Shown here: one piece after another, positions 1 through 64,000 of the stretch
How positions within the stretch are numbered: position 1 is the stretch's first letter
How the letters are laid out: each line of letters begins with the position of its first letter
Assembly (NCBI GenBank): GCA_016871415.1
Contig: VHDL01000004.1
Location: forward strand, 62,001-126,000
DNA from: Verrucomicrobiota bacterium
GTDB lineage: Bacteria > Verrucomicrobiota > Verrucomicrobiia > Opitutales > UBA953
Direction of reading: 5' to 3'
DNA length: 64,000 nt
Made by a program: the position numbers and the translations under genes
Notes under the pieces: generated by a model
Databases searched by the model: none
Told to the model about the DNA's origin: nothing
The model's input: only the letters and a program-made list of their open reading frames with translations

Positions 1-30
1 GCCGCCGTACTTCTGGACGATCAGGGCCAT
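1..30 (-). CDS. lysC: aspartate kinase, N-terminal 10 codons only
   Basis: Reading leftwards from position 30, an ATG opens MALIVQKYGG, the conserved start of aspartokinases (family consensus MxLIVQKYGGTS). Only ten codons lie inside the window. It begins 3 bp after the stop of homoserine dehydrogenase, so the two are co-transcribed. Aspartate kinase phosphorylates L-aspartate, the first step towards lysine, threonine and methionine, which fits its neighbour. The call rests on this short motif plus context; the body of the gene is outside the window. Confidence 0.75.
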   Translation of the reverse strand, partial: MALIVQKYGG

Positions 31-33
31 GGG

Positions 34-1365
34 TCAGGATTCAGGCGAGAAGATGCGCAGCACCACCGGCTCCTCCAGGACCGTGCGCAGGCCCTTGAGG
101 CCTCGCACGACGGCGGCCATCCGGCGCTCATTGACGGGGTAGGTCGAAAGCGTGACGGTCCCCCGTCCCTGGTTCGGGTGCTCGTACTGGATCACTCGGG
201 CGATCGAGACTTTGTGGCGGGAGAAGACGCGGTAGACGCCCTCCGACACGCCAGCCTGGTCGAGCAGGGAGAGACGCAGGTAGAACGGTGCGACGATTTC
301 CTCCTCGTCCGCCATGCGCAACGCGCGGCCAGACTTCTCGCGCGCCGCCAAGGCTTCGGCGGAAAGTCCCTGCGGGGCTGCGCCCGTCAGGGCGGCGATG
401 GCGTCCACGATGTCGCCGATGACCGCCGATGCGGTGGCGTCACCGCCCGCGCCCCGACCCGCGAGGGTGGTGGCCCCGACGACGTCGCCTTTGAGCGTGA
501 TGCCGTTGTTGACGCCGGAAACGCGTGCGAGGATGTCCCGGTTGGGGACGAGGGCGGGGTAGACGCCTACGGTCATCCAGTTCTGTCGGAAGTCGCGACG
601 CACTACGGCGAGGTGCTTGAGCGCGAAGCCGAAGCGACGGGCGAAGTCGATGTCGGCCGGGCCGATCTTGCGGATGCCTTCGACGAGGGTGCGGTTGCGC
701 GGCGCCCACTTGCCATGGGCCAGCCAGGCGAGGATTGAGGCCTTGTGCCAGGCGTCGATGCCGTCGACGTCGAGGGTCGGGTCGGCCTCGGCAAAGCCGA
801 GTTCCTGTGCCTCCTTCAGGGCGTCCGCGAAGGATAGGCCGTCCTCGCCCATGCGGGTGAGGATGTGATTGCAGGTGCCGTTGAGGATTCCGACGATGAG
901 TTCGAACCGGTTCGCGACGAGGCCCTCGCGGATGGCCTTGATGATGGGGATGCCTCCGGCGACGCTGGCCTCGAACAGGAACTGTCCGCCATGCCGCCGG
1001 ACGGCCCGGAAGATCTCGGGGCCGTGTTCGCAGAGCAGCGCCTTGTTGGCGGAGACGACGACCTTGCCCAGGCGAAGGGCGCGCAGGGTGAGTTCGCGGG
1101 CGCGCGTGGTCCCGCCGATGAGCTCGCAGACGACGTGCACCTTGGGGTCGTCGACGATGGCATGGGGGTCGGAGGTGAGCCGGGATGAGGGAATCCTGAC
1201 CGCACGGCGCTTGCGCAGGTTGCGGACGGAGGCGCCGCGCAGGTCGATGCGCACGCCGAGGCGCGCCTCGAGGTCGGCCTTCTTCTCGGTCAGGTGCTTC
1301 CAGACTCCCTGGCCGACGGTGCCGAGTCCGAGGATGCCGATGCCGATGGTGCGAGGGGCGGTCAT
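34..1365 (-). CDS. hom: homoserine dehydrogenase
   Basis: 443 residues, the usual length for the monofunctional enzyme with a C-terminal ACT domain. An N-terminal Rossmann motif GILGLGTVGQGV (about residues 10-21) binds NAD(P). The central region has SANKALL and the catalytic-domain signature GILNGTCNHIL followed by EAQELGFAEADPTLDVDG. The last 80 residues (FYLRLSLLDQAGVSEGV...) form an ACT domain, typical of threonine feedback control. It reduces aspartate semialdehyde to homoserine in threonine/methionine synthesis. It lies 7 bp after plsY and 3 bp before aspartate kinase, as part of a serA-plsY-hom-lysC run. Confidence 0.96.
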   Translation of the reverse strand: MTAPRTIGIGILGLGTVGQGVWKHLTEKKADLEARLGVRIDLRGASVRNLRKRRAVRIPSSRLTSDPHAIVDDPKVHVVCELIGGTTRARELTLRALRLGKVVVSANKALLCEHGPEIFRAVRRHGGQFLFEASVAGGIPIIKAIREGLVANRFELIVGILNGTCNHILTRMGEDGLSFADALKEAQELGFAEADPTLDVDGIDAWHKASILAWLAHGKWAPRNRTLVEGIRKIGPADIDFARRFGFALKHLAVVRRDFRQNWMTVGVYPALVPNRDILARVSGVNNGITLKGDVVGATTLAGRGAGGDATASAVIGDIVDAIAALTGAAPQGLSAEALAAREKSGRALRMADEEEIVAPFYLRLSLLDQAGVSEGVYRVFSRHKVSIARVIQYEHPNQGRGTVTLSTYPVNERRMAAVVRGLKGLRTVLEEPVVLRIFSPES

Positions 1366-1372
1366 GGAGAGG

Positions 1373-2014
1373 TCAGGCCTGCTTGACGAAGCGGTTTTCG
1401 GTGCCGTTGAGCAGCCGGCCGATGTTGGAGCGGTGCGTCCAGACGTTGAAGGCGGCGATGGCCGCGGCGAACCAGAACTGGACCGGTCCGAACTTCAGGG
1501 CGGTGAACTGAGGCAGAATCCAGCAGGACAAGGGTAGGGAAAGGCCCAGCGCCAGCGAGGCGAGGGAGACGTAACGTGAGGTGAGGAACACCAGTCCCCA
1601 GAGCGTTGCGCCGATGAGGATCGGGACGGGCAGGAGCACCAGGAGTCCGCCGATGGTGGAGGCCACGCCCTTGCCCCCCTTGAACTTGAGGAAGCAGGAG
1701 AAGCAATGCCCGAGCAGCGTGCCGACGAAGCCGGCGACGCAAATCGTGAAATGAATGTCGGAGGCCGTGGGAGTCTCGCCGACGCGGAGCAGCAGCTGCG
1801 GCAGGCCGGCGCCGACGAAGCCCTTCAGCACGTCGAGCGCGAAGACGAGGTTGCCCGGTCCCTTGCCGAGGACGCGTTTGACGTTGGTCGCGCCCGGGTT
1901 ACCAGAGCCTTCCTTGAGGATGTCCACGCCGTGCCGCTTCGCCACCAGCACGGCGAAGTTGACGGAGCCCACGAGATAGCCGAGCCCGAAGAAGATGGCG
2001 ACGGCCGCGAACAT
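1373..2014 (-). CDS. plsY: glycerol-3-phosphate acyltransferase PlsY
   Basis: 213-residue polytopic inner-membrane protein. It carries the three PlsY signatures: GSGNPGATNV near residue 36, FKGGKGVAST near 112, and an HRSNIGRLLNGTE stretch near the C terminus. PlsY transfers the acyl group of acyl-phosphate to glycerol-3-phosphate, the first acylation in phospholipid synthesis; it needs PlsX, which is not in the window. Its start is 3 bp beyond the stop of serA and its stop is 7 bp before hom, so it is embedded in an amino-acid operon. The placement looks like co-transcription for convenience rather than pathway logic. Confidence 0.95.
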   Translation of the reverse strand: MFAAVAIFFGLGYLVGSVNFAVLVAKRHGVDILKEGSGNPGATNVKRVLGKGPGNLVFALDVLKGFVGAGLPQLLLRVGETPTASDIHFTICVAGFVGTLLGHCFSCFLKFKGGKGVASTIGGLLVLLPVPILIGATLWGLVFLTSRYVSLASLALGLSLPLSCWILPQFTALKFGPVQFWFAAAIAAFNVWTHRSNIGRLLNGTENRFVKQA

Positions 2015-2017
2015 CGC

Positions 2018-3622
2018 TCAGGCTTCGATCAGCTTAGCGCTGACGATCGCCGGATTGCGCAGGATCTCGGCGAGGGCGGAGGCGCCGGGGGCGCTGTCCA
2101 GCTGATAGACGGCCAGCGCGTTGGCGCCGCCGGAGCGGCTGAGCGACATGTTGGCGATGTTCACGCGTTCCTTGGCCAGGAGCGTGCCCAGGGCGCCGAT
2201 GATGCCCGGCTGGTCCTGGTTCTCGATGAGGAGAAGCTTGCCTTCGGGCACAAACTCAAGGGTGCGTCCGTTGATGGAGACGATGCGCGGGGACTGGGCT
2301 TTGCCGATCACCGTGCCCGCCACGGAGACGGACTTGCCGCCGCCGAGCGAAGCCTCGACGAGGATGAACTCCTTGTAGTCGGCCTCAGCCGAGGAGCGGA
2401 CGGTCTGCACCTCCACGCCGAGGGCCTTGAGCTTGCCGGGGGCATTGACGTCGGTGACGCCTTCGACGATGCCGCGAAGGTAGCCGCGCTGGAAGGCGCG
2501 CGCGATGGCGTTCGCGCCCTGGTCGGAGCCCTCGCCGAAGGTCGTCAGGCGCAGCGATTCGATGCGTCCCGGGGCGGCCAGCTGGCGGGCGATGGAGCCT
2601 AGCTTCTGGGCGAGGGCCAGGAAGGGCTTGATTGCCGCCAGTGTCTGAGAGTCGACGGAAGGAAGATTGACGGCGTTGGCGGGGGAGCCGCCGCCAAGCA
2701 CGGTGATGGTGGCCTCGGCGACCTCGACGCCGACGTTCTCCTGGGCCTCCGCGGTGGAGGCGCCGAGGTGAGGCGAGAGGTGGGCCTTCGGGAGGGAGCG
2801 CAGCGGGTGGTCCTTGGGCAGGGGCTCTTCGACGAAGACGTCGAAGCCGCACCCGCCGCACTGTCCAGACTTCAGCGCATCGGCCAGCGCCGCCTCGTCG
2901 ACGATGCCGCCGCGCGCGCAGTTCACAATCTTCACGCCCTTCTTCATCTTGGCGAAGGCGGCGGCGTCGACCATGCCCTCGGTGGCGCCCTGCTTCCCCT
3001 TCTCGATGAGGGGCATGTGCACGGTGACGAAGTCGGACAGGGCGAAGACCTCGTCGAGGGTCGCGATCGAGACGCCCAGGGCCTTGGCGCGGGCTTCGGT
3101 AAGATAGGGGTCGTAGGCGAGGACCTTCATGCCGAAGGCCAGTGCCCGCTTGGACACTTCGGCGCCGATGCGGCCCAGCCCGAGCACGCCGAGGGTCTTG
3201 CCATTGAGTTCGGAGCCCGAGAGGGTCTTCCGGTCCCACTTGCCTTCCTTCATGGACTGGACGGCCTCCGGCACGGGGCGGGCCAGGGAGAGAAGGTGGG
3301 TGAAGGTGAGTTCGGCCGTCGCGATGGTGTTGCCGGAAGGGGTGTTCATCACGATGACACCCCGCTCGGTGGCGGCGTCGACGTCGATGTTGTCCACGCC
3401 GACCCCGGCTCTGCCCACGCAAACCAGGCGCTGGGCGGTGTTGAGGACCTCGCGGGTGATCTGGGTCTCGGAGCGGACCAGGATGGCGTCGACGTCGGCG
3501 ACCAGATTGAGCACCTGTTCCGAAGTGGAACCGTAGGCTTCGACGACTTCGTAGCCCGGCTGAGCCTTCAGCAGGGCGACTCCGGTGGGTGAGATTTTGT
3601 CGGCGACGAGTACCTTGGGCAT
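2018..3622 (-). CDS. serA: D-3-phosphoglycerate dehydrogenase (long, ACT-containing type)
   Basis: 534 residues, the length of the long SerA form (Bacillus/Mycobacterium type). The substrate-binding half precedes the nucleotide motif GLGRIGAEVSKRA (about 147-159). Catalytic residues are visible as Arg in NCARGGIVDE, Glu in FVEEPL and His in SPHLGAST. An intervening domain (about 320-450) follows, then a C-terminal ACT domain (ENQDQPGIIGALGTLL...) that in this family binds serine for feedback inhibition. It oxidises 3-phosphoglycerate, opening serine synthesis. The 84-bp spacer from the helicase gene is the nearest non-coding stretch upstream and could carry its promoter. Confidence 0.96.
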   Translation of the reverse strand: MPKVLVADKISPTGVALLKAQPGYEVVEAYGSTSEQVLNLVADVDAILVRSETQITREVLNTAQRLVCVGRAGVGVDNIDVDAATERGVIVMNTPSGNTIATAELTFTHLLSLARPVPEAVQSMKEGKWDRKTLSGSELNGKTLGVLGLGRIGAEVSKRALAFGMKVLAYDPYLTEARAKALGVSIATLDEVFALSDFVTVHMPLIEKGKQGATEGMVDAAAFAKMKKGVKIVNCARGGIVDEAALADALKSGQCGGCGFDVFVEEPLPKDHPLRSLPKAHLSPHLGASTAEAQENVGVEVAEATITVLGGGSPANAVNLPSVDSQTLAAIKPFLALAQKLGSIARQLAAPGRIESLRLTTFGEGSDQGANAIARAFQRGYLRGIVEGVTDVNAPGKLKALGVEVQTVRSSAEADYKEFILVEASLGGGKSVSVAGTVIGKAQSPRIVSINGRTLEFVPEGKLLLIENQDQPGIIGALGTLLAKERVNIANMSLSRSGGANALAVYQLDSAPGASALAEILRNPAIVSAKLIEA

Positions 3623-3706
3623 GGCGGCTTGGTCAAAGTTTGGTTTGAGTCATAAAGGCACGCCTTTGGCAATGGCAAGAGCACCCTTGCCGCGTCATAC
3701 CCGAGC

Positions 3707-5758
<2,052 letters not shown>

Positions 5759-5760
5759 GG

Positions 5761-6663
5761 TCAGCTTCCCTCGGCCTGTCGGCGTTCCAGCAGACGGAAC
5801 TTCACGGCCTGTTCGTCCGCACGGTAGGAGGAGCGCACGAGGGGGCCGGATTCGACGTGCTTCACTCCGGCCGCGAGCGCGAAGGCCTTCCACTCCGCGA
5901 ATTCGTCTGGATGCACCCACCGATCCATCGGGGCATGCTCCTTGCTCGGTGAAAGGTACTGTCCGATAGTCAGGATGTCCACGTCGGCCGCCGCGATGTC
6001 GCGAAGCAACGCGGCCACCTCCTCCTTACGTTCACCGATGCCAAGCATGACTCCGGTCTTGGTCACGAAGCCGCGTGTCTTGGCGTGCTTCAGCACCCAG
6101 AACGAGCGGTCGTAGCGGGCGGTCTTGCGGACGGGCCGCTGGAGGCGTTCGACGGTCTCCAGGTTATGGTTGAGGATGTCGGGACGGGCGTCCAGCAGGG
6201 TGTCGAGGTGCTCCTGTTCTCCGCGGAAGTCAGCCGGGAGCACCTCGACGGTGGTCGCGGGGCAGCGTCGGCGGGTGGCCCTGACGGTGGCGGCCCAGAC
6301 CGAGGCGCCGCCGTCCTTGAGGTCGTCCCGGGCCACGGAGGTGATGACGACGTGCTTCAGGTTCATCAGCGCGATCGACTCGGCCACGCGGGCGGGTTCC
6401 CCGAGGTCCAGCTCCGAGGGGCGTCCGGACTGCACGGCGCAGAAGGTGCAGGATCGGGTGCAGACGTTGCCCAGGATCATGACCGTGGCGCTGCCCCGCG
6501 ACCAGCATTCGCCCATGTTCGGGCACTGCGCGGACTGGCAGACCGTATGGAGCTTGTGGAGGTCCACGTTGGCCTTGGTGGCCAGGTATTCCGGCCCGCT
6601 GGGGAGCCTGGCCCTGAGCCAGTCGGGCTTGCGCGGGGATTCGAGCATCGGAGGTAGCAACAT
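5761..6663 (-). CDS. lipA: lipoyl synthase
   Basis: About 300 residues. Both iron-sulfur clusters are visible: the auxiliary cluster motif CQSAQCPNMGEC and the radical-SAM motif CTRSCTFC, followed by AVQSGRP. The C-terminal YHADEQ-like segment (here SSYRADEQAVKFR) is also typical. It inserts two sulfur atoms into octanoyl groups of lipoate-dependent enzymes. The frame is open to 6744, but the ATG at 6663 has AGGAAGGAA immediately upstream and gives the normal LipA length. The helicase start follows the stop by 2 bp, implying translational coupling. Confidence 0.96.
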   Translation of the reverse strand: MLLPPMLESPRKPDWLRARLPSGPEYLATKANVDLHKLHTVCQSAQCPNMGECWSRGSATVMILGNVCTRSCTFCAVQSGRPSELDLGEPARVAESIALMNLKHVVITSVARDDLKDGGASVWAATVRATRRRCPATTVEVLPADFRGEQEHLDTLLDARPDILNHNLETVERLQRPVRKTARYDRSFWVLKHAKTRGFVTKTGVMLGIGERKEEVAALLRDIAAADVDILTIGQYLSPSKEHAPMDRWVHPDEFAEWKAFALAAGVKHVESGPLVRSSYRADEQAVKFRLLERRQAEGS

Positions 6664-6700
6664 TTCCTTCCTTTCGGGTTTTTCAATCCAACAAAAGGGA

Positions 6701-6728
6701 GGGGCGCCCGTCTCACGACGGGCGCCCC
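6701..6728 (-). terminator. hairpin upstream of lipA, probable terminator
   Basis: Perfect 11-bp stem GGGGCGCCCGT/ACGGGCGCCCC with a 6-nt loop. Read on the minus strand it is followed by TCCCTTTTGTT, a modest U-rich tract. It lies between the outer-membrane protein gene and lipA and could stop readthrough into lipA or act as a leader structure. Confidence 0.55.
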
Positions 6729-6792
6729 TGGTGCTATGCTGCAATCTCCCGGTTCTGAAACTGTCTCAGGCCGGGAATTTCACCGACCACGG

Positions 6793-6820
6793 GGCCGGGC
6801 GTTCCGAAGAACGCCCGGCC
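6793..6820 (-). terminator. strong hairpin just after the outer-membrane protein stop codon
   Basis: 12-bp perfect stem (arm GGCCGGGCGTTC and its complement) closed by a CGAA tetraloop, starting 7 bp after the stop at 6827. There is no U-tract on the minus strand, so this may be an RNA-stabilising 3' end rather than an intrinsic terminator; the second hairpin at 6701-6728 may complete termination. Confidence 0.5.
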
Positions 6821-6826
6821 GGCAGG

Positions 6827-7609
6827 TCAGAATACGGCCTTGATGGAAGCGCCGCAGAAGAACTGGTCTTCGTCAGCCCCAACTCCGATCAGGCTTGTGT
6901 TCGTTTCGGTACGGCCTGCCCCTGAGATGTTGTAGGCAATGTAGGGGGTCAATGTGACGCTGCTGGAGATGGCGATGGGCAGCGAGGCGTTGAGAAGGAC
7001 GTGGGTCCACACGCTTTCGCTTCCGACGTTGAAGCCCGCGCCATTGATCACGGTGTAGTAACCGCCGAGGCTGTAACCGGCGGCCGCCTTGAGGACAAGG
7101 GAGGTTGAGTCGCTGAGGGCGAGGGTCTTGTCCACCGCAAGCTCGGCGTATCCTGCTTCGATGAAGAAGTCGTAAGCCAGGGTGGTCGTGACGTTGACGG
7201 GCCCCACGGCCTTGGCGGCGCTCAGATAAACTTCATGGGAGTAGCTCTGTCCGAGTCCGGTGGCGGAGTAGCCGTCGAAGAAGAAGAAGTAGGTGTAGCC
7301 GGCGGTGATGGTGGCGAAGCCAACGTCAAACGCGAGGGAGGCCCCGAGGTCCAACTCCTGGTAAGTGGAGCCGCTGTCAGCGGTGTAGTAGGCAAACGCA
7401 CTCGCGGTGGTGGAATCCGACAACTTCTTGGAGGCTCCCAAGTTGAACCAGGTGTTGTCATTGGAGAACCAGAGTCCGCGGTAGTAATATTCGCTGTCGT
7501 AGCCCGCGGTGAGGTCGAACGCGATCGGCGAGGCGGCCGGCGCGGTCGACTGCGCCAGGGCGGCGGCAGCGAGGAGGGTGGTGGTGGTGATGGAGGTGAT
7601 GTGCTTCAT
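6827..7609 (-). CDS. outer-membrane beta-barrel protein, TorF-like
   Basis: 260 residues with a Sec signal peptide (hydrophobic stretch ending about residue 26, AAPA/AS region). The rest is alternating short hydrophobic strands rich in Tyr, Ser, Thr and Gly, ending in Phe (...SIKAVF) as outer-membrane barrels do. The opening FDLTAGYDSEYYYRGLWFS matches the start of the TorF putative porin family. An AGGGGGG ribosome site sits 4 nt before the ATG. It is transcribed alone, with hairpins after it. Transport substrate is unknown; the family name is an inference from the N-terminal strand pattern. Confidence 0.75.
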   Translation of the reverse strand: MKHITSITTTTLLAAAALAQSTAPAASPIAFDLTAGYDSEYYYRGLWFSNDNTWFNLGASKKLSDSTTASAFAYYTADSGSTYQELDLGASLAFDVGFATITAGYTYFFFFDGYSATGLGQSYSHEVYLSAAKAVGPVNVTTTLAYDFFIEAGYAELAVDKTLALSDSTSLVLKAAAGYSLGGYYTVINGAGFNVGSESVWTHVLLNASLPIAISSSVTLTPYIAYNISGAGRTETNTSLIGVGADEDQFFCGASIKAVF

Positions 7610-7740
7610 GGCACCCCCCTATACGCACTCCCCGTGCCAACACGCTCGCCGAGGGTCTTTGGCGACTATTTGTACCCATAAAGACGCAAAACGGCGTTTC
7701 CCGGGCTTAAAACCTGCCAACCCTGCCCAATATGCGGCAG

Positions 7741-9186
7741 TCACCCGTGGGCTCCTGCTGCGCGGTAGGCCGTCACGTGCCTGTCGGCTGATAGTTTCCA
7801 GCTGAATTCGGTCCGCATGCCGTTGAGTTGCACTTTGCGATAGGCCTTCGGGTCGGAAAAGAGTTCCAAGGCGCGGCCGATCGCCCACTCGACACCCTGC
7901 AGGTCGGCGTGCTCGAAGACGATGCCGGTCGCATCCGTAGCACCGGGCGACCAAGGCCTCACCGTGTCGGCGAGTCCGCCGGTGGCCCGTACGACCGGCG
8001 GCGTGCCGTAGGCCATAGAATACATCTGATTGAGTCCGCAGGGCTCGAATCGGCTGGGCATCAGGAAGAAGTCGGACCCGGCCTCGATGCGGTGCGAGAG
8101 GCCGTGATCTAAGCCGATGCGTACGCCGCACAGGGAGGGAAATCCGGCGGCCAGGGCCCGGAACGCGCCCTCGAGTCCGCCGTCGCCGCTGCCCAGGAGC
8201 ACGAAGCGGAGTCGGCCGTCACGGAGGAAGGAGGGCAGAGCCGCGGCGGCCAGGTCGAGGCCCTTCTGATCCCACAGCCGTGAGACCACGCCGAAGATCG
8301 GGGGAGCCTTCGGATCGTCGCGCAGGCCGAATTCGCGGGCCAGGGCCAGACGGCACTCCTCCTTGCCCTTCATGCTCCTAGGGGAGAAGGGGGCTGCGAT
8401 CAGCCGGTCCGTGCGCGGATTCCATTCGTCAGTGTCTACGCCGTTGAGGATGCCTTCGAGGGCCGATTCCCTCCTGCGCACCACCGCTTCCAGTCCGTGT
8501 CCGAAGGCGGGCGTGAGGATCTCGCGCGCGTAGGTCGGGCTGACGGTGATGACCCGGGCCGCGTGCAGCACGCCTCCCTTGAGGAAGTTGACGCCGCCGA
8601 GGCACTCGAGCTCGGACGGCTGCCACAGCCAGCCGGGCAGGCCCAGGAAATCCATGATGCCTCGGTGGGCGACCCCTTGGTGCTGAAGATTGTGGATGCT
8701 GAGGACGCTCACGGCGCCGCCCAAGGGGCTTTCCTTGAGGACGGTGTTCAGCAGGGGCGGGACGAGACCCGCGGTCCAGTCGTGGCAGTGGATGACGTCA
8801 GGAATCCAGCCCGAGGCCAGGCAGGCGTCGAGCGCGGCGCGGGCGTAAAAGGCCGCTCGCTCCGCGAAGTCGGCCCGCGCAGGGTAGACTTCCTTGGCTC
8901 CATAGTAGTCGTCGTGCTCGATGAACCAGGCCTCGAAACCTTTGGATGCCTGCAGCGACAACACGCGGCAGGCGGCCTTTTCGGGCGGGCCGCCCACGCC
9001 GACCCTGAGCGAAGGCATGAGGACGGACATCCTTTCCCTGCCCGGCACCGAGCCATAGAGGGGCGTGACGGCCTTCACGTCATGACCCGACGCACCGAGG
9101 GCCTTCGCCAAGGCCGCGGTCGCGTCGCCGAGCCCGCCGGCCTTGGACCACGGCGCGAGTTCAGGCGTGACGTGCAGGATCTTCAT
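7741..9186 (-). CDS. glgA: glycogen synthase (ADP-glucose type)
   Basis: 481 residues, the normal GlgA length (E. coli 477). It opens with MKILHVTPELAPWSKAGGLG, containing the K-x-G-G ADP-glucose loop. The C-terminal GT-B half carries SRFEPCGLNQMYSMAYGT with the catalytic Glu, followed by TGGLADTV. It elongates alpha-1,4-glucan from ADP-glucose. The frame stays open upstream to 9990, but the ATG at 9186 overlaps the exosortase stop by 4 bp (ATGA) and starts exactly where homology begins. It is the last gene of the yej-exosortase run. Glycogen phosphorylase lies about 9.6 kb away on the other strand. Confidence 0.96.
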   Translation of the reverse strand: MKILHVTPELAPWSKAGGLGDATAALAKALGASGHDVKAVTPLYGSVPGRERMSVLMPSLRVGVGGPPEKAACRVLSLQASKGFEAWFIEHDDYYGAKEVYPARADFAERAAFYARAALDACLASGWIPDVIHCHDWTAGLVPPLLNTVLKESPLGGAVSVLSIHNLQHQGVAHRGIMDFLGLPGWLWQPSELECLGGVNFLKGGVLHAARVITVSPTYAREILTPAFGHGLEAVVRRRESALEGILNGVDTDEWNPRTDRLIAAPFSPRSMKGKEECRLALAREFGLRDDPKAPPIFGVVSRLWDQKGLDLAAAALPSFLRDGRLRFVLLGSGDGGLEGAFRALAAGFPSLCGVRIGLDHGLSHRIEAGSDFFLMPSRFEPCGLNQMYSMAYGTPPVVRATGGLADTVRPWSPGATDATGIVFEHADLQGVEWAIGRALELFSDPKAYRKVQLNGMRTEFSWKLSADRHVTAYRAAGAHG

Positions 9187-10190
9187 CGTTCGGGTTTCGT
9201 TCTTCCGATGCGGTTGAGCAGGGGGACGAGCGCGACCAGCAGGAAAAGGGCCAGCGCCATGGCCACATTCCCGGCGAGGTCGTGGACGGTGCCGAGGAAG
9301 GAGAAGCCCGGTGCGCCGTGCGCGACGCCCCAAGGGTCCAGGTCCAAGGACTTGGACCCGTGCTCCAGCGCATGTGAGGCCAGGAAAACGTTTCTTCCTA
9401 GGTTGAGGAGGACGGCCACGGCGCCGCCCGCCGCCATCAGCGCGGCTTTGCGCAGGACGGAGCCCCAGGCGCCGCCCTCGATGAACACGGCGCTGAGGAA
9501 GGCGGAGGCGAACACGCAGGCGGAAAGCGACCGGATGCCAGAGCAGGCGTCGGCCACGCCGACGGCGTCGTTGTTCGCGAAGACGATGGTGTTGCCGCTG
9601 GTGCGTATGACGTGACCGGAGGCTCGCAGGATGCCCGAGACGACCTCGGTCACGAGCGTGAGCAGCTCCCCTTTCACGCGATTGTCCACAAGGTAGAGGA
9701 AGGGGCCGGACACGATCCACACGCAGACGGGGAAGGTGAGGAGGCCGACCGTGCGCAGCCGGGAGGCCGCGGAGGGCTCGCTTTCTCCTGGAGCACGCGG
9801 TGCGAGGAAGGCGATGGAGAGGCCCGCTCCGGCCAGTCCGAAGGCGATGGCGAGCGTCGGCACGGGTCCGGTACCGAAGACCGCCCGTCCGGCGGCCCCC
9901 AGCGCGAACACGGCCAGCGAAGTGAAAGCCAGGAGAAAGGCGGCGCCGATCTGCCAGCGTGGGGCGGATCCGCCTGAGGGATTGCCGCACAGGGCGTCAC
10001 GAAGGTCATCCCATCGGTCCCAGGCGACGTAAGCGGCCAGGAAGGGGACGAGGTAGCCGAAGGTGTAATCCTCCTTGGTGCTCCAGACGGCCCACTGATC
10101 CCAGGTGGCGAAGGCGGCCATCGCGACGAGCAAAGCGCCCGTGCCGGCGGTCATTAGGTCGACGCGCGCAGGCTGTCCTTCGGCGGTCAT
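9183..10190 (-). CDS. exosortase/archaeosortase family protein
   Basis: 335-residue inner-membrane protein with about eight hydrophobic segments. The family's catalytic triad is present: Cys216 in ADACSGIRS, Arg266 in NLGRN, and His303 in TVHDLAG. Exosortases recognise C-terminal PEP-CTERM-like tripartite tails and process exported proteins. No protein in this window ends with such a tail and no EpsI domain is attached, so the substrates lie elsewhere. It overlaps the upstream ATPase gene by 1 nt (TGATG) and glgA by 4 nt, so all three are translationally coupled. Linkage to peptide import and glycogen synthesis is unusual. Confidence 0.88.
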   Translation of the reverse strand: MTAEGQPARVDLMTAGTGALLVAMAAFATWDQWAVWSTKEDYTFGYLVPFLAAYVAWDRWDDLRDALCGNPSGGSAPRWQIGAAFLLAFTSLAVFALGAAGRAVFGTGPVPTLAIAFGLAGAGLSIAFLAPRAPGESEPSAASRLRTVGLLTFPVCVWIVSGPFLYLVDNRVKGELLTLVTEVVSGILRASGHVIRTSGNTIVFANNDAVGVADACSGIRSLSACVFASAFLSAVFIEGGAWGSVLRKAALMAAGGAVAVLLNLGRNVFLASHALEHGSKSLDLDPWGVAHGAPGFSFLGTVHDLAGNVAMALALFLLVALVPLLNRIGRTKPER

Positions 10191-10993
10191 CAGAACTTCG
10201 GCACGGCCTCCAGCAGGCGGCGGGTGTATTCCTCGCGGGGATCCCGGAGGATGGTCTCCGGAGGCCCCTGTTCGACGATGCGCCCGGCGTTCATCACGAG
10301 GACGTGGTCGCTGACGTGCTCGATGACGGCGAGGTCGTGGCCGATGAAGAGGTAGGTCAGGCCAAGGCTTTCCTGCAGGTCCTGGAGGAGGTTCACGACT
10401 TCGGCCTGCACCGAGACGTCGAGCGCCGAGACGGGCTCGTCACAGATGATCAGTTCGGGCTGGACGGCGAGCGCGCGGGCGATGCCGATGCGCTGTCGCT
10501 GGCCGCCGGAGAACTCATGGGGATGCTTGCGCAGGTCGTCGCCCGTGAGCTGCACGCTGCGCAGGAGCTGCTCGCAGCGTGCCTCGCGCTCGGACCTGCT
10601 CATGGCCGGAAAGTGGATTTCCAGCGGTTCGGAAAGGATGCCGAAGACGTCGGTGCGAGGGTTGAGCGAATTGTAGGGGTCCTGGAAGATCATCTGGATC
10701 CTCTTGCGGTACGGATGGAAGTCGGCCGATCCGAGTCCGGTCAGGTCGACGCCGTCGTAGAGAATCGCTCCGCGGGTGACCGGAGCGAGGCGAATCACGG
10801 CCTTGCCGGTCGTGCTCTTGCCGGAGCCTGATTCCCCGACGACGCCGACGGTCTGTCCCCGGGGGACTGAGAAGCTGACGCCGTCCACGGCCTTCTTGGG
10901 CCCGGGGGTCGGCATGAAGAACCAGGGGGCGCGCACGGGGTAGTGCACGGCGAGGTCGCGGACCTCGAGCAGGGGAGGGGTCGAGGGATTCAT
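10190..10993 (-). CDS. peptide ABC transporter ATPase (second; OppF/YejF C-half-like)
   Basis: 267 residues. Walker A GESGSGKSTTGKA, ABC signature FSGGQRQRIGIARAL, Walker B LIICDEPVSALDVS, and the H-loop GHDLAVIEHVSDHV are all intact. The C terminus DPREEYTRRLLEAVP matches the Opp/Dpp peptide subfamily. In E. coli one protein, YejF, carries two such ATPase domains; here they are separate genes overlapping by 4 bp (ATGA at 10990-10993). It should energise import through the YejB/YejE-like permeases upstream. Confidence 0.93.
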   Translation of the reverse strand: MNPSTPPLLEVRDLAVHYPVRAPWFFMPTPGPKKAVDGVSFSVPRGQTVGVVGESGSGKSTTGKAVIRLAPVTRGAILYDGVDLTGLGSADFHPYRKRIQMIFQDPYNSLNPRTDVFGILSEPLEIHFPAMSRSEREARCEQLLRSVQLTGDDLRKHPHEFSGGQRQRIGIARALAVQPELIICDEPVSALDVSVQAEVVNLLQDLQESLGLTYLFIGHDLAVIEHVSDHVLVMNAGRIVEQGPPETILRDPREEYTRRLLEAVPKF

Positions 10994-11841
10994 GACGCGC
11001 GGAGTTCGTCCCTGAGGGTGGTGAGGCGACGCCGCTTCTGTCCGAGACGCGGGATGCAGGCGATCAGTCCGCGGGTGTACGGATCCCGGGGGGAGTGCAT
11101 CACTTGGGCCGTGGGGCCCTGCTCGACTACCCTGCCGTTGCGCATCACCTGCACGTGGTCGGCGAAGCTGGAGACAATCCCGAAATTGTGGGTGATGAGT
11201 AGAATGGCCATGCGCTTCTCCGCCCGGAGACGCGCGAGCAGGTCCATGATCTCCTTCTGAATCGTGACGTCGAGGGCGGTGGTGGGCTCGTCCGCCACGA
11301 GGATGTCGGGGCCGCAGGCGAGCGCCATGGCGATCATGGCCCGCTGCTGCATGCCTCCGGAAAGCTCGTGAGGGTAGCTGCGGGCGACCCGTGCGGGGTC
11401 GTCGATGCGCACTTCCGAGAGGGCCGTGAGTACGGCGGCGTCGACGTCGCGCACCTCGGGCCGGTGCAGCCGCACGGCCTCGGCGATCTGGAAGCCGATG
11501 TCATAGACGGGATTGAGCGAGGTGCCCGGTTCCTGGAACACGTAGGCGATGCGCCGCCCTCTGACTCTCGTGAGCGCGTCCTCCGTCAGTCCGATCAGCT
11601 CTCGGCCTTCGAGACGGGCGGAGCCGGTGACCTCGCAAGCGGGCGACGGGGGCAGGAGGCCCGTCAGGGCGAGGGAGGACACGGACTTCCCGGAGCCCGA
11701 TTCTCCGACCACGGCGAGCACCTCACCGGCCCTCAGGTCGAAGGACACGCCGGTGGCCGCGACGGTGGTGCGGGAGCCGGACTGGAAGGTCACGCCCAGG
11801 TCACGTACCTGCAGGAGCGGCTCTGAGGGCATTTCGGTCAT
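10990..11841 (-). CDS. peptide ABC transporter ATPase (first; OppD/YejF N-half-like)
   Basis: 283 residues. Walker A GESGSGKSVSSLALTG, signature LSGGMQQRAMIAMALA, Walker B ILVADEPTTALDVT, and H-loop LITHNFGIVSSFADHV are complete. The frame is open to 12108, but upstream codons are low-complexity sequence antisense to nothing known; homology begins at MPSEPLLQVRDLGV. I chose ATG 11841 (MTEMPSEP); ATG 11832 is equally possible, and neither has a clear ribosome site. It follows the binding-protein gene by 34 bp, the only real gap in this operon. The pair of ATPases forms the heterodimeric motor of the importer. Confidence 0.92.
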   Translation of the reverse strand: MTEMPSEPLLQVRDLGVTFQSGSRTTVAATGVSFDLRAGEVLAVVGESGSGKSVSSLALTGLLPPSPACEVTGSARLEGRELIGLTEDALTRVRGRRIAYVFQEPGTSLNPVYDIGFQIAEAVRLHRPEVRDVDAAVLTALSEVRIDDPARVARSYPHELSGGMQQRAMIAMALACGPDILVADEPTTALDVTIQKEIMDLLARLRAEKRMAILLITHNFGIVSSFADHVQVMRNGRVVEQGPTAQVMHSPRDPYTRGLIACIPRLGQKRRRLTTLRDELRAS

Positions 11842-11875
11842 CGTGGATGAGGGTGGGCTCAGGGGGAAGTCAGAA

Positions 11876-13759
11876 TCAGTCGCCGCGCCAGCGGTCGTGG
11901 ATCTCCGTGCGCGGGGGGCCGCGCCGCCCGCCGGCCTTGTAGTCGGCCAGGTCCTTGGTGCGGGCCGTCCCGTCGATCCACAGCAAGCCGAAGCTCGAAG
12001 GGTCCTCGGATGACTTGACGTCGAAGCCGGCGGGGAAGCGCACCCAGCTCCAGTGGGCGATGCGGTAGCCCGGCACCTTGAAGCCCGGGATGAAGTCGGC
12101 CTGATCATGCATGATGCGCTGCATGCGGCGCGAGAGGTCGACCATCTCCTGTTCCTCCGTCGCCGCGCGGAACCGGTCGATGAGCGAATCGAGCTCCGGG
12201 TGCGAGATGCCGGTGATGTTGTTGGTCTGACGCTTCGGGGCCTTCCTGCCGTCGGGCAGGGTGTCGAGCGCGTTGTCCGAGTGATGCGACTCCCACAGCT
12301 GGGGGATGCGGCTCGAGACGGACCAAGCCCAGAGGCACATGTCGTGGTTCTTCTCCATCACCTTGCGGTACATCGTGGTGTGCTCCAAGGTCTCCGGACG
12401 CAGCTCGACCCCACAATGCCTGGCCGATTCGACGAGGGTGGCCAGGTACTTGCGCCGGTCGGAGGTGTCGAAGGTGAGACGAAGCGAGAGGCGCCGCCCG
12501 GCCGCGTCCTGCAGGATGCCGTCCAGACCTTCCCGGTCGAACCCGGCCCTGGCGAAGGAGGCGCGGGCGAGTTCCGGACTGTAAGGGCGCGCGCGGATCG
12601 TGGGGTCGGTGAACTTTCCGAGCCCTTCGCAGAACTGGTTGAGCCGCTCGTAGTCGCCCCGGTAGAAACCGTCCAGCACGCGCTGCCAGTCGGTCGCGTG
12701 CTGGAGTCCGACGCGCACGTCGAGGTTGTCGAGCGGCGGACGCTGCGTGTTGAGGTACAGGCCGTAGGGCGGGCGCGGGATGTCGTTGAAGAACTGCGCC
12801 TTGGTCAGGTAGCCCCGGAGATAAGGTTCCTTGTCGTTGGTGCCGTACCAGTAGCGCGGCATGTTGATCGGCATGAAGTCGAGCTCGCCCGCCAGCAGCG
12901 TCTGGTAGGCGCCGTCGACGTCGCGGATGACGGTGTAGGTGACCTCGTCGGGGTTGTAGCGATGGCGGTAGAAGCGACGTCGGTCTCCCCACCAGTCCTT
13001 GACCCGTGACAGCGTCATGGAGCGTTCGCGTCGGAATCCCTCGGGTCTCACCTCGTAAGCGCCGGTGGTCGGGTGGAACCGGTCGTTGTAGCGACGTTCG
13101 TAGTCCGGGCCGAAATCCCTGAAGAAGCCGCGGGGCGTGGGGCGCAGTCCGCCCAGCCACTCCAGCTGGTAGGGCCGCTTCCTGGGCGCGTGCACGGCAA
13201 TCGTGTGGTCGTCGTACTTGGTGATTCCGGCGAATTCCCGTGAATAGTAGTCGGCGTACCACTCGGCGTTGGCCCAGGGCGAACGGTGGAAGTAGAAGGT
13301 GAACAGGTAGTCGTCCGCGGTGACCGGCTGGCCGTCGGTGAACCGGGCGTCGGGATCCAGACGGAAGTAGGCCGTCATGCCGTCCGCCGACAACGCCCAG
13401 CTAGTGGCCAGGGCGGGGATGGGCTCCTCGGTGTCAGGATGCGCGGAGAGCAGGGCGAAGTCGTTCTGGTCGTAGAGCTCGCCGCGGAAGCCGTTGTTGG
13501 CGTTGGGTCCGACGCGCCGGAGCGTCGGAGGCGTCGAGGTGGTGAACAGCCGCAAGGTCCCTCCGCGGACGGCGGCCGGATCCGCGAACTCCTTCTGCTC
13601 CGAGCCGTCCTTCCACCGCAGGTCGCCCGGGAGGTCGGACGGCCTGGCGAAGCGGAAGAACTCCGGCAGGGAGCGGTAGAAGGCCTCGGCGCGTCCGTCC
13701 TTCGGGACGTCGGCCGCGGCGCAGGCGCAGGCGAGCAGGATGGCGAGCAGGCGGGTCAT
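11876..13759 (-). CDS. extracellular peptide-binding protein, YejA-like (family 5)
   Basis: 627 residues, close to E. coli YejA (604). A signal peptide (MTRLLAILLACACAAA) is followed by a family-5 solute-binding fold: GGTLRLFTTSTPPTLRR, WALSADGMTAYFRLDPDARF, and the lobe with RVGLQHATDWQRVLDGFY. Cys residues near 11 and 13 leave a lipoprotein form possible. The YejABEF system imports oligopeptides, including microcin C-type compounds, in enterobacteria; here the ligand is unknown. The ATG at 13759 overlaps the yejE stop by 4 bp, fixing the start; the frame continues further upstream without similarity. Gene order (permeases before binding protein) differs from E. coli yejABEF. Confidence 0.9.
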   Translation of the reverse strand: MTRLLAILLACACAAADVPKDGRAEAFYRSLPEFFRFARPSDLPGDLRWKDGSEQKEFADPAAVRGGTLRLFTTSTPPTLRRVGPNANNGFRGELYDQNDFALLSAHPDTEEPIPALATSWALSADGMTAYFRLDPDARFTDGQPVTADDYLFTFYFHRSPWANAEWYADYYSREFAGITKYDDHTIAVHAPRKRPYQLEWLGGLRPTPRGFFRDFGPDYERRYNDRFHPTTGAYEVRPEGFRRERSMTLSRVKDWWGDRRRFYRHRYNPDEVTYTVIRDVDGAYQTLLAGELDFMPINMPRYWYGTNDKEPYLRGYLTKAQFFNDIPRPPYGLYLNTQRPPLDNLDVRVGLQHATDWQRVLDGFYRGDYERLNQFCEGLGKFTDPTIRARPYSPELARASFARAGFDREGLDGILQDAAGRRLSLRLTFDTSDRRKYLATLVESARHCGVELRPETLEHTTMYRKVMEKNHDMCLWAWSVSSRIPQLWESHHSDNALDTLPDGRKAPKRQTNNITGISHPELDSLIDRFRAATEEQEMVDLSRRMQRIMHDQADFIPGFKVPGYRIAHWSWVRFPAGFDVKSSEDPSSFGLLWIDGTARTKDLADYKAGGRRGPPRTEIHDRWRGD

Positions 13760-15042
13760 CGGTTGCGCTTGAGGTCGAACGCGTCCTGGAGTCCTTCGCC
13801 CACCGCGTTGATGAGCAGCATGAGTCCCACCAGGCAGGTCACGCTCGGGGCCAGGATCCACCAGGCCCCCAGGTTCTCGTTCGCCTGATGGAGGAGCTCG
13901 CCCCAGGTGGGCTCGGTGGGAGGGAGCCCGAACCCGAGGTAATCCAGGGAGGAGAGCGAGACGATGAGGCCGTGGAGGCTGAAGGGCAGGGTGGTCAGGA
14001 TCACGGTGGCGCAGTTCGGAAGCACGTGCTTCCAGATGATGCGGAGATGTCCTGCGCCGAGGGCGCGCGAGGCGGTCACGTAGTCCTTGGCCGCCGCCTG
14101 GTAGGCCGAGGCGCGCAGCTGCTGGGCGAGGCCGATCCAGGAGAACGCCACCAGCAGGAGCGTGAGCAGGGCCAGCGACGGCTCCAGCAGGCTGGCGAGG
14201 AGGATGATGGCGTAGAGGAACGGAACGTTGGACCAGACCTCCATCAGACGCTGCAGGACCATGTCGAAGCGTCCGCCGAAATAGCCCATCGCGCCGCCCA
14301 GGACGAGTCCGACGAGGTAGACGCCGGGGAGGTAGATGAGGGCGGAGATCAGCAGCAGCCGGAATCCGCCGAAGAGGCGGGCGAGGACGTCGTGACCGGA
14401 TTCATCGGTGCCAAGCCAGTGTCCGTCCAGTCCGGGCGGACAGGGCGACGGCACCTGGGTCCTGACGTCGCCTCCGGGCGTCCAATCCTTTTCATTTCCG
14501 GATTTGGAAGAAATGAAACGCCCCTCGGCGAACTTGGCCCGCGCGACGGTCGCTCCGCCCTCCGTCAGTCTGGCTTCGCCGTGTAGCCGTCCGTCTACGA
14601 CGTACCACGAGCGTGCGCGGGAACCGTCGGATGCCAGCGTGAAGATGCGTCCTTCGGTGATCGGCCCCCTGGGATCCGACCAGCGCCCGTCTTCGGACAG
14701 GAAGGCGCGTGGCTGCACTTCGCACACTTGTTCGGGCGAGAAGGGCACCAGTGGCATCAGCGCCCAGCCTCGCCCCTCGCGGCTCAGCTTCTCCGAGAGC
14801 AGCCGGTAGTCAGGCTCCCGCTTGCCCTCCATTCCGAATTCATCCGAGGCGATGAAGCCGGCGACCGCGGGGAATCTGAGTCCGCGTTCGGTGCTGACCA
14901 CGAGGGCGCGGTTGCCGACGAGCAGCGGGCCCAGCGCCGCCATGACGCAGAGCGCGCTCAGCGCGAGCAAGGACCACCATGCGCCCCGGGAGGCGCGGAA
15001 GCGCTCGAGTCGGCGACGGGTGAGCGGGTCGATCAGGCTCAT
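13756..15042 (-). CDS. peptide ABC transporter permease, YejE-like with enlarged periplasmic insert
   Basis: 428 residues against about 341 in E. coli YejE. TM1 (about 24-44) is followed by a periplasmic segment of roughly 170 residues before HWLGTDESGHDVLARLFGG, the conserved entry into the permease core. The core has five more TM segments and the EAA loop around ASRALGAGHLRIIWKHVLPN. YejE proteins normally have a shorter insert here; the extra part includes a segment RSWYVVDGRLHGEARLTEGG that resembles YwqK/MORN-like repeats. The start overlaps the yejB stop by 4 bp. It forms the translocation pore with the 15039-16292 product. Confidence 0.92.
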   Translation of the reverse strand: MSLIDPLTRRRLERFRASRGAWWSLLALSALCVMAALGPLLVGNRALVVSTERGLRFPAVAGFIASDEFGMEGKREPDYRLLSEKLSREGRGWALMPLVPFSPEQVCEVQPRAFLSEDGRWSDPRGPITEGRIFTLASDGSRARSWYVVDGRLHGEARLTEGGATVARAKFAEGRFISSKSGNEKDWTPGGDVRTQVPSPCPPGLDGHWLGTDESGHDVLARLFGGFRLLLISALIYLPGVYLVGLVLGGAMGYFGGRFDMVLQRLMEVWSNVPFLYAIILLASLLEPSLALLTLLLVAFSWIGLAQQLRASAYQAAAKDYVTASRALGAGHLRIIWKHVLPNCATVILTTLPFSLHGLIVSLSSLDYLGFGLPPTEPTWGELLHQANENLGAWWILAPSVTCLVGLMLLINAVGEGLQDAFDLKRNR

Positions 15043-16292
15043 CGTTCGCGGTCGAACCGGATGCGGGGGTCGGCGGCCGCCACGCAGAGGTCGGAGACGA
15101 TGTTGCCGATGAGCATCGCCAAGCTGGACAGGGTGAGCAGGCCGAGGAAGACCGGAAAGTCGCGGTGCACCATCGCGTCATAGCCGAGCAGGCCGATGCC
15201 CGGTATGCCGAAGGTGACCTCGATGATGAAGGATCCGGTCAGGAAGAAGCCGAGGTTGCCGCCCACGGTGGCCGCGAGGGGGATGAGGGAGTTCCGCAGG
15301 GCGTGGACGCCGACCACCCGGCTCCAGCCCAGCCCTTTGGCGCGGGCGGTGCGCACGTAATCCGCGGCGAGGTTGTCGAGCAGGCTGTTGCGGGTGAAGA
15401 GCGTGAGCGCCGTGAAGGAACCGATGGTCATGCAGGCCAAGGGCAGGGCGGTGTGGTGGAGGCGCCCGGCCCAGTCGAGCCGCTCCCAGTCGAACCCTTT
15501 GCTCGGGAACCATCCCATGCCATAGGCCAGGGTGTTGCGCAACACCACGGCCAGCGCGACGACGGGGATGGCGTAGAGGATGAAAAGGGCGAAGGTCGAG
15601 AGGCGGTCGAAGGCGCCGTCCTTGCGCAGGGCCTTGGCCACCCCCAGGGGCAGCGACACGCCGTAGGCCAGCACGATGGAGAGGAGGCCGAACCACGCGG
15701 AGAGCGGGATGCGTGAGACGACTTCCTCCCACACCGGGCGGTCGCTCACGGCGGAATCGCCCAGCTCCAACTGGAGCACGCCTTGGAAGGCGGGACGGTG
15801 CACGAGCACGCGCCGATCCTTGGACGGGTCGTCAGGCAACGGCGCGTCCTCCGCCACCCAGCCGGACGCCGTGCCGCCTTCCGTCGTCGAGACCTTGAGC
15901 AAGGTCCCCTCGGCCCTGACCTCGAGCTTGCGCACGCCCCCGGGCGAGGCGCGGTCGCGCACTTCCACGGTGGCGGATGACGACTTTGCCTCCAGTCGCG
16001 TCACGATCCAGTCGGACGGGCCCGGCCATGCGCCCAGCCAGACGGCGTAGGCTTCGATGAGAGGACGGTCGAAGCCGTAGCGGCGGCGGAGATTGTCGAG
16101 TTCCTCGGGTGAAGCGGGACCGTTCGGCCTTGCGCCGGTCGCGCTGCGCTTCCGGTCCGCCTGCTGGCGTTCCGCCATGGCCCGTTCGATGGGGCCGCCG
16201 GGAACGAGCCGCGTGAAGCAGAAGGTCACGAAGGTGATGCCCACGAAGGTCAGTGGGACCAGCAGCAGACGTCGCAGGACGTAGTCGCGCAT
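15039..16292 (-). CDS. peptide ABC transporter permease, YejB-like with periplasmic insert
   Basis: 417 residues against 364 in E. coli YejB. The N terminus (MRDYVLRRLLLVPLTFVGIT, then LVPGGPIERAM) and the family motif LRRRYGFDRPL are typical. A polar insert of about 90 residues (roughly 95-180) separates these from LELGDSAVSDRPVWEEVVSR and the five-helix core. The EAA loop reads RTARAKGLGWSRVVGVHALRN. It is the first gene of the minus-strand operon and lies 89 bp from the divergent aas gene. Matching insertions in both permeases suggest they pair in the periplasm. Confidence 0.92.
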   Translation of the reverse strand: MRDYVLRRLLLVPLTFVGITFVTFCFTRLVPGGPIERAMAERQQADRKRSATGARPNGPASPEELDNLRRRYGFDRPLIEAYAVWLGAWPGPSDWIVTRLEAKSSSATVEVRDRASPGGVRKLEVRAEGTLLKVSTTEGGTASGWVAEDAPLPDDPSKDRRVLVHRPAFQGVLQLELGDSAVSDRPVWEEVVSRIPLSAWFGLLSIVLAYGVSLPLGVAKALRKDGAFDRLSTFALFILYAIPVVALAVVLRNTLAYGMGWFPSKGFDWERLDWAGRLHHTALPLACMTIGSFTALTLFTRNSLLDNLAADYVRTARAKGLGWSRVVGVHALRNSLIPLAATVGGNLGFFLTGSFIIEVTFGIPGIGLLGYDAMVHRDFPVFLGLLTLSSLAMLIGNIVSDLCVAAADPRIRFDRER

Positions 16293-16313
16293 GGGGCGGG
16301 CACAAGGGCATCC

Positions 16314-16362
16314 GCCGCGACGGGGTTTTCAATCCTTAAGGACTCGCTTGCCCCGTCGCGGC
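16314..16362. promoter_or_regulatory. nested inverted repeat in the yejB/aas divergent promoter gap
   Basis: The 89-bp gap between the divergent genes contains two 12-bp perfect inverted arms, GCCGCGACGGGG (16314-16325) and its complement (16351-16362). A 10-bp perfect palindrome TCCTTAAGGA (16333-16342) sits almost exactly at their centre. This could be a dimeric regulator site or an RNA hairpin in either leader. No -10/-35 pair is convincing. The function is inferred from position and symmetry only. Confidence 0.5.
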
Positions 16363-16381
16363 CCGGGGGCATCTTGGATCC

Positions 16382-18712
16382 GTGAACGCCCTCGACCTGC
16401 TCGGACGTTGCCTGGCCGCGCTTGCCCTCTCGGCCGCCGGGCTCGTCCTGCTGACGTTGATGGCTTTCCTGGTGCTCCTCCTTGTCCGCCTGCCGGGCCG
16501 ACATCCGACCATGGGCCCCGGCTACTGCGCCGTCCGCACACTCTGCTGGATGTTCACGAAGGCCCTCTATCGTCTCAAAGTCGCGGGGCTTGAGAACGTG
16601 CCGGCGCAGGGCGGGGCGCTCGTGGTCTGCAACCACGTCTCCTACGTCGACGTCGTCATCATCGGCGTGGCCCTCGACCGTCCGGTGAGATTCCTTTCCT
16701 GGGAGGGGTTTGAGCGCGTGCCGGTGATGCGCCGCATCATGAGGATGATGGGCACAATTCCGGTGGCGGGCGACAAGGCCAAGGAGGCCGTGCAGCGGGC
16801 CGCGGACGCTCTCAGGGCGGGCGAACTGGTCTGCATTTTTCCCGAGGGGCACGTGACGCGCAACGGCGGCGTCCAGGAACTCCGCCGGGGGTTCGAGCTG
16901 ATCGCCCGTCGCGCGGGCGTGCCCATCCTGCCGATGGCCGTCGACGGGCTGTGGGGCTCGGTCTTCAGCTTCAGCGGCGGCAAGTTCTTCTGGAAGCGAC
17001 CCAAGCATTTCCCGCGGCCGGTCTCGTTGGTGGTCGGGCGCCCCTACCCGGTCGAGGAGCACCTCCGGACGCGCCTCCGTCTGCTCGAACTTTCATCCGA
17101 GGCCTTCGCGCTGCGACCCTCCTTGGACGGAAGCCTGGCCCGCGAGGTCGTACGCGGCCTGGCCGCTCGCGCGGGACGCGTCGTGGTCGTCGATCGCACG
17201 GCGCAACGCAGGGAGCTTTCCGGGGCGCTGCTGCTGGCGCTGGCCTCCGAGACCGCGCGCCACCTCAGATTCGCGACGGCCTCGGACCGTGTCGCCGTCG
17301 TGCTGCCGCCCGGAATCGGCGCCGCCGTGGCCAACCTTGGCTGCCTGATGGCGGGCAAGGTCCCGGTGAACCTCAACTTCACGCTGGGCAGGGAGCAGGC
17401 CGCGTCCTGCCTCCGTCGGGCCGGCGCCGAACTGCTGGTCACGGCGGAGGCCTTCCGCGCCAAGGTCGCTGAGAAGTCGCCTGACTTCCCCTGGGGAGAC
17501 CGGGTCTGCGACGTGGGTGAGCTGCTGAAGTCGGTCCCGCGTTGGCGACTGGCGCTCAAGGTCGCGGTGATTCGTCTGGCTCCGGCGGCGTGGGTTCCCG
17601 CGCTGCTGGGCGTATCCTCGCGCGGCGGAGACGACGAGGCGGCGCTGCTGTTCACCAGCGGCAGCTCGGGAGAGCCCAAGGGCGTGGCCCTTTCCCACCG
17701 CAACCTCCTGGCCAACATGCGTCAGATCGAGGACGCCGACATCCTTCCCGAGGACGCCGTGCTGCTGAGCAGCCTGCCCGTCTTCCACAGCTTCGGTTTC
17801 ACCGTGGGCGTCTGGTACGCGCTGTCCTGTCCCGTCCGGCTCGTGACGCTTCCCTCGCCCCTCGATTCCGCCGCGGCCGTGCGCGCGATCAGGGAGGAGA
17901 AAGTCACCGTCGTCGTGGGCACCCCCACCTTCCTGAGGCCTTACCTCCGTCGTGGCACCAAGGAGGATTTCGCCAGCCTCGAATGGGCCGTGGTCGGCGC
18001 GGAGAAGTGTCCCCAGGACCTGGTCGACGCCTTCCGCGACCAGCTCGATGTGCGCATGCTGGAGGGGTATGGCATCACGGAGACGAGCCCGGTGCTCTCG
18101 GTCAACGTGCCCGACCGTCCCGACCCCGGCGCCCCCAGCGGTCTCTGGACCGGCTGCGTCACGGGGTCGGTCGGACGGCCGGTGATCGGCGTGGCCGTGC
18201 GCATCGTCTCTCCCGAGGACGGCTCCGAAGTCGAACCCGGCGGCACGGGGCTGCTCGAAGTGCGTGCACCGAACGTGTTCGGCGGCTACCTGGGCGATCC
18301 TCGGCGGACCGCCGAGGCCTTCAGCGACGGATGGTATCGCACCGGTGACCTGGCCCGCATGGATGAGCACGGGTTCCTTTTCCTGGCCGGCCGCCTTTCG
18401 AGGTTCTCCAAGATCGGCGGCGAGATGGTCCCGCATGGCACGGTCGAGGATGCTCTCCGACGTGTGCTTAAACCAGACGAGTCGGCCGGCCCCGCGTTCG
18501 CCGTCTCCGCCTCTTCCGATCCCGTCAAGGGCGAGCAGCTCGTCGTGCTCCATGCGTGCGAGCTGGACGTCGATGCGGTCCGGGAGGCGCTCGGCCGGGA
18601 GGGCCTGGCCAACCTCTGGATTCCCAAGGTGTTCAAGAAAGTGCCCGCGGTGCCCGTATTGGGCACGGGCAAGCTGGATTTGAGCAGGCTCCGGGCCTTG
18701 GCGCAGGGCTGA
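16382..18712 (+). CDS. aas: bifunctional lysophospholipid acyltransferase / acyl-ACP synthetase, Aas-like
   Basis: 776 residues starting at GTG 16382. One N-terminal TM segment (about 8-35) is followed by a PlsC-type acyltransferase domain with the catalytic NHVSYVD (His85, Asp90) and [10 protein letters not shown] (about 153). An AMP-binding ligase domain follows, with [18 protein letters not shown] at about 423, GYGITETSP, and [20 protein letters not shown]. The same order occurs in E. coli Aas (719 residues), which re-acylates lyso-phosphatidylethanolamine using acyl-ACP it makes from free fatty acids. Membrane-remodelling is the likely role. Related fused proteins without proven specificity exist, so the exact acceptor is not certain. 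It is divergent from the yej operon and 41 bp before glgP. Confidence 0.85.
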
Positions 18713-18753
18713 AGCGTTTTGGCTCGCTTGCGGCTTGTTCTGGGGTGTTTTCC

Positions 18754-21321
18754 ATGACGACCATGCCCAAGAACAAGAAGGCCGCTAGGAAGTCCTCCTC
18801 ATCGTCTCGCAAGGCAGTCAAGAACCCTGCCGCCAAGGCGCGCAAGGCTAAGTCCGTCGACAGGCCCGCCAAGCCGGCCGGCACGGCGGAGGTCCGGGCG
18901 TTCAAGGAGGCGGTCCTGCGTCATCTCAAGAGCACCTTCGTGCGGGATCCGGGCACGGCCACCCGCAGCGACTGGTGGATGGCGACCTGCATGGCGGTCC
19001 GGGACCGCATCCTCGAGGATTACATCGACACGCAGGCCCGACACGCGTCGCGCAATGTCCGTCGCGTCTACTATCTTTCGCTCGAATACCTGATGGGACG
19101 CGTGCTCACCAATAATCTGGTGAACACCGGGCTGAGGGACGTCGCCGCACGGGCCTTGGCCGCGCTGGGACAGGATCTGGAGCAGGTGACCGATGAGGAG
19201 GCTGACATGGGCCTCGGCAACGGAGGCCTTGGCCGTCTGGCCGCATGCTTCCTGGATTCGATGGCGTCGCTGGACCTGCCCGCGATCGGCTACGGCATCC
19301 ATTATGAGTTCGGCCTGTTCCGTCAGACCTTCGACCACGGACGTCAGGTCGAGGTGGCGGACAACTGGCTCGCCACCAACAATCCTTGGCTGATACGACG
19401 CCCGAACTTCCGCGTGACCGTTCCGCTCTACGGAAAGGTCGGGCACGGCGTCGACGACCGCGGCAATCATCGCGCGACGCTCGTGGGAACGCGCGACCTT
19501 GTGGGCGTGCCCTGGGACATCCCTGTGGCGGGCTTCGGCGCAGGAACGGTCAACTTCCTGCGCCTCTGGGAGTCCAAGGCGGCGACGGAATTCGATTTCC
19601 GCGCCTTCGACCGGGGCGGCTATGTCGAGGCCGTCCGCGACCGCACCTCCAGCGAGACCGTCTCCAAGGTGCTTTATCCCAATGACAGCACGGAGAGCGG
19701 CAAGGAGCTGCGGCTGGTCCAGCAGATCTTCTTCGTATCCTGCTCGTTACAGGACGTCCTACGTCGTCATCGGCGTACCAACTCCGACTTCTCCTCACTA
19801 CCCGACAAGGCCGCGGTGCAGCTCAACGACACCCACCCCGCGGTGGCGGTCGCCGAACTCATGCGGTTGCTGGTCGACGTCGAACGTCTGGGCTGGGACG
19901 AGGCCTGGGGCATCTGCCGCCGGGTCTTCAGCTACACCAATCACACCTTGCTTCCCGAGGCGCTGGAGACCTGGAGCGTGCCGCTGTTCGAGAAGGTCCT
20001 CCCCCGGCACCTCGAGATCATCTACGAAGTCAATCGGCGTCACCTCGAGGACGTCGCCGCCCGCTGGCCCGGTGACAAGCAGGCTCTGTCCGAGCTTTCC
20101 GTCATCAAGGAGGGGCACCCCAAGCGCGTCCGCATGGCCCATCTCGCCGTCGTGGGTTCGCACAAGGTCAACGGCGTGGCCGAGCTCCATACCCGGCTGC
20201 TGAGGGCCACGCTCTTCCCCGGCTTCGACGCTCTCTGGCCTGACAAGTTTGTGAACGTCACCAACGGGGTCACGCCGCGCCGTTGGATGCGAGGCTGCAA
20301 CCCCGGGCTTTCCGCGCTTTGCGACGAGGCCGTGGGGCCGGGCTGGGAGGCCGACCTCGGTCGTCTGGCGAAGCTCGATGCGCTCGCCGACAGGCCCTCC
20401 TTCCAGGACCGGTTCATGGCGGTCAAGCACGCCAACAAAGTGCGTCTGATCGAGACCATCCGCAACCTGACCGGGGTCGAGGTCTCTCCGGAGGCCATGT
20501 TCGACGTCCAGATCAAGCGATTGCACGAATACAAGCGGCAGCACCTCAACCTGCTCCACATCCTGCATCTGTACCGGAGGATCCTGAACAATCCCTCGGG
20601 GTCATTCACGCCCCGCGTCTGCGTCTTCGGCGCCAAGGCCGCTCCGGGTTACGCCTTGGCCAAGGAGATCATCCATGCCATCAACCGCGTGGGCGACGTC
20701 ATCAATTCCGATTCCCGGGTCCGCGGGCTGCTCAAGGTCGTCTTCCTGCCAGACTACCGCGTCTCCCTTGCGGAGCGCATCATTCCCGCCGCGGACCTTT
20801 CGGAGCAGATCTCCACCGCCGGCAAGGAGGCCTCCGGCACGGGCAACATGAAGCTGGCGCTGAACGGCGCGGTCACAATCGGGACGCTGGACGGCGCCAA
20901 CGTGGAGATCCGTGAGGAGGTGGGCGACGACAACATCTTCATCTTCGGCCTCGAGGTCGAGGACGTGTCCGATCTATGGTCACGCGGCTATGATCCGGGA
21001 GCGGTGCTCAAGGGAGATCCTGAGCTGGCCTCGCTGCTCGAGTGGCTGGAGTCCGACACCTTCACGCCCGGCAGGCCGGAACTGCTCTCCCCGGTCGTGG
21101 ATTCCCTGACCGAAGGGGGTGATCCCTTCCTGGTGCTCGCCGACTTCCGCAGCTACGTCGAGGCCCAGGGCAGGGCGGAATGCGCCTTTATGGACCGCCG
21201 CCGTTGGGCCGCCATGGCCATACGCAACGTGGCCCGCTGCGCCAAGTTCTCCTCTGACCGCTCGATCCGTGACTACGCATCGAAGATCTGGAAGGTCAGG
21301 CCGGAACCGCCTAGGGGCTGA
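18754..21321 (+). CDS. glgP: glycogen/starch/alpha-glucan phosphorylase
   Basis: 855 residues. Family hallmarks are [60 protein letters not shown], and the pyridoxal-phosphate motif [15 protein letters not shown] (Lys700). It releases glucose-1-phosphate from glycogen. The ATG at 18754 is the first plausible start; the frame continues upstream inside aas. Before the domain (about residue 45 onward) lies a Lys/Ser/Ala-rich, probably disordered extension (for example [16 protein letters not shown]) not usual in the family. GlgA is on the opposite strand across the yej operon; branching and debranching enzymes are not in the window. Confidence 0.95.
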
Positions 21322-21365
21322 AGCGCGGTGTTGAGCCCGGGGGTTTCTTCCCCCAACCTGAGGGC

Positions 21366-22229
21366 GTGACTCGACACGCCCTCATAATCGCCCTGCTGGC
21401 GGCCTCGTCCGTCCGGGGCGCGCCCGAGCCGGCCAGGCCGGTCACTTCCGGCTTCACGGTCACGACCGAAGGCGGGGTGGAGGGCAAGCAGGTGATTCAC
21501 TACGACGCCCAGGGTCGGCCGGTGGGCGGCAATGTCCCGGCGCCTCCCATGAAACTCCGCGGCGACGGTCAGGCTCCTGTCGCCGCCCCCGCGGCTCCGT
21601 CCGGAGGCAAGGTGGCCGCGCCCGCTCCCGTCCCGGTCGAGGGTCCGCGCGGCATGGTCACTTCCGACGGCCGCAAGCTGCCCTTCGCCATGCAGGGGCA
21701 AGGCGTGAAGAAGGTCGACCCCGGCGTCGATCCCGACTCCGCGCTCCGCTCCGTCGGCAAGTCCAATGACCTGACCTCGCGCAAGTTCGGCACCTCGAAG
21801 GCCGCGATCGACATGGACCCCCGCTATTCCCGTTCCGAACTTCTGACGCTCGAATCGTGGCACGGTCGTTTCGACACCTTCGGCCGTCCGAAGGCCGAGA
21901 TCGAGCTGCGCGATGACCTCGGCGCGGAAGTGCGCCCGAGGAACACGATCACCGTCAAGGCCTATGAGAGGGAGGCCTCCCCGTTGTCCGGCGCCGTGGC
22001 CACGGTCACGGGATTCGACAATCGCGAGAGCCCGCGCATGACCGAGGCCATCGACACGACCGCTCGCGCGCCCAAGCTCGCCGACCGTGCGGCGAAGTCC
22101 CTCGACCAGATTTCGATGCAGGACATCAACCGCTTCCAGTTCCGACGCAGCCGGTCCGACGCTCCGGGCATCCCGACGGTCAGACCCGGGTCAGAAACCA
22201 TCCAAACGACTGGTTCTGAGCGGCGTTAG
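21366..22229 (+). CDS. secreted protein of unknown function
   Basis: 287 residues from a GTG start. A short signal peptide (TRHALIIALLAASSVRGAPE) is followed by a Pro/Ala-rich linker (about 60-95) and a polar, probably partly disordered body with no motif I recognise. Features include DMDPRYSRSELLTLESWHGR and a C-terminal Arg/Ser-rich tail. A possible hairpin (GGGGG/CCCCC around a TTTCTT loop, about 21338-21354) separates it from glgP, so it may have its own promoter. Codon use is like its neighbours, and no overlapping frame explains the region better, so it is probably real. Confidence 0.65.
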   Translation: MTRHALIIALLAASSVRGAPEPARPVTSGFTVTTEGGVEGKQVIHYDAQGRPVGGNVPAPPMKLRGDGQAPVAAPAAPSGGKVAAPAPVPVEGPRGMVTSDGRKLPFAMQGQGVKKVDPGVDPDSALRSVGKSNDLTSRKFGTSKAAIDMDPRYSRSELLTLESWHGRFDTFGRPKAEIELRDDLGAEVRPRNTITVKAYEREASPLSGAVATVTGFDNRESPRMTEAIDTTARAPKLADRAAKSLDQISMQDINRFQFRRSRSDAPGIPTVRPGSETIQTTGSERR

Positions 22230-22288
22230 ACGGTTTTTCGCCTCGCACGGGGGGAGGGGTGGGGTTATCCCTCCGCCCTTCGACCCGC

Positions 22289-23497
22289 ATGAGCGAACCC
22301 CAATCCAGACCCTCCGGCAACGGGGTGAGCGACCTGGAGGTCAAGGACGGCCAGATCATTTTCGACGCCGTCTGGTCCAGCCTAGAGAAGGAGTTCGGCC
22401 GGTCCAAGCTCTCCTTCCCGCGGGAGATCTTCTGGCTCAACGGCGCCCCGGGCGCGGGCAAGGGGACGAACACGGAGTTCATCCTGCAGTATCGCGATTA
22501 CGACGCCCGTCCGATCGTGATCAGCGACCTGCTCTCCAGTCCCGAGGCCCGCAAGCGCATCGATGCCGGCATGCTGGTCGGCGACCGCGAGGTGGTCGAG
22601 CTGCTGTTCCGCAAGCTGCTCGAGCCTCAGTATGTCAGCGGTGCCGTCGTCGACGGCTTCCCGCGCTCGATGGTCCAGGTGGAGTGCCTCAAGCATCTCT
22701 TCGCCCGTCTCAACGACCTGCGGCAGGAGTTCCGCGGCACGCCGGAGTCCACCCGGTTCCCCAAGCCGCACTTCCACATCCTCGTCCTCTTCGTCGACGA
22801 GAACGAATCGGTCCGTCGTCAAATCAAGCGTGGACGGGAGGCGCTCGAGGCCAACGAGAAGGCCGTCCGCGAGGGCCTTCCGCCGCCCTTCGAAGTGCGC
22901 AAGACGGACCTCAGCGAGGAGGCGGCCCGCAACCGCTACCGGGTCTTCAAGGAGCGCACCTATGAGCCGCTCCAGTCGCTGCGGAATATCTTCCACTACC
23001 ACTTCATCAATGCCCAGGGCACACTGCCCGAGGTGCAGGCGCGCATCATCAAGGAGCTGCAGTATCAGAGCTCGCTCGAGCTGTCCGAGGAGAGCCACGA
23101 CCTCATCTCGCCCATCCCGCTGGCCTCGCAGATCGTCCAGCATGCTCGCCAGGACCTCGTGCGCCGGCTCGATGACTACGCCGAGCGCAACACAGTCATC
23201 TTTCAGGCGGTCGTCGACCTGATACAGACGAAGTTCCTGACAATCATCCGCGCCCACGCGATCTCCGGCCAGGCGCACGTCAACATCGAGACCCCGGTCT
23301 TCGACGACCCGCTCGCGATCTCGATGTTCATCGACATCTTCTCCGAGCGCGGCTTCCACGCCGTGGTCGACCAGCACCGCATCGAGATCCCCGAGACCAT
23401 CGTCGCCGGTACCGGCAAGGTGATCACGCGCGTCAAGAAGGTCTGGCGCGTCTCAATCCGTTTCGAAGGCTCCGAGATCCGCCGCGGCGGCGCCTGA
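22289..23497 (+). CDS. nucleoside monophosphate kinase (adenylate-kinase-like) with C-terminal extension
   Basis: 402 residues. A P-loop FWLNGAPGAGKGT (about 48-60) and an adenylate-kinase-like core follow: VVDGFPRSMVQVECL, ILVLFVDENESVRRQIKRG, and a LID-like segment up to RYRVFKERTYEPLQ. The core ends near residue 260. The last 140 residues (helical QIVQHARQDLVRRLDDYAER..., then strands ending KKVWRVSIRFEG) do not belong to adenylate kinase. A typical Adk is about 215 residues. It probably phosphorylates a nucleotide monophosphate, but specificity is unknown. The ATG at 22289 (MSEPQSR) fits better than the GTG at 22259. Confidence 0.8.
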   Translation: MSEPQSRPSGNGVSDLEVKDGQIIFDAVWSSLEKEFGRSKLSFPREIFWLNGAPGAGKGTNTEFILQYRDYDARPIVISDLLSSPEARKRIDAGMLVGDREVVELLFRKLLEPQYVSGAVVDGFPRSMVQVECLKHLFARLNDLRQEFRGTPESTRFPKPHFHILVLFVDENESVRRQIKRGREALEANEKAVREGLPPPFEVRKTDLSEEAARNRYRVFKERTYEPLQSLRNIFHYHFINAQGTLPEVQARIIKELQYQSSLELSEESHDLISPIPLASQIVQHARQDLVRRLDDYAERNTVIFQAVVDLIQTKFLTIIRAHAISGQAHVNIETPVFDDPLAISMFIDIFSERGFHAVVDQHRIEIPETIVAGTGKVITRVKKVWRVSIRFEGSEIRRGGA

Positions 23498-23570
23498 GCC
23501 TGTCGTTCACGCGGCGCTTCGTCGGATCGGTGGCGTGGTGGGCGGCTTCAGGCGACGCGGCGCCCTCTGG

Positions 23571-24611
23571 TCATTCCTTGAGAAGTCCGACCATGGCCCG
23601 GCCCATTGCCTCGCCCACGTCCATGTAGGTCTCGGCGTTGCCGTTGTAGTGGCTGTTGCCCGAGCCCCCTTTGGATAGCGGGTGCGCGTATACCGTCGCG
23701 ACGTTGCCTTTGAATTCAGGGTATTTGCCGTAAGCGCCGTCGACCGCCAGTTGGGCGTCGAGGATACGGCCGCCGTTGCCGGAGGATCCTTTCGTGGCTT
23801 CGCCCAGCGTCGCGAGGACGAACTTGGCCTGCGGGGCCTCGAAATCCTTGCGCAGCTGCTTGATGAAGCGGACGAGGTTGACCTCGTAGGCGGCGGCGTG
23901 CCCGGCGCTGCCGCCGTCCTTCTCACCCTGCCAGAAGAAGAAGCCCGCTACCTCGTAGCTTTGCGCTCCAGGGCAGTGCTTAGGGAACTCCGCCAGGATC
24001 TTCTTCGCGTTGGCCACGTCGTCGTCATATTGTTTCCCAGCGTACCATTCGATGGGCTTACCCTTCTTATCGAGCCAGGCCGCGGGGGGAGGCGTTTCGA
24101 CGCCTTTCATCGGGTCGGCCGGCCAGACGTCGGGCTTTTCCTTGTAGGCCGCATGGACCTTGCCTTCGAGCAGAGTACGCCCGCTGCCGGGCGGGAGCAG
24201 GTCCCATCCCAAGCTGCGGTTACCGATGCAGCTCTTGAGCAGCATCACGGTCTCCGGAACGGCGTCGCCCAGGGCGTGTCCGATGCCGAGCTCGGGGCCG
24301 AGCGTGCGGCCGCTGACCTTCAGCCATTCGTCGTTGAAGATCTGCATGGCGCCGTTGCGACCGACCATCACGCGCACGTGACGGACGTCCTCGCGGGCTT
24401 TCCAGGCGCCCTGCGCATCTACCAGGTAAGGGTAGAGCTTCTTCGTCTTGACCGCATGTTCCAGAGAGCCGGCCGGGCCGGTGACCTTGCCGAGGCCGAC
24501 CATGTTGGATTGGCCCAGGAGAATGAACACCTTGACCGGCTTGGGGGCGTCGGCCTGCGGCAAGGCCGGCGAGGCGGCCAGCAGGAGCGCGAGGATGAGC
24601 AAGGATCGCAT
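23571..24611 (-). CDS. secreted carbohydrate esterase, sialate O-acetylesterase-like (SGNH)
   Basis: 346 residues with a signal peptide (MRSLLILALLLAASPALPQA). The SGNH block I motif is LLGQSNMVGLG, containing the nucleophile Ser; the later FFFWQGEKDGG block and NSHYNGNAETY (candidate catalytic His) complete the SASA/DUF303 fold. Such enzymes deacetylate xylan, sialic acid or other acetylated glycans in the periplasm or outside. It lies 4 bp after the preceding hydrolase gene, so the two esterases are a bicistronic unit. The substrate is not shown by the sequence. Confidence 0.85.
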   Translation of the reverse strand: MRSLLILALLLAASPALPQADAPKPVKVFILLGQSNMVGLGKVTGPAGSLEHAVKTKKLYPYLVDAQGAWKAREDVRHVRVMVGRNGAMQIFNDEWLKVSGRTLGPELGIGHALGDAVPETVMLLKSCIGNRSLGWDLLPPGSGRTLLEGKVHAAYKEKPDVWPADPMKGVETPPPAAWLDKKGKPIEWYAGKQYDDDVANAKKILAEFPKHCPGAQSYEVAGFFFWQGEKDGGSAGHAAAYEVNLVRFIKQLRKDFEAPQAKFVLATLGEATKGSSGNGGRILDAQLAVDGAYGKYPEFKGNVATVYAHPLSKGGSGNSHYNGNAETYMDVGEAMGRAMVGLLKE

Positions 24612-24615
24612 CGTC

Positions 24616-25488
24616 TTATTTGGCGGCCTTCAGGAAGCCTTCGGCGCCCATCCATTCGGCGGCGACGTTGGTCCAGGCGTCGACCGGGAACTTCGTCAGG
24701 CGCGTGCCGAAGCCGTGGCCGCCCTTGGAGTAGACGTGGATCTCGGCCGGAAGGTTCTGGCGCTTGTATTCGAGGTAGAGGCGGGCGGCTTCGATCGGAT
24801 TGGCGCCGTCGTTGTGCGCGACCACGAAGAAGCAGGGCGGGGCGTCGGCCGGGACGCTGAAGCCCTCGCGGAACTTGGTCTTGTCCTCCTTCTCGAGGAA
24901 ACCGCCGCCGTAGACGAAGATCGTGAAGTCCGGGCCGCGCGGGTCGTCCACGCCGGGCTTCTGTTCGTAGGTGCGGGGCGTGCGGTCCCAGGAGGCGTGG
25001 CCGACGAGGTTGGCGCCGGCGGAGAAGCCGATCACGCCGACGCGCTTGGGGTCGACGTTCCATTCCTTCGCGTGGGCGCGGACGAGGCCGAGCGAGCGCT
25101 GCAGGTCCTGGACGGGAAAATCATGCGGCAGGGTCTCGTCCGCGGTCGGGGTGCGGTAGCGCAGGAGCACGGCCGTGACGCCGATGCGGTTAAGCCATTC
25201 GCAGACGCCGGAGCCTTCATTCTTGGTCGAGAGGAACCAGTAGCCGCCGCCCGGACAGACGATGACCGCGGCGCCGTTCGGGTTGGCAGCCGGGTAGACC
25301 GTGATCGAAGGCTCGTTGATGAACGTCTCGCGTCCCGGCTGGTTGCCTTTCGGACCGATGCGCTCGAGCACCGTCTTGGACGGAGCGACGCGTTTGCCCG
25401 GGACGCCTTCGGGCCAGAGGGGCAGGACGGTTTCGGCGGCGCCGGCGGTGGTCGCCAAGGCCAGGAGCAAGAGCGTGAGGAAGCGCAT
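24616..25488 (-). CDS. secreted alpha/beta hydrolase (acetyl-xylan-esterase/lipase type)
   Basis: 290 residues with a signal peptide (MRFLTLLLLALATTAGAAE). The oxyanion-hole region VIVCPGGGYWFLS precedes the nucleophile elbow GFSAGANL. A later Asp (DAPPCFFVVAHNDGANP region) and His in KGGHGFGTRL complete the triad. This architecture matches BD-FAE/acetyl-esterase-like enzymes common in polysaccharide-degrading Verrucomicrobia. It is first of a two-gene unit with the SGNH esterase. Its exact ester substrate is unknown. Confidence 0.87.
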   Translation of the reverse strand: MRFLTLLLLALATTAGAAETVLPLWPEGVPGKRVAPSKTVLERIGPKGNQPGRETFINEPSITVYPAANPNGAAVIVCPGGGYWFLSTKNEGSGVCEWLNRIGVTAVLLRYRTPTADETLPHDFPVQDLQRSLGLVRAHAKEWNVDPKRVGVIGFSAGANLVGHASWDRTPRTYEQKPGVDDPRGPDFTIFVYGGGFLEKEDKTKFREGFSVPADAPPCFFVVAHNDGANPIEAARLYLEYKRQNLPAEIHVYSKGGHGFGTRLTKFPVDAWTNVAAEWMGAEGFLKAAK

Positions 25489-25531
25489 CGGGGTAAGGGT
25501 AGGACAGCATACCTCGACGGAGGTGCCAAAC

Positions 25532-25559
25532 TAAGAAGCGGCCGAGGGGCCGCTTCTTA
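25532..25559 (-). terminator. intrinsic terminator after the superoxide dismutase gene
   Basis: Perfect 12-bp stem TAAGAAGCGGCC and its complement with a GAGG loop, 21 bp after the stop at 25581. On the minus strand it is followed by GTTTGGC. It also separates sodA from the downstream esterase pair, which would then need its own promoter. Confidence 0.65.
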
Positions 25560-25580
25560 AGACCGATATGGCGAGACGCC

Positions 25581-26306
25581 TCAGGCGATGGCCTTGACGT
25601 AGATCTCGTTGGCCTTCTTCCAGTCGACGACCTTCCAGAAGGCGTCCACGTAGTCGGGGCGGCGGTTCTGGTACTTGAGGTAGTAGGCGTGTTCCCAGAC
25701 GTCGAGGGCGAGCACCGGGGTGCCGTTCACGTCGGCGACGCCCTTCATGAGGGGGCTGTCCTGGTTCGGCGTGGAGGTCACCGCGATGGACTTGTCGGCT
25801 TTGACGACGAGCCAGGCCCAGCCGGAGCCGAAGCGGGTGGTCGCCGCGGTCTTGAAGGCGGCCTTGAGGCCCTTCTCGCCTTCGAGACCACCGAAGGCCT
25901 TCTGGATGGCTTCACCGAGGGTGCCGACGGGTTCGCCGCCGCCGTTCGGGGAGAGGATGTTCCAGAAGAAGGTGTGGTTGGCGTGGCCGCCGGCGTTGTT
26001 ACGGACGGCGGTCCGGATGGACTCGGGCACCTTGGAGAGGTCGGCGATGAGCGCGTTGACGTCGGCCGTGGCGGCGAAGCTGGCTTCCTTGGCGAGCGCG
26101 GCGTTGAGGTTGGTCACGTAAGCGTTGTGATGCTTGCCGTGATGGATCTCCATCGTCATCTGGTCGATGTGAGGCTCGAGGGCGTTGTGGGCGTAGGGCA
26201 GGGGCGCGAGGGTGTAGCTCATGGTGGAAAATTTGGCGTCGAGGCGTGACGTCATGGCGAAAGCCGCTGCGGCGGCAGTGCCAGTGATGAAGTCACGACG
26301 AAGCAT
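25581..26306 (-). CDS. sodA: superoxide dismutase (Mn type) with Tat-like signal
   Basis: 241 residues from ATG 26306. The N terminus [18 protein letters not shown] has a twin-arginine pattern (RRDFI) and a hydrophobic stretch. After about 28 residues comes [20 protein letters not shown], nearly identical to the start of cytosolic SodA. Metal ligands are in [20 protein letters not shown], and [15 protein letters not shown] and NQDSP favour Mn over Fe specificity. It dismutates superoxide, here probably in the periplasm. An internal start at ATG 26222 would give a cytosolic form. No ribosome site is clear at either start. Confidence 0.92.
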
Positions 26307-26338
26307 GGAGTTTGAACGATGCCGAAATGCAGTCCGGG

Positions 26339-26887
26339 TCAAGCCGTGCCGAGGTTATCGTTGCCCCGCTTGAGCTCGAAATAGGCACGAAGGATGTCGC
26401 GGCAGGGTCCTTCCAGAACCCCTCCGACCACGGTGACGCGGTGGTTGAGGCCGGGTAGCTCATGGAGGGCGAACGCCCCGCCCATGCAGCCCATCTTGGG
26501 GTCGCCCCAGCCATGGACGACCCTTCCGAGCCGGCTCATGATCGAGGCTCCGGCGCACATGGGGCAGGGCTCCTTGGTCACGTAGAGTTCACACTCGTTC
26601 AGCCGCCAGTCCCCGACCTTACGAGCGGCTTGGGTGATGGCCAGCATTTCCGCGTGGGCCGTCGGGTCCTTGGCGCGCTCGACCTCATTGTGCGCGGCTG
26701 CGATGACTTCTCCGGCCCTCACGATCACCGCCCCGATCGGCACCTCGTCGATGCGCCAGGCGTCCACGGCCAGGTTGAAGGCCAGGGACATGAAAAAGGT
26801 GTCGTCCCTGACCAGCTGTGAGGGGCGCAATTTCTCGAAGGGGCAGGGGAGCCCCTTTGAGCCGTCTTTTTCATCACCTGCCGACAT
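26339..26887 (-). CDS. tadA: tRNA-specific adenosine deaminase
   Basis: About 182 residues. The zinc site is TAHAEML (His78, Glu80) plus PCPMCAGA; the core [21 protein letters not shown] and [15 protein letters not shown] follow the TadA pattern. It deaminates A34 of tRNA-Arg(ACG) to inosine. The frame is open to 27130, but the longer version would reach back over infA; ATG 26887 gives a sensible N-terminal helix. It is divergent from infA with about 100 bp between starts, and it ends 32 bp before sodA begins. Guanine or cytosine deaminases are alternatives, but the motif spacing supports TadA. Confidence 0.87.
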
Positions 26888-26987
26888 AGGGGGAGAATCC
26901 CTGCGCTCACGTGCTTGGCAAGAGCTGTCAGGTCGACCGAAGGGTGATTGACTCCCGCAACCCTGCCTCCCTACTTCGATGCACCGA

Positions 26988-27248
26988 ATGGCTGAAGAAC
27001 CCGTAATCGAACTCGAAGGCAAAATCCTCCAGGTGCTCCCTGGAACCATGTTCCGCATCGAGCTTCCCAACAAACACGTGGTTCTGGGCAGGATTTCCGG
27101 ACGCCTTCGCAAGAACTTCATCCGCATCAATCCGGGCGATCGCGTGAAGATCGAGATGAGCCCCTCCGATCTTACTCAGGCTCGTATCGTCTTTCGTCTC
27201 AAGGAGACGTCCAGGCCCACCGACCCTCCGCCACCTAGGAGGCGTTGA
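26988..27248 (+). CDS. infA: translation initiation factor IF-1
   Basis: 86 residues with the S1-type OB fold: [39 protein letters not shown], and [20 protein letters not shown]. It binds the A site of the 30S subunit during initiation. A start at ATG 26979 (MHRMAEEP) is also in frame; [11 protein letters not shown] fits the family better. The C terminus carries a short Pro/Arg tail ([10 protein letters not shown]) beyond the usual 72 residues. The gene stands alone rather than in a ribosomal-protein operon. Confidence 0.95.
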
Positions 27249-27336
27249 GGCTCTTTGATGACCTGGTGCCCCGGGTTTTTCTTGAAAAGCACGGAGTTAT
27301 ACATTCCATCATTACTAATCTAATCATCATTAAGCC

Positions 27337-28314
27337 ATGCCCGTCTACAACAGCATCCTTGACACCATCGGTCGCACCCCGCTCGTCCGCCTCAATCGTG
27401 TCACCGAGGGCCTCAAGGCCGAGGTGCTGGTGAAGATGGAGTTCTTCAACCCGCTCTCGAGCGTCAAGGACCGCATCGGTCGTGCGATGGTCGATGCCGC
27501 CGAGCGTGACGGTCACCTTAAGCCCGGAGGCACGATCGTCGAGCCCACTTCCGGCAACACGGGCATCGCCCTGGCTTTCGTGGCCGCCGCTCGCGGCTAC
27601 CGTTGCATCCTGACCATGCCCGAGACGATGTCGATCGAGCGTCGCGTGCTGCTCCGTCTGCTCGGCGCTGAAATCGTCCTGACTCCCGGTGCCAAGGGCA
27701 TGCGCGGTGCCATCGAGCGTGCCACGCAGATCCGCGACGAATCGAAGGGCGCGGCTTACATGCCGATGCAGTTCGACAATCCCGCTAATCCCGAGGTCCA
27801 CCGCCGCACTACCGCCGAGGAGATCTGGAATGACACCGCCGGCAAGGTCGACATGATCGTCTCCGGCGTCGGCACGGGAGGCACCATCACTGGCGTCGCT
27901 TCCGTCATCAAGAGCCGTAATCCGCACTTCAAGGCCGTCGCCGTCGAGCCCTCTGCCAGCCCTGTCATCACCCAGACCCGCTCCTCCCAGCCCGTGCAGC
28001 CCGCTCCCCACAAGATCCAGGGCATCGGCGCAGGCTTCGTGCCCAAGAACTGCGACCTTTCGCTCGTCGACGACGTGATTCAGGTTAGCAATGAGGACGC
28101 CTTCGCCACCGCGCAGGATGTCTCCGTGCGCGAAGGCCTCGCGGTCGGCATCTCCTCGGGCGCCAACATCTGGGCCGCCATCCAGCTGGCCAAGCGTCCG
28201 GAGTTCGCCGGCAAGCGCATCGTCACGATCGCCTGCTCGCCCAGCGAACGCTACCTGTCCACCGCGCTCGCCGAGAAGGTGCGCGCGGAGGTCACGGCGC
28301 TCACGTCTTCCTAA
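27337..28314 (+). CDS. cysK: cysteine synthase A
   Basis: 325 residues, normal for CysK. The pyridoxal-phosphate lysine is K44 in [11 protein letters not shown]; the substrate loop is [10 protein letters not shown]; the phosphate loop is [10 protein letters not shown]. The segment [13 protein letters not shown] matches O-acetylserine sulfhydrylases rather than cystathionine beta-synthase. It makes cysteine from O-acetylserine and sulfide. The 88-bp leader is unusually A/T-rich for this genome (TTGAAA at 27282, TATACA at 27298, TAATCTAATC further on), consistent with a promoter, although TTGAAA and TATACA are only 10 nt apart. Confidence 0.96.
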
Positions 28315-28372
28315 GTCTGACGGGTCCTTGGGAGGGCCTCGCGTTCGCCTGAGGCGGGGTTACGCCACGCCC

Positions 28373-28398
28373 AGGGGCACGTGCGTCGTCGTGCCCCT
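28373..28398. repeat. hairpin in the cysK/UPF0261 convergent gap, REP-like
   Basis: 9-bp perfect stem AGGGGCACG/CGTGCCCCT with an 8-nt loop, about 60 bp after cysK and 40 bp before the converging gene's stop. The right flank GCCCCTACC and nearby GCCACGCCC recur at 42277-42340, another convergent gap. It may be a bidirectional terminator or a dispersed palindromic repeat. Confidence 0.5.
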
Positions 28399-28439
28399 AC
28401 CTTGCGGCCACCATGCGGCGACCGGGTCCAGTCTCTCTC

Positions 28440-29648
28440 TTACAATCGGCGGCTGATGAGCCTGATCAGCTCTTCGGCGCACGCCCGGGCGAAGGCCGGG
28501 TCATTGATCTCAAGGTCGAACTCCTTGACGGGGGTCCGCTTGCAGCCGTCACGAACGGCTCCGAACAGGGCCTCGTCCGCGGCCGCATCATGGAAGGGCT
28601 TTCCGGGTGCGGAGATCACGCTGATGGCCTTGCGCGGGATGAGCACGGTGGCGCCCGCTGTGCAGGCCTCGGCCTTGGCCGCGATGATGCGACCAAGTTC
28701 GGCGCATTCCTCCTTGGTCGTGCGCATCAGGGTCACCTGCGGGTTGTGCACGTAGAAATTGCGTCCCCTGAACTTCGCCGGCACGGAGGCCAGCTCGCCG
28801 AAGTTCACCATGTCCAGGCAGCCGGGCGCGATGACCGTTGGCACCTTGGCCTTGGCCGCGGCGTCCATGCGCTCAGGTCCTGCGTTGAGGACCCCGCCGA
28901 CAAGTTCGTCCGCCCACTCGGTGGTGGTGACGTCGAGCACGCCGGCGGTCAAGCCGCTCTCGATGACGGATTCCATGATGCGCCCGCCAGTGCCGGTGGC
29001 CGCGAAGACGAGCACTTCGAAGCCGGCGGCCTCGAGGAGCTTCTTTGCTTCCGTGACGCAGGCGGTCGTGTTGCCGAACTGGCTCGCGACCACCAGCGGA
29101 CGGTTGGACGCGGTTTCGGGTTCCGCTTCGACCATCCCGCAGATGGCGCCGGCGGCGCGGGTGAAGATGACCTTGGAAAGTCGGTTCAGTCCGGCGACGT
29201 CGGCGATGCTCGGCATCATCGTGATGTCCTTGGTGCCGAGGTAGGGCGCCACGTTGCCGGCGGCCAAGGTCGAGACCATCAGCTTGGGAAAGCCGAGGGG
29301 CAGGGCGCGCATGGCGGCGGTGGCGATGGCCGTACCTCCGCCTCCGCCGAGCGAGACGACGCCCTGGATGCGCCCTTCGGCGGCCAGCTTGGCGAGCATG
29401 ACCGGCGCGGCCTTGGTCATGGCGACGACGCATTCGCCGCGGTCCTGGCGGGCGATGAGCGCCGCGAGGTCGATGCCGGCCGCGGCCGCGACCACCTCCC
29501 GGGTCACGTCGGGCTTCACCGAAGGCGGCGCCCCGGTGCCGACGTCGATCAGCAGCGGCCGATGGCCCTGTCTGGTGATGAGGGCCGCGACAAACGCGTG
29601 CTCCTCGCCTTTCGAGTCGAGCGTGCCGAGGACCGCGATTGTCGCCAT
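28440..29648 (-). CDS. Tm-1-like ATP-binding protein (UPF0261)
   Basis: 402 residues. The N-terminal domain opens IAVLGTLDSKGEEHAFVAAL and contains ISLGGGGGTAIATAAMRALP-like glycine-rich sequence; the C-terminal half has VFAATGTGGRIMES. This matches UPF0261, related to the tomato Tm-1 virus-resistance protein, whose N domain binds ATP. The bacterial role is not established. It ends the two-gene unit begun by 29653-30525 (4-bp gap); the same two families form one fused protein in plant Tm-1, so a joint function is likely. Confidence 0.87.
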   Translation of the reverse strand: MATIAVLGTLDSKGEEHAFVAALITRQGHRPLLIDVGTGAPPSVKPDVTREVVAAAAGIDLAALIARQDRGECVVAMTKAAPVMLAKLAAEGRIQGVVSLGGGGGTAIATAAMRALPLGFPKLMVSTLAAGNVAPYLGTKDITMMPSIADVAGLNRLSKVIFTRAAGAICGMVEAEPETASNRPLVVASQFGNTTACVTEAKKLLEAAGFEVLVFAATGTGGRIMESVIESGLTAGVLDVTTTEWADELVGGVLNAGPERMDAAAKAKVPTVIAPGCLDMVNFGELASVPAKFRGRNFYVHNPQVTLMRTTKEECAELGRIIAAKAEACTAGATVLIPRKAISVISAPGKPFHDAAADEALFGAVRDGCKRTPVKEFDLEINDPAFARACAEELIRLISRRL

Positions 29649-29652
29649 GGGC

Positions 29653-30525
29653 TCAGAAGAACTTCCGCTTCACCGGGATCTGCTTGAAGCGCCTCGTGAG
29701 GTCGGTGAGCGACTGCTCCACCGCCATCCGCTCGAGGCTCGAGGCGCCGACGAAGCCGTCGCAGTCCGTGTGCTCATTGATGAAGGCGGCGTCATCCGGC
29801 GTGTTGATCGGTCCGCCGTGGCTGAGGAAGATGAGGTCGTTACGCGCGCCCTTGGCAGCGTTGATGATTTCCTGGGTGGCCTTGGCGGCGTCCGGCAGGG
29901 TCATGGTGGCGTTGGTCACGCCAATCGAGCCGCCGACCGTGGTGCCCACGTGCGCGATGATGACGTCGGCGCCGGCCTCGGCCATGGCCTTGGACTCGGC
30001 GGGCGAGCCGACGTAGACGATGGTGAACAGGCCCATGCGTCGGGCGAGGGCAACGGTTTCGAACTCCTTCTTCACGCTCATGCCGGTCTCCTCGAGGACC
30101 TGGCGGAACTTGCCGTCGACGATGGTGTGCGTGGGGAAGTTGTTGATGCCGGAGAAGCCCATGTCCTTCACCTTACCCAGCCAGTGCCACATGCGGCGGC
30201 GGGGGTCGGTGCAGTGCACGCCGCAGATGACGGGGATCTCCTCCACGACGGGCAGCACCTCGTATTCGCCGATCTCCATGGCGACGGCGTTGGCATCGCC
30301 GTAGGCCATCATGCCCGCGGTCGACCCGTGGCCGGCCATGCGGAAGCGGCCGGAATTGTAGACGATGACGAGGTCGGCGCCGCCTTTTTCGATGAACTTG
30401 GCCGAGATGCCGGTGCCCGCTCCGGCGGCGATGATCGGCCGGCCGGCTGACTTGGTCGCACGCAGGCGCTCCAGCATCTCCCCGCGCGTGTAAGGGTTAC
30501 CTTTTCCGGTCCAGGGGTTGGGCAT
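29653..30525 (-). CDS. TIM-barrel protein, phosphoenolpyruvate hydrolase-like family
   Basis: 290 residues, predicted TIM barrel: GRPIIAAGAGTGISAKFIEK, GGADLVIVYNSGRFRMAG, LPVVEEIPVICGVHCTDP, AGADVIIAHVGTTVGGSIG, and FLSHGGPINTPDDAAF. This is the family annotated as phosphoenolpyruvate hydrolase-like/IGPS-like and found as the C-terminal half of Tm-1 proteins. No enzymatic activity is firmly assigned for the bacterial form. It is the first gene of the unit, starting 59 bp from the divergent AraC regulator, which probably controls it. Confidence 0.85.
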   Translation of the reverse strand: MPNPWTGKGNPYTRGEMLERLRATKSAGRPIIAAGAGTGISAKFIEKGGADLVIVYNSGRFRMAGHGSTAGMMAYGDANAVAMEIGEYEVLPVVEEIPVICGVHCTDPRRRMWHWLGKVKDMGFSGINNFPTHTIVDGKFRQVLEETGMSVKKEFETVALARRMGLFTIVYVGSPAESKAMAEAGADVIIAHVGTTVGGSIGVTNATMTLPDAAKATQEIINAAKGARNDLIFLSHGGPINTPDDAAFINEHTDCDGFVGASSLERMAVEQSLTDLTRRFKQIPVKRKFF

Positions 30526-30584
30526 TGTGAGGGTGGGTTGGAAAGCTCGCCTAGCCGGGGGTTGCCAGCGTCGGACAGGCGGCT

Positions 30585-31520
30585 ATGCAAAGTCCCGTGG
30601 CCGCGAAGAGCGAACCAAAACCCCACAGCGAGACGCAAGTCCGTCACCTTGAAACGGACATCGAGAATCGGCGTTCAAGGCGTCGTGCGGTCGTGGCCGA
30701 CGTGTCGGCCGATTCACGGCCCTGGATGCGCGCCGGGGTGCCCTGCCGTGAGCTGGCCCTCTTCGAAATCGCCCACCTGGGCTTGGCCGAGATGCTGCCT
30801 CCCTATGAGGTCATCCGGGACCGTCAGAGCGGCGCGTTCTTCATGGTGGGGCTGGGCGGACAGGGCCAGGTGCAGGTCGACGGGCGCTGGCGCGCGTTGC
30901 CCCCGGGTCACGCATGCCTGCTGCCCGCAGGGTTGCGCAACCGTTTCCGCATGGGGCGTGGCAAGCGCTGGGAGTTCGCCTGGGTGCGTTTTTCGGGAGG
31001 CATCCGCTCCAACACGATCTTCCGTGCGGGTTCGCCGGTGCTTGCAGAGTTCGATCCCGGACCCTTCCGCGCGGCGGTCGAAGGTCTGATGGCCGAGGCC
31101 GCGGGAGCCGGGTCCTCGCGCCGTGTCCATCAGTGGCTGGAGCTCGTCTACGACTATGTAGGCGGGTTTGCCGGGAGTTTCCGTGGGGATGAACGTCTGA
31201 TGCGGCTCTGGGACCTTGTGCAGTCGCGCCTGGCCGATCCTTGGGACATGCGGACGCTAGCCAGCGCCGCCGGCCTGAGCTTCGAATATCTGAGGCGTCT
31301 CTGTCTGAAGGAGATCGGCCGGACGCCCATGAATCACCTGACGCACCTTCGCATCCAGCAGGCCACCCGGCTGGTCGGGGAGTCGGACATCAAGCTGGAG
31401 GCGTTGGCCCGGCAGGTGGGTTTCGCCAACGGCAACAGTTTCGCGGCCGCCTTCAAACGGAGCACCGGGCACGCGCCCTCGCAATTCAGGGTCCTGCGGT
31501 CATCCGGACGCGCCTCCTGA
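30585..31520 (+). CDS. AraC-family transcriptional regulator
   Basis: 311 residues. An N-terminal cupin-like sensing domain (about 60-180; LPPGHACLLPAGLRNRFRMG) precedes a C-terminal double helix-turn-helix: first helix pair DMRTLASAAGLSFEYLRRLC, then IKLEALARQVGFANGNSFAA and FKRSTGHAPSQFR, the AraC signature. It is divergent from the TIM-barrel/Tm-1-like pair across 59 bp, so it likely regulates them and perhaps itself. It could also act on the large dehydrogenase gene 88 bp downstream. The ligand is unknown. Confidence 0.92.
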   Translation: MQSPVAAKSEPKPHSETQVRHLETDIENRRSRRRAVVADVSADSRPWMRAGVPCRELALFEIAHLGLAEMLPPYEVIRDRQSGAFFMVGLGGQGQVQVDGRWRALPPGHACLLPAGLRNRFRMGRGKRWEFAWVRFSGGIRSNTIFRAGSPVLAEFDPGPFRAAVEGLMAEAAGAGSSRRVHQWLELVYDYVGGFAGSFRGDERLMRLWDLVQSRLADPWDMRTLASAAGLSFEYLRRLCLKEIGRTPMNHLTHLRIQQATRLVGESDIKLEALARQVGFANGNSFAAAFKRSTGHAPSQFRVLRSSGRAS

Positions 31521-31608
31521 GAGGCGATGTGCGTTTGAGAGGGGTAGGGTTGCGCTGAGGGATGAAGTCGGGGATTGAGGGTGGGGTGGAATGGTCCAAT
31601 TTTAAGGC

Positions 31609-34600
31609 ATGCCTTCCCGCTTAGTCCGTTTTCTTGCGCCGGCCTTCCTGGCCGCCGTCCTCAGTGCCGCTCCCGTCCAAGTGCTTGTCGTCAGCGACAA
31701 TCCGGCCGTCTCGGGCCCGCTGGTCAAGTCGCTGGAGGCGACCTCGGCGGCCAGGGCCTTCGCGGCGACGCCCGCTGAACTTCCCGGAAAGTCCGGTCAT
31801 GACGTCATCGTGCTGCACGCCTCGGCCTTCAAGGCGCTGCCCAAGTCCGCTCAGGACGCCGTCGCCGCCCATGCGGCCGCCGGCAAGGGCGTGGTTTCGG
31901 TCCAAGGCGGCATCGCCGGCGGCGACACGGAGTGGGGCCGCAATGTCTTCGGCGGCGGATGGACGGCTGAGAGCCGCAAGTTCCGCAATCTGATGATGCT
32001 GAACATCCGCACTGGCGCCCATCCGGTGCTCAAGGATGCCTCCACGTTCGACCTGCTTGATGACACGGTGTTCGACCTGGCGCTGACCGACAGGATCGAG
32101 GTCCTCGCCGCTTCGTTCACCTCCAAGGTTTCGACGAACCGCAAGAACATCGTCGCCGACGAGACGCGGGCCTCGATCTACGACATCCAGCCTCAGGCCT
32201 GGCTGCACGATTCTGGCAAGCATCGGGCCGCGGTCTTCCTCCAGGGCGGTAATCCCGCCACCTACTCCCACCTCAGCTACCGCACGTTCATCAAGCGCGC
32301 GGTGGCCTGGACGGCCCGCCTCTCGGACGTCGACGCGCTCTGCGTGCCGGCCGACCTCGTGGATCTCCGCTATCCCGCCGGCGGACCGAGCCGCCCGGCT
32401 CAGGAGGCCGCCGCCTTCCAGATGCAGCCCGGCTTCAAGGCCACGCTGATTGCCGCCGAACCCCTCATCAACAAGCCCATCGCGATGCAGTGGGACGAAC
32501 GCGGCCGCCTGTGGGTCGCCGAGACCCCCGAGTATCCCAACGGCCGCCGTCCACTCAACGCCGAGGCCTGGAAGGAGGGCGGGGTGCTCGTGCCCGGCAG
32601 CTACGACCGTCCGGCGCAGGACAAAATCAGCGTGCTCGTCGACACCGACGGCGACGGCGTGGCCGACAAGAAGCAGGTCTTCCACGAGGGTCTCGAGCTC
32701 ATCACTGGCTTCTGCCACTACCGTGACGGCGTGATCGTCGTCTGCCAGCCGCACATCGTCTGGCTCCGTGACACGGACGGCGACGGCAAGGCCGACAAGG
32801 AACAGGTGCTCTACGGAGGCTTCACGCCCGGCGACACCCACTTCGTCGCCAATCACTTCATCCTTGCCCCCGACGGTTGGGTCTACGCCAGCAACGGCGG
32901 CGGCGGCGAAGCCTTCTCGATTTCCAATCCCGAGAAGAAGGTCCGTCTTTCGTCCGGCACGTTCCGTTTCCGTCCCGACGGATCGGCCATCGAGCAGATC
33001 GCCTCCCAGGGCGGCAACAGTTTCGGCAATGAGGTGACCTCCGACATGGAGCTCTACCACGGCAAGGCCACCAACGGTAATCCCATCCAGCATGTCGTCC
33101 TACCGGAGTCCATCCTCGCCAAGGTCCCGGGCACGCCCGCCAAGGCCTTCAACGCCGTCAATCCCCGCCGACCCGTCATCCGTGCCGACCTCCCGGACCG
33201 CGCGCCGCTGCTGCAGATCGACCAAGTCGGATTCTACACCGCCGCCTGCGCGGTGACGGTGCAGGAGCATGGTGCTTGGCCCGACGCCTATCGCGACACG
33301 ATCTTCATCACGGAACCGATCCTCGACATCATCCACCACGAGAAGCTCGTCCCTGGAGGCGGCACGTTCACGGGTGAGCTTCTGCTGAAGGACCGCGAGT
33401 GGCTGCGTTCCATGGACCACTGGTTCTGCCCAGTCGCGCTGCAGTTCGGTCCCGATGGTGCGCTCTACGTCCTGGACTTCTACACGCCCGTCGTCGCCCA
33501 CAATGACACCCGCGGCCCGCTTCACTCCAAGTCCGGCGCTTCGGTGCGCCCCGACCGCGAGCACTACTTCGGCCGCATCTGGCGCATCCAGCATGACGAA
33601 GCCAAGGCCCTCTCCCATCCCGACCTTTCCAAGGCCGACGTCGGCGCCCTCGTGGCGGCCCTCGGCCATCCCAACAAGGTCGTCCGATTCAACGCCCTGC
33701 GTTCCCTGATGGAGCGTGACTCCGGCCTGCAGGCCTCGGCCACGGGCCCCCTCAACGCCCTGGCCCGTTCCAACGGCCTGCCCGAGGCCCGCGTGCTGGC
33801 CCTGTGGGCGCTTAAGCGGCTTGACCGTCTGGAGCCCGGCCTGCTCGCCACCATGGCCACCGATGCGTCCGCCGCGGTGCGCAAGAACGCCTTCCTCGTC
33901 GCCGAGGCCGGCCGCATCAGCCTGCCCGCCGCCGCCCTCAGGGCCGGTGTGACCGATTCCGATGACCGCGTACGTCTCGCCGCCCTCCGTGCGATGGGCG
34001 CCGCCGAACTCGACGCCGAGGCCGGCTCGCTCCTGCTTTCCACCTGGGCCAACGCCCATGAGGCCGCCGCCGCCACCGCCGCCGCGTCGGCGAACCCCGC
34101 CTCCACGCTCGAGGTGATGCTCGCCGGCAAGGCGCCGGCCAAGGTCGAATTCGCCGTCTCGCTCGCCGCCACGCTCTCGCCGGAGTCCGCCGCCAAGGTC
34201 ATCCGTGCCGCCGCAGGCTCCAAGGACTCCGCCCTGGCCTCCGCCCTCCTGCGCGAAATCGCCGTGCGTCGCATCGCGGCGCCGGCCGACCTGGGTTCCG
34301 TGAGGGACGCCTTCCGTCGACTCCTGTCCGCCGACGCTTTGGTGGCTTCTTCCGCCGCATCCGTCGCGGCCTCGTGGTTCACCGACGGTTCCTTGAACGC
34401 CGAACTGACTCCTCTGGTGAAGCGTCTCGTCCCGGCGCTCACGGATGCCTCGGTGCCCGTTGAGTCACGCGTCTCCGACGCCCGCACGCTCGTGGCGCTG
34501 CGCAACACCGACGCCTCCGTCCGCACTGCGCTCACCGCGGCCCTTTCCGGGTCGGCTTCCGACGCCATCGGCGGTACGATTGTCGAGGCCCTCTCCGCCA

Positions 34601-36714
34601 GCGGCGACCTCTCCTACGGCTCCGTCCTCGCCGCCGCCTTCCCGAAGTCAGCCGGACTCCTCCGCACCGCCATCTTCAACGCACTCGTGAGCCGTTCCGA
34701 GTGGGCGGCGCTGCTGCTCAACGCCCTCGAGGCGAAGTCGATCTCCCCGATGCAGCTCGGCCCGCTCCAGACCTCCCAGCTCATCCGTCACCCCGACGCC
34801 GCCGTCTCCAAGCGGGCTGAGGCCGTCCTCGCCAAGCTCAACGCCGGCAGCAGCCCCGCGAAGGACGACCTCGTCTCCCGCCTGCGTCCCGAGGTCGAAA
34901 AGCCGGGCGACGTCGCCAAGGGCAAGGAGGTCTTCTTGGCCGCCTGCGCCGTCTGCCACAAGATCGGCGACCAAGGCAACGAATTCGGGCCCAACCTGCA
35001 GGGCATCGGATCCCATCCTCCCGCCGAGATGCTCGTGCACATCGTCGATCCCAACCGCATGGTGGACGACGAGCACCGCACCTGGAACCTCCGCATGAAG
35101 GACGGCACGCAGTATTCGGCGCTCATCGCCAGCGAAAATCCGACCTTCGTGAAGCTCAAGCTGCCTGGCGGACAGTCCGCCGAGCTCAAGGTCACCGACA
35201 TCGCCGAGCGCGCCAAGTCGCCGAATTCCCTCATGCCCGAGGGCTTCGAATCCCTCGGCGCCGAAGGCCTGCGCAACGTCATCGCCTACCTTCGCAGCGT
35301 CGCCGTGCGCGCCGAGGGCGTGACGGTGGGACGCTTCCGCCTGCTCGACCTCGGACCGGTCTTCACCGCCTCGACCGCCACGGGGCTCTACGCCAGCAAG
35401 GAGGCCAAGCGCGACACGCTGCCCTTCGCGCAATTCGGACAGGTTCAGTCCAACGGCGTGCCCTACAAGGTGGTGGATCCCAAGGACTCCAAGGACGGCC
35501 TGAACGTCATCGTGCTCAAGGGCGGTGCCTTCAACGGGGCTTACTCCAAGTCCTTCCCCCGGAAGGTGGATATTCCCGTCGGCTCGGTCGCCAATCGCAT
35601 CCACTTCCTCGGAGCCGTCGGCGGCTGGGGCGCCCACGGTGACGCCGTCGCCATGATCGCCGAGCTGCACTTCCTCAGCGGCAAGGTGCAGAGGAAGGTC
35701 TTCTACGGAGGCGTCGACTTCGCCGACTACAACGGCACGGGTGACGTCCCGCGTTCCAAGTCCGCCAGCCAGCTGCTTTCCGGCGACGGACGCCAGGTCC
35801 GTACGCTCTGGATACCCGTCGAAAGCGACGAGGTTATCGACAAGCTCGTCCTCAGTTCCGAGGACACCCCCATCGCCCCGACGACCGTGGCCGTCACCAT
35901 CGAGATCGGCGGTCCGCCCAATCCTCCGCCCGGCAAGAATGACGACGCCCCGAAGGGCAAGGGGAAGAAATCCAAGGCCAAGGACGAGGGGCCCAGCGAC
36001 CTGCTGCCCAAGGATCATCCCAAGACCACCCAGGCCTTCGGTCAGGCCTTCGGGCCGCGCAAGGCCGGCCAGCTGCGCGTTCTGGTGGCCGGTGCCGGAA
36101 GCTCCCACAACTTCCCGGCCTTCTTCCTGGGCACCGATGCGCTCACGGCCAAGGCTGCCGGCTACGACGTCGCATCCACGCCCAACCTGAAGGAGACCCT
36201 CGCGCTCATGCCGCAGGCGGACCTGCTGCTCTTCAGCGGTAATCATGCCCAGTTCGGCACGCCCGATTTCCAGAAGGCCATCCGTGACTTCGCCGCGGCG
36301 GGGAAGGGCATCGTGCTCCTGCACGCCGCCACCTGGTATAACTGGCCTCTCGAGACCAAGTATAACGACGAGTTCGTCTGCGGGGGTGCCCGTGGTCACG
36401 GTCACAGCGACTTCCCGTTCACCGTCACCAAGCCCGAGCATCCGGTCATGAAGGGCATACCCGCGACCTTCGTGATCAATGACGAGAGCTACAACGTCGA
36501 GCTCACCCGCCCCGAGGGCGCCGAAGTCCTGGGCACCATCCCGCGGCAGAACCCCAAGGAAGGTCAGTCCAAGATCCTACCGTCCGTCTGGACCGTCAAG
36601 TATCCCGGCGCCCGGGTCGTCTGCATCGCCCTCGGTCACGACGAGAAGTCGCACGACCATCCCGCCTACAAGCAGCTCCTCCTGAACTCCCTCACCTGGG
36701 TATCGCAGAAGTAG
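31609..36714 (+). CDS. secreted multi-domain protein: ThuA - PVC propeller dehydrogenase - HEAT - cytochrome c - ThuA
   Basis: 1701 residues with a signal peptide (about 1-20). Domains in order: a ThuA-like Rossmann domain (about 22-245); a PVC-type membrane-bound dehydrogenase propeller (about 262-655) starting FQMQPGFKATLIAAEP and carrying two DTDGDGxADK calcium-loop-like motifs; HEAT-like repeats (about 667-1085); a cytochrome c domain with CAVCHK (Cys1113, Cys1116, His1117); a beta-rich NPCBM-like domain (about 1237-1437; GAVGGWGAHGDAVAMI); a Lys/Pro-rich linker; and a second ThuA domain (about 1486-1701; GNHAQFGTPDFQKAI, GARGHGHSDFPF). Such proteins probably oxidise sugars and pass electrons to a heme. 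Having ThuA at both ends is unusual. The substrate is unknown. Confidence 0.88.
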   Translation: MPSRLVRFLAPAFLAAVLSAAPVQVLVVSDNPAVSGPLVKSLEATSAARAFAATPAELPGKSGHDVIVLHASAFKALPKSAQDAVAAHAAAGKGVVSVQGGIAGGDTEWGRNVFGGGWTAESRKFRNLMMLNIRTGAHPVLKDASTFDLLDDTVFDLALTDRIEVLAASFTSKVSTNRKNIVADETRASIYDIQPQAWLHDSGKHRAAVFLQGGNPATYSHLSYRTFIKRAVAWTARLSDVDALCVPADLVDLRYPAGGPSRPAQEAAAFQMQPGFKATLIAAEPLINKPIAMQWDERGRLWVAETPEYPNGRRPLNAEAWKEGGVLVPGSYDRPAQDKISVLVDTDGDGVADKKQVFHEGLELITGFCHYRDGVIVVCQPHIVWLRDTDGDGKADKEQVLYGGFTPGDTHFVANHFILAPDGWVYASNGGGGEAFSISNPEKKVRLSSGTFRFRPDGSAIEQIASQGGNSFGNEVTSDMELYHGKATNGNPIQHVVLPESILAKVPGTPAKAFNAVNPRRPVIRADLPDRAPLLQIDQVGFYTAACAVTVQEHGAWPDAYRDTIFITEPILDIIHHEKLVPGGGTFTGELLLKDREWLRSMDHWFCPVALQFGPDGALYVLDFYTPVVAHNDTRGPLHSKSGASVRPDREHYFGRIWRIQHDEAKALSHPDLSKADVGALVAALGHPNKVVRFNALRSLMERDSGLQASATGPLNALARSNGLPEARVLALWALKRLDRLEPGLLATMATDASAAVRKNAFLVAEAGRISLPAAALRAGVTDSDDRVRLAALRAMGAAELDAEAGSLLLSTWANAHEAAAATAAASANPASTLEVMLAGKAPAKVEFAVSLAATLSPESAAKVIRAAAGSKDSALASALLREIAVRRIAAPADLGSVRDAFRRLLSADALVASSAASVAASWFTDGSLNAELTPLVKRLVPALTDASVPVESRVSDARTLVALRNTDASVRTALTAALSGSASDAIGGTIVEALSASGDLSYGSVLAAAFPKSAGLLRTAIFNALVSRSEWAALLLNALEAKSISPMQLGPLQTSQLIRHPDAAVSKRAEAVLAKLNAGSSPAKDDLVSRLRPEVEKPGDVAKGKEVFLAACAVCHKIGDQGNEFGPNLQGIGSHPPAEMLVHIVDPNRMVDDEHRTWNLRMKDGTQYSALIASENPTFVKLKLPGGQSAELKVTDIAERAKSPNSLMPEGFESLGAEGLRNVIAYLRSVAVRAEGVTVGRFRLLDLGPVFTASTATGLYASKEAKRDTLPFAQFGQVQSNGVPYKVVDPKDSKDGLNVIVLKGGAFNGAYSKSFPRKVDIPVGSVANRIHFLGAVGGWGAHGDAVAMIAELHFLSGKVQRKVFYGGVDFADYNGTGDVPRSKSASQLLSGDGRQVRTLWIPVESDEVIDKLVLSSEDTPIAPTTVAVTIEIGGPPNPPPGKNDDAPKGKGKKSKAKDEGPSDLLPKDHPKTTQAFGQAFGPRKAGQLRVLVAGAGSSHNFPAFFLGTDALTAKAAGYDVASTPNLKETLALMPQADLLLFSGNHAQFGTPDFQKAIRDFAAAGKGIVLLHAATWYNWPLETKYNDEFVCGGARGHGHSDFPFTVTKPEHPVMKGIPATFVINDESYNVELTRPEGAEVLGTIPRQNPKEGQSKILPSVWTVKYPGARVVCIALGHDEKSHDHPAYKQLLLNSLTWVSQK

Positions 36715-36771
36715 GCATCCTGTTCACGCCCCTTGTCACCGTGTCCCCCTGTCACCTTGCCCCCTGATCTC

Positions 36772-37068
36772 ATGGTCTACCACTACGGCACATTCATCTT
36801 CAAGCCGGGCGTCACCCAGGCCCAGATTGACCGCTGTTTCGCCGAGATGCGGGGCATGGTCGGCAAGATCCCCGGCCTCCTGTCCATGAAGCACGGTCCC
36901 TACGAGAGCCCCGAGGGTCTCAACGACGGCTTCACGCACGGCTTCGTCATGACCTTCGACAACCCGCAGAGCCGCGACGCCTACCTGCCGCACCCTGAGC
37001 ACGAACGCGTGAAGGAGATCGTCGTCCCGAACCTCCAGCGCGTCATGGTCTTCGATTTCACCATCTGA
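36772..37068 (+). CDS. Dabb-domain protein (stress-responsive alpha/beta barrel)
   Basis: 98 residues from ATG 36772 (MVYHYGTFIFKPGVTQAQID). The pattern of an opening strand, ...GMVGKIPGLLSMKHGP..., FVMTFDNPQSRDAYLPHPEH, and a closing VMVFDF strand matches Dabb (dimeric ferredoxin-like) proteins. No catalytic role can be assigned. The frame is open from 36733, but homology begins at 36772. It follows the large dehydrogenase by 57 bp in the same direction. A decayed copy of its 3' end lies at 38793-38868. Confidence 0.85.
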   Translation: MVYHYGTFIFKPGVTQAQIDRCFAEMRGMVGKIPGLLSMKHGPYESPEGLNDGFTHGFVMTFDNPQSRDAYLPHPEHERVKEIVVPNLQRVMVFDFTI

Positions 37069-37095
37069 GGATGGGTTCGAATCCCATCCTCTCCG
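37067..37095 (+). other. tRNA-Ser 3'-end-like sequence / hairpin at the Dabb stop
   Basis: The sequence overlaps the Dabb stop codon. It contains a T-arm pattern (ATGGG, loop TTCGAAT, CCCAT) followed by CCTCTCCG, the acceptor end and G73 typical of bacterial tRNA-Ser. No CCA follows and no 5' tRNA half is present. The stem actually extends to 9 bp (GAGGATGGG with its complement), so it may be just a bidirectional terminator between convergent Dabb and mqo. If it is a tRNA fragment, it would mark an integration site. Confidence 0.4.
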
Positions 37096-37147
37096 ATCCG
37101 CGACGCGGCTCGCGACGAAGGGTTGGTCTCCAAGGTTGATCCGCCGG

Positions 37148-38653
37148 TCAGCTTGCCCGGAGCCCGAGGACCTTATCCGCCTGCTGGCTATACTCGCGGT
37201 ACTTCTCGGCGTTCTCAGGCAGCTTGATATCCAGGTCGTAGGTCGGGATCATCGCCTTCATCCGCGCATGCCCCTCTGGGCTGGCGAGCAGGGCGGGGAA
37301 GCATTTGCGGATGATCTCGAGCACGATATTCACCGAGACCGAGGCACCCGGCGAGGCTCCGAGCAGCGCGGAGATGCTGCAAGCGGCATCGGTGATGACC
37401 TCGGTGCCGTAGTGGACAATGCCGGCCTGACCATCCGTCTTCTTGATGGCCTGCACCCGAATGCCTGCGTCGATCAACTTCCAGTCCGCAACCCGGGCGG
37501 CCGGATAGAAAATCTTCAGCACCTCGATGCGGTTCCGCATGCTCTGCGTGCCCTGCTGGATGAGGTAGCGGACAAGGTCGAGGTTATGAATGCCGATATT
37601 GACGAGGGTCGAGAGATTATCCGGACGAATGGAGAAGGGCAGGTCGGTGTAGCGGCCCTGCTGGTGCAGGAATTTCATCGTCCAGGCGGCGAAAGGACCG
37701 AAAAGCAGCGTCTTCCTGCCATCCAAGATGCGGGTATCGAGGTGCGGCACGGCCATCGTCGGGGCCGCGGGGAGCGGTTGACCATAGACCTTTGCTTGGT
37801 GCTTCTCAACGACTTCCGGATTGTCGCAGATGAGCCACTGGCCGCCGATAGGGAAACCACCCAGGCCCTTTGCCTCCGGAATGCCGGACATCTGTAGCAG
37901 CGGAAGCGTGCCGCCGCCCGCGCCGACAAAGACGAACTTGGCACGGTTTGTCCGAACACGGCCCGTCGCTGACTCCTTGGCACGGACTTCCCAGCCCGTG
38001 CCGTCTCTACGCAGTCCGATCACGCGATGGCCGGAGGCGATCCCGCATCCCTCCTGCCGTCTCAGCCAGCTCAGCAGCTTGCGAGAGATGGCGCCAAAGT
38101 TCACATCGGTTCCTCCGTCCATCTTGGTCGCGGCAATGGGTCCGTCTCCCCGACCTTCGACCAGGAGCGGCGCCCAACTCGCGATGGTGGTGCGGTCGGT
38201 CGTGAAGACCATCTCCCGGAAGAAATGGTGGGCCGACATTCCGGCGTGGCGGGCCTTGAGGAATTCCACCTGGTCGGCTCCATGCACGAAGCTGATGTGG
38301 GGGACGGGATTGATGAATTCCCGCGGGTCGCTGGCCATATCGTTGGCCACCGCGTAGCTCCAGAAGTGTTTCGATTGCTCGAACTGCTCGAAGATCTCGA
38401 TGACCTTGGCCACCTTCACCGAGCCATCCGCCTCGCGTTTGGGCGTGTAACTCAGCTCGCAGATCCCCGCGTGCCCGGTGCCGGCGTTATTCCAGCCATC
38501 CGAACTCTCCTGCGCCAAACCATCGCTGGCCTCGTAGAGCTGGATGGAAAGTCGCGGATCGAGCCGCTTCAACATCGCTCCGAGATTGGCCGACATCACC
38601 CCGCTGCCAATCAGGATGACATCGGGATTTTCAACGTGGGTGGCGGTCGGCAT
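37148..38653 (-). CDS. mqo: malate:quinone oxidoreductase
   Basis: 501 residues, the usual Mqo length. The FAD-binding motif ILIGSGVMSANLGAML lies near residue 14, followed by SSDGWNNAGTGHAGICELSY, a strong family signature. Further conserved blocks are GFPIGGQWLICDNPEVV and SALLGASPGASVSVNI. It oxidises malate to oxaloacetate and passes electrons to the quinone pool, bypassing NAD malate dehydrogenase. Third positions are visibly less G/C-rich than in neighbours. It is flanked by the Dabb gene on one side and a Dabb remnant on the other, which suggests acquisition. Confidence 0.96.
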   Translation of the reverse strand: MPTATHVENPDVILIGSGVMSANLGAMLKRLDPRLSIQLYEASDGLAQESSDGWNNAGTGHAGICELSYTPKREADGSVKVAKVIEIFEQFEQSKHFWSYAVANDMASDPREFINPVPHISFVHGADQVEFLKARHAGMSAHHFFREMVFTTDRTTIASWAPLLVEGRGDGPIAATKMDGGTDVNFGAISRKLLSWLRRQEGCGIASGHRVIGLRRDGTGWEVRAKESATGRVRTNRAKFVFVGAGGGTLPLLQMSGIPEAKGLGGFPIGGQWLICDNPEVVEKHQAKVYGQPLPAAPTMAVPHLDTRILDGRKTLLFGPFAAWTMKFLHQQGRYTDLPFSIRPDNLSTLVNIGIHNLDLVRYLIQQGTQSMRNRIEVLKIFYPAARVADWKLIDAGIRVQAIKKTDGQAGIVHYGTEVITDAACSISALLGASPGASVSVNIVLEIIRKCFPALLASPEGHARMKAMIPTYDLDIKLPENAEKYREYSQQADKVLGLRAS

Positions 38654-38792
38654 TCGTGTGTAAACGTTGGCTGATGGACGTTGGGAGATGGTCAGGTCGG
38701 GATGTCAGAGGATTCACCGAGACGCTTTTGCAAGCCATAGCCCTTACTCCTCGCATGGCAAGTACGTTGGGAGTCGAACACGGGGTCAGGCC

Positions 38793-38868
38793 CCGCACCC
38801 GAGCACCAGCGCGAGAAGGAGATCGTCGTCCCGATTTTGAGCGAGTGATGGTTTTTGACTTTACCGTC
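38793..38868 (+). pseudogene. remnant of a second Dabb gene (3' end, frameshifted)
   Basis: About 75 bp aligning with the last 26 codons of the Dabb gene at 36772-37068, including a 20-bp exact match. Read with one base added it gives PEHQREKEIVVP-IL then ERVMVFDFTV, against PEHERVKEIVVP and QRVMVFDFTI in the intact protein. One missing base after the IVVP block brings a TGA into frame. Nothing else of the gene survives nearby. It lies in the 232-bp spacer between mqo and the PrsW-like gene. Confidence 0.75.
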
Positions 38869-38885
38869 CGAAGGCTTTCGGCTCC

Positions 38886-39722
38886 TCAGGCTTTTGCGGG
38901 ATTACTCCAGTGCCACTTCTGGCAATGCGGGCACCGTTCGTATCTTGACCTGCCCAGATTGATCGCGAGCAGCGGTGGGTCGTAATGGCTGCCGCATCCA
39001 GGGCATGCGCGCCGACCATAGAAGGTGAGGACGCCCTGACTTAACCATAGCAGGAGAGCCGCCGAGGCTATCAGCAGGAGCACCAGATGGCATTGCACGA
39101 AGATCGACCATGTTCCTGCGCCCAAGTTGCCTACGTTCCAATTCATCAGGAAGATAGGCATGTTGCCAATCCAGTGGAACAGCACCGCCCCCAGGAATCC
39201 CAGGACGATCCGCTGGCGAAGGCCCCAGAGCGTCATGGCGACGAAGGCACTGTGAAACAGGCAGGTCATCAATCTTTTTGATGCGAAGCCGCCGAAATCA
39301 TGGAAGGGAAGCGCGGCGTATCTCGGCACTTCCGCTATCTTGTGGGCAACGAACCAGACTTCGCCCAATGCAAAACCTACCCCGATTGCGAAGGCGTAGC
39401 GCACCAGATTCTCTGGCCTGATATCTCGCCTGATCAGCGGGATGAGCAAAGGGATCAGCTTTGCTGACTCTTCTGTCAGCGGGGCCTAGAATGTCTTGGC
39501 TGCCAGATAGGCGATTCCTGAATGGTCAAGATGGGCAGCCAGCCAGCCGTCTAGCGGAATCCGGACGAGATAGTAAGCCAGCGGCTGCAATGGCAGCGAG
39601 ACGAGGGCGGCGAGCCATAGGTATCGGCGATCAACGGTTGCGACTCCCTTGAAGGTCTTGAGGCCGAAAACCGCGATGATGGCGACCGTCGTCAGGAGCG
39701 CCGCTGTATGAATGCCTAACAT
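38886..39722 (-). pseudogene. PrsW-like intramembrane protease gene with in-frame amber stop
   Basis: Two open pieces share one frame: 39722-39486 (78 codons, ending KTF then TAG) and codons running on to 38886. Read through the TAG, the product is 278 residues with several TM segments and the PrsW-type motifs: APLTEESAKL (E-E-x-x-K), GVGFALGEVWF (F-x3-E), LFHSAF, and LFHWIGN. The C terminus adds a zinc ribbon (CPGCG and CPHCQ). The amber lies three codons before the EE motif and no good start follows it, so the catalytic part would not be made without readthrough. A sequencing error or recent mutation (for example from a Tyr codon) is the simplest explanation. Confidence 0.75.
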
Positions 39723-39746
39723 GTCCGGACGTGCATGCGACCGTGC

Positions 39747-40970
39747 TTATGCCTCCGAGTAAAGCCCCTTGCGACCGGCGACCAGCCAGCTCACCGCGCA
39801 GGCGAGCAAGGCGTAACCACCGATTGACCAGCCGAAGAGTTCCCCGGCCATGACGGCGCCGGCCAGTGGCATGGCCCCGGCCCCGGCGAAGACGGCGACG
39901 AAGCCGAGCGCAGCGCAGACGCCCAAGGGTAGGCTCAGGTAAGCGGCCGCGGCGCTGCCGAGGGTGGCGCCGACGAAGAAGAGCGGAGTGACTTCACCAC
40001 CCCGATAGCCGGCACAGACGCACAGGCCGGTCAGGAGTAGTTTGATCAGGAAGATCTTGGGCGCCGAAGGCTCGACGAGGGCGGAGTCGATCACGTGCAG
40101 GCCGAGTCCCGTGAAATCCTGCAGCTGATAGAAGTAGACCATCAGCGAGAAGGTGACGCCGGCGAAGAAGATGCGGGCGTAGGGTTGGTCGTTTTTCCGG
40201 GCAGCCTCGTGCTGAGACAACCAGAGGTAAAGTCGGGCGATCAGGCCGCAGGCCAGGCCGAGGACCGCGGCGGAGCCTAGGCCTTCGAGGTCATAGGTCG
40301 CCGGCACCGGGAGTCGGTAGTCGGCGTGAGTAGCGAAGAAGATTTTACGTCCGACGAGGTCGGCGAGGAAAGCCGCGGCGAGGCAGGGCACGACGCCCCA
40401 GCTACGTTGACGGACGAATTCCAGCGCGAAGATCGCCGCGGCGAGCGGCGTGCCGAATACGGCGGAGAAGCCGGCCGCGATGCCGCAAAGAAGAAGCATA
40501 CGGCGTGCGCCCGGACCGGGCTTGGCCCAGTCGACGCACAGGTCGGCGATGCCCGCCCCCATCTGCACCGCGGTGCCTTCGCGTCCGACGGACGCACCGC
40601 CAAGATGGGACAGCAAGGTGGTGGCCACGATGGCCGGGGCGGTGGAGGGCGCGAGGGTTTGCCCTCCCTCCACGGCATCCTGGACGCGGCGCATGCCCCC
40701 GTCGGCCGCCGCCGCCCAATGGCGGTAGATCCAGACGGATGCCAGACCGAGCAGGGGAAGGGAATACAGCAGCCAGCCCTGGTTGTTGAAGGCGACGCTG
40801 ACCGTCGACAGACCGTGCAGGAAGGCGGCGCTCAGGCCGGCGCACCCGATGACAGTCCCCAGCCAGCAAAGCAGGAGCCGGAAGGGGCGGGCTGGATGGT
40901 CGGTGTCCAAGGGCTGGTCTGGTTTGCAACGGACGATGACCCTGCTAACCTCCTGCTCAACCCCTAACAC
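39747..40970 (-). CDS. CLC-family anion channel/antiporter, possibly fluoride type
   Basis: About 388-408 residues, ten or more TM segments. The CLC filter motif is SVGREGTAVQMGAG, with the gating Glu in GREG; the second is YRGGEVTPLFFVGATLG. The GREGTAVQ and GGEVTP forms resemble the CLC-F fluoride/proton antiporters, but I cannot verify this and see no fluoride riboswitch. The start is unclear: GTG 40970 or TTG 40910. A perfect AGGAGG (40949-40954) is followed at normal spacing only by GTC and ATC codons. The frame stays open to 41819 antisense to the next gene; that part is spurious. Confidence 0.82.
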   Translation of the reverse strand: MLGVEQEVSRVIVRCKPDQPLDTDHPARPFRLLLCWLGTVIGCAGLSAAFLHGLSTVSVAFNNQGWLLYSLPLLGLASVWIYRHWAAAADGGMRRVQDAVEGGQTLAPSTAPAIVATTLLSHLGGASVGREGTAVQMGAGIADLCVDWAKPGPGARRMLLLCGIAAGFSAVFGTPLAAAIFALEFVRQRSWGVVPCLAAAFLADLVGRKIFFATHADYRLPVPATYDLEGLGSAAVLGLACGLIARLYLWLSQHEAARKNDQPYARIFFAGVTFSLMVYFYQLQDFTGLGLHVIDSALVEPSAPKIFLIKLLLTGLCVCAGYRGGEVTPLFFVGATLGSAAAAYLSLPLGVCAALGFVAVFAGAGAMPLAGAVMAGELFGWSIGGYALLACAVSWLVAGRKGLYSEA

Positions 40971-40973
40971 CCC

Positions 40974-42233
40974 ATGGACACCCTCCGTCGTGACTTCATC
41001 CGCAACACGGCCCTGGCCGGAGCCGCCCTTGCCGCCACCAACGCCTTCGCTGCCGCGGGCGGACCCCGCATCAAGGTGGGGCTGATCGGCTGCGGCGGCC
41101 GTGGCAACGGCGCCATCTCCGACTTCCTTGAGGCCTGCAAGGTCCTCAAACTCGACGCCGAGGTGACCGCGGTCAGCGACGCCTTCAAGTCCCAGGCCGA
41201 CAAGGTCGCCGACCGTCTCGGGCTCACCCCCGACCGACGCTTCCATGGTTTCGACGCCTACCGCAAGGTCATCGCCAGCGGCTGCGACTACGTCGTCATG
41301 GCGACCCCGCCCGCCTTCCGTCCGCTGCACTTCGCGGCGGCGGTCGAGGCCGGCAAGCACTGCTTCATCGAGAAGCCCGTGGCGGTCGATCCGGCCGGAG
41401 CCCGGGCGGTCATCGCCACCGGTGAGCTGGCCAAGTCCAAGGGCCTGGCCGTCGTGGCCGGCACGCAGCGCCGTCACACCGCCTCCTATGTCGTGAACAA
41501 GATGCTCATCGACATGGGCGCCATCGGCGCCATCCGAGGCGGCGTCGTGCAATGGAACGGCGTTGTGCCCTGGGTGAAGCGCCGGACCGCCGGCGAATCC
41601 GCGGCGGACTACCTCGCCCGCAATTGGCTCAATTTCACCGAGATGTCCGGCGACCACATCGTCGAGCAACACGTCCACAATCTGGACGTCGCGGTGTGGT
41701 ATCTCGGCCGCCCGCCCGTGTCCGCGGTCGGTTTCGGCGGACGCGCCCGTCGCGAGACCGGCAACCAGTTCGACTTCTTCAGCGTCGACTTCGACTTCGG
41801 CGACGACGTCCACATCCACAGCCAGTGCCGTCAGCTTTCAGGCACCTGGGGCAGGGTGGGCGAGATGTTCACCGGGGCCGACGGTTCGTGTTACGGCGGC
41901 GGCAGGATCAAGCCCCCGGCGGGCCGCAAGCTGCAGACTCCCGATGTGAAGTTCGACACCGACAATTCCATGGTCCAGGAACACGTGGACCTCATCCGCA
42001 GCGTCCTCGTGGGCAAGCCGCTCAACGAGGCCAGGCAGATCGCCGATTCGACCCTCGTGGCGATCATGGGTCGCATCTCGGCCTACACCGGCGACATGGT
42101 GCGCTGGACCGAGCTGACCCGTGACGCCCAGTCCCCTTGGCATAACCTGGCGCTCTCCCCGGCTCCGGCTGATTTCGAGACCGGCAAGGTGACCTTGCCG
42201 GAGGAGAAGCCCGTCGTCCCGGGCAAGGCCTGA
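40974..42233 (+). CDS. Tat-exported Gfo/Idh/MocA-family oxidoreductase
   Basis: 419 residues. The N terminus MDTLRRDFIRNTALAGAALA is a twin-arginine signal. The Rossmann motif KVGLIGCGGRGNG is near residue 34, and the family motif CFIEKPVAVDP carries the conserved Lys. A C-terminal domain (GDHIVEQHVHNLDVAVWYLG) contains the usual conserved His residues. These enzymes oxidise or reduce sugars, inositols or their derivatives with NAD(P); exported paralogues are abundant in Planctomycetes and Verrucomicrobia, with bound cofactor presumed. It is convergent with the FAD oxidoreductase cluster, across a hairpin-rich gap. The substrate is unknown. Confidence 0.9.
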   Translation: MDTLRRDFIRNTALAGAALAATNAFAAAGGPRIKVGLIGCGGRGNGAISDFLEACKVLKLDAEVTAVSDAFKSQADKVADRLGLTPDRRFHGFDAYRKVIASGCDYVVMATPPAFRPLHFAAAVEAGKHCFIEKPVAVDPAGARAVIATGELAKSKGLAVVAGTQRRHTASYVVNKMLIDMGAIGAIRGGVVQWNGVVPWVKRRTAGESAADYLARNWLNFTEMSGDHIVEQHVHNLDVAVWYLGRPPVSAVGFGGRARRETGNQFDFFSVDFDFGDDVHIHSQCRQLSGTWGRVGEMFTGADGSCYGGGRIKPPAGRKLQTPDVKFDTDNSMVQEHVDLIRSVLVGKPLNEARQIADSTLVAIMGRISAYTGDMVRWTELTRDAQSPWHNLALSPAPADFETGKVTLPEEKPVVPGKA

Positions 42234-42276
42234 GGCGGGCGAAGCTGCGATGAACGTTCGCCGCAGGGCGAACTAG

Positions 42277-42340
42277 GGTAGGGGCAAGGCTTTGCCTTGC
42301 CCTCCGACAGTGGAGGGCGCGGCGTAGCCACGCCCCTACC
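42277..42340. repeat. hairpin-rich REP-like sequence between convergent genes
   Basis: Outer inverted arms GGTAGGGGC (42277-42285) and GCCCCTACC (42332-42340) enclose a 9-bp hairpin GGGCAAGGC/GCCTTGCCC (42282-42302) and a 5-bp hairpin CCTCC/GGAGG. A further GCCGCC/GGCGGC stem follows at about 42344-42359. GCCCCTACC and GCCACGCCC are shared with the convergent gap at about 28350-28402. Likely a bidirectional terminator built from dispersed palindromes. Confidence 0.55.
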
Positions 42341-42360
42341 TGGGCCGCCCTGCGGCGGCC

Positions 42361-43758
42361 TCAGCTGCGCCTGACCTTGGGCAGGAGGGCGGCGACGTCG
42401 GGCCAGGCCAATTCGTGCGGAAGGAGGCGCTTGTCCGCGGCGAGGGCGGAGGCGGTGCCAGCGGCTTCGCCCATGGCGACGGCGTTACCCGTCACGCGAT
42501 ACGACGCATGGGCGATGAAGTCGCCGCTGATGCAGCGACCCGCCATCATCAGACCGTCCACGTCGCGGGCGATGAGGGCGCGCAGGGGGATGTCGTAAGG
42601 CTTCACCTTCACGCCCATGTTCGAGTAAACCGATTTCTCCTTGGTCAGGGCATGCACGTCGACGGAGAACGTCGCCCGGACCACCGCGTCGTCATGGCGC
42701 GCTCCGCTGGCGACGTCATCCTTCACCACCGTGTAGCGGCCGGCCAGCCTGCGGCCGTCACGCACGCCGATCTGCTCGGCCGTGGCGACCACCTGGAGGC
42801 CCTTCCACGGGCCGCCCAGTGAGCGCAGGCCTCGCACGAGGGCGTTGATTTCCGCTCGCGCCCGCAGGGTGGCCGCCGTGACCGCCTCGGCGTCGGTCGC
42901 GTTCACGCCATACTCATGGTTGATCATGGCAAGGATGAGGTTCGCGCGGACCGGGAAGAACGTCGGGGCCTGGTAGCTGGGGTCGGACCCGGCCCGGCGC
43001 ATTTCCGCCAGCAGGCGCTTCTTGTGGCCGTAGCGGTCGGGGTTGTCGAAGCCGTCCCCGAAGCGCACGTAGCCGTTGAGCGCGGCCACGTCATCGCAGG
43101 TGAGCAGGGCGCACATGCTCATGGGCTGGCAGGGACAGGATTTCTCGACGCCCAGCTCGAAGCCGTTGCCGGCCAGCGCGCCCACGTCGCCGTCACCCGT
43201 GGTGTCAATCACCGCCTTGCCCCGCCAGGCCTGTCGGCCGGACTTCGATTCCGTGATCACCCCCACGACCCTGCGTCCGTCCTTGATGACGGACGCCACA
43301 CGCGTGTGCAGCAGGATCTTCACCCCGGCTTCGGTGCAGAGCTCCTCCAGCACCAGCTTCATCTCCTCCGGATGGTAGGAGATGTCGTTCACGCCCTTGC
43401 CGTTGATGGCGTCCCGCTTGCGCAGCAGCCCGACCAGTTCCTGATTGAAGCCCGGCTTGTCGAAATCGAGCAGGTATCCCAGCAGCGATGAAGTCCAGAC
43501 CCCGCCCAGCGATCCGTGCGTCTCGATGAGCCTCACCTTGGCGCCTGCCCGTGCGGCGGCGATGGCGGCCGTCACGCCCGCAGGGCCGGATCCGCAGACG
43601 ATCACATCCGCCCAGTCGTCCACGGGGAGTTCGCGGGCGGGTTCGCTGAAAGTTCCCGGGGAGGGCGCCGCCTTGGCGTCAGTCAGGGCGCCGACGGCGC
43701 CGAGGCCCAGCAACGAGGAAGTCAGAAAGCGACGTCGGGAGGGGTCGGGGGTGTCCAT
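42361..43758 (-). CDS. Tat-exported FAD-dependent oxidoreductase
   Basis: 465 residues. The signal MDTPDPSRRRFLTSSLLGLG has a twin-arginine motif. The dinucleotide-binding motif DVIVCGSGPAGVTAAIAAAR starts near residue 51, followed by GGVWTSSLLGYLLDF. Later blocks are VIDTTGDGDVGALAG and DGLMMAGRCISGDFIAHASY, typical of the FAD_oxidored family found in PVC genomes beside sugar oxidoreductases. It is the last gene of the minus-strand sugar cluster, 61 bp after the NIPSNAP gene and a hairpin, so it may be transcribed separately. The substrate is unknown. Confidence 0.87.
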   Translation of the reverse strand: MDTPDPSRRRFLTSSLLGLGAVGALTDAKAAPSPGTFSEPARELPVDDWADVIVCGSGPAGVTAAIAAARAGAKVRLIETHGSLGGVWTSSLLGYLLDFDKPGFNQELVGLLRKRDAINGKGVNDISYHPEEMKLVLEELCTEAGVKILLHTRVASVIKDGRRVVGVITESKSGRQAWRGKAVIDTTGDGDVGALAGNGFELGVEKSCPCQPMSMCALLTCDDVAALNGYVRFGDGFDNPDRYGHKKRLLAEMRRAGSDPSYQAPTFFPVRANLILAMINHEYGVNATDAEAVTAATLRARAEINALVRGLRSLGGPWKGLQVVATAEQIGVRDGRRLAGRYTVVKDDVASGARHDDAVVRATFSVDVHALTKEKSVYSNMGVKVKPYDIPLRALIARDVDGLMMAGRCISGDFIAHASYRVTGNAVAMGEAAGTASALAADKRLLPHELAWPDVAALLPKVRRS

Positions 43759-43793
43759 GCGAAGAGCCTAAATCGTTTTCAGAACAGGTCGTT

Positions 43794-43812
43794 CACCGTT
43801 CGGCGAACGGTG
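43794..43812 (-). terminator. palindrome after the NIPSNAP gene
   Basis: 9-bp arms CACCGTTCG/CGAACGGTG around one central base, 7 bp past the NIPSNAP stop. There is no strong U-tract on the minus strand. It may terminate the ABC-transporter run before the FAD oxidoreductase gene, or it may be a regulator site for that gene. Confidence 0.4.
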
Positions 43813-43819
43813 GAGTGGC

Positions 43820-44605
43820 TTACTTGACCGGGGAGTAGTCGGTCGGGACGAGGAACTCGGACTTCACGCCGTCCTTGATGGTCAGGGAACCTCCGGCCTT
43901 CTTCTCGGAGGCCTCCTTGGCCGCGATCCAGGCCGGGTCGGCACGGAAGGCGCCGAAGCTGGCCTTGGCGGCGTCCTCGGACTTGTGGGTCAGCAGGTAG
44001 ATCAGGGTGTTCTCGGCGACGAGCTTGCTCTTCGCGCCCTTCTGGTCGGCGGCGAGGTTCCAGTACGTCACGTTGGTCATGCCTTGCTTCTCAAACAGCT
44101 TCAGCGTGTGGTCGCGGAAGCGGGCGTTGAGGTTGGGCAGGCGGCCGGCTTCGGTCGTGTAGGTGCGCAGTTCGAAAGCGCCGACGCCGTAGTTCTTGGC
44201 TTCGGCCAGGGCGGAGTAGTCCGTGGCGGTCAGGAACGCGTTCTCGACGCGGGCGACGATCACGCCGTCCTTGTGGGAGTCCGCGAAGGCCTTCTTCCAG
44301 GCCGGGTCGTTCATGAAGCCCTTCCAGGAGGCGTCACGGGCGGCCTTGTCGGGGTAGGCGAGGAAGTAGACCAGCTTGCGCTCGGGGTTGGCGCCGGTGG
44401 GCACGAAGTAGCCGAGGTTCGTCATGCCATGCTTCTCGAAGAGCTTCATCGTGTGGTCACGGAAGCGGGCGTGCAGGGCGTCGAGCTTGCCCTCGTTAGC
44501 GAAGTAGACGCGCATCTCGAAGAGACGCGTGTCGGCTGCGGAGGCCTGGGCGGCCACGAGACCGAGGGTGAGGAAGGAGAGGAGGCGGTGCATGGCGGGG
44601 TTCAT
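43820..44605 (-). CDS. secreted double NIPSNAP-domain protein
   Basis: 261 residues with a signal peptide (MHRLLSFLTLGLVAAQASA). Two tandem NIPSNAP (ferredoxin-like) repeats follow: LFEMRVYFANEGKLDALHAR...LFEKHGMTNLGYFVP, then FELRTYTTEAGRLPNLNAR...LFEKQGMTNVTYW. The repeated FRDHTxKLFEKxGMTN is clear. No enzymatic activity is established for bacterial forms. The ATG at 44605 overlaps the preceding lipoprotein stop by 4 bp, so it is coupled to the ABC transporter; ATG 44593 is an alternative start. Confidence 0.9.
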   Translation of the reverse strand: MNPAMHRLLSFLTLGLVAAQASAADTRLFEMRVYFANEGKLDALHARFRDHTMKLFEKHGMTNLGYFVPTGANPERKLVYFLAYPDKAARDASWKGFMNDPAWKKAFADSHKDGVIVARVENAFLTATDYSALAEAKNYGVGAFELRTYTTEAGRLPNLNARFRDHTLKLFEKQGMTNVTYWNLAADQKGAKSKLVAENTLIYLLTHKSEDAAKASFGAFRADPAWIAAKEASEKKAGGSLTIKDGVKSEFLVPTDYSPVK

Positions 44606-45543
44606 TTGGTGAATTCGGAGAGATTCTCGCGGGTCACGAGGCGGAAGGGGATGTAGGTCTGCTTCTCGTAAGGCTGCTTGCGGGCCAGCTTGATTGCGGT
44701 GTCGAGGGCGCCGCGGCCCTGGCCGACCGCGTCCTGGAAGACCGTCGCGTCGAGCCGGCCGGTCTTCACGGCGTCGAGCGCCTGCGCGATGGCGTCGATG
44801 CCGATGACGTAGACCTGGTCCTTGAGGCCGGCGCGCTCGAGGGCGATGAGGGCGCCCATGGCCATCTCGTCATTGTGGGCGAAGACCGCCTGGAACTTGC
44901 CGCGGTGGGCCTGGATCCAGTTCTCCATCAGAGCCATCGCCTTGGCGCGCTCCCAGGAGGCCGTCTGATGGTCGACGAGGGTGAGGCCGGGTGTGCGGGC
45001 GAGCACCTCGCGGGCGCCCTTTTCGCGATGCAGCTGGGCCGAGGTCCCCATGATGCCGTGCAGCATGAGCACGCCGCCCTTGCCGTTGAGCTTCTTGGCG
45101 ATCGCCTCCATGGCGATGCGACCCGCGTCCTCGTCATTGGAGCCCACGTAGGCGTCACCGTCGGCCTTCGTGACCTGGTTCACGTTCACGATGGGGATGC
45201 CGGCGGCCTTGGCACGTTCGACCGCCGGGGCGGAGGCCTCGAACTCACACGGATTGAGCACGATGGCATCGACCTTCTGCGAGATGAAGTTCTCCACCTG
45301 ACTGATCTGGCGCTGGGCGTCCGCCTGCGCGTCGACCATGCTGACCTTCACGCCCGGCAGCGACTTTCCGTGGTCCACCACGGCCTCGGAGAGTCGGGCC
45401 GTGTATTCGGCCGACATGTCACGGGAGGAAAACCCGATGAGCAACTCGCCGGGCTTCTTCTCGGCCTGCTTCTTGCAGCCGGCCAAAGCGATTAGGGTGG
45501 CGGCCGCAAGGGCGCCAAGGACATGGAACGGGGAGGGACGCAT
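44602..45543 (-). CDS. sugar ABC transporter substrate-binding lipoprotein (ribose type)
   Basis: 313 residues. A lipobox (LIALAGC) closes the signal peptide. The periplasmic-binding fold of the RbsB/peripla_BP_4 family follows: LLIGFSSRDMSAEYTARLSE, EAxxPAVERAKAAGIPIVNVN region, VFAHNDEMAMGALIALERAG, and VYVIGIDAIAQALDAVKTG. It delivers a sugar or related solute to the permease/ATPase encoded just upstream (12 bp gap). The frame is open to 46263, but this is antisense-like and lacks similarity. The ligand is unknown; context suggests a carbohydrate released by the region's exported enzymes. Confidence 0.93.
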   Translation of the reverse strand: MRPSPFHVLGALAAATLIALAGCKKQAEKKPGELLIGFSSRDMSAEYTARLSEAVVDHGKSLPGVKVSMVDAQADAQRQISQVENFISQKVDAIVLNPCEFEASAPAVERAKAAGIPIVNVNQVTKADGDAYVGSNDEDAGRIAMEAIAKKLNGKGGVLMLHGIMGTSAQLHREKGAREVLARTPGLTLVDHQTASWERAKAMALMENWIQAHRGKFQAVFAHNDEMAMGALIALERAGLKDQVYVIGIDAIAQALDAVKTGRLDATVFQDAVGQGRGALDTAIKLARKQPYEKQTYIPFRLVTRENLSEFTK

Positions 45544-45554
45544 GTCCCGTTGAT

Positions 45555-46499
45555 TTAGCCCCGGGCCTGCCGACGGTCGAGCCAAACCGCACCCACGATG
45601 ATGACCCCCTTGACCACCTGCTGATAATAAGAGGACACGCTCATGAGGTCCAAGCCGTTGTTGATGACCCCGATGAGGATGACGCCCAGGACCGTGCCCG
45701 CCACCGAGCCGATTCCGCCGGACAGGCTCGTGCCGCCGATGACGACGGCCGCGATGGCGTCGAGTTCGTAAGCCACGCCGGCGTTCGGCTGTCCGGTGGT
45801 GATGCGCGCGGCGAGCACCACGCCCGCGAGTCCAGCCATCAGCCCGCACAGGACGTAGACGAAGAGCTTCACTTGGCCGACGGAGATACCCGCCGCCCGC
45901 GCGGCCTGTTCGTTGCCACCAACGGCGTAGACGTGGCGACCCAGACGGAAGCGCCGTAGGAAAGCCCATGCGGCCAAGGCCACGGCGGCGAAGAACAGGA
46001 GCGGGATGGGCACGCCGCCGACGTCCCCGGCCAGGGCCGTGAGGCGTTCGGACATGTCGGCCACGGGGCGTCCGCCGCTCACGATGAGCGCCAGGCCTCG
46101 GGCCACGGTCATCATGCCAAGGGTCACGATGAAGGGCGCGACATTGCCTTTGGTGACGAGCCCGCCGTTCACCAGACCGCAGGCGGCGCCGGTGAGCAGT
46201 CCCGCCGCTACGGGAAGGAAGAGGGGGTGGCCGTCGGCGGAAGGGTGCGCGAAGGTCGCGCACACGACGCCGCTCAGCGCCACGACGGACCCGAGCGAAA
46301 GGTCGACGCCGCCGGTGAGGAGCACGAAGGTCACGCCGACGGCGAGGATGCCGTTGATGGAGACCTGTCGGGCGACGTTGGTGAGGTTCGAGACGGTGAG
46401 GAACGATTCGGTGGCCAGGGAGAGGCCCAGGCCCACCGCCAGCAGGACGAGCAGGATGCCGAAGCGGTGCAGGAGGCTGCGATCAAGTCGGAGGTTCAT
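45555..46499 (-). CDS. sugar ABC transporter permease (RbsC type)
   Basis: 314 residues, about ten TM segments. RbsC-family markers include SINGILAVGVTFVLLTGGVD followed by LSLGSVVALSG, GLVTKGNVAPFIVTLGMMT, and GIGSVAGTVLGVILIGVINNG. It pairs with itself as the membrane pore of a ribose/xylose/galactose-type importer. ATG 46499 follows the ATPase stop by 4 bp; upstream in-frame codons overlap that gene. The lipoprotein gene follows after 11 bp. Confidence 0.94.
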   Translation of the reverse strand: MNLRLDRSLLHRFGILLVLLAVGLGLSLATESFLTVSNLTNVARQVSINGILAVGVTFVLLTGGVDLSLGSVVALSGVVCATFAHPSADGHPLFLPVAAGLLTGAACGLVNGGLVTKGNVAPFIVTLGMMTVARGLALIVSGGRPVADMSERLTALAGDVGGVPIPLLFFAAVALAAWAFLRRFRLGRHVYAVGGNEQAARAAGISVGQVKLFVYVLCGLMAGLAGVVLAARITTGQPNAGVAYELDAIAAVVIGGTSLSGGIGSVAGTVLGVILIGVINNGLDLMSVSSYYQQVVKGVIIVGAVWLDRRQARG

Positions 46500-46503
46500 G
46501 GAG

Positions 46504-47979
46504 TCAGAGGGGCATGGCGTGTCGGAGGACTTCCTCCTGCGTCGTTTCCGAAGCGTCGAGCGCTGCGGCGACCTTGCCCTGCCGGAGCACGAGCAGGCGG
46601 TGCGAGAGCGCGATGGCCTCGGGCAGTTCGGAAGAGACGAGCAGCACGGCGCGTCCTTCATCCGTCAGGCGACGGATGAGGGCGTAGATCTCGGCCTTGG
46701 CACCGACATCGATGCCGCGCGTGGGCTCGTCGAGCACGACGACCTCGGGGCGGTTCAGGAGCGCGCGGGCCAGCAGCACCTTCTGCTGATTGCCCCCGCT
46801 GAGCTGTTCCACCGGCTGCTCGAGTCCGGAGGCGCGGATGCTGAAGTCCCGAATGCCGGAGCGGGCAGCCTCGGCCTCCGCGGTGCGGTCGATGAGGCCG
46901 CCATGGCAGAGCGTGACGAGGGCCGAGAGGGTGATGTTCTCGCGGATGGGCAGGGCGGGCACGATGCCCAGGCCCTTGCGGTCCTCGGTGACCATGGCGA
47001 CCCCTGCGGCCAGCGCCTCGCCGGGAGTCTGCGGACGGAACGGACTTCCTCGCAGGCGCATCTCGCCTGAGGAGGCCGGCACCAGCCCGGCGACCGCGGA
47101 GGCGACTTCCGTGCGCCCCGCCCCCATCAGACCGGCCAGACCGAGCACCTCTCCCTTGCGGATGTTGAAAGAGACACTTTCGAAGCGCCCCTTGCGGGAA
47201 AGCCCGTCGACCTCAAGCACCACCTCGTCGGAGGCCTTCCCCCGGGGCGGAAACACTTCCGACATCGGCCTTCCGACCATGTGGGCAATGAGGCGCTCCT
47301 GGTCCAGTTCGCGGGCGGGTGCGGTAATCACGTGCCTGCCGTCGCGGAGCACTGTGATGCGGTCAGCCAGGCGGAACACCTCGTCCATCTTGTGCGTCGT
47401 GTAGACCACCGCGACGCCCTTCGTCTTGAGCCGGGCGATGGCGCGGAAGAGCGCGGCGGCCTCGTGGTCGGAGAGCGCGGCCGTCGGTTCGTCCATCAGC
47501 AGCACGTCGGCGTCGCGTCCGAGCGCCTTGGCAATCTCCACCACCTGCGTCTGACCCACGCTGAGCGTGCGCATGGGGGCGTCCGGACTCAGGTCGCAGT
47601 CGAGTTCGGCGAGCAAGGCGCGGGCGCGGGCGCGCACCGCGCTACGATCAACCAGTCCCATCGGACCGCAGGGTTCGGCCCCCAGCAAGATGTTTTCACC
47701 CACCGTCATGTCGGGGATGGGCATGAGCTCCTGGTGGATCATCGCGACACCGGCCAGCAGGGCCGCGTGGGGCGAGGCCGGAGCGAAGGGCGCGTCCTTG
47801 AGGCGCATCGAGCCGCCGTCTGGAGCGTGCAGCCCGGCGATGACCTTCATCAGCGTCGACTTGCCCGCGCCGTTCTCGCCCATCAGGGCGTGCACCTCTC
47901 CCGTATTGAACGCGAGCGAGACCTCATGGAGCACCGGCAGGCGTCCGAATGACTTCGAGATGCCGGTGAGCGAGAGCAT
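46504..47979 (-). CDS. sugar ABC transporter ATPase, double domain (RbsA type)
   Basis: 491 residues with two ATPase domains. Domain 1 has Walker A GENGAGKSTLMKVIAG, signature LSVGQTQVVEIAKAL, and Walker B LLMDEPTAALSD. Domain 2 has the degenerate P-loop GLMGAGRTEVASAVAG, typical of RbsA/MglA, then LSGGNQQKVLLARAL and VVLDEPTRGIDVGAK. It powers import of a monosaccharide-like ligand. It lies 3 bp after DUF1080 and 4 bp before the permease, so the cluster is one transcription unit. Confidence 0.95.
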   Translation of the reverse strand: MLSLTGISKSFGRLPVLHEVSLAFNTGEVHALMGENGAGKSTLMKVIAGLHAPDGGSMRLKDAPFAPASPHAALLAGVAMIHQELMPIPDMTVGENILLGAEPCGPMGLVDRSAVRARARALLAELDCDLSPDAPMRTLSVGQTQVVEIAKALGRDADVLLMDEPTAALSDHEAAALFRAIARLKTKGVAVVYTTHKMDEVFRLADRITVLRDGRHVITAPARELDQERLIAHMVGRPMSEVFPPRGKASDEVVLEVDGLSRKGRFESVSFNIRKGEVLGLAGLMGAGRTEVASAVAGLVPASSGEMRLRGSPFRPQTPGEALAAGVAMVTEDRKGLGIVPALPIRENITLSALVTLCHGGLIDRTAEAEAARSGIRDFSIRASGLEQPVEQLSGGNQQKVLLARALLNRPEVVVLDEPTRGIDVGAKAEIYALIRRLTDEGRAVLLVSSELPEAIALSHRLLVLRQGKVAAALDASETTQEEVLRHAMPL

Positions 47980-47982
47980 CGC

Positions 47983-48846
47983 TCAGCGACGATGCGAGGC
48001 GGGGATGTCCCCGGCGATTTCGGCGGGCCAGGACTTGATCGGCCGGATTGCCATACGCCGGTAGTGGCACTCGGCGGCCTCGGACTGGATCTGGATCTTG
48101 CCGGAACGCAGCGGGACCTCCGTCGTTGAGCCCTTCTCCTTGTAACGGGAGTTGAGCAGCACGTTCACCGTGCTGCCGTTGAGCCGGAAGACCGCGTGAC
48201 CGTCGAGGGCGTAGCACTCGATGAGATTCCATTCGCCGAACGGCTTCTCGGGGTATTCCGTGCCGTGCCAGACCCGCGCCGTGACCGTCGTGACCTTGCC
48301 CTTCGGGTCGTAGACGCGCGTCTTGACCGGGTCGTCGGTGCGGATGGGCATGTCGGCCATCGCGCCAGCCAGCGGCCACCAGTCGCCGATGTCGCCTTCC
48401 TGCACCTGCAGCTCTTGGCTGCGCATCCAGTATTTGCCCTGCGCGCCATGCTCGCCGACGCAGAAGATGAGAATGCCGTTGTCACGGACCTTGTCCACGC
48501 GGGGCACCCAGCGCTTCTCGCCCCAGCGCTGCTCCGTCTTCAGATGGAAATTCTCGTAGGAGGCCAGCGTCGTGAGAGCGCCGAAGACCTGTCCGGTGAT
48601 GTGTAGGACCGTCTCGCCGCCTTCCTGCCGGGTCGTCAAGACCTTGAGCGGGTCGTGGTTGAGTCCGAGCACGGGGTCCTCCTTGGCGGTCTTGCCGCGG
48701 ACGTAACCAGGCACCTCGAAGTTACGATGCACTGGCCCGAGCCACTTCTCCCATTGGGAGAGCTGCGGGTCGAGCATCGGGCGGAAGTCCGAATCCGCGG
48801 CCGAGAGCGGCGCGCAGAGGACGAGCAGGGGGAGCAGGCGTCGCAT
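47983..48846 (-). CDS. secreted DUF1080 (3-keto-glucan hydrolase-like) protein
   Basis: 287 residues with a signal peptide (MRRLLPLLVLCAPLSAADS). A jelly-roll fold of the DUF1080/concanavalin-like type is indicated by SYENFHLKTEQRWGEKR, NGILIFCVGEHG, EWNLIECYALDGHAVFRLNG, and GKIQIQSEAAECHYRRMAIRP. Members of this family have been linked to cleavage of 3-keto-glycosides made by Gfo/Idh-type enzymes, which would fit the neighbours, but that activity is an inference here. It lies 4 bp after the esterase and 3 bp before the ABC ATPase. Confidence 0.87.
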   Translation of the reverse strand: MRRLLPLLVLCAPLSAADSDFRPMLDPQLSQWEKWLGPVHRNFEVPGYVRGKTAKEDPVLGLNHDPLKVLTTRQEGGETVLHITGQVFGALTTLASYENFHLKTEQRWGEKRWVPRVDKVRDNGILIFCVGEHGAQGKYWMRSQELQVQEGDIGDWWPLAGAMADMPIRTDDPVKTRVYDPKGKVTTVTARVWHGTEYPEKPFGEWNLIECYALDGHAVFRLNGSTVNVLLNSRYKEKGSTTEVPLRSGKIQIQSEAAECHYRRMAIRPIKSWPAEIAGDIPASHRR

Positions 48847-48850
48847 GGGA

Positions 48851-49834
48851 TCAGCGGACGTCGCGCCAGAGCCAGCGCAGGGCTTCGGGGAGGAGCATGG
48901 CGCCGTGCTTGGAATTGTGGGTGCCTTCGCCTTCCACGTAGACGTGGTCGTAGCCCTTCTCCTTTAGGGCCGCGGCCATCTTGCGGTTCGCCTCGGGCCA
49001 GCTGCCGTGCTCATTGAGCAGATCGTTGGAGCCCTCCTGCTGGTAGACCCGGATGTTCTTGCGGGGATTCTGGCGCACCCAGTCGGGGTAGACGTCGCCG
49101 CCAGTCTCCTTGCCTCCGCTGATGTTCCAGCGGATCTTGGTGAAGCTGCCGATGGTCGTGAACACCTTGCTGAACTGGTCGGGGCGGTGCCAGGCGGCGT
49201 TGAAGGCGCAGATGCCGCCAGAGGAGGCGCCGGCAATGGCGCGACGGGCGGGGTCCTTGGAGATCTTGTACCCCTTGGCCTCGACCATCGGGATCATCTC
49301 TTCGATGAGGAACTGCGCGTAGAGCGGCGTCACGCTGTCGTATTCGAAGGAGCGGTTGGACTTCCCGAGCGGGCGGCCCTTGGCGTCCTTGCCCTTGGGG
49401 TTCTTGGCGTCGGGCACGAAGCCTGGGTTGATGAACAGTCCGATGGTCACGGGCATCTTGCCCTGGTGGATCAGGTTGTCGAAGACCGTGGGCACGCGCC
49501 AGGCGCCGGTGCGAGAGGAATAACCGAGGCCGTCCTGGAACACCATCAGGCAGGCCGGCTTCGAGCCGTCATACTGCTTGGGCACGTAGATCGCCCATTT
49601 GCGGGGGTAGCCCGGGAAGGCCTTGGAGTCCTTGAGCTCAAACTCCATCACTTCGCCCTTGGGCACTCCCGGCTTTCCCTCGGAGTCGGCCGTTAGGATA
49701 TACTGCTCGTCGAGCGACTTCGCCTTGGCGGCGGGCGCCTTGGTCTTGGGGGTGGCGGGCGTCTGGGCCGAGGCCTGAATCGCGGCCAAGAACGCGACGA
49801 AGAGGGTGAGCAGGGTCTTCATGGGGTCGCCCAT
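48851..49834 (-). CDS. secreted esterase, Fes/esterase-D-like alpha/beta hydrolase
   Basis: About 327 residues from ATG 49834 (GGAG 4 nt upstream); ATG 49822 is a second option. After the signal peptide ([18 protein letters not shown]) comes an alpha/beta hydrolase of the enterochelin-esterase group: [20 protein letters not shown], nucleophile in [20 protein letters not shown], and catalytic His in [20 protein letters not shown]. In PVC polysaccharide clusters such enzymes remove acyl or feruloyl groups. It is followed by DUF1080 after 4 bp. Confidence 0.87.
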
Positions 49835-49874
49835 AGGACTCCATCCCCGCCGCCTAGACAAGCCCGCAGAGGGG

Positions 49875-51110
49875 TCAGCGCTGGTCGGCCGCAATCCGGT
49901 CCAAGCGCCATATTTCGGGGAACCGCCAGGCGACGCCGGCCATGACGCCGAAGGTGGCCACTCCGCCGAAGACTACCGCACCTACCGAGCCCAGCAGGCG
50001 GGCGGCCACTCCAGATTCGAAAGCGCCCAGTTCATTGGAGCAGCCGATGAAGATCGCCGTGACCGCGGACACCCGTCCCATGAGGGCGGGCGGGGTTCCG
50101 GTCTGCAGGATGGTCTGACGGATGATGACGTTGACCGCGTCCGCCCCGCCGATGATGAGCAGGAAAAGGCACGAGAGGACGAAGGAGTCTGAAAGCCCGA
50201 ATCCTATGGTGGCCAGCCCGAAGACCGCGAAGGAGGCGTAGAGCAGCGGACCCGCCCTCCGTATCGGCGGCAGCGTCACGAGCACGATCGACAGGAGCAC
50301 GGCGCCGAGCGAGGGCGCGGCCCGCAGCAGTCCGAGGCCGAGCGGTCCGACATGGAGAATCTCCGCGGCGAAGACCGGCAGCAGCGCCACCGCACCTCCG
50401 AAGAGCACGGCGAAGAGGTCGAGCGTGAAGGCACCGAGCAGCAGACGTCTGCCCAGCATAAAGTCGATGCCGGCGCGCAGGCTGCGGAGGACGGGCTCGG
50501 GTTCCTTGGTACGCAGTGACCGTGGCACCTTGATCGCGAGACAGCCCGCCAGTGAGAGGGCGAAGAATGCCGTCATCACGGAGTAGGCGAGCGTCTGCCC
50601 GCCGGCAGCCCAAAGCACCCCGGCGAGGGCGGGGCCGGCCACGCAGGAGCCTTCAAAGACGGCGTTCCGCCAACGCACGCCGTCGCCGAGCAGGGCGTGG
50701 GGCACGACTTCCCCGATGAGGGCCTGGCGTGCGGTCGTCAGGAAGCTACGCGCGACGCCTCCCAAGGTGACCACCGAATAGAGCAGGACGAGCGGGAATG
50801 GAAATCCATCGGTCAATCCGGGCAGGAGCAGGAGTGAGCCGAGCACGAGCATGACTGAGAGCGACAGGGCCGCCACCGTGCGCCTATCCCGGGTGTCCGC
50901 CACGTGACCGGCGAAAAGCACTGAACCGATGAATGGCACGACTTCGGCCAGCCCGATTGCGCCGAGCGCGAGCGGGTCCTTCGTCAGCTCGTAAACCTGC
51001 CAGGACACGGCGACGGCCTGGATCTGGACGGCCAGTGTGCCGAAGAGCACGGAGGCCAGATACCACCGGAAGCCGGTGATCGAAGCCGCGGTCTCCTTGC
51101 GCTCGGACAT
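49875..51110 (-). CDS. MFS transporter, EntS/DHA3-like exporter
   Basis: 411 residues with 10-12 TM segments. The loop-2/3 motif reads [18 protein letters not shown] and the first half has [22 protein letters not shown], both typical of the DHA3 group that includes the enterobactin exporter EntS. Substrate is not predictable. It lies 40 bp after the DUF1501 gene and 40 bp before the esterase start in the same direction. Its presence among secreted sugar enzymes could mean sugar efflux or uptake rather than siderophore export. Confidence 0.88.
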
Positions 51111-51149
51111 GGGCCGACGGTGCGTCCGGCGCTCCGGTCAGTCAACCGT

Positions 51150-52586
51150 TCAGGCCAGGATCGGCTTCACCACGTGTCCGTGCACGTCGGTCAGGCGGTA
51201 GTAGCGCCCTTGGAACTTGAAGGTCAGCCGCTCGTGATTGACGCCCATAAGGTGGAGCATCGTGGCGTGCAGGTCGTGCACGTGCACGCCGTCCGCCGCG
51301 ATGTTGTAACCGAAGTCGTCGGTCGCCCCGTGCACGTGACCTCCGCGCACGCCGCCGCCGGACATCCACATCGAGAAGCAGCGAGGGTGGTGGTCCCGGC
51401 CGTAACTCTCCTTGGTCATCTTGCCCTGGCAATAGGCGGTGCGTCCGAACTCGCCACCCCAGATGACCAGCGTGTCCTCCAGCAGGCCCCGGCGCTTGAG
51501 GTCCTTGATCAGCGCCGCCGCCGGCTTATCGGTCTGCTTGCACTGGCGGCGGATGCCTCCGGGCAGCCCGCCGTGGTTGTCCCAGCCCTGATGGAAGAGG
51601 TTCACGAAGCGCACACCTTTCTCGACGAGACGTCGGGCGAGCAGGCAGTTGGCGGCGAAGGAACCGGGCTGGCTCACGCTTTCGCCATACATCTCGAGGG
51701 TCTCCTTCGATTCCCCGGAGATGTCGGTCACTTCGGGCACGCTGGTCTGCATGCGGTAGGCCATCTCTGCCTGCGCGAGGCGGGCGTCGACCTCGGGGTC
51801 GAGCTCGCTGGCGCGTTGCACGCCGTTGAGTTTGCCGAGGGCGTCGAGCATGCCCCGCCTCGCATGGGGGGAGACGCCTTCGGGATTGGTCAGATAGAGC
51901 ACGGGCTCCTTGCCGGCCTTGAACTGGACTCCCTGATGTTCGGAGGGCAGGAATCCCGAACCCCAGAGGCGTGAGTAGAGCGGCTGGTCCTTGGTCGCGT
52001 CCCGGGAGACCAGTACGATGAAGGCGGGGAGGTTCTCGTTCATGCTACCCAGGCCGTAGGAGGCCCAGGCGCCCATGGAGGGGCGGCCGGCGATCTGGCT
52101 GCCGGAGCAGAAGAACGTGATGCCGGGATCGTGGTTGATGGCCTCGGTGTGCATCGACCGGATGACGCAGATGTCGTCCGCCATCGCCCCGGTCTCGGCC
52201 ATGATGTCGGAATATTCGACGCCGCTGAGGCCGTATTTCTTGAACTCGGTGAAGGAGCCAGCCAGGGGCAGGCGCGACTGGTTGCCACTCATCCCAGTGA
52301 GCCGCTGGCCCTTGCGGACGGAGTCGGGCAGGTCCTGTCCGTGCCGTTCTCGGAGCAGCGGCTTGGGGTCGAGCGTCTCGAATTGGGACGGGCCGCCGGC
52401 CTGGAAGAGGTAGATGACGCGCTTGGCCTTGGCGGGGAAGTGCATGCCCACGGCCTCGCCCGCGGCGGACGCGTCGGGCACGAGGTGGCGGAGGGCGAGA
52501 GCGCCCATGCCCAGCGCGGAGGTCCCGAGGAAATGCCTGCGCGTTGGGCGCATCACGGCGTCGTAGGTGGGGATGAAAGGACTCAT
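51150..52586 (-). CDS. Tat-exported DUF1501 protein
   Basis: 478 residues. The signal MRPTRRHFLGTSALGMGALAL has a twin-arginine motif. The body belongs to DUF1501 (sulfatase/alkaline-phosphatase-like fold): VIYLFQAGGPSQFETLDPKP, NHDPGITFFCSG, FHQGWDNHGG, and IWGGEFGRTAYCQGK with YGRDHHPRCFSMW. These genes almost always follow a DUF1549/DUF1553 cytochrome gene, as here (4-bp gap). The pair is characteristic of Planctomycetes and Verrucomicrobia; biochemical function is not settled. In-frame extension to 52919 overlaps the upstream gene and is spurious. Confidence 0.92.
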   Translation of the reverse strand: MSPFIPTYDAVMRPTRRHFLGTSALGMGALALRHLVPDASAAGEAVGMHFPAKAKRVIYLFQAGGPSQFETLDPKPLLRERHGQDLPDSVRKGQRLTGMSGNQSRLPLAGSFTEFKKYGLSGVEYSDIMAETGAMADDICVIRSMHTEAINHDPGITFFCSGSQIAGRPSMGAWASYGLGSMNENLPAFIVLVSRDATKDQPLYSRLWGSGFLPSEHQGVQFKAGKEPVLYLTNPEGVSPHARRGMLDALGKLNGVQRASELDPEVDARLAQAEMAYRMQTSVPEVTDISGESKETLEMYGESVSQPGSFAANCLLARRLVEKGVRFVNLFHQGWDNHGGLPGGIRRQCKQTDKPAAALIKDLKRRGLLEDTLVIWGGEFGRTAYCQGKMTKESYGRDHHPRCFSMWMSGGGVRGGHVHGATDDFGYNIAADGVHVHDLHATMLHLMGVNHERLTFKFQGRYYRLTDVHGHVVKPILA

Positions 52587-52590
52587 GGGA

Positions 52591-55500
52591 TCAGCGCGAG
52601 GTGACGAAGGCGTCGCTGGCCATGATGGTCGAGGCGACGAGTGAAAGCGCGGCGATGTCGGGGTCGCCTGGGGGAGGAGGAGCCGGTGCGGCCGGCTGGG
52701 ATTTCTTCTCGGGTCCTGCCTTCTTTTCCTTGGCGGCGTTGCCCTTGGGCGGGTCGGCGGGCGGAGGGGCGGCCTTGATGCCCAGCACGAGTCCGGCCGC
52801 CACCGGATCGGCGGCGAACTCCTCGCGACGCTGACGATGAAGTTCGCGTAGTGCGGACAGCTCATCGGCGCCCGGCGTCCGACCGCAGAGCAGGCGGAAG
52901 GCATAGCTGATGCGGGCATCGATGTCCTTCCCCGCCGTCTGGGCGCGTCGCGCGACGCTGTTGGCAGCGCTGACGAACGTGGGATTGTTGAGGAGCACCA
53001 GAGCCTGCAGTGGCGTGTTCGTGGTCAGACGCTTGGGCTGGCAGATCTCGCGGGAGCCGGCGTCGAAGATGAGCATGTCGTCCGGCGGAGCGGTGCGCTT
53101 GCGGAAGACATAGACGCTCCGGTAAGGCTCGTGCTCCTGGGCGCTGGCGCCGCCGAACCGTTCTTTGAGAAGGCCGCCGGCCTGGAGCGCTTGGTCGCGT
53201 ACGGTCTCCGCTGAGAGACGGATGACCGGTCCGCGCGCCAGGAGGCGGTTGGCGGGGTCTTTTTCGCGATGCTTCTTGGTCGGGGTCGAATCCTGACGGA
53301 AAGTCGCGCTGAGCAGGATGCGTCGCATGAGCGCGCGCACGTCCCAGCCGCCGCTCACGAAATCGGCCGCGAGCGTGTCGAGGATTTCCAGATGCGCCGG
53401 CAGGTCGCCCATGAGTCCGAAGTTCTCGCCTGAAGTGACAAGGCCCTGCCCGAAAAGCTGCGTCCAAACCCGGTTCACCAGCACGCGGGAAGTCAGCGGC
53501 TGCTTGGGATGGGTGAGCCAGCGGGCCAGTCCGAGCCGGTCGCGGGGTAGGGAGGGGTCCCACGGAAGCACGGCCTCGGGGGCTCCGGGCCCGACCGGTT
53601 TGGTCCTGTCGGGCTTGTCGTATTCGCCGCGCGTGAGGACGTAGGTCGGCGGGGCGTGCTTCGACGTACGCATGACCGGGAAGGCGGGGGCCTTGATCTG
53701 GTGGTCGTTGAGGGCGCGTCTCGCCCCGACGAGCTTCGCGTAGGAATCGATCCACGGCCTGTGTTCCCTGCGAAGCCGATGGTCGGCGACCGTCGCGTCG
53801 TCGAGAGAGCCGGCCTTGATGCCATGTTCGACGGCGACTTCGGCGGCGGTCAGGGCCGAACGCCACAGCTTGACCTCGTCCATCCGTCCGTTGCGGAACC
53901 CGGAATCGCGGGAACGGCTGCCGAGCTCGAGCGAATTCGGACGGAAAGGCGCGTCGAGCGTGTCGCGGACGACCTTGGTGGTAACGGGCTTTCCGTCCAG
54001 GTAGATGCGCAGGCCCGAAGCCTCCGATGATCCATCATAGGTCACCGTCACCCGCATCCATCGGCTGATCGGCAGCTCCTGCGATGTTTCGATGGAGGCC
54101 GCTGAAGCCGGCCAGAGGTGGATGGCGCTCCAGCGCAGACGACCTTCGGTGATGAGGAGCTCGAGTCCCGACGCGTCCCCTTCTCCCGAGTAGAAGCCCG
54201 ACGAGTGCAGCAGCGTCGCCCGGGCGTTCTTCTCTCCCAGCCGCATGTGCGCCGAGAACGTGAACGGGGTGAATCGGTCGTATTTCTCCAGTCCGGCCAG
54301 CATGAGTCCGCCGTCACCGTCGAAAGCCAGACCCTTGCCTTGCACCCCTTCGCACAGTTCCACCTGCCCGAGCTGGTCGCCGCGTGAGCGTTCGAACGTC
54401 GCGGGCTTACCGTTGGTGACGGCGTTATCCGTGCCGACCTTGGTGAGGGATTCGAAGGGATAGTGGGCTTCGGGCGCGGGCACCGTGACATCGGTGAGCG
54501 GCGCAGAGGAGCGGATGCCGTTCACGCTCAGTCCGTGGAGGGCCTCGGCCTCCCTGACGGCGGCGATCAGCTCCTTCTCCTTCGCCTCTTCTCCGGGCTG
54601 GTAGAGACGGGTGATCGGAGGGGGAGGCTGGCCGTGGAAATCAAGGAGACCGTTCTCATCGAGGTCTCCGAACATCGCCGCCACCGCGAAGAAATCCTTC
54701 TGGGAGATCGGGTCATACTTGTGGTCGTGGCACTTGGCGCAGTCCAGCGTCAGACTCAGGAACGCGTAGCCCGTGGTGGCCACGCGGTCGGCGATGCCGT
54801 CCTGACGGAACTCCTCGGCGATCGAGCCGCCTTCGAAGGTCATGCGATGGATGCGGCTGAAGGCGGTGGCGACGCGGGTGGATTGCGAGGCGTCCGGCAG
54901 CAGGTCGCCCGCAACCTGTTCCGTGATGAACCGATCGTAGGGCATGTTGTCCCGGATGGCGTTCAGCACCCAGTCCCGCCAGGGCCAGGCGAACATCGGC
55001 TTGTCGCCCGTGTAGCCCCAGGTGTCGGCGTAACGCGACAGGTCGAGCCAGGCTACCGCCTGATGCTCGGCCGCGCGCGGGGAGGCGAGGAGCGCGTCGA
55101 CCCGGCGCAGGTAGGCGTCCGGTGACTTGTCGGCGATGAAAGCGTCCGTCTCTTCCGGCGACGGCGGCAGACCCGTGGTCGCGAGATGAAGGCGGCGCAG
55201 GAGAGTCGCGCGGTCGGTTTCGGGAAGTGTGGACAGTCCGGCCTTGCTCGCGGCGGCAGCCACGAAGCGGTCGATGGGATCCCGAGCCCAGCCTTCGCCG
55301 GCCCGGGGCGGCTCGAACCTCACCGGGGGCACGAAGGCCCAATGAGGTTCATATTTCGCGCCCTCCTTGATCCAGCGGATCAGCACCTCGCGTTCCGCCT
55401 TCGTGAGCGGACGGTTCAGGTCGGGCGGCGGCATGATGTCATCTGGATCCGTGCTGAGCATCCGTCTAACCATCTCGCTGTTCTCAATATCGCCGGGAAT

Positions 55501-55713
55501 GATGGCTCGCTCGCCGCTCTTCAGCTCCTTGGTCGCTCCCGTCAGCTCATCCAGCCTCAGACCCGCCTTGCGACCCTTGTTAGCATCGGGTCCGTGACAG
55601 CCGTAGCAGCGGTCGGATAGGATGGGACGCACGTCTCGGTTGAAGCTGACGGGCGCGTCCGCCTCCGCGACGTCCGCATATAGCAAAATCAGGAGGGCAA
55701 GGGCGATCCTCAT
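52591..55713 (-). CDS. planctomycete cytochrome c / DUF1549 / LamG / DUF1553 protein (PSD1 family)
   Basis: 1040 residues with a signal peptide (about 1-20). Domains in order: cytochrome c-like PSC1 with CYGCHG (Cys36, Cys39, His40); DUF1549 (about 145-360; RRLHLATTGLPPSPEE, LDLSRYADTWGY, and a second heme-type CAKCHDHKYDPI); a LamG/concanavalin-like insert (about 445-640); DUF1553 (about 715-985; RLGLARWLTHPKQPLTSRVL, NTPLQALVLLNNP). A Pro/Lys/Ala-rich stretch precedes the C terminus. It probably mediates periplasmic electron transfer coupled to glycan processing. It is partnered with the DUF1501 gene. Confidence 0.92.
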   Translation of the reverse strand: MRIALALLILLYADVAEADAPVSFNRDVRPILSDRCYGCHGPDANKGRKAGLRLDELTGATKELKSGERAIIPGDIENSEMVRRMLSTDPDDIMPPPDLNRPLTKAEREVLIRWIKEGAKYEPHWAFVPPVRFEPPRAGEGWARDPIDRFVAAAASKAGLSTLPETDRATLLRRLHLATTGLPPSPEETDAFIADKSPDAYLRRVDALLASPRAAEHQAVAWLDLSRYADTWGYTGDKPMFAWPWRDWVLNAIRDNMPYDRFITEQVAGDLLPDASQSTRVATAFSRIHRMTFEGGSIAEEFRQDGIADRVATTGYAFLSLTLDCAKCHDHKYDPISQKDFFAVAAMFGDLDENGLLDFHGQPPPPITRLYQPGEEAKEKELIAAVREAEALHGLSVNGIRSSAPLTDVTVPAPEAHYPFESLTKVGTDNAVTNGKPATFERSRGDQLGQVELCEGVQGKGLAFDGDGGLMLAGLEKYDRFTPFTFSAHMRLGEKNARATLLHSSGFYSGEGDASGLELLITEGRLRWSAIHLWPASAASIETSQELPISRWMRVTVTYDGSSEASGLRIYLDGKPVTTKVVRDTLDAPFRPNSLELGSRSRDSGFRNGRMDEVKLWRSALTAAEVAVEHGIKAGSLDDATVADHRLRREHRPWIDSYAKLVGARRALNDHQIKAPAFPVMRTSKHAPPTYVLTRGEYDKPDRTKPVGPGAPEAVLPWDPSLPRDRLGLARWLTHPKQPLTSRVLVNRVWTQLFGQGLVTSGENFGLMGDLPAHLEILDTLAADFVSGGWDVRALMRRILLSATFRQDSTPTKKHREKDPANRLLARGPVIRLSAETVRDQALQAGGLLKERFGGASAQEHEPYRSVYVFRKRTAPPDDMLIFDAGSREICQPKRLTTNTPLQALVLLNNPTFVSAANSVARRAQTAGKDIDARISYAFRLLCGRTPGADELSALRELHRQRREEFAADPVAAGLVLGIKAAPPPADPPKGNAAKEKKAGPEKKSQPAAPAPPPPGDPDIAALSLVASTIMASDAFVTSR

Positions 55714-55789
55714 TAAGTCTTACTTTAACGGAATCATGGATAAAGCCAACAGGGGTAAACCACTCATTTCACAATTGACGGAGAAAGAA

Positions 55790-56743
55790 TCACCGTGCCG
55801 TAGATCGCCACTCCTCCTCGAGCGCGGTGGGGTCGGGCGGGCCGTCCAGCAGCAGTATGCGGTATCGCATCGTCAGCCTGCCGTCGGCCGGGACGGTGAT
55901 CGGAGCCCGCTTGACGGGGGTGAAGGCCACGAAGGGGTCCTTGGGATTGAAACGCGTATGCTGCTCGGGGCCGCCCAACAGATGTAGCACGGCATAGCCG
56001 GCCTGCCCGCCGGGCGTCGGACCACCGAAATAGAACCACCGCGCCCGCTCTCCGTCGCCTTTGACCCGGTCGTCGATTCCGCCGGAGGTCAGAAAGCTCA
56101 GTCTGGCCGCCTCGGGGCGCGTGTGCACCCAGTCGGGTCGACCCCTCAGGCCCAGACCTCCGTAATGATGGGACTTGAGGTGGACTTCGTGCCCGGTGAC
56201 GTTGTGATAAGTGATCTCAAGGTCGAACCGATGCGCATCACGCCCGCCGGGAACGGGAGAGATCAGCCAGGTCTCGTGAAGGATTGTGACCTCGCCCGCT
56301 GGAGTCGCGGCAAACGATTCCATGTCGCATTCCACCGACGCATTTTCCCGGATTAGTCGCGGGCGATTTCGGACCCGAACGCCGCCTGTTCCCTTGCCGA
56401 TATTCCAGAAGTCCGGTTGGAGGCCGTTCCATTCCACGGCGGACCAGGCAGTCCAGATGCCGTGATGATGCGGATGATCCGCGGGGAAACTGTCGCTGAG
56501 CTCGACACCGGACGGCGACAACAATGGATGAAGGAATCCTGAGCGTGCATAGACGGGCTTCATTCCGGCCTTCTGCGCTTTGGCATGCTGGTAGGTCATG
56601 ACGTGTCTTCCGTTCCGCAGGAACCGGACGTTTCCTTCGCCGTCCTGCTCCCTCGTCCAATCCGAACTCCCTGCAGCGGAGCGATCCGAGGATGCGTAGC
56701 CGATGAGAAGTAAGGACGCCAAGGTCGTGGGGAGTAGCTTCAC
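55790..56743 (-). CDS. secreted DUF6807 (PmoA-like) protein
   Basis: 317 residues from GTG 56743, with AAGG 8 nt before it. A signal peptide (KLLPTTLASLLLIGYASS) precedes a fold with FLHPLLSPSGVELSDSFPAD followed by HPHHHGIW, SHHYGGLGLRG, and KDPFVAFTPVKRAPITVPA. This matches the DUF6807 family, named methane oxygenase PmoA in some databases although it has no shown link to methane oxidation. It is widespread in PVC polysaccharide loci. It is the first gene of the minus-strand cluster; a 76-bp A/T-rich spacer separates it from the cytochrome gene, which may have its own promoter. Confidence 0.85.
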   Translation of the reverse strand: MKLLPTTLASLLLIGYASSDRSAAGSSDWTREQDGEGNVRFLRNGRHVMTYQHAKAQKAGMKPVYARSGFLHPLLSPSGVELSDSFPADHPHHHGIWTAWSAVEWNGLQPDFWNIGKGTGGVRVRNRPRLIRENASVECDMESFAATPAGEVTILHETWLISPVPGGRDAHRFDLEITYHNVTGHEVHLKSHHYGGLGLRGRPDWVHTRPEAARLSFLTSGGIDDRVKGDGERARWFYFGGPTPGGQAGYAVLHLLGGPEQHTRFNPKDPFVAFTPVKRAPITVPADGRLTMRYRILLLDGPPDPTALEEEWRSTAR

Positions 56744-56913
56744 TGACAGACCTTATGAGCGGTCTTCCGACGTTCACCCGTTTTATCGGGCAAATAGAGT
56801 TACAATCGTATCCATTCATTTATTTAAATGACCGATATAATCATATCCTTCATAAAGGATAGATTTCAGTCATTTAAACTTGAGCCTGTCACTTTTTCCA
56901 CGAGTAATCGCAC
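56744..56913. promoter_or_regulatory. A/T-rich divergent promoter region between PmoA-like gene and glmM
   Basis: 170 bp, far more A/T-rich than the rest of the window. It holds TATAAT (56836-56841, plus strand, without a good -35), an imperfect dyad CATTTA/TAAATG (56817-56830), a 7-bp hairpin TATCCTT/AAGGATA with loop CATA (56844-56861), and a further CATTTAAA copy at 56871. It should contain the glmM promoter and that of the sugar cluster. The dyads could be operators. Exact elements are not certain. Confidence 0.45.
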
Positions 56914-58275
56914 ATGGCCAACAAACTCTTCGGTACGGACGGCATCCGTGGCACGGCGAATCAGTATCCTATCACCCCCGAGATTGCTCTGCGCATAGGT
57001 CAGGCGATTTCCAAGGTCCTGGGGTCCGAGGGTGCCAACCGCAACCGGGTCATCATCGGCAAGGATACGCGCATCTCAGGCTACATGCTTGAGACAGCGC
57101 TTACCAGCGGGCTGGTTTCGGCGGGAATGGACGTCTTCCTCGTGGGTCCGATGCCGACGCCGGCGGTCGCTCACCTCACGAAAAGCATGGGCTGCGGCGC
57201 AGGCGTGATGATCACGGCCTCGCACAATCCTTTTGAGGACAACGGGCTGAAGATCTTCGGACCGGACGGCTACAAGCTCTCGGACGACCTGGAGGCACGG
57301 GTCGAGGCGGAAGTGCTCGCGGGGCCGCAGGGCGGCGGGGTGATCGGCGCGGCGATCGGCAAGGCCACCCGCATCGATGACGCAAGGGGACGATATATCG
57401 AATACGCGAAGCAGAGCCTCGGTGACATTAGCCTGCAGGGCATGAGCATCGTCCTCGATTGCGGTCATGGCGCCGGGTATCTGCTCGCTCCGCTGATCTT
57501 CAAGGAGCTCGGCGCCAAGGTAAAGAAGCTCGGGGTGGATCCGGACGGAACCAACATCAATGACGGTTGTGGCGCGCTGCATCCGGAGAACGCGGGACGG
57601 GCGGTCAGGGAGACGGGCGCCGACCTGGGCGTCTCGCTCGACGGCGACGCCGACCGGGTAATCTTCACGGACGCATCTGGAGCCAAGGTTTCAGGCGACC
57701 GCATCCTGGCGCTCTGCGCGCTCGCCCTGGCCGACGAGGGGCGCCTGCGGAATCGCACGATGGCCTGCACGGTGATGTCCAATCTCGGCCTGCATGAGGC
57801 CATGCGCCGGGCCGGCGTCTCGGTCGTGACGACGCCCGTCAGCGACCGACACGTTATTGAGGCCTTGCGGGCCGGCGGTCATTCCTTCGGAGGCGAGAAT
57901 TCCGGGCATCTGATCTTTGCCGATCACGCCACCACTGGCGACGGCATCATGAGCGCCCTCCAGGTCTTCCGTTTCATGCGACGCAAAGGAGCGACCCTGG
58001 TCGACCTGGCTGCCTGCATGGACGAGTATCCCCAGAAGCTGATCAACCTGCGTGTCGCCTCTCGCCGGCCGCTCAAGAATCTTTCCCGACTTCAGGAGCG
58101 CATCCGTGAGGCGGACGCGTCCTTCGGCACGGACGGACGTCACCTTATCCGATATTCCGGAACCGAGAGCAAATTGCGCATCTTGGTCGAGCACCGGGAC
58201 GCCGCGGAGGCTGACCGTTGGTCCAAGGCCTTCGCGAAAGCGGTCGAGGAAGATTTCTCGGAGGTAAGCGCATGA
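56914..58275 (+). CDS. glmM: phosphoglucosamine mutase
   Basis: 453 residues. The N-terminal KLFGTDGIRGTAN, the catalytic Ser103 in TASHNPFEDNG, the metal loop DGDADRV, and the sugar loop GGENSGHL are all present. The C terminus has RYSGTESKLRILVE, the phosphate-binding loop. It converts glucosamine-6-phosphate to glucosamine-1-phosphate. It is the first of three overlapping or touching genes (glmM, acetyltransferase, glmS) that cover aminosugar synthesis. Its stop overlaps the acetyltransferase ATG by 4 bp. Confidence 0.96.
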   Translation: MANKLFGTDGIRGTANQYPITPEIALRIGQAISKVLGSEGANRNRVIIGKDTRISGYMLETALTSGLVSAGMDVFLVGPMPTPAVAHLTKSMGCGAGVMITASHNPFEDNGLKIFGPDGYKLSDDLEARVEAEVLAGPQGGGVIGAAIGKATRIDDARGRYIEYAKQSLGDISLQGMSIVLDCGHGAGYLLAPLIFKELGAKVKKLGVDPDGTNINDGCGALHPENAGRAVRETGADLGVSLDGDADRVIFTDASGAKVSGDRILALCALALADEGRLRNRTMACTVMSNLGLHEAMRRAGVSVVTTPVSDRHVIEALRAGGHSFGGENSGHLIFADHATTGDGIMSALQVFRFMRRKGATLVDLAACMDEYPQKLINLRVASRRPLKNLSRLQERIREADASFGTDGRHLIRYSGTESKLRILVEHRDAAEADRWSKAFAKAVEEDFSEVSA

Positions 58276-59150
58276 GCACTTTCTTCCTGCCTGCAGCTCC
58301 CGCGTCGCCCACTTGCGAGCCTGCGCTCGGTGCGGACGGCCTCGCGGCCTTTCCCATCGCCAACCGATGCTTCCGTGAGCATCAGCTTGCGGCGTTGCAG
58401 TCCGCCGGTCTCGTCGAGGGCGGTCCGGGCTCCGTCTGGCGGGCCGATCCCTGCGCCTGGCTTGATGCCGAGGAGGTCGCGTCCTGCGTCGCGTCACGTC
58501 TTTCTGAGATGAGGGATGAAGAGGGCAGGGTCCTGCTCTCCAACGTCCGTGGTCAAGGGACGGCATCGATGAAGAAATCCTTCACCGTCAGACATCCTTG
58601 GGACCTGCTGCGTGCCAACGAGCTGGCATTGGCTGCCCGGAAGCAGTTCGAACAGCGAGGTACCGTCCACCCATCGACCTATGTCGACGGCAGACTGTCC
58701 GTAGGTGCCGGCACCAAGGTCCTGCCGGGCGTGGTCATCGAGGGCGATGTCGTCATCGGTGCCGGGTGCAAAGTCGGGCCCAACTGCTACATCCGGGGTG
58801 CGACGTCCATCGACGACCGCTGTCACATCGGCCAGGCGGTTGAGATCAAGAACTCGCTCATCCTTGCCGGAACCAATGTCGGGCACCTGTCTTACGTCGG
58901 TGACTCGATCCTCTGCGAGGGCGTCAACTTCGGCGCGGGGACCATCGTCTCCAACCTGCGTCATGATGGCAAGGCACACCGCAGTCATGTGCTCGGGGTG
59001 CTGGTCGACAGCGGCCGAAGGAAGTTCGGTACGGTCGTCGGCGCGGGCGTGCACACAGGCATCAACACCAGCGTCTATCCGGGGCGGAAACTCTGGCCCG
59101 GGACTTCCACCCGGCCGGGCGAAATCGTCGCCCGTGACCTCCACGGCTGA
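58272..59150 (+). CDS. GlmU-like acetyltransferase without uridylyltransferase domain
   Basis: 292 residues. A left-handed beta-helix (about 130-280) shows hexapeptide repeats (VIEGDVVIGAGCKVGPNCYI) and GlmU-like motifs: LILAGTNVGHLSYVGDS, NFGAGTIVSNLRHDG, and GVHTGINTSVYPGRKLW. The preceding segment HPWDLLRANELAL recalls archaeal sugar-1-phosphate enzymes. The first 95 residues lack any GlmU nucleotidyltransferase motif. GlmU is normally about 455 residues and has both activities. It probably acetylates glucosamine-1-phosphate. Position between glmM and glmS supports this. ATG 58272 overlaps the glmM stop; glmS begins 2 bp after its end. Confidence 0.85.
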   Translation: MSTFFLPAAPASPTCEPALGADGLAAFPIANRCFREHQLAALQSAGLVEGGPGSVWRADPCAWLDAEEVASCVASRLSEMRDEEGRVLLSNVRGQGTASMKKSFTVRHPWDLLRANELALAARKQFEQRGTVHPSTYVDGRLSVGAGTKVLPGVVIEGDVVIGAGCKVGPNCYIRGATSIDDRCHIGQAVEIKNSLILAGTNVGHLSYVGDSILCEGVNFGAGTIVSNLRHDGKAHRSHVLGVLVDSGRRKFGTVVGAGVHTGINTSVYPGRKLWPGTSTRPGEIVARDLHG

Positions 59151-59152
59151 CC

Positions 59153-60994
59153 ATGTGCGGCATCATCGGAGTCGTCGGTGGCGGTCCCGCCGTCCCGATC
59201 CTGCTCGGCGGGCTTCGTCGGCTCGAATATCGCGGCTATGATTCGGCTGGACTCGCCCTCGCCGGTGACGGAGCCCTGCTCATCCGCCGGTCGGTCGGCA
59301 AGGTGGCGGCCTTGGCGGACAAGGTGGCTGGAGACCCTTCCGACGGTCCGGTCGGCCGATGGAGCAGCGGCATCGCCCACACGCGCTGGGCAACCCATGG
59401 GGCGCCCACCGAGGCCAACGCCCATCCCCATTTCGACCGATCGGGACGCATCGCCGTGGTGCATAATGGCATCATCGAGAACTACCGGGCATTGAGGGCT
59501 CGCCTGGAGTCATCCGGGCATGTCTTCGCATCGGAGACCGACACCGAAGTCCTGGCGCGTCTCATCGGTGATCGTCATCACGGCGACCTGAAGAGCGCCG
59601 TGATCGGGGCCCTGCGGGAAGTCGAGGGCGCCTACGGCATTGCCGTCCTCTGCGCGGACGATCCCAGCCGGCTGATTGTGGCCCGTAAGGGCAGCCCTTT
59701 GTGCGTAGGCGTGGCGGAGGGCAGGGTGCTGGTGGCTTCCGATCCGGCGGCTCTCGTGGCCCATACCCGGCAGGTCATCCACCTTGACGACGGGGACGTC
59801 GCCGTGCTGACCGCAGATTCAGTCGAAGTCTCTGGGCTCGACCTTCGTCCTCGGCACCGCAGTCCCGACGAACTGCCGGCCGAGGCGGCCGTGGCAGAGA
59901 GGGACGGTCACGAGCACTTCATGCACAAGGAGATGCATGAGCAGCCGGAGAGCGTTCGCAATGCGCTGCGCGGCCGGGTCGACCTAGTGAACGGCGATTC
60001 CGTCCTGGCTGGACTCGGCCGTGGCGAGGACGGTGAAGATGCTGCCGTCCGGCGCGCCATCCTCCTCGGCTGTGGCACATCCTTGCATGCCTGCATGGTG
60101 GGCAAATTTGCCTTCGAAGAATTGGCGCAGTTACCCGCCGAGGCCGAGCAGGCGGCTGAATTCCGCTACCGCAATCCTCTGGTCGGCCCCGACGACCTTG
60201 TCATCGCCGTTTCCCAGTCGGGAGAGACCGCCGACACCTTGGCGGCCGTCAAGGAGGCGCGCAATCGCGGCGCCCGCGTGCGGGGCTTGGTGAACGTCGT
60301 CGGCTCCGCCATCGCCCGGCAGACCGGACGTGGCGTCTACCTGCACGTCGGACCCGAGGTCTCCGTGGCTTCCACCAAGGCCTTCACCGGACAGGTTTCC
60401 GTGCTGTTGCTCATGGCCCTGAGGCTCGGACGGGCCCGGCGCCTGTCACGGGAGCGCGGTCGTGAGATCGCCATGGAAATCGATCGCATCCCTTCCATGA
60501 TTGAGCGTGTCCTCGAGCTCGAGTCGGCGGCAATCAGGGCGGCCGAGCGCATGGTGGAGTCGGAGCACGCCTTCTTCCTTGGCCGCGGTCCGATGCATCC
60601 CGTGGCGCTGGAGGGCGCCCTCAAGCTCAAGGAGATTAGCTACGTGCATGCCGAGGGCTATCATGCCGCCGAGCTCAAGCACGGCCCCATCGCGCTGCTG
60701 ACCGAGGGCACTCCCGTGGTCGTGATTGCCAACCGTTCGCCCGTTCGGGACAAGACCCTGTCGAACGCCGAGGAGTGCCGGGCCCGGGGCGCCGGCATCA
60801 TCTCGCTCGTGACCGAAGGACAGGAGTCCGTGCCGGGCGCGTGGGGTGAGTTGCGCATTCCCGACTGCGATCCCTTGGTCGCGACCGTGCCCGCGGCCGT
60901 AGCGCTGCAGCTCCTCGCCTACCATGTGGCCCGACTGCGGGGGTGTCCCATCGACCAGCCCCGCAACCTCGCGAAGTCTGTGACCGTGGAGTGA
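59153..60994 (+). CDS. glmS: glutamine--fructose-6-phosphate aminotransferase (isomerizing)
   Basis: 613 residues, normal for GlmS. MCGIIGVVGG supplies the N-terminal nucleophile Cys2. The glutaminase domain has RWATHGAP and VHNGIIENY. Two SIS domains follow (LLGCGTSLHACMVGKFAFEE, SQSGETADTLAAV, GRGPMHPVALEGALKLKEIS), and the C terminus KSVTVE is the family ending. It makes glucosamine-6-phosphate from fructose-6-phosphate and glutamine. No glmS ribozyme is expected or visible because only 2 bp separate it from the preceding gene. Confidence 0.97.
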   Translation: MCGIIGVVGGGPAVPILLGGLRRLEYRGYDSAGLALAGDGALLIRRSVGKVAALADKVAGDPSDGPVGRWSSGIAHTRWATHGAPTEANAHPHFDRSGRIAVVHNGIIENYRALRARLESSGHVFASETDTEVLARLIGDRHHGDLKSAVIGALREVEGAYGIAVLCADDPSRLIVARKGSPLCVGVAEGRVLVASDPAALVAHTRQVIHLDDGDVAVLTADSVEVSGLDLRPRHRSPDELPAEAAVAERDGHEHFMHKEMHEQPESVRNALRGRVDLVNGDSVLAGLGRGEDGEDAAVRRAILLGCGTSLHACMVGKFAFEELAQLPAEAEQAAEFRYRNPLVGPDDLVIAVSQSGETADTLAAVKEARNRGARVRGLVNVVGSAIARQTGRGVYLHVGPEVSVASTKAFTGQVSVLLLMALRLGRARRLSRERGREIAMEIDRIPSMIERVLELESAAIRAAERMVESEHAFFLGRGPMHPVALEGALKLKEISYVHAEGYHAAELKHGPIALLTEGTPVVVIANRSPVRDKTLSNAEECRARGAGIISLVTEGQESVPGAWGELRIPDCDPLVATVPAAVALQLLAYHVARLRGCPIDQPRNLAKSVTVE

Positions 60995-61065
60995 GGGGGT
61001 TCCTTCAGCGTTTATCCTCAGGCCGTCCGACTTGTGATGCACCCCGTGCGTCGCTCTCGTGAGGC

Positions 61066-61383
61066 ATGCCATCAAATATGAAAACCTGTCCCACCTGCCT
61101 TCGTCGCAGACCCCTTGTCGATTTTCCGGCCGGCGGCGGCGGCCTGCCCACCCATCCGCTATGCCGCCCCTGCGTCAAGGAGGGCGTGAAGCGTCGGCTA
61201 TCCTCACGCATCCGGTCCCGGCGTCAGTCCAAGAAGGCCTGCGCCCAATGCGGACAGCTGCTGCCCATGGCTCTCTTCCATTGGATTCCGGCATCGCGGT
61301 GCCACCACAGCTACTGCCGTCCCTGCCACGCCGCCTACATGGCCGAGCGCTACCGCCGGTTGAAGGCCGGCAAGGCTTTCTGA
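61066..61383 (+). CDS. small double zinc-ribbon protein
   Basis: 105 residues (or 101 from ATG 61078, which has GAGG upstream). Two similar units are present: CPTCLRRRPLVDFPAG...CRPCVKEG (about 8-42) and CAQCGQLLPMALFHW...CRPCHAAYMAERYRR (about 59-95). Each has CxxC pairs about 22-25 residues apart, as in zinc ribbons linked to HNH or RNA-binding proteins. The linker is Arg/Ser-rich. No catalytic motif is seen. It lies between glmS and the tRNA-Lys genes. A nucleic-acid-binding role is plausible but not shown. Confidence 0.72.
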   Translation: MPSNMKTCPTCLRRRPLVDFPAGGGGLPTHPLCRPCVKEGVKRRLSSRIRSRRQSKKACAQCGQLLPMALFHWIPASRCHHSYCRPCHAAYMAERYRRLKAGKAF

Positions 61384-61399
61384 AAGACCGATTTCCCAC

Positions 61400-61474
<75 letters not shown>

Positions 61475-61562
61475 GGACAGCGGGATGGGAATGAGGGCAA
61501 GGACACCGGTGCGTTTCAAGCGAAAAGGGAGCACCTTTTCTCCGCTCAAGCCTCGTTCGGAG

Positions 61563-61634
<72 letters not shown>

Positions 61635-61685
61635 CCGAACGGACGACTTCTTAGCACCCTGCGCTCCTGACCGCAAGCGGTCTCT

Positions 61686-62249
61686 TCAACGTGTGCCGCG
61701 CTGACGTACCGCCTCGAAGAGGCAGACGCCCGCGGACACGGAGACATTGAGGCATGGCACCTGGCCGAGCATCGGTATGCGTAGCAGGAAGTCGCACGTT
61801 TCCGCCGTCAGATGACGGATGCCGTCGCCTTCGGCGCCCAGCACGATGGCGAGGGGACCCGAGAGACGGGCGGCATACAGGGACTGGCTCGCGTTGTGAT
61901 CGCTCGTGCCGGCGATCCAAACGCCGCCGGCCTTGAGCTTGACCAGGGCGTTACGCAGATTGTTAGCCTGCACGATGGGCAGGCTCTCGGCGGCGCCGAC
62001 GGCCACCTTGCGCACCGTGTCGTTCACCGGTGAGGAGTTCTTGCGCGTGATGACCACGAATGCGCAACCCGCGCATTCCGCGGTGCGCAGGCATGCCCCG
62101 AGATTGTGCGGATCCTGCACGCCGTCGAGGACCAAGATGAGGGGGTCCTTCCGCCCCTCTAGCAGGGAGGGGATGGACGACTCGTCGAGCAGTCGCAACG
62201 GCCGGCTGAGGTCGGCGTGGCGAGGGGCGCGGTCGTTGCTCCTGGCCAT
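61686..62249 (-). CDS. SpoU/TrmH-family RNA 2'-O-methyltransferase, RlmB-like but short
   Basis: 187 residues. The SPOUT knot motifs are LVLDGVQDPHNLGACLRTAE, IVLGAEGDGIRHLT, and IPMLGQVPCLNVSVSAGVCL, the last typical of RlmB/TrmH. RlmB in E. coli is about 243 residues; here the N-terminal substrate-binding domain is nearly absent, with the catalytic domain starting by residue 35. It methylates a ribose in 23S rRNA or tRNA; exact target is uncertain because of the missing domain. It lies 6 bp after asd. Confidence 0.85.
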   Translation of the reverse strand: MARSNDRAPRHADLSRPLRLLDESSIPSLLEGRKDPLILVLDGVQDPHNLGACLRTAECAGCAFVVITRKNSSPVNDTVRKVAVGAAESLPIVQANNLRNALVKLKAGGVWIAGTSDHNASQSLYAARLSGPLAIVLGAEGDGIRHLTAETCDFLLRIPMLGQVPCLNVSVSAGVCLFEAVRQRGTR

Positions 62250-62255
62250 GCCCGG

Positions 62256-63275
62256 TCAGCGTCGGCTCAAGCGCCCCCGGGAATGCAGCGCTTCGGCAAT
62301 CTGCAGGGCGTTGAGGGCCGCCCCCTTCCATAGCTGGTCGCCGCTCACCCAGAGTGAGAGACCGTTGTCGAAGAGCGTATCCTTGCGGATGCGGCCGACG
62401 CCGCACTTCTCCTTGCCCGCGTAGTCGAGCGGCATCGGATAGCGGCGGGAGGCGGGGTCGTCGCAGAGCTCGGCGCCCTCGAAGGCCGATACGGCCTTGC
62501 GGGCGGCGGCGACGTCCACCGGCCTTTCGAATTCAGCACTGATCGCGACGGAGTGGGCGCGGAAGACGGGTACGCGGACGCAGGTGGTGGTGACGCGTAG
62601 GGAGGGGAGGCCCATGATCTTGCGGCTTTCGTTGAGCATCTTCATCTCCTCCTTGGTGGAGCCGTCGTCGAGGAACGAGTCGACCTGCGGGATCAGGTTG
62701 AAGTTGATGGTGTGGGGATAGACCTTGGCCGGATGGCTCTCGCCGCGCGCCCATGCGCGGGCCTGTGCGTCCAGCTCGCGCATGGCCTCGGCTCCGGTCC
62801 CGGAGACGGACTGGTAGGTCGAGGCGAAGAAGCGTTTCAGGCCGAAGGCCTGGTGCAGGGGCCAGAGGCCCATGAGGGCGATGAGCGTTGAGCAGTTCGG
62901 GTTGGCGATGATGCCCTTGTGCGCATTCAGGGCGGCCGCGTTGATTTCGGGCACCACCAGGGGGACGTCGTCCCGCATGCGGAAGGCGGAGCTGTTGTCG
63001 ATGACCGCGCATCCGCGTTTCACGGCTTCGGGGGCCAGGGCGAGGGAGATGGATCCACCGGCGCTGAAGACCGCGAAATCAAGCCCTTCGAAGGCCTCGG
63101 GCGTCGCCTCACGGACGGTCCATTCCTTGCCGCCGTAGGTCACCTTGGTACCGGCTGAGCGTGCCGAGGCGAGGGGGCGGAGTTCCGCCACGGGGAACTT
63201 GCGCTTGGCGAGCAGCGCCAGCAGTTCTTGACCGACTGCGCCGGTCACGCCCACGATGCCGATACGGTATGCCAT
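62256..63275 (-). CDS. asd: aspartate-semialdehyde dehydrogenase
   Basis: 339 residues. The NADP motif is IGIVGVTGAVGQELL, the catalytic Cys128 lies in NPNCSTL, and His241 in FRAHSVA. Other family segments are VYQSVSGTGAEA-like QSVSGTGAEAMREL and NFNLIPQVD. It reduces aspartyl phosphate to aspartate semialdehyde, supplying hom (at the window's other end) and lysine/diaminopimelate synthesis, which also feeds peptidoglycan. Its start overlaps that of the divergent L,D-transpeptidase by 7 bp, so its promoter must lie within that gene or the transpeptidase must start later. Confidence 0.96.
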   Translation of the reverse strand: MAYRIGIVGVTGAVGQELLALLAKRKFPVAELRPLASARSAGTKVTYGGKEWTVREATPEAFEGLDFAVFSAGGSISLALAPEAVKRGCAVIDNSSAFRMRDDVPLVVPEINAAALNAHKGIIANPNCSTLIALMGLWPLHQAFGLKRFFASTYQSVSGTGAEAMRELDAQARAWARGESHPAKVYPHTINFNLIPQVDSFLDDGSTKEEMKMLNESRKIMGLPSLRVTTTCVRVPVFRAHSVAISAEFERPVDVAAARKAVSAFEGAELCDDPASRRYPMPLDYAGKEKCGVGRIRKDTLFDNGLSLWVSGDQLWKGAALNALQIAEALHSRGRLSRR

Positions 63276-63829
63276 TTTCTAAAGAAGAGGAAGTTTTGCG
63301 CGGAGAGGTCGCGGGTCGCCTCGCGGCGCTGGGACATGCGTCAGCGGAATATTGCATCATCGTCTCGATTGAACAGCAAAAACTATGGTTTTTCGGTCCG
63401 TCCGTCCGACGTTCCTGGCCGGTCAGCACTGCCCGTGCGGGCACCGGGCAGCATGAGGGTTCGAACCGGACGCCGCTCGGCATGCACCGCGTGACGGAGA
63501 AGATCGGCGACGGGGCTCGCAAGGGCGCCGTCTTCAAGGCGAGGGTGGACACCGGCAAAGTCTGGACCGACCAACCCGACAGTCCCGACAACCTCATCAC
63601 GACGCGCATCCTCTGGCTCGACGGACTTGAGGACGGTTTCAATCGAGGCGTCGACGCGCAGGGCGGGGTGGTCGACACCCGTCGCCGTTACGTCTACATC
63701 CACGGTACGAACCAGCATGCTTCGCTGGGTCGCCCTAACAGCCACGGCTGCGTCCTGCTATCTGATGACGACGTGCTCGAACTCTACGGACTGACCCCGC
63801 CCGGCACCCCGGTCCTGATCCTCGCCTAG
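63269..63829 (+). CDS. L,D-transpeptidase (YkuD domain)
   Basis: 186 residues from ATG 63269. The YkuD catalytic motif is IHGTNQ (His145) followed by NSHGCVLLSDDDV (His159, Cys161). Earlier YCIIVSIEQQKLWFFG and TPLGMHRV complete the domain. It cross-links peptidoglycan 3-3 or attaches proteins to it. No signal peptide is visible, odd for a periplasmic enzyme. A TTG at 63296 with AAGAAGAGGAAG just before it is an alternative start that removes the overlap with asd. It converges on a penicillin-binding protein gene with a 4-bp overlap. Confidence 0.87.
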   Translation: MPFSKEEEVLRGEVAGRLAALGHASAEYCIIVSIEQQKLWFFGPSVRRSWPVSTARAGTGQHEGSNRTPLGMHRVTEKIGDGARKGAVFKARVDTGKVWTDQPDSPDNLITTRILWLDGLEDGFNRGVDAQGGVVDTRRRYVYIHGTNQHASLGRPNSHGCVLLSDDDVLELYGLTPPGTPVLILA

Positions 63830-64000
63830 CGGGCGGCCTCGCCCGGGGGCGCCTGCACTGGAGCGTCGAACTGAGTGGCCTTGCCCGCCCATTTGAGGAG
63901 CATGTCGCGAACTACGGGACCGGCAGTCTTGCCCCCCCAGGTTGCATCATCCTCGCCCTCGATCAGCACGCAGAAGGCCACGGCGGGCTCTATGGCGGGA
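63826..64000 (-). CDS. penicillin-binding protein, C-terminal end (partial)
   Basis: The last 57 codons of a gene entering from the right edge. It reads PAIEPAVAFCVLIEGEDDA, then TWGGKTAGPVVRDMLLKW, matching the C-terminal transpeptidase strand and GGxxAAPI(A/V)R...L motif of class B PBPs (PBP2/FtsI type). It overlaps the L,D-transpeptidase stop by 4 bp in convergent orientation. Which PBP it is (mrdA-like is favoured) cannot be decided from this fragment. Confidence 0.75.
   Translation of the reverse strand, partial: PAIEPAVAFCVLIEGEDDATWGGKTAGPVVRDMLLKWAGKATQFDAPVQAPPGEAAR

Follow-up and report, generated by a model that had tools for sequence, protein, structure and literature searches.

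A Conserved Block Between Divergent yejB and aas Genes in a Genus of Verrucomicrobiota Is Probably a Compact Back-to-Back Promoter Region, and the Inverted Repeat Around It Occurs in One of 51 Genomes

In this study, we analyzed the 89-bp gap between a yejB-like gene (ATG at 16292) and a divergently oriented aas-like gene (GTG at 16382) in a 64,000-nucleotide stretch of a Verrucomicrobiota genome (the window), together with the orthologous gaps of its genus. Our analyses suggested that the gap is probably a compact divergent promoter region in which two -35 elements stand back to back, and that the perfect 12-bp inverted repeat located there is either a functionless coincidence or the product of a template switch. 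The gene pair and a central block of the gap are conserved across the genus; the arms of the repeat and the structure predicted from them are not. The features are collected in Table 1.

TABLE 1. Features in and beside the yejB/aas gap, with positions counted in the window.
Feature	Position	Strand	Remarks
yejB-like peptide ABC permease gene, first gene of a yej-like operon	15039..16292	-	
Putative yejB -10-like box, TGCCCT	16305..16310	-	Resembles a sigma-70 -10 weakly; spacer of 16 nt
Left 12-bp arm	16314..16325	.	Within the variable spacer of the putative yejB promoter
Conserved block	16324..16354	.	Consensus of 43 genomes AGGGGTCAACCCGAAAGGACTCGGCTTGCACC
Putative yejB -35	16327..16332	-	TTGACC in 48 genomes; TTGAAA in this one and its two nearest relatives
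10-bp palindrome TCCTTAAGGA	16333..16342	.	
Putative aas -35	16348..16353	+	TTGCCC here; TTGC-any base-C in the other gaps
Right 12-bp arm	16351..16362	.	Covers the final 3 bases of the putative aas -35, then its variable spacer
Putative aas -10	16370..16375	+	CATCTT here, 6 nt before GTG; relatives have CAATTT, CACTTT, TTATCT or other forms
aas-like acyltransferase/acyl-ACP synthetase gene	16382..18712	+	Acyltransferase and AMP-binding domains

Conservation of the Gene Pair and of the Central Block

A search of 55 genus genomes, counting the present one, matched the yejB protein in every case. G060, G069, and G072 were left out, as their sole match was weak and probably a paralogue; upstream sequence was taken from the other 52, and one of these (G021), ending at a contig edge, was dropped, which left 51 readable gaps. 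In every one of the 51 genomes aas lies divergent from yejB. The named relatives in the public collection are MAGs or bins labelled Verrucomicrobiota, Opitutae, Opitutia or Opitutus, the isolate names of some of them indicate that the genus is probably a freshwater one, and the two nearest relatives show 85 and 82% identity over a 171-base query. The yejB orthologue of G020 (G020:C25:12414-13656) was matched in three pieces with one in-frame TGA and looks broken or misassembled. In both genomes of the sister genus, aas and yejB were located on separate contigs; TTGCCC precedes aas in both, and the yejB half of the block was not recognizable there.

The top NCBIfam match of the permease was YejB with 196.8 bits, under the model cut-off of 445, and the top match of the Aas-like protein was likewise under its cut-off. 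The Aas-like protein covers positions 384-1142 of the 1147 in the PRK08633 model, so that the N-terminal part of the longer form is absent. In Agrobacterium, YejBEF is described as recycling peptidoglycan together with YepA (PMC9790009, in excerpt), and for this reason we speak of peptide or muropeptide import for the yej operon.

The centers of 43 of the 51 gaps align to the block consensus without insertion, with 16 of 33 alignment columns invariant. Mean pairwise identity reached 86% in the block (insertion columns being taken in where both sequences have bases), against 53% in the spacer on the yejB side and 35% in that on the aas side; the first 12 coding bases of yejB stand at 97%. The block of this genome contains TTGAAA, TTGCCC and AAGGACTC, and the GGGG of the consensus has become a TTTT-like sequence here and in the two nearest relatives. 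These results bear out the original prediction as far as it described a divergent promoter-type gap, since both the gene pair and the central sequence are kept across the genus.

A single further divergent gap in the window (30526-30600) served as the control. Its flanking gene had matches in 37 of the 55 genus genomes; 30 of the 37 were fetched and 29 used, G063 being excluded because its gap was unrelated. In the same 29 genomes, the best 28-column window scored 0.845 in the yejB/aas gap vs. 0.627 in the control, and mean conservation over the whole gap was alike (0.600 and 0.585, respectively). The control gap has a similar layout in the 29 genomes, with GGGTTGC.C, TTAtgCAA and then GTG, and promoters with a TTGC-type -35 and a short leader may be usual in the genus.

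Two Proposed Outward Promoters

From the alignment we infer one promoter on each strand. TTGACC, which reads TTGAAA in this genome, stands on the minus strand 16 nt before TGCCCT, TGCCTT or a similar sequence, with the ATG of yejB next in line; the plus strand carries TTGCnC and, 16-17 nt beyond it, CATCTT, CAATTT, CACTTT, TTATCT or the like, and the start of aas lies within a few bases of this -10-like box in the present genome as well as in many others. The -10-like box of yejB (TGCCCT/TGCCTT) is a poor match, and a strict sigma-70 scan of 16150-16500 returned no promoter, so the case for promoters is one of conservation and position. RNA polymerase would use two neighboring promoters that point outward, TTGAcc reading left into the yej operon and TTGCnC reading right into aas, each with its -10-like box 16-17 nt further outward and each yielding a transcript whose 5' leader is very short or absent. 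The two -35 regions and the sequence between them would then make up the conserved block; the arms would sit mostly in the two drifting -10/-35 spacers without an evident role, and their perfect pairing would have arisen either by lineage-specific coincidence or through a quasipalindrome template switch.

Back-to-back promoters are known from the divergent gene pairs of E. coli (PMC4469952), and the present gap would resemble those pairs, as excerpts of that source present them, in placing two outward-facing promoters in one short head-to-head gap. It would differ from that account in the closeness of its putative -35 boxes, both inside a conserved block that is about 30 bp long, as well as in the very short leaders that we propose. 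The bidirectional promoters of Warman et al. are characterized, in the available part of the article, by one shared symmetric -10 and by start sites for which a distance of 18 bp is the most frequent (PMC12825309). Divergent transcription from a compact site would be common to both; in our gap, however, the putative -10 boxes are outermost and 59 bp apart, and by the definition given in that part of the article a gap with boxes so placed would not belong to this class.

A Possible Regulator Site Within the Block

Among the alternatives, the one that survives best holds that the block is the site of a dedicated regulator which binds between the -35 boxes and controls both aas and the yej operon, the palindrome being irrelevant; we consider this possible, though clearly less likely than two plain promoters. 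First, conservation spans the block center AAAGGACTC between the -35 boxes, where every column is invariant or at least 90% conserved in the 43 insertion-free gaps; such conservation beyond the need of two -35 hexamers suggests an additional binding site. Second, the block surpasses the one control gap in conservation. Third, a single convincing site was found in the genome itself, as a dedicated regulator could have. In addition, the block consensus is weakly dyadic, with an equal or higher score in 29 of 5,000 mononucleotide shuffles; yet the dyad is ordinary in many members, the fraction of 300 shuffles scoring as high being 0.96 in G000, 0.74 in G018, and 0.81 in G014. A reading of the block as one symmetric operator was rejected on this ground: the consensus is rarely matched by shuffles, but many members are without the dyad.

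Two further features speak against a regulator site. An insertion separates the halves of the block in 8 of the 51 genomes (G001, G002, G024, G028, G036, G064, G065, and G070), parting GGGGTCAAyC(C)CGAAA from the portion ending in CTTGCAC, which carries GACTC in 6 of the 8 and GTGTC in G064 and G065; the span from TCAA to CTTGC is 31-38 bases in these genomes vs. 24-26 elsewhere. A span of 34-38 in 6 of the 8 amounts to a gain of about one helical turn. Halves that can be parted in this way favor two adjacent promoters over one rigid operator. Moreover, GGTCGCTT stands in place of GGACTCGG in 4 of the 51 genomes (G019, G020, G022, and G031). A sigma-54 reading of the block was dropped because the GG-to-GC spacing was wrong.

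The bolder form of this alternative would make the block the single-copy operator of a candidate regulator linking the import of peptides or muropeptides (yej) with acyl-chain recycling (aas) throughout the genus, in small-genome, probably freshwater, Opitutia-like bacteria; we regard it as somewhat less probable still. Searches for further copies bear on its single-copy part. With at most 3 mismatches, AAGGACTCGCTTGC matched the genome itself 146 times in the forward and 132 times in the reverse direction, vs. 146 and 135 for a reversed control, and among the matches listed none had exactly 1 mismatch. A sequence model (R1) recovered the block at E 1.9e-5 and one weak match at E 0.29, which falls inside a 414-aa ORF; a second convincing site was thus found in this genome by neither the mismatch scan nor R1. 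Searching 273 genomes of the order returned 24 block matches at E<=0.01 under stricter filters, 19 of them in the genus, where one member (G064) was missed; the 5 matches outside the genus were partial, with 17-20 of 32 positions, and one of these (G237) straddles the junction of two successive ORFs. The half-site TCGGSTTGMMCCC, allowing at most 1 mismatch, was found 26 times vs. 25 for its reversed control in G063, 38 vs. 31 in G004, and 39 vs. 24 in G064, showing no clear enrichment in 2 of these 3 genus genomes. In G004, a superoxide-dismutase-like ORF has an exact TCGGCTTGACCCC 35 nt before its ATG, at promoter-like spacing, which fits the reading of the block as promoters. A literature search by titles and the openings of abstracts found no account of the yejB/aas gap, though one may exist.

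The Inverted Repeat

The original prediction had drawn attention to two perfect 12-bp arms around a nearly concentric 10-bp palindrome in the 89-bp divergent gap, and these are present as claimed. The arms GCCGCGACGGGG and CCCCGTCGCGGC are complementary at 12 of 12 positions with 25 nt between them, and the center of TCCTTAAGGA is offset from theirs by 0.5 bp. Arms of at least 12 bp arose in 9 of 20,000 dinucleotide shuffles of the gap, and arms of at least 10 bp in 107. The symmetry was also said to be unlikely by chance, which holds for any single gap, where 12-bp arms are improbable, but not for the genome, over which roughly half a case is expected by chance, given an estimated 1,000 or so gaps per 2.2-Mb genome.

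In the window as a whole, 5 repeats with arms of at least 12 bp and loops of 3-60 nt were counted, where 60 shuffles averaged 0.7 (sd 0.74), and 3 of the 4 others have 4-nt loops. Three perfect inverted repeats with 12-13-bp arms (6202-6249, 6700-6729, and 6793-6820) are clustered inside a stretch that a crude gene call leaves gene-free (5921-6826); the two of this cluster with 4-nt loops could be terminators. Copies of TCCTTAAGGA with one mismatch, the same in both (TCCTTGAGGA), occur at 1911-1920 and 8732-8741, giving 3 matches in the window in total vs. 0.57 expected, a number reached in 2 of 100 shuffles.

The inner 10 bp of the arms, 10-40 nt apart, occur at a single place in the 2.21-Mb genome, and the 11-mer ATCCTTAAGGA has one additional place, on contig C20. 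A REP element or other dispersed repeat was ruled out on this single copy, a check that the original prediction had proposed.

In an ungapped comparison with the relatives, the arm positions are complementary at 12 of 12 in this genome, the next best value is 7 of 12 (3 of the 51 genomes) and the commonest is 3 (14 of the 51); in the other 50 gaps no arms longer than 7 bp flank the conserved block, vs. 12 bp here. The longest inverted repeat of any kind, over a stretch reaching past the aas start, measures 12 bp here, 9 bp in G029 and 4-7 bp in the other 49, and that of G029 consists of unrelated arms with a 19-nt loop at a different place, extending to the aas start. Arm positions differ from the two nearest relatives at 10 and 11 of 24, compared with 15 and 12 of the 65 remaining gap positions, so that differences are roughly twice as frequent in the arms as elsewhere in the gap. 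TCCTTAAGGA is exact in this genome only, and the other 50 gaps have forms such as CCTTTAAGGA, CCCTTAAGGA, TCCGAAAGGA and CCTTGAAAGGA. The arms and the palindrome were therefore seen in this genome alone among the 51, an absence from close relatives that the original prediction itself had named as refuting it, and the palindromic operator that it proposed for both genes loses its ground with a dyad in 1 of 51 orthologous gaps.

It could still be argued that the nested palindrome is a recent, species-specific operator or cruciform coupling both genes. The rarity of such arms in shuffles of the gap would fit, as would the 49-mer, which is predicted to fold strongly as RNA from either strand (z -5.55 and -6.07), but the palindrome is found once in this genome and in none of the other 50, and its arms lie mostly within promoter spacers, which makes this explanation very improbable. 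We give even less credit to the idea that the hairpin gives the mRNA of yejB or aas a structured leader, be it an attenuator or a riboswitch, a role also suggested by the original prediction: the whole gap of this genome has a predicted fold (z -2.58 on one strand and -2.71 on the other), but folding over the 51 gaps is no better than in shuffled sequence (mean z +0.25), with z below -2 in only this genome and G033, whose predicted structure differs; Rfam gave no match at the repeat site, a search of 16150-16500 found no terminator-like site, and the hairpin would be part of neither mRNA, because the proposed start sites lie outside the arms.

The arms could have originated by template switching. 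Quasipalindrome template switching is reported, in the portions available of PMC7202029 and PMC8604942, to make the arms of an inverted repeat more alike in one lineage. The relatives of this genome show no clear imperfect precursor in the ungapped comparison.

Implications

These findings demonstrate that a nested palindrome that looks rare can be the accident of one genome, and that it takes an alignment of relatives to bring out the likely functional signal beside it. Should the conserved block serve as a shared control site, the uptake of cell-envelope peptides would be linked to lipid repair in uncultured Verrucomicrobiota.
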